Shown in pieces: positions 1-12,407 of a DNA stretch of 12,407 nt. The first letter of the stretch is position 1, and each line of letters opens with the position of its first letter. Under the pieces are notes generated by a model. It worked only from the letters and a program-made list of their open reading frames with translations, had not been told where the DNA came from and made no database searches. Made by a program: the position numbers and the translations under genes. The stretch comes from Spirochaeta sp. (GTDB taxonomy: Bacteria; Spirochaetota; Spirochaetia; DSM-2461), in the NCBI GenBank assembly GCA_030635565.1, contig DAOVYP010000028.1:1-12407 (forward strand). Reading direction: 5' to 3'.

Positions 1-1234
1 TGAGGATTTCATCGGTTACCCCCGGAAGCAGGTGTTCGGCTTCGGGGATCATTTCCATATAGAATCTCTCGGCAATATCGTAAAAACCGTGCCATTGCAC
101 ATAATCGGGACCCATCATGGCGAGTCCATTCCGGGCTCTTCTGCCTTCATGGTGCCAGAGATAGAACCAGATCCAGTCCATATGTTCATTGAAGGGGATA
201 TCATCGAGTACTCCGGCTTCCGTCAGCTCTGTGATAATGTCCTTACCGGGAATCGCGAATTTTTCATTGTAAAGTTCAATCCCGGCGTCGTACTGTTGAT
301 AGAAGTTTTCAACGTATTCCGGGCTGTGGCAGGTCATGCAGACTTCCTGCATCGACTTCCTTTTAGCATCGGAATCCTCGGTTTTAAAAGAGACTGCGGC
401 CCTGATATTCCAGGAGAGCCGCTTCCCGATATCATGTGTCCGCCCCTGGTTCAAGGTTGCCGAAACATGACAGGTTGCGCAGGTGGGCGCGGCGCTGTAA
501 TCCCGGCCCAGCACCCAGGACGAGGAATCCATATTCATCTCGTCCGTATGGCTCCGGTAGGCGATATTGTGCTTCGATTCCGTATAAACTTCCATCTGGG
601 GATGGTCGGGTCCAAGGTGACAGCGGCCGCAGGTTTCGGGGGCCCTTGCCTGGGCCAGAGAGAAGTCGTGCCGGGAGTGACAGGCGGCGCAGGAACCGGT
701 GGATCCGTCGGGATTAACCCGGCCGATTCCGAAATTGGGCCATGTATCGGCGGTGAGTTTTCCGTCATCGGCGACTTTGACGAAGGAACCATGGCACTGC
801 TGGCAACCGTTCACCGAAGCGCTTGGACCTTCCACTACTTCCCCGAGGAAATTGTCCAGGCTGCCCAGCACTTCACCGGCTTTGGCGTGATGGGAAGCAG
901 TGAATTGTTCCGCCTCCAGAGCATGGCATTCGGCGCAGTCCGTCGGGGATACGATTGTCGCGACAAAAGCGTCAAAATGCTCGAAACCGTCGATATCACC
1001 CTCATCGGCAAAGTGGCACTCTGCGCAACCGACGCCGACGTCGCTGTGCCCGCTTCCCTTCCAACTGGCGACGATGGAGGGAGTTTTTTTGGTATGACAT
1101 TCCAGGCAGCGTCTCGAGTCCGAAGTCACGACGGCATTTGATGTGTTCAGAATCAGGGCCTGGTTTTTCTCGATTGAGCATGAGACCGTCAGGGCCAGCA
1201 TGACCAGGATGGTCAGATAAATGCTTGTCCTCAT
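1..1234 (-). CDS. hao: Octaheme c-type cytochrome, hydroxylamine oxidoreductase (HAO) family, 3' end outside window
   Basis: The first 411 residues are in the window; the C-terminus lies beyond base 1. Start ATG at 1234 has a GGGAGG ribosome site six bases upstream. Residues 1-19 form a short hydrophobic signal ending LALTVSC-S, a relaxed lipobox (Cys19), so the mature protein may be a lipoprotein on the periplasmic side. Eight CXXCH heme motifs begin at C43, C70, C100, C144, C182, C202, C252 and C299. After them comes the HAO-family C-terminal signature: DWIWFYLWHHEGRRAR (353-368) then MMGPDYVQWHGFYD. Family members oxidise hydroxylamine or hydrazine, or run in reverse as nitrite/hydroxylamine reductases. 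In HAO the oxidative forms carry a heme crosslinked to tyrosine; whether Tyr378 is equivalent cannot be settled here. It is the last visible gene of the nqr-like operon, 16 bp after the ferritin-like gene, so a reductive role fed by that complex is my inference. The heme count and family are clear; the substrate is not. Confidence 0.88.
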   Translation of the reverse strand, partial: MRTSIYLTILVMLALTVSCSIEKNQALILNTSNAVVTSDSRRCLECHTKKTPSIVASWKGSGHSDVGVGCAECHFADEGDIDGFEHFDAFVATIVSPTDCAECHALEAEQFTASHHAKAGEVLGSLDNFLGEVVEGPSASVNGCQQCHGSFVKVADDGKLTADTWPNFGIGRVNPDGSTGSCAACHSRHDFSLAQARAPETCGRCHLGPDHPQMEVYTESKHNIAYRSHTDEMNMDSSSWVLGRDYSAAPTCATCHVSATLNQGRTHDIGKRLSWNIRAAVSFKTEDSDAKRKSMQEVCMTCHSPEYVENFYQQYDAGIELYNEKFAIPGKDIITELTEAGVLDDIPFNEHMDWIWFYLWHHEGRRARNGLAMMGPDYVQWHGFYDIAERFYMEMIPEAEHLLPGVTDEIL

Positions 1235-1250
1235 TTTTTCCTCCCTCGCA

Positions 1251-1688
1251 TCAGTAATAATCTCGAAGGCTTCTGAGCCTTTCCGCGTGTTCGGCCTCAA
1301 AAACGGCCAATCCCTTGATGAATTCCTTGAAATCGCCCGATACCGAGGCTGCCGCGTTGTTGTACATGGCCTCGGCGTGTACTTCTCTATTTATGGCCAG
1401 GGATATCAGGTCCGCTATCGACATTCCCTCATCGTACTTGTCAGGCATGGATAATTTGAACTCGGGCGGGAACTGGATAAAGGCCCGGCTATTACCGGCA
1501 TCGTATTCCCTGAGCAGTTGGGCATGGGCCTCTTCCTGTTTTTCCAGGAGCTCGGCAAGTGCCTTTACCGGTTCGGCGAGATTTTTCTTGAGCATGACCC
1601 GGTAAAAAGCGGCCGAATCCTCTTCGAATTCCACCGCAAGCTTCAGAAATTCGGCGATGGACAGGAAATTTTCCTTAGAATTTGTCAT
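1251..1688 (-). CDS. Ferritin-like / rubrerythrin-type diiron protein, no rubredoxin domain
   Basis: This is a 145-residue, mostly helical soluble protein with no signal peptide, so probably cytoplasmic. It has the four-helix diiron pattern: E22-x6-Y29 in helix 1, E52-x2-H55 in helix 2, E102-x6-Y109 in helix 3 and E131-x2-H134 in helix 4. This matches the ferritin-like domain of rubrerythrins, which reduce peroxide or handle iron. The C-terminal rubredoxin [Fe(SCys)4] domain of classical rubrerythrin is absent; there are no cysteines, so any electron donor is a separate protein. I chose ATG at 1688 (MTNSKENF), which has GAGAGG upstream and overlaps the nqrF stop by 14 bp; a start further up at 1721 would run deeper into nqrF. 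It lies between nqrF and the octaheme cytochrome gene, so it is co-expressed with them. A role in protecting the complex or supplying heme iron is only inference. Confidence 0.85.
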   Translation of the reverse strand: MTNSKENFLSIAEFLKLAVEFEEDSAAFYRVMLKKNLAEPVKALAELLEKQEEAHAQLLREYDAGNSRAFIQFPPEFKLSMPDKYDEGMSIADLISLAINREVHAEAMYNNAAASVSGDFKEFIKGLAVFEAEHAERLRSLRDYY

Positions 1689-2751
1689 ACCATATCCTCT
1701 CTTCCGGAACGCCCTTGGCAATAAGGACGGCCGTGACGGCGTCGATCATTATGGGAGGTCCGCACAGGTAGGCTTCGCCGTGGATATCCCCGGGTAACTC
1801 TTTTTCCATGACAGTGTGAATGAAGCCGGTTTTCCCTGTCCAATCATCAGCAGGCTCCGAAAGTGCCGGGAAGTATTTGAGTCCTGATTCACGAGCGGCC
1901 AGATCGACGAATTGTTCATGATCGTAGAGATCTGCAGTACTTTTGGCGCCATAATAGAGCCAGAGCATCCTGTTCATGTTATGTCTGTCCCAGTAGAGCA
2001 GAATTGACTTTATGGGAGCCAGACCGACTCCTCCGGCGACGCAGATTATGTCTCTGTGTGAATCATGCCTCAGAAAGAAGTCGCCGTAAGGTCCGGAGAA
2101 TTCCAGGGGTTCCCCGACAGAGAGGGAATGGATGTAGGTAGAGCCCAGTCCATCCGGAATGAGTTTTACGTTTATCTCGATTCGGTCGTGCTCGTCGGGA
2201 CAGCTGGCCATGGAGTAGGCCCGGTAATCAATCTCCGGTCCGGCAGGTATCTTGACCTGGACGTATTGACCCGGTTTGTAGGCAATCTCATCGTCCCCGA
2301 ACAGGGTAATCCCGACTCTCCTGATATCGACAGTCAATGGATCAAAAACAGTGATTCGCCCTGTGTATTCCCTGATATTCAGGTACTCTTCGGGGATGTA
2401 CAGCTTCATGTCGTTCTTGACTTTCAACTGACAGGTGAGTCTGTAGCCTTCCCGTTTCTCCGCTGAGCTGAGCATCAGTTCTTCAGTGGGAAGAACCCCG
2501 CCTCCGCCTTCGGTGACGATCAGCTTGCAGTATCCGCAGGTTCCCTTGCCGCCGCAGGCCGAAGGAATGAAATACTTGCTTTCGAACAAATTTCTCAGAA
2601 GTGTCGAACCGCCCCTGGCCTGAATCTCCTTGTCGTCGTTGATGGTAAGGGTGCAGGGACCGTAATTGTTGATTACCCTGTCCATGAAAATCAGGAGCAG
2701 CGCGATAATCAGGGCGAAGGAATTCGAAAAAATCAGGGCTTTGAGAATCAT
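1675..2751 (-). CDS. nqrF: Na+-translocating NADH:quinone reductase subunit F (NADH-oxidising flavoprotein)
   Basis: This 358-residue protein is the NADH entry point of an Nqr complex. An N-terminal membrane anchor (about residues 3-22) is followed by a plant-type [2Fe-2S] domain with C66, C72, C75 and C107. A ferredoxin-reductase module follows: RAYSMAS (177-183) binds FAD, GGVGLAP (240-246) and LCGPP (329-333) form the NADH side. The order anchor, 2Fe-2S, FAD, NADH is diagnostic of NqrF and differs from RnfB, which carries several [4Fe-4S] clusters. The protein is somewhat shorter than the roughly 400-residue enterobacterial/Vibrio forms. ATG at 2751 overlaps the nqrE stop as ATGA, which fixes the start; the open frame upstream of this is only the antisense-frame shadow of nqrE. 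By family knowledge it takes a hydride from NADH through FAD to the 2Fe-2S centre and then to the intramembrane iron-sulfur cluster of NqrD/E. Confidence 0.95.
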   Translation of the reverse strand: MILKALIFSNSFALIIALLLIFMDRVINNYGPCTLTINDDKEIQARGGSTLLRNLFESKYFIPSACGGKGTCGYCKLIVTEGGGGVLPTEELMLSSAEKREGYRLTCQLKVKNDMKLYIPEEYLNIREYTGRITVFDPLTVDIRRVGITLFGDDEIAYKPGQYVQVKIPAGPEIDYRAYSMASCPDEHDRIEINVKLIPDGLGSTYIHSLSVGEPLEFSGPYGDFFLRHDSHRDIICVAGGVGLAPIKSILLYWDRHNMNRMLWLYYGAKSTADLYDHEQFVDLAARESGLKYFPALSEPADDWTGKTGFIHTVMEKELPGDIHGEAYLCGPPIMIDAVTAVLIAKGVPEERIWYDKF

Positions 2752-3326
2752 AAGCCGGCTACTCCGGTAAATCCAATGAATCCCAGAGCCATGATTCCGG
2801 CAATAATGGCGGTAATCCCCGGGTCCCCGAAATTTCTCAGGGGTTTGGAGAATACAAGATTCCTCCTGAGTCCGCCCATGGTGATGATGGCCAGCAGCCA
2901 CCCGACACCGGATCCGAAGGAGTACAGGACGGTTTCGATGAAGCCGTAGGATCGGAGGACCATAAAGAGAGATATTCCCAGGATGGCGCAGTTGACCGTA
3001 ATCAGGGGCAGGAAGATTCCGAAGGAAAGATAGAGTATGGGAAAATATCGATCGATGACGATTTCCAGTATCTGGACGATGGTTGCTATTGTCACGATGA
3101 AGACCAGGAACTGAAGGTATTCGAGTCCCAGAGGCACCAGAATGATATTCTGTATGAGCCAATTCGCGGATGCGGTGAGGGTCATCACCATGGTGACGGC
3201 CATCCCCATACCGGCGGCAACGTGAATCTGCTTGGAGATGGTGACGAAGGGGCACATCCCGAGGAAGTACGTGAGTGCGATGTTGCTGGTGATAACCGAG
3301 GCGAAAAGCAGGAGAACCGGATTCAT
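2748..3326 (-). CDS. nqrE: Na+-translocating NADH:quinone reductase subunit E, integral membrane
   Basis: This 192-residue, very hydrophobic protein has about six membrane helices and belongs to the NqrE/RnfA family. Signature stretches are FLGMCPFVTISK near residue 21 and NCAILG near 112. Cys25 and Cys113 in these motifs correspond to the family cysteines that help hold an intramembrane iron-sulfur cluster shared with NqrD. The length is close to the family norm (about 195-200). Both ends are fixed by 4-bp ATGA overlaps: with nqrD upstream at 3323-3326 and nqrF downstream at 2748-2751, implying translational coupling. NqrE and RnfA are close homologues; I call it NqrE because the partner F and B subunits are of Nqr type. 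Confidence 0.93.
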   Translation of the reverse strand: MNPVLLLFASVITSNIALTYFLGMCPFVTISKQIHVAAGMGMAVTMVMTLTASANWLIQNIILVPLGLEYLQFLVFIVTIATIVQILEIVIDRYFPILYLSFGIFLPLITVNCAILGISLFMVLRSYGFIETVLYSFGSGVGWLLAIITMGGLRRNLVFSKPLRNFGDPGITAIIAGIMALGFIGFTGVAGL

Positions 3327-3991
3327 GACTCACTCCTCCGGTTTCGAATGGTGTTGATAATCAGAATAAAGGTTCCCAAAGCGAAGAAGGCCCCTGGAGG
3401 AATCGTGAAGAGGGCGATGCGCGGCAATTCACCGGGTAATACTGTAAACCCGAGAATCGATCCGAAGCCGATCAACTCCCTGAATATCGATATGAGTGTC
3501 AGCGAGAACGTGTAACCCAGCCCGACTCCCAATGCGTCCATCACCGAAAGACCGACGGAGTTGTTTATGGCATAGGCTTCGGCCCGGCCCATGAGTATGC
3601 AGTTTGTAATAATCAGGGCGACATAGGGTCCGAGAGCCTTGCTGGCTTCCGGAAGAACTATCTTGAGAATCAGGTCTACCGTGATAACCAGGCTCGAGAT
3701 GATGAGCATATACGCAATCATTCTCACCCGATCCGGTATCAGGTTTCTGAGTGAGCTGATAATGGCTGAATTGACCACCAGAACCAGGGTGACCGCCGCA
3801 CTCATCACGAGGGCATTGCTCACGAGGTTGGTGACGGCCAGTGTGGAGCAGAGTCCCAGCATCATGCCGAAGATGGGATTGTTGTGCCAGACCCCTTCTT
3901 TGAACACCATCCAGCTTTTGGTTTTGAGAAGCTTGTATCCCTTCTGGGGGATTTTCAGATTCACCGAATTCTGATTAGCCGAATCACCCAT
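3323..3991 (-). CDS. nqrD: Na+-translocating NADH:quinone reductase subunit D, integral membrane
   Basis: This 222-residue membrane protein of the NqrD/RnfE family has about six membrane helices after a polar N-terminal stretch of some 30 residues. Recognisable parts are NNPIFGMMLGLCSTLAVT (residues 37-54), TNCILMGRAEAYA (129-141) and the MDALGVGLGY loop near 151. Cys48 and Cys131 match the two cysteines that, with those of NqrE, bind the intramembrane iron-sulfur cluster, so all four ligands are intact in this operon. Start choice: ATG at 3991 has GGGGG six bases upstream. A TTG at 3997 in the same frame would overlap the nqrC stop by 4 bp but would leave no gap to the G-run, so I prefer the ATG; the difference is two residues. 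Confidence 0.92.
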   Translation of the reverse strand: MGDSANQNSVNLKIPQKGYKLLKTKSWMVFKEGVWHNNPIFGMMLGLCSTLAVTNLVSNALVMSAAVTLVLVVNSAIISSLRNLIPDRVRMIAYMLIISSLVITVDLILKIVLPEASKALGPYVALIITNCILMGRAEAYAINNSVGLSVMDALGVGLGYTFSLTLISIFRELIGFGSILGFTVLPGELPRIALFTIPPGAFFALGTFILIINTIRNRRSES

Positions 3992-3993
3992 AT

Positions 3994-4563
3994 TCAACCC
4001 CCGAAATCCCGTTTCAGGTTCTCAAGCCCCTCGTTTATCAGCGCTTCGAGGGCCTGGCTCGTTTTCGTTGCTCCGGAGATGGCATCAACTTCATTGGCCG
4101 CTATTGCGAATTTAACAATCCTGACCTGCGGCTCGATGTAGAGCCCGGTAAATGAGTCCTGGAAGGCCTTTTCGGAAATACGGCCGCCCAGTCCCGGCGT
4201 CTCTCCCTGGGAAAGAACCCTGAGTCCGAAAAGCTCCGATTTGTCAATTTCCACGGCGATAAGGACTTCTATCAGGCTCCAGAGACCCGGTCCCCGGGAC
4301 TTGAAGGCGACAGTATCGCGATCCGCTTCCTTCCCGACGTAATAGACATGAGTCCCCCTTTCGACCGTATCAAACCAATCGGAGAAATCCGATTCCACGG
4401 TCTCTTCGTTGAAGGGATAGCCGTACAGATTCAGAATGTCCGCGTAAAGACGCCGGTTGAAAACCGCCGAGGCCTTTTCATACGCGAGATTTCCGCCGGT
4501 TAGCAGCAGGGTGCAAATCGTGAAGAGGACAAGAAGGAAAACCACCATCCGGAAATCTTTCAT
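3994..4563 (-). CDS. nqrC: Na+-translocating NADH:quinone reductase subunit C, covalent-FMN protein
   Basis: This 189-residue protein has one N-terminal membrane helix (about residues 5-23) and an extracytoplasmic FMN-binding domain. GPGLWS (91-96) and GETPGLGGRIS (120-130) are NqrC/RnfG landmarks. DAISGATKTS (160-169) contains the flavinylation motif SGAT, with Thr166 the expected phosphoester site for FMN. It is clearly shorter than the usual NqrC (about 255 residues) and closer to RnfG length. ATG at 4563 overlaps the nqrB stop as ATGA. FMN attachment requires an ApbE flavin transferase, and no apbE lies in this window. As the only flavin domain of the complex facing outside, it is the natural hand-off point to the operon's octaheme cytochrome; that hand-off is inference. 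Confidence 0.92.
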   Translation of the reverse strand: MKDFRMVVFLLVLFTICTLLLTGGNLAYEKASAVFNRRLYADILNLYGYPFNEETVESDFSDWFDTVERGTHVYYVGKEADRDTVAFKSRGPGLWSLIEVLIAVEIDKSELFGLRVLSQGETPGLGGRISEKAFQDSFTGLYIEPQVRIVKFAIAANEVDAISGATKTSQALEALINEGLENLKRDFGG

Positions 4564-5486
4564 GCGCCGGCCTTCCTGAAACGCCTCTGAAGTATCCCGT
4601 AATCGATGATGCCCCCGAAGATTCCCGCCAGAATAACGGCAAAAAGAATACCATCCGGAAAGGCTGAAAATCGACGGATAACGGCTCCGGCTATACCGGC
4701 GACGATTCCGGAGATCCACCGGCCCCGGACGGTTCGGGATATCGTCCGGTGATCCGGGAGGATGAAGAAGGCCGTCAGCAGTGTATTCCCGATCAGCAGG
4801 TCGGCGGCGCCCAGGGCCGTTTCGGGAGAAACCAGATTGATGAGAAAAAATGTGGCTGCATAGGAGAGAATGAAGGTGAAACAGATCCGATAATCAACGG
4901 CTTGCAGAAGCAGCAGGAGAATGCCGAGGACGATGATGACGAGGGGATAGGCGGCGCCGGCAGTCTGGGGAAAGGCGCCTCTGAGCAGCGCGGGAGCCAG
5001 GCCGGAGCCTGATTCCGAAAAAAGGATGTATGGGTTGTCCACTGTTGGAACACCGGCACCCCAGTGAGAAAATCCGGTAAGAACTCCGGAAAAGGGATAG
5101 ACATAGCTGTAGCCGAAAACCTGGGAGAAACTTAAGGTGGCGAATGTCCAGCCGAAGGCCGTGGGAGAAACAATCGCCCTGCCGTGCCCTCCGAAGAACA
5201 CCACGATGATAATCAGGGTGAAAATGATGGCCAGGGATGACTGCAGCAACGGAAGTGCCGGTGGAAGTACGAGGGGGATGAGAAGCCAGGCCGTGACGGT
5301 ATACCCTCTGTCTTTCTCTTTCTGTATTCTTCTGGCTCCCTCTTCAATAAGGACGCCCAGTATGCAGGAGATTGCCAGGAGGGCGGCAAGTCGCCATCCG
5401 TAGCGCCCGATCCCCAGGACATACAGGGGTAAAACCGCCAGAGAGATGATGTAATCGTTTCTCTGGGATCTATGAAGCGTCGGCAT
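4560..5486 (-). CDS. nqrB: Na+-translocating NADH:quinone reductase subunit B, short form with degenerate FMN-attachment motif
   Basis: This 308-residue polytopic membrane protein of the NqrB/RnfD family has about 8-10 helices. NqrB-specific matches are GYTVTAWLLIPLVLPPALPL (residues 61-80), FFGGHGRAIVSPTAFGW (97-113) and the C-terminal FPDGILFAVILAGIFGGIIDY (276-296). Vibrio-type NqrB is about 410 residues, so this form is roughly 100 shorter, mostly at the N-terminus and in the loop after residue 120. That loop normally carries FSGAT with the threonine that binds FMN covalently. Here the matching place reads PFSGVLTGFS (131-140), with the SGAT threonine replaced, so covalent FMN here is doubtful. 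ATG at 5486 is chosen for a perfect GGAGG five bases upstream; it overlaps the preceding gene by 17 bp. In the family this subunit forms the cation channel and quinone site. Confidence 0.9.
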   Translation of the reverse strand: MPTLHRSQRNDYIISLAVLPLYVLGIGRYGWRLAALLAISCILGVLIEEGARRIQKEKDRGYTVTAWLLIPLVLPPALPLLQSSLAIIFTLIIIVVFFGGHGRAIVSPTAFGWTFATLSFSQVFGYSYVYPFSGVLTGFSHWGAGVPTVDNPYILFSESGSGLAPALLRGAFPQTAGAAYPLVIIVLGILLLLLQAVDYRICFTFILSYAATFFLINLVSPETALGAADLLIGNTLLTAFFILPDHRTISRTVRGRWISGIVAGIAGAVIRRFSAFPDGILFAVILAGIFGGIIDYGILQRRFRKAGA

Positions 5487-6477
5487 TGATGCCTCCGATT
5501 CCTGTACTGAGCGGGATATTGGACGGACAGACATGGGTGCAGAGCCCGCAATGAAAGCAGAGATCGGCTCCGAGGGAGTCCAGATCTTCAGCACCACTCT
5601 CAGCGAAGTGGTACAGGATGCTGGGGGAAAGCCCCGCCCGGCATACTGATGAACATGCCAGGCAGTTGCAGCAGGGACGCCGGGTGTCCAGGGAGTCGGA
5701 AAAGTTCCTGTAAGACAGTTTCCTTCGAACCGAGGGACGGTTCAGAATCCCGGTCCTGGTGACATCAAGGCGCCGCATCTCACCTGCTATGGCTATCACG
5801 GCGGTTTCCGGTTCGATGGTTTCCTCAGGATCCAGTTCTCTGCGGGTCAGGGGATTGAATATCACCTGATCTTTCTCCGGCGTCACATTCGTTTTGGAAA
5901 GATATTCAGAAAGAAATGAAACGATATCCTTTACCTGTGAACCCCCGGGGGCCCTGACCCGGAAGATCAATTCAGATCCCCAATGAACATGGATGTACCT
6001 GACATCATCAAATGTTTTGCCGCAGACGGCCTGGTACAGTCTCCCGGCTTCGGCAGCTGTGAGAACGATGCCTTCAAAAGAGCTTCTATTGAAATCTCCG
6101 GTAAAATCTCCCTGATACCCATCGAGACCGGCAATCACCACATGTTTTACCCCGAAGCGGGATTTGATTGCCGTCATAGTGGTATCCGGATCTCCGATGA
6201 GATCGAGATCTTTCTGTTCCCGCATACCCTGAAGAGGGAGATCGGCCCTGAAATCAACAGTCAATCGGTCCGGTTGTGAACTGGCCCACCAGCTGCGCTT
6301 TTCAGGGGTTATGAGTTCCAGGAAATCCATTAAGTTCGAAGTATCAGGAGATTTGATTGTCGAGGTACTTTTCATGTCCAAAGCTTCGTACTTCAAATCA
6401 GTTCCTTGAGGATCTTTCAAAATCACCATTCTGAAAGATTCTCCAGTATGGGGTCGAAAAGTTATTTTCTTATACAT
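5470..6477 (-). CDS. rnfC: RnfC-like iron-sulfur subunit replacing NqrA
   Basis: This 335-residue soluble protein sits first in the operon, where nqrA normally lies. Its C-terminus is that of RnfC: two [4Fe-4S] motifs, C269-x2-C272-x2-C275-x3-C279 and C307-x2-C310-x2-C313-x3-C317, the second ending CPSNIPL. True NqrA has no iron-sulfur cluster. Residues about 137-190 (GIVLTAAEAGRLYQAVCGK onward) resemble the domain shared by NqrA and RnfC. The first 130 residues are divergent, and I see no glycine-rich NADH/FMN loop of the kind found in full RnfC (about 430 residues or more), so it probably does not oxidise NADH itself. Start: ATG at 6477 has only a weak AGAAAAG site and lies in the loop of a perfect inverted repeat; ATG at 6429 (17th codon) is an alternative. 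It overlaps nqrB by 17 bp. Family identity of the C-terminus is firm; the subunit's exact role is inferred. Confidence 0.82.
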   Translation of the reverse strand: MYKKITFRPHTGESFRMVILKDPQGTDLKYEALDMKSTSTIKSPDTSNLMDFLELITPEKRSWWASSQPDRLTVDFRADLPLQGMREQKDLDLIGDPDTTMTAIKSRFGVKHVVIAGLDGYQGDFTGDFNRSSFEGIVLTAAEAGRLYQAVCGKTFDDVRYIHVHWGSELIFRVRAPGGSQVKDIVSFLSEYLSKTNVTPEKDQVIFNPLTRRELDPEETIEPETAVIAIAGEMRRLDVTRTGILNRPSVRRKLSYRNFSDSLDTRRPCCNCLACSSVCRAGLSPSILYHFAESGAEDLDSLGADLCFHCGLCTHVCPSNIPLSTGIGGINADAS

Positions 6478-6490
6478 GAAATAACTTTTC
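6456..6490 (-). repeat. Perfect 12-bp inverted repeat spanning the rnfC-like start codon
   Basis: Arms GAAAAGTTATTT (6456-6467) and AAATAACTTTTC (6479-6490) are exact reverse complements separated by 11 bases that contain the predicted ATG (6475-6477). In the mRNA the start codon would sit in the loop, and the only Shine-Dalgarno-like bases (AGAAAAG) in the stem. It could be a translational control hairpin or an operator. The symmetry is certain; the function is not. Confidence 0.6.
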
Positions 6491-6500
6491 TAAGGATCTG

Positions 6501-6534
6501 GGTAATTTTAAAATCGGGGATTTTTAAAATTACC
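6501..6534. repeat. Perfect 13-bp AT-rich inverted repeat in operon leader
   Basis: Arms GGTAATTTTAAAA (6501-6513) and TTTTAAAATTACC (6522-6534) are exact reverse complements with an 8-base loop. On the plus strand six T residues follow (6535-6540), which looks like a weak intrinsic terminator. No plus-strand gene ends just before it; it lies in the minus-strand leader, 24 bp before the ATG at 6477. An operator, or a barrier to antisense transcription, are both possible. Confidence 0.55.
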
Positions 6535-6540
6535 TTTTTT

Positions 6541-6558
6541 GATTAATTAATGTTAATC
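6541..6558. promoter_or_regulatory. Short inverted repeat GATTAA-N6-TTAATC, possible promoter/operator segment
   Basis: The six-base arms are exact complements around a TTAATG spacer, between the FNR-type box and the larger palindrome. On the minus strand this stretch reads as very AT-rich DNA (TTAATTAAT) and is the likeliest place for the -10 region of the nqr-like operon. No good -35/-10 pair can be fixed, as is common for activator-dependent promoters. Confidence 0.3.
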
Positions 6559-6564
6559 TATAAA

Positions 6565-6578
6565 TTGATATCGATCAA
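6565..6578. promoter_or_regulatory. FNR/CRP-family operator, perfect TTGAT-N4-ATCAA
   Basis: TTGATATCGATCAA is an exact match to the binding consensus of the oxygen sensor FNR and of related NO/nitrite regulators (DNR/NnrR type). Its centre is about 94 bp before the ATG of the RnfC-like gene and it lies after the stop of the leftward gene ending at 6641, so the nqr-like/octaheme operon is the obvious target. A class II activator site would put the transcription start near 6530. This fits anaerobic or nitrogen-oxide induction. The regulator gene is not in the window. Confidence 0.72.
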
Positions 6579-6640
6579 GGAAGATTCAGCCGGCCGGGGT
6601 CGGTTTCGACATACTGTCGAGGCTCTTTCAATTATGTGGA

Positions 6641-7738
6641 TTACATATCTTGAGCCAGTTCCCTGTACAGGGACAGAAGAAAGTCCCGGTTATCGGCTGA
6701 GATATAGTTCATGGTTCCGCCCATCCGGTTGAAGGTTTTCAGGAATCGCAGGTAGTAGGCGGGGTCTGTCATGGGCGGTTCTCCCTTGCTCCAATCCCAG
6801 GACGATTCTGCCAGATCAACAACATAAATCCTGTGATTCTTAATCTTTCTGCCCTGCTGCAGCATGAGATTCTGAGACATGGAGAAAGATTTTTCGAATA
6901 TCATGGGAGACATCACGGCGGATCCGACGGACAGATATACCCCGCCTTCCAGGCGGGAAACACTGCCGGCAAAGCTGAGGAAATCCCGTTCCGCCGTACG
7001 TCCAATCGCTGCACCGCAATTCGCCGGATGGGTGTAGATTATATCGTGACCGAACATGGGAGGGCCGGTAAACGGGATCCCCAATCGAAACGCTTCACCC
7101 TGCAGGCCGTATTCCTTGTGATTGTGATGAACGGCCATAAAACCCGGCTTAATCTCGAAATCCTGAATCAGGGAGAGTAAATCCGCGGCTGCGGCGGCTT
7201 GTGCGGGATCTTTCCCGGACAATTCGTTGATTTCAGCTATCAGGGAGGATGCATCGGGAATGGTTAAACCGTCATTTAATACCATCGCCCCGACGGATTC
7301 GCCATAGCCTCTGCCCTCGTAGGCTCCAACAGCAATGGCGAGGTTCAAATAGAAACCGGTTTCTTCCCAGATGCCGAACTGTCCCCGTTCGACATTTTGC
7401 CTGACGTCTTCACTGCTCTTCCCCTGGAAGGCGAATTCCCAGTCGTGGATGATACCCGCCCCATTGGTGGCCAGGTGTGTAATCCAGTTTTTATTGACCA
7501 TGGCCCGAAGCACCGGAGTCATTCCGTTCTTGATGGTATGGGCACCGAAGGCCAGGATGACAGGGGCTCCGATCTTGCGGGCGTTCAGAATCTCTCCGGC
7601 AATCTGCCTTATCAATTCCAGCGTTCCGGGAGGAAGAGGTGACGGTGTATCTTCCGGATGAATGAAATCTCTGTCGATACTGACCTTGTTCTCCCTGGAG
7701 GAGAGGGGCGCAAATTTAATCTTTTTTCTATCAAACAC
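6641..7738 (-). CDS. Conserved protein of unknown function in heptose-type sugar locus
   Basis: This soluble 365-residue protein has no signal peptide or membrane segment. It starts at GTG (7738), chosen because AGGAG lies seven bases upstream; it overlaps the kinase-phosphatase gene by 8 bp, so the two are translationally coupled. Distinctive motifs, likely a nucleotide- or sugar-binding active site: AFGAHTIKNG (63-72), THLATNGAGIIHDWE (87-101), GQFGIWEETG (119-128), AVHHNHKEYG (202-211), FGHDIIYTHPANCGAAIG (229-246) and YLSVGSAVMSPMIFEK (268-283). The layout recalls deoxyhypusine-synthase-like NAD-binding proteins, and I have an unverified recollection of similar proteins next to heptose-synthesis genes in Geobacter. 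No reaction can be assigned. The conserved His/Asn/Asp clusters suggest an enzyme rather than a structural protein. It follows the fusion gene directly and should act in the same pathway. Confidence 0.78.
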   Translation of the reverse strand: MFDRKKIKFAPLSSRENKVSIDRDFIHPEDTPSPLPPGTLELIRQIAGEILNARKIGAPVILAFGAHTIKNGMTPVLRAMVNKNWITHLATNGAGIIHDWEFAFQGKSSEDVRQNVERGQFGIWEETGFYLNLAIAVGAYEGRGYGESVGAMVLNDGLTIPDASSLIAEINELSGKDPAQAAAAADLLSLIQDFEIKPGFMAVHHNHKEYGLQGEAFRLGIPFTGPPMFGHDIIYTHPANCGAAIGRTAERDFLSFAGSVSRLEGGVYLSVGSAVMSPMIFEKSFSMSQNLMLQQGRKIKNHRIYVVDLAESSWDWSKGEPPMTDPAYYLRFLKTFNRMGGTMNYISADNRDFLLSLYRELAQDM

Positions 7739-9635
7739 CTGATGACTCCTGTTGGTTATTGAAGAGGATGTCTTCGAGTTCAGCTGTATATGAGAAATCG
7801 GGTATGAGAATGTCGGAACCGGCCAGCACCAGACGTGATCGTTTGGCAGGGTTGATACCGTGACGTTTCACCTCGTCACTGATGAGACCCACGCAGAAAC
7901 CGCCGCGTTTCCGGGTCTCGCGAATCTCTACAGGACCGTCTCCGAATGTGACGATACCGGACGCATGGTTCTCTCCGATTTCCGCGATGATTTTTCTGAC
8001 AACCATTCTCTTCGGATCCTCATCGGGATTCCCGGTGGATCCGAATATCCCCCCGTCAAAGAAGGAGGCGTATCCCATGAGCTCCGCCTCCCTTTGGACA
8101 TCAACCCCGTCGGTACCGCTGGCCAGAAAAAGTGTGATTCCTTTCTTTTTCAGTACATTGAGAAAGGAAATGGATCCCTTGATGGTAAAGTCCTCCGACT
8201 GGAGAGAACCGGATTCAATACGCCGGATCCGTTTGTTCACCATTTCCAGGAGCCTGGTGTTGAAAATCGCCTTGTACTCGGCCGCAGAGAGGATATCATC
8301 CTCCGGAACATAGCCATTGTCCCTGACGAGTTTCACCAACCCCATCATCTGATTGATGGTCTGAATCCCGGTTGTCTGTTCTATGTAAAGAGAAACCTGT
8401 TTTGATATGTGTTTGTATATTTCTTCATCAACATGAGTCCGCTCTTCCCCGAGTATGGATTCCACCATCATCGGTTCCATGATTCTCTCCCACCCCTCAC
8501 GAAGGGTTGAGATTGTCCCATCATGATCAAAAAGAGCATATTCAAATTTCCGGTGATGTAAATTCGTTTCGATTATCTCGATTTCACTGTCTTTGAAATA
8601 ATGCCGATTCGAAGCGATGGATGCTTTATCGGTATTATACAGAGAATCGGGTTCCTCGCCCGGTTCCAGGATTTCCTCGGGAGAGGCTGTTCCGGCCTGG
8701 TACAGTTTCTGCACTGTAATCGTGGCGACGATGTTACCGAATTCCATGGCTGAGCCGGCATCGTGTCCCGTACTGAGGGCTGCCGCAATTCCGGCGAGCA
8801 TGCTGTCACCGGCGCCTACGCTGTCTTTTCTGTCCGTAGTGTGAATACCCATAACCGACTTGATTCCAGTTTGATCCGCCAGAATGCATCCACGGCTTCC
8901 GCGGGTCAGAAACACCGCCCGATCCCATCGCTTGAAAAGTTGAGATGCCGTTTCTTCAGCGGCAGAATCCAGGTTGGTATTGCCGAGAATCCCGGCACCT
9001 TCACTTTCATTCAACTTTCGGATGGTGTTGGGATATAAATCATTGTAATCCCTGGAATCCACAATGACGGGTATGGTGCATCGATCCTTGAGAAACCCGG
9101 TAAGGCCCATCCTGAAGGACTCGGTATGTAAACCGTTCCTCAATTGCTGATTGATTATCAGCAAATCATAGGATTCTATCCCGTCAATCAGGCGTTTGAG
9201 TATCTCGGATGTGATACTGTTCCGGGGAATATTGCCGTTCCCGATATCCAGACGGGGAGCTTCCTGATGGTTCTCATAGATTTTCGAATATACGTTAGTC
9301 TGCCAGTCGACAGACTGCTCGATCAGATTCTGTGTACCGATACCACAGGCGTTCATCGCTCTGAGCAATTCACGCCCGTACATATCCCCGCCGGTTATTC
9401 CGAAGGCGTCTACGATTCCGACTCCAATAGCCTTGAGATTATGGGCAACATTGGCGGCTCCTCCGAGATCCATGCGGAAATCCCGAACCCCCCGGGTGGC
9501 CAGGCCTGTTTCCACTGATTTCTCGGACAGCGACGGGTCCAGGAAATAGTAAGCGTCCAGGCAGAAATCACCGACGACGGCGATCTTTGCGGAACTGCTT
9601 TTTTCCAGAATTGAAAGAATCTGTTCTTTGTCCAT
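7731..9635 (-). CDS. Bifunctional PfkB/HldE-like sugar kinase fused to HAD-family phosphatase
   Basis: This 634-residue protein has two domains. Residues about 15-325 are a PfkB/ribokinase-fold kinase: VVGDFCLDAYY (20-30), GGAANVAHNLKAIG (58-71) and the signature DSVGAGDSMLAG (271-282) with catalytic Asp277. The GGAANVA element is typical of heptose-7-phosphate kinase (HldE N-domain/HldA). Residues about 362-600 are a HAD phosphatase: DHDGT (370-374), LASGT (504-508) with Ser506, DPKRM with Lys542, and GDGPVE (565-570). All four HAD motifs are intact. In E. coli HldE the kinase is fused to a nucleotidyltransferase; here the partner is a phosphatase, which would combine the HldA and GmhB-type steps, if the substrate is a heptose 7-phosphate. 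A substrate other than heptose is possible. ATG at 9635 has GAGGTG upstream. A LacI operator at 9652-9665 sits 17 bp before the start. Confidence 0.87.
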   Translation of the reverse strand: MDKEQILSILEKSSSAKIAVVGDFCLDAYYFLDPSLSEKSVETGLATRGVRDFRMDLGGAANVAHNLKAIGVGIVDAFGITGGDMYGRELLRAMNACGIGTQNLIEQSVDWQTNVYSKIYENHQEAPRLDIGNGNIPRNSITSEILKRLIDGIESYDLLIINQQLRNGLHTESFRMGLTGFLKDRCTIPVIVDSRDYNDLYPNTIRKLNESEGAGILGNTNLDSAAEETASQLFKRWDRAVFLTRGSRGCILADQTGIKSVMGIHTTDRKDSVGAGDSMLAGIAAALSTGHDAGSAMEFGNIVATITVQKLYQAGTASPEEILEPGEEPDSLYNTDKASIASNRHYFKDSEIEIIETNLHHRKFEYALFDHDGTISTLREGWERIMEPMMVESILGEERTHVDEEIYKHISKQVSLYIEQTTGIQTINQMMGLVKLVRDNGYVPEDDILSAAEYKAIFNTRLLEMVNKRIRRIESGSLQSEDFTIKGSISFLNVLKKKGITLFLASGTDGVDVQREAELMGYASFFDGGIFGSTGNPDEDPKRMVVRKIIAEIGENHASGIVTFGDGPVEIRETRKRGGFCVGLISDEVKRHGINPAKRSRLVLAGSDILIPDFSYTAELEDILFNNQQESSGV

Positions 9636-9651
9636 GAGGCACCTCTGGAAT

Positions 9652-9665
9652 TGTAACCGGTTACA
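9652..9665. promoter_or_regulatory. LacI-family operator, left copy (TGTAACCGGTTACA)
   Basis: A perfect 14-bp palindrome with the central CG typical of LacI/GalR-family operators. It lies between the ATG of the kinase-phosphatase (9635) and an AATAAT sequence read on the minus strand, where bound repressor would block that promoter. An identical copy lies at 9750-9763, next to the start of the LacI-family gene itself. Confidence 0.88.
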
Positions 9666-9697
9666 TTATTCCCGCATGGAAAAGCCAAGCTTGTCAA
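9665..9697 (-). promoter_or_regulatory. Candidate leftward promoter (TTGACA ... AATAAT)
   Basis: On the minus strand a perfect TTGACA (9697-9692) precedes AATAAT (9670-9665), which abuts the left operator. The 21-base spacer is longer than the usual 16-18, so the pairing is doubtful. A rightward candidate, TTGTCA (9691-9696) with TACGCT (9714-9719) at 17 bases, would serve the LacI-family gene but has a poor -10. Confidence 0.28.
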
Positions 9698-9749
9698 TGG
9701 GCCTGTGTTCTGTTACGCTGGAAAGAGAGGGTGGTTGCATTTACCTTAG

Positions 9750-9763
9750 TGTAACCGGTTACA
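9750..9763. promoter_or_regulatory. LacI-family operator, right copy (TGTAACCGGTTACA)
   Basis: Identical in all 14 bases to the copy at 9652-9665, centre to centre 98 bp away. It ends 11 bases before the ATG of the LacI-family regulator at 9775, indicating autoregulation. Two identical sites could allow a repression loop over the divergent promoters. Confidence 0.88.
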
Positions 9764-9774
9764 AACCTGGAAAG

Positions 9775-10779
9775 ATGAATATAAACGACATTGCCGGTCT
9801 GGCCGGCGTCTCCAAAGCAACCGTCTCAAGAGTTCTTGCCGGTAATCCGAAGGTGAAGGAAACAACCAGGGAACAAATTCAAAAAATCATCAATGAAAGT
9901 GGTTATCAGCCCAATTATCTGGCCCGGAGCCTTTCGAGTCGAAAAACCTTTGCTGTCGGTGTCATTGTCGAGGAAATGACAAATCCATTCTTCAGCAAAA
10001 TCCTCAGCATGATAGAGAACATCCTGAATGATAAGAATTACACGATGAGCATCAGCAGCTCAAACTGGGTAAGGGAAAAAGAATTGGCGGCGCTTAAGAA
10101 TATGATGCGCAACAGCGTCGACGGCCTGATTGTTTCGCCGATCGCCATGGAATCAGATACAATCGATATTCTCAGAAAATCTTCCATCCCGGTGATACTG
10201 CTGAACAGCTATACGGACAATGAACGATTCAGCTGCGTCAGTTCCGATAATTTCCAGGGCGGACGCCTGGCCGCCGAGCATATCTGCACAGTTCCACCTG
10301 CCGAGAGTGTTCAGGTTATTGCCGTCACGGGTTACAAACACCAGACACTTAATGAGCGAATGGACGGGTTTTACGCTTACATGGACCAGGATGGTTCGAA
10401 ACGTCGAAGAATTGAAGTTTATGAAGAGATCAACACTTATGAAGACGGCCTGAATCTCGTCCCCACTTTACTGACTCGAAACCGGATCGATACGGTTAAA
10501 ACCTGTCTCTTTGTCACCAACGACAATGTGGCCATGGGCGTTCAGGAGGGGCTTCTCAGGCATGATATCGCCATACCCGGCGATGTGCGATTGATCGGAT
10601 ATGACAATATTGAATTCTCAGGCAGATGCAGAGTCCCGCTGACGACGATTGAGCAGTCCTCCGGGGAGATGGGCCGGATAGCCGCAATGGAAATCCTGGA
10701 TATGATAGAAAATCACAACATGAATGTCAGAAAATTCAGATTGCCGACAAGGCTGATCCTCAGAGATTCGAGTCCCTGA
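9775..10779 (+). CDS. LacI/GalR-family transcriptional repressor
   Basis: This 334-residue protein has the standard LacI-family length and layout. The N-terminal helix-turn-helix INDIAGLAGVSKATVSRV spans residues 3-20, and the hinge helix YLARSL (48-53) carries the leucine (Leu53) that inserts at the central CpG of family operators. A periplasmic-binding-protein-like sensor domain follows: FAVGVIVEEMTNPFF near 59-73, DGLIVSP (116-122), IGYDN near 274. ATG at 9775 is the family-typical start (MNINDIA); the open frame reaches back to 9628, but that would run through the operator region. The upstream ribosome site is weak (CTGGAAAG directly before ATG). It probably controls both itself with the downstream kinase/isomerase genes and the divergent fusion gene through the two TGTAACCGGTTACA sites. 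The inducer is unknown; a sugar or sugar phosphate handled by the neighbouring enzymes is likely. Confidence 0.95.
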   Translation: MNINDIAGLAGVSKATVSRVLAGNPKVKETTREQIQKIINESGYQPNYLARSLSSRKTFAVGVIVEEMTNPFFSKILSMIENILNDKNYTMSISSSNWVREKELAALKNMMRNSVDGLIVSPIAMESDTIDILRKSSIPVILLNSYTDNERFSCVSSDNFQGGRLAAEHICTVPPAESVQVIAVTGYKHQTLNERMDGFYAYMDQDGSKRRRIEVYEEINTYEDGLNLVPTLLTRNRIDTVKTCLFVTNDNVAMGVQEGLLRHDIAIPGDVRLIGYDNIEFSGRCRVPLTTIEQSSGEMGRIAAMEILDMIENHNMNVRKFRLPTRLILRDSSP

Positions 10780-10793
10780 GTAAAGGTTGTACA

Positions 10794-11765
10794 ATGGAAA
10801 AATTCATCCTGGGCATCGATATCGGTGGTACCAAATGTGCCGTGATTCTCGGAAATGAGGATAGAGCCGTCATTGAGAAGCGTATTCTCGAGACCGACCA
10901 CGGCGTATCGGCATCTGCCATGATTGAACGAATCATCGATACCGCGGATGAGGTGATTCTGAATCATCCCGATAAAGCGATTATCGCCGTGGGAATCAGT
11001 TGCGGGGGACCACTGGACAGCAGAACCGGAACTATACACTCACCGCCCAATCTATCCGGATGGGATGATGTGCCTATCGTTGATATGGTCAGGAAGAGAG
11101 TAAACACGCCGGTTTTTCTCCAGAACGACGCCAATGCCTGCGCTCTTGCCGAATGGAAGTTCGGAGCCGGAATGGGATGTGACAATCTGATATTCCTCAC
11201 CTTCGGTACCGGTATGGGGGCCGGATTGATTCTCGATGGCCGGCTATATTCCGGCATCAGGGATATGGCCGGAGAAATCGGTCATATCCGTATGGAAACC
11301 GACGGCCCTGTCGGGTATGGCAAGTCCGGTTCCTTCGAAGGTTTCTGCAGTGGAGGTGGTATTGCCCAGCTGGCGAAGATCCGTGGCAGGGAGCTTCTTT
11401 CTCTGGGGATGGCGATACCGTACTGTCCTGACCCTGAAGAACTGTACCGGATTTCCGCCAGGGACGTCGCCGAGTGGGCACGCAGGGGAGAGGAAGAGTC
11501 GATAGCCATATACAGGAAAAGCGGCAGATACCTGGGACGGGGATTGTCCATTCTTATAGATTTATTGAATCCTGAGAGAATTATCATCGGCAGTATTTTC
11601 TCCAGAGACCATAATCTTCTCTATCCATCGGCCATCGAAATCATAAAGGAGGAATCATTGAGAATCCCGATGGAGTCCTGTGAGATTCTTCCCGCAGGGT
11701 TGGGGGACAGTATCGGAGATATCGCCAGCCTGGCCGTAGCACTGAATGGAGTGAATTGCATATGA
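10794..11765 (+). CDS. ROK-family sugar kinase lacking the zinc-cysteine motif
   Basis: This 323-residue protein of the ROK family (glucokinase/N-acetylhexosamine kinase type) has an ATP-binding GIDIGGTK (7-14), catalytic NDANA (111-115, Asp112), a second phosphate loop FGTGMGAGL (137-145) and the sugar-contact EIGH (161-164). The usual ROK zinc site CxCGxxGCxE is replaced by GPVGYGKSGSFEGFCSGGG (171-189), with a single cysteine. I believe this is a recognised variant rather than damage, because the surrounding sequence is well kept. It should phosphorylate a hexose-like sugar or act as a sugar-binding regulator; the substrate cannot be read from the sequence. ATG at 10794 has AAAGG seven bases upstream. 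It follows the LacI-family gene by 14 bp and overlaps the isomerase gene by 4 bp (ATGA), so the three form one operon. Confidence 0.9.
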   Translation: MEKFILGIDIGGTKCAVILGNEDRAVIEKRILETDHGVSASAMIERIIDTADEVILNHPDKAIIAVGISCGGPLDSRTGTIHSPPNLSGWDDVPIVDMVRKRVNTPVFLQNDANACALAEWKFGAGMGCDNLIFLTFGTGMGAGLILDGRLYSGIRDMAGEIGHIRMETDGPVGYGKSGSFEGFCSGGGIAQLAKIRGRELLSLGMAIPYCPDPEELYRISARDVAEWARRGEEESIAIYRKSGRYLGRGLSILIDLLNPERIIIGSIFSRDHNLLYPSAIEIIKEESLRIPMESCEILPAGLGDSIGDIASLAVALNGVNCI

Positions 11766-12403
11766 ATGAAAGTGGGAAATTTTCAGATTTATACATCAAG
11801 TACCCGGAACTGAAATCGTGTTCCGATGATATCATGCGAGCTTACGAAACCCTCATTACCTGTTATTCCGGAGGAGGGACTCTTCTGGTCTGCGGAAACG
11901 GCGGGAGTTCCGCCGATGCGGATCATATCGTCGGTGAGTTGATGAAGGGCTTCATGAGAAAGAGACCCGTGGGGCAGGAGATAAAAGACCTGTTGGGCAA
12001 TCTCGATCCACAGGTTTCCGGGTATCTGACGAGGTATCTGCAGGTTCCTCTCCCGGCAATCTCCCTGGGGTCTCAAAGTGCCTTGCAAACGGCATTTGCC
12101 AACGACGTGGCCCCGGATCTTGCTTTTGCCCAAAGTGCGTTCGGATATGGCAGGAAAGGGGATGTCTTTTTGGGAATCTCGACTTCCGGGAACTCGAAGA
12201 ATGTCTATTACGCCGCCGCTGTCGCCGTATCCCGCGGACTGACGGCCATCGGTTTGACCGGGGAAGACGGTGGTATGCTCAAAGATATCTGTCAGGTGAT
12301 GATAAGGGTCCCTGAGACCTCAACACCGGCTGTTCAGGAATTGCACCTGCCGGTGTACCACGTCCTCTGCGCCGCAGTTGAAGCGCATTTTTTCAGAGAA
12401 TAA
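11762..12403 (+). CDS. gmhA: GmhA-like SIS-domain phosphosugar isomerase
   Basis: This 213-residue SIS-domain protein resembles sedoheptulose-7-phosphate isomerase, which makes D-glycero-D-manno-heptose 7-phosphate. It has GNGGSSADADHIVGE (45-59) and ISTSGNSKN (139-147). Ligands of the GmhA metal site are kept by pattern: His55, Glu59, Gln192 and His200, in the arrangement QELHLPVYH (192-200); Glu193 would be the catalytic acid/base. It is about 20 residues longer than E. coli GmhA; extra sequence sits near residues 64-100. ATG at 11762 overlaps the ROK stop as ATGA and has GGAG ten bases upstream; a TTG at 11756 is a less likely start. The stop is complete at 12403. With the kinase-HAD fusion it could supply three successive steps of activated-heptose synthesis. 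A different aldose/ketose phosphate substrate is possible because of the insertion and the LacI/ROK context. Confidence 0.88.
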   Translation: MNESGKFSDLYIKYPELKSCSDDIMRAYETLITCYSGGGTLLVCGNGGSSADADHIVGELMKGFMRKRPVGQEIKDLLGNLDPQVSGYLTRYLQVPLPAISLGSQSALQTAFANDVAPDLAFAQSAFGYGRKGDVFLGISTSGNSKNVYYAAAVAVSRGLTAIGLTGEDGGMLKDICQVMIRVPETSTPAVQELHLPVYHVLCAAVEAHFFRE

Positions 12404-12407
12404 ATAA

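Follow-up and report, generated by a model that had tools for sequence, protein, structure and literature searches.

The operon and its gene junctions

Where would an Nqr/Rnf-type complex send its electrons when its genes run directly into that of an octaheme cytochrome? This question is raised by a 12,407-nucleotide stretch of spirochaete DNA (hereafter the window), which is the entire contig G000:C8 of its host genome, G000. A sequence-only reading had proposed that the complex passes electrons from NADH directly to the periplasm, independently of quinone, for a possible reduction of nitrite or hydroxylamine. The genes form a minus-strand run of eight, from position 6477 to position 1, preceded directly by a repeat:

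5470..6477, minus strand: A, a short, diverged NqrA/RnfC-type protein with two CxxCxxCxxxC [4Fe-4S] sites
4560..5486, minus strand: B, an NqrB/RnfD homolog (PF03116, E 6e-42)
3994..4563, minus strand: C, NqrC/RnfG, the periplasmic covalent-FMN subunit (FMN_bind, PF04205, E 7e-14; NqrC match in the PDB)
3323..3991, minus strand: D, NqrD/RnfE (Pfam Rnf-Nqr), one half of the intramembrane [2Fe-2S] site
2748..3326, minus strand: E, NqrE/RnfA (Pfam Rnf-Nqr), the second half of the intramembrane [2Fe-2S] site
1675..2751, minus strand: F, NqrF, the NADH dehydrogenase subunit (Pfam Fer2, FAD and NAD domains)
1251..1688, minus strand: a small ferritin-like/rubrerythrin-like protein (PF13668 and PF02915 above cut-off)
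2..1234, minus strand: an octaheme HAO-related c-type cytochrome (PF13447, E 2e-27), its C-terminus lost at the contig edge
6405..6535, no strand assigned: a dispersed ~130-bp repeat directly upstream of the operon

From A to the cytochrome, the junctions are overlaps of 17 and 4 bp, a gap of 2 bp, overlaps of 4, 4 and 14 bp, and a gap of 16 bp. Thus, the earlier statement that all eight genes overlap or lie within 16 bp of each other is exact at every junction, as calculated from the ORF ends. A promoter or terminator separating the cytochrome from the nqr-like genes had been named as evidence that would speak against this proposal. Promoter- and terminator-like sites occurred at chance level in the window (8 found versus 10.8 expected and 14 versus 12.6, respectively), and the gap of just 16 bp leaves little space for a terminator before the cytochrome gene; a division of the operon is therefore not supported. 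No Rfam element reached the gathering threshold within the window.

The upstream repeat has at least 30 further distinct genomic places (32 match rows at E≤0.001, with 40 of 69 candidates scored), and eight copies were aligned. The first codons of annotated A fall inside it, and the annotation of A probably carries 27 or 34 surplus residues at its start. Full-length A homologs begin at the equivalents of residue 28 or 35, which places the likely true start at 6396 (TTG) or 6375 (ATG); in the database, this very A begins at residue 17.

Subunit B lacks the known flavin sites

In V. cholerae NqrB, Asn200 and Asn203 bind riboflavin (PMC10643135, PMC9325719), and in A. woodii RnfD, FMN is attached to T156 (PMC11889175). 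Alignment showed that B of the window lacks the threonine for covalent FMN as well as both riboflavin asparagines: N stands in place of the threonine, and A and S in place of Asn200 and Asn203, while the equivalent of Asp346 is kept. The threonine is replaced in 22 of 22 close B homologs, the window counted, and the asparagine pair in all 21 that cover the site, which P0138 does not reach. Three of three distant B homologs from the same homolog list keep the threonine and both asparagines. Among genomic loci, both asparagines are missing in 10/10 of the window's kind, and a Thr/Ser together with both asparagines is kept in 20/23 comparison loci, which are a subset, mostly short and for the most part read for the motif alone (B-type protein searches matched 50 and 158 of 394 genomes). 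The other three comparison loci (G039, G126 and G094) deviate from the motif and have no known cytochrome partner. Furthermore, in a tree of 47 B sequences, calculated with the site columns left out, all 25 flavin-poor sequences fell to one side of a single branch (support 100).

A related group of clusters that encode EB_dh-type or hexaheme proteins departs from this pattern in one position. The aligned threonine is present in 4/4 of their B sequences (L071, L131, L143 and L144), with its GA context and the asparagine pair gone, and because this threonine is retained, B of that group may still carry FMN. Likewise, since the Asp346 equivalent is retained in all aligned B rows except P0136, a flavin could conceivably still bind B in an altered way.

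B also lacks the N-terminal extension of NqrB, which forms the quinone site (PMC12174285). Residue 37 corresponds to position 125 of the NqrB model and residue 56 to chain residue 153, and these offsets mean that ~90 residues are missing from the N-terminus. In A. woodii RnfD, the N123A and D249A variants are reported not to catalyze ferredoxin-dependent NAD+ reduction (PMC11889175), and N123, counted along the alignment, coincides with NqrB Asn203. Judged from the aligned residues, the sites in B that would return electrons towards quinone or NAD are lost.

The flavin-site loss in B is the key feature of this locus that the sequence-only reading had overlooked.

The remaining subunits keep their cofactor motifs

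The FMN site of C is retained in the window (SGATKTS), and [ST]GAT is present in every C copy that reaches the site (13 of 14 copies). All four cysteine columns of D and E, two in each subunit, are kept in 13/13 clusters, and ApbE is present in 6/6 cluster-bearing genomes. F scored 265 bits against the nqrF model TIGR01941, below its cut-off of 295, and its Pfam Fer2, FAD and NAD domains are above cut-off. There is no RnfB among the eight genes; NqrF occupies the input position.

A has ~300 residues and, unlike the cofactor-free NqrA, two CxxCxxCxxxC sites whose cysteines are invariant in 8/8 aligned sequences. Its [4Fe-4S] part was recognized, with no Pfam match to the RnfC_N or FMN domain. 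A predicted model (pLDDT 66) resembles NqrA, RnfC and NuoF among the matches listed, with some RnfC rows tying with NuoF. That A retains two [4Fe-4S] sites while B lacks the riboflavin site to which they would connect counts against a one-way exporter of electrons.

The ferritin-like gene recurs at the same position in G005, G006, G008 and G027, and the G018 cluster is without it. Genes of ~150 aa that adjoin canonical nqr clusters of spirochaetes were also considered as ferritin-like candidates; the one tested showed no Pfam family above cut-off.

The gene set recurs in related spirochaetes

A comparison of gene neighborhoods had been suggested as a check, and it revealed the arrangement in five further, related spirochaete genomes (G005, G006, G008, G018 and G027), several of them with the set split over contigs. 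Linkage was inferred between C45 (A) and C96 (from B on) in G006, between C36 (A-C) and C14 (from C on) in G008, and between C111 (A-C) and C49 (D-F and the cytochrome) in G018; the cluster is broken within the ferritin-like gene in G027 and within the cytochrome in G005. In one G027 cluster, as in G008 and G018, B and the cytochrome are linked across a contig break, and the genomes are 73-91% complete. The heme-maturation genes CcsB/CcsA adjoin the cytochrome in G005, G006 and G027, and the G018 ResB homolog sits on a different contig from its cytochrome.

Sister-group clusters carry other periplasmic heme proteins (EB_dh-type, hexaheme) together with ResB; the G212 contig stops before any heme gene. 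In G150, a frame with one CxxCH (L078:685-1413) lies ~3 kb from a canonical cluster.

Searches for a quinol-oxidizing partner and for quinone synthesis

The sequence-only reading had seen no NapC/NrfH-type quinol oxidase, and this now extends to 0/11 genomes above cut-off, the single weak match being the octaheme cytochrome itself. A dedicated quinol oxidase beyond the left edge of the window had also been named as contrary evidence. Such a candidate was not supported in G005, G006 and G027, where none was recognized by eye or with profiles; ResB/CcsA (CcsB/CcsA) genes stand there instead, followed by unrelated genes.

No menaquinone prenyltransferase (MenA-type UbiA) was found in 5/6 cluster-bearing genomes. 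In G000, the UbiA match was rejected as a MenA candidate, as it is a decaprenyl-phosphate phosphoribosyltransferase above cut-off. The sixth genome, G018, encodes MenA and UbiE, so the absence of quinone is not universal. The futalosine marker PF02621 occurs in 1/11 genomes (G004), barely above cut-off, and unclassified UbiA matches are present in G002, G004 and G007.

The octaheme cytochrome

Eight CxxCH motifs were counted by eye in the 411-residue piece of the window's cytochrome, and the full-length relative in G006 also has eight; a full-length relative lies at L023:4081-5433. The nearest solved relative is 4qo5 (E 3.4e-50 with the single sequence, 2.2e-79 by profile), titled 'Hypothetical multiheme protein' in the PDB, which we take to be the Ignicoccus octaheme cytochrome. 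HAO (1fgj) also matches by profile, well behind 4qo5 (E 4e-39). These results bear out the assignment of an octaheme HAO-family cytochrome at the end of the gene run. An MtrC/MtrF domain is also above the Pfam cut-off, and a lipobox-like LTVSC, seen by eye, indicates that the cytochrome is probably a lipid-anchored lipoprotein. In oxidative HAOs, Tyr467 cross-links the catalytic P460 heme. Aligned via an intermediate sequence, this position is a nearly invariant Gln in the cytochrome alignment; a Gln in place of the catalytic tyrosine fits reduction.

The cytochrome was found in 18/394 genomes of the class at E≤1e-20. It is not always paired with the complex, which is not adjacent in seven further annotated contexts. 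The G197 member of the family lies behind a Rieske/cytochrome b protein, which on gene order would be another electron-input module, and in G150 the family occurs with CcsBA alone.

A proposed electron path and its alternatives

We consider it probable that the operon encodes a one-way NADH exporter, in which electrons would leave from the FMN of C to the cytochrome with no return to quinone or NAD. NADH would be oxidized at NqrF (FAD, [2Fe-2S]), and electrons would traverse the membrane via the D/E [2Fe-2S] cluster to the periplasmic FMN of C. From there they would pass not to B but, by a presumed direct contact, to the neighboring, probably lipid-anchored cytochrome. The latter would be matured by its own CcsB/CcsA pair and would act as, or feed, a periplasmic reductase for a presumed acceptor. 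Ion pumping by the complex is plausible, with D/E as the candidate Na+ (or H+) pump. The idea of a direct, quinone-independent transfer to the periplasm is thus strengthened by the lack of NapC/NrfH in the 11 genomes and of MenA in 5/6, the genes at the left edge, and the flavin loss in B. In contrast, nitrite or hydroxylamine as acceptor gained no such support: NrfA was found in 0/6 cluster-bearing genomes, the HAO name derives from distant similarity, and this cytochrome family also occurs after Rieske/cytochrome b in G197 and with CcsBA alone in G150.

The absence of NrfA also favors an alternative that we regard as rather unlikely, though the best of those considered, in which the cytochrome is no N-oxide reductase and, like MmcA, passes electrons on to acceptors outside the cell or on its outer surface, such as metals, humics or partner cells. 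Indeed, MmcA of the M. acetivorans rnf operon reduces AQDS and Fe3+ in vitro (PMC11024163), and the MtrC/MtrF domain in the window's cytochrome agrees with such a role. However, as a whole the protein resembles the HAO-type catalytic family, and no porin-cytochrome was recognized by eye beside the cytochrome in the contigs read.

Unlikely, and a little more so, is detoxification without energy gain, in which NADH would be spent on clearing nitrite, NO or oxygen species with the help of the ferritin-like protein and without ion pumping. The ferritin/rubrerythrin-like neighbor and, close to the G114 cluster, a gene of rubrerythrin type are consistent with it, as is the report that the Na+ sites and a proposed pumping step are located in NqrB (PMC10643135), the subunit altered here. 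Against it, the intramembrane cluster cysteines of D/E are retained, pumping has been assigned to RnfA/E, with no evidence for RnfD according to that account (PMC11889175), and the G018 cluster exists without a ferritin-like gene.

Reverse flow appears quite improbable. The cytochrome would then oxidize hydroxylamine or another periplasmic substrate, with the ion gradient driving electrons up to NAD+, as its relation to the HAO family and the described reversibility of RNF (PMC12174285) would allow. The nearly invariant Gln at the Tyr467 position, the lead of 4qo5 over HAO, and the place of the G197 cytochrome behind a Rieske/cytochrome b protein, normally an electron donor to cytochromes, all argue against it. 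Least probable of all is mere co-location of an ordinary NADH:quinone or ferredoxin:NAD pump with an independent cytochrome: the D. alaskensis decaheme cytochrome gene precedes rnf and its mutants are described as unaffected in fitness when grown on ethanol, formate or H2 (PMC4841214), G018 encodes MenA and UbiE, and the cytochrome lacks an adjoining complex in seven other contexts, but B has lost its flavin sites and the NqrB N-terminal extension, the operon has no RnfB, MenA is absent from 5/6 genomes, and the gene set is repeated in six.

Relation to known systems

The one-way exporter resembles Na+-NQR in its A-F gene order, NqrF input, D/E [2Fe-2S] cysteines and C FMN site, and differs in a B without the covalent-FMN threonine, riboflavin asparagine pair and quinone-site extension, in an A of ~300 aa with two [4Fe-4S] sites, and in the attached octaheme cytochrome and Ccs genes. 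With RNF it shares the RnfC-type ferredoxin domain in A and a B of RnfD size; unlike RNF, it has NqrF in place of RnfB, an A without RnfC_N or FMN-domain Pfam matches, and a B without flavin sites. A multiheme cytochrome gene also adjoins rnf in M. acetivorans (Rnf-MmcA), where electron transfer from Rnf to the cytochrome has been proposed (PMC11024163), and in Desulfovibrio (rnf-dhcA). As described, these systems are ferredoxin-fed and use other cytochrome families, and the descriptions compared do not mention RnfD flavin loss (PMC4841214, PMC11024163). Two-subunit Nqr/Rnf-like complexes are likewise proposed to transfer electrons one way from NAD(P)H to the outside, and their NqrB/RnfD-like part lacks the flavinylation threonine; as described, they have no D/E module, keep an apparent non-covalent flavin site, and are not mentioned with an octaheme partner (PMC8238504, PMC11334425). 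The cytochrome shares eight CxxCH motifs and a strong profile match with 4qo5 and the HAO family, and is set apart by its shorter length (~450 aa), probable lipoprotein nature, Gln at Tyr467 and operon with an Nqr-type complex. The system also differs from NapC/NrfH-dependent nitrite reductase systems, as no NapC/NrfH was above cut-off in 11 genomes. We found no description of an Nqr/Rnf-type complex combined with an octaheme cytochrome in the open-access literature searched.

More tentatively, we propose that these clusters could represent a separate respiratory class: a six-subunit, one-way, ion-pumping NADH:cytochrome c reductase derived from Nqr/Rnf, in which the B return path is silenced and which would serve as a quinone-free plug-in power source for interchangeable periplasmic heme proteins (octaheme, EB_dh-type, hexaheme), each seen with CcsB. 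If true, some uncultured spirochaetes would have quinone-free respiration with an Nqr relative that lacks the return half of the electron path, and periplasmic acceptors could be respired directly from NADH by anaerobes that show no quinone pathway. The pumping site of Nqr/Rnf is disputed, with a step in NqrB proposed in 2023 (PMC10643135) versus RnfA/E in 2025 (PMC11889175). A complex that seems to delete just the B flavins while retaining D/E allows a direct test of this point: should it pump, pumping does not need the B flavins.

A B subunit without the threonine and asparagine pair offers a sequence marker for finding such systems. B homologs of the window's kind are found in further genera (G018, G027) as well as in additional database records. 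A fifth pairing of B and cytochrome contigs (3,401 bases) was set aside as the sources differ; from equal size and common source, and within the best 120 of 7,973 cytochrome matches, four database B homologs appear to share contigs of 56,763, 48,397, 2,418 and 6,582 bases with close cytochrome homologs.

Operon organization and the sequence beyond the left edge

Eight minus-strand genes extend from position 6477 to base 1; five junctions overlap (by 17, 4, 4, 4 and 14 bases) and two leave gaps (2 and 16 bases). Family searches assigned B, C, D, E and F of the Nqr/Rnf-type complex to NqrB/RnfD, NqrC/RnfG, NqrD/RnfE, NqrE/RnfA and NqrF, respectively, followed by a ferritin-like protein and then a multihaem cytochrome with eight CxxCH motifs. 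F carries its full set of domains (Pfam search); the match of A is confined to a C-terminal ferredoxin part with two clusters (rnfC model positions 360-421). Gene ends and family searches thus bear out the sequence-only reading of eight tightly packed genes ending in an octaheme cytochrome. The assembly (G000; G-numbers denote the spirochaete genomes compared) is 77.75% complete, and the window spans its contig C8 from end to end. Upstream of the operon lie:

6405-6535, ~130-bp repeat immediately preceding the operon; three of its parts look hairpin-like by eye
6641-7738, GSU2086-family protein (family search)
7731-9635, fused PfkB/HAD protein (family search)

The repeat occurs at no fewer than 30 other distinct places in the G000 genome (E<=0.001) and may be REP-like or MITE-like. 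LacI-, ROK- and SIS-like genes, recognized by eye, adjoin the genes at 6641-9635, and together they form a putative sugar-phosphate locus.

The gene set recurs in G005, G006, G008, G018 and G027, partly divided between contigs, and the G018 copy lacks the ferritin-like gene. In G005, G006 and G027, the cytochrome is followed by ResB-like CcsB and CcsA (PF05140, PF01578), by sequence a system II cytochrome c maturation pair, and then by unrelated genes; the ccsB frame of G006 is in two overlapping pieces. Read through these three relatives, the sequence left of base 1 would hold CcsB/CcsA and then unrelated genes, in agreement with the earlier proposal of a quinone-independent route from NADH to a periplasmic N-oxide (or other) reductase.

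Loss of flavin sites in B

Riboflavin contacts reported for V. cholerae NqrB include Asn200, Asn203 and Asp346 (PMC10643135, PMC9325719). A. woodii RnfD is reported to bind FMN at T156 and riboflavin through N123 and D249, and its N123A or D249A variants to be inactive (PMC11889175); counted along the alignment, N123 falls at the Asn203 place. The window's B aligns Asn with the covalent-FMN Thr, Ala with Asn200 and Ser with Asn203, and keeps the Asp. With a cut-off of E<=1e-20, B has 25 database homologues. The Thr is missing from all 22 closest, the window's B among them, and the Asn pair from 21/21 close homologues covering the second site, which the chimeric homologue P0138 does not cover. 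The three distant homologues retain the Thr and the Asn pair. C retains SGAT[KN]TS in 6/6 octaheme-linked genomes, and D/E retain four cysteines in 13/13 clusters. This division into kept versus lost cofactor sites is read directly from the sequence.

B genes were further read in 10 fetched spirochaete loci of the window's kind (G000, G005, G006, G008, G018, two in G027, G089, G212 and G114) and in 23 comparison loci, most of them short and uninformative on haem neighbours beyond B. Both Asn are missing from B in 10/10 loci of the window's kind; the six octaheme-linked loci also lack the Thr, and the four others have it in register in an altered context (TDKT, TKDT, TKET). Thr/Ser and both Asn are retained in 20/23 comparison loci; of the remainder, G039 keeps the Thr and neither Asn, and G126 and G094 keep one Asn with irregular FMN motifs. 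The latter two (loci L044 and L047) have the B motifs SLDGANPM and SGVSPSLL, with no cytochrome partner visible on their short contigs. In a tree built from 47 B sequences after removal of the site columns, all 25 flavin-poor sequences lay to one side of a branch supported at 100; another branch, also at 100, split off the EB_dh/hexahaem group, and the octaheme-type group had support 92. The D+E tree was consistent with the B tree.

Possibly interchangeable haem-protein partners

A haem-protein gene shares a contig with B in 6/10 loci (G000, G005, G006, contig C419 of G027, G089, G114); for three more, those of G008, G018 and contig C382 of G027, the link crosses a contig break, and in G212 the contig ends with no haem-protein gene within it. 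In a second cluster type (G027, G089), A-F are followed by an ethylbenzene-dehydrogenase-type (EB_dh) protein (PF09459), ResB and CcsA, and in G089 a single contiguous stretch holds B through CcsA together with the end of A. G114 combines A-F with a divergent hexahaem cytochrome and ResB, and has a rubrerythrin-like gene nearby. By gene content, the flavin-poor complex thus appears to occur with periplasmic haem proteins of three kinds. In the other direction, G197 has an octaheme cytochrome of the window's family behind a Rieske/cytochrome b fusion, and G150 has one with ResB/CcsA alone beside it. Such swapping of input and output modules would be expected if complex and cytochrome are donor and acceptor, and is not proof of it.

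In G197, one ORF (L106:3639-5270) joins the Rieske and cytochrome b domains, and the octaheme cytochrome directly downstream is divided between two frames. By eye, the EB_dh-type proteins beside ResB/CcsA at L143:4315-5439 and L072:6260-7393 lack CxxCH and show an FCH with one Cys (FCHEE/FCHEA), which may serve a single-thioether or a b-type haem.

Quinone partners and the octaheme cytochrome

Among the 11 genomes tested, none had a NapC/NrfH-family protein above cut-off, and the sole weak match falls inside the octaheme cytochrome. No menaquinone prenyltransferase was found in 5/6 cluster genomes (73-91% complete): G005, G006, G008 and G027 have no UbiA-family protein, and the single one of G000 is decaprenyl-phosphate phosphoribosyltransferase rather than MenA. 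G018 encodes MenA adjoining UbiE.

The cytochrome profile best matched 4qo5 (E 2e-79); Kuenenia HAO-like proteins, HAO and HDH ranked next. Related cytochromes abound: of 8,000 candidates scored, 7,973 passed 1e-10. A nearly invariant Gln stands at the position of HAO Tyr467 (aligned through an intermediate sequence), which in oxidative HAOs is cross-linked to the catalytic haem; because of this Gln, reduction would fit better than oxidation. NrfA was found in 0/6 cluster genomes.

Proposed electron path

The best reading has electrons from NADH travelling through F, D/E and the FMN of C and arriving at the octaheme cytochrome. NADH would reduce the FAD and [2Fe-2S] of F, from which electrons would pass to the [2Fe-2S] of D/E and on to the FMN of C; we infer the last step, from this FMN to the cytochrome, and likewise ion pumping. 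Two published models disagree on the need for B in pumping (PMC11889175, PMC10643135), and therefore the flavin-poor complex would be a natural test of B's role. Reported precedents are MmcA with Rnf in M. acetivorans (PMC11024163), dhcA before rnf in Desulfovibrio (PMC4841214), and Nqr/Rnf-like systems of two subunits that lack the flavinylation Thr and are proposed to work in one direction (PMC8238504, PMC11334425). Searches of open-access papers turned up no system that combines all six core genes, a silent B and NqrF as input with haem maturation of its own.

Other spirochaete Nqr/Rnf clusters

Canonical nqr clusters at L075, L077, L078 and L079 adjoin, by eye, ~150-aa proteins, histidine kinases and response regulators; the single ~150-aa protein searched had no Pfam family over cut-off. 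In G108 (L077:3898-4347) and G022 (L073:4015-4488), F is short (149 and 157 aa), with a match to the [2Fe-2S] half of NqrF, and is followed by a NuoE-like gene and signalling genes (by eye). The short F together with the NuoE-like gene suggests another input partner.
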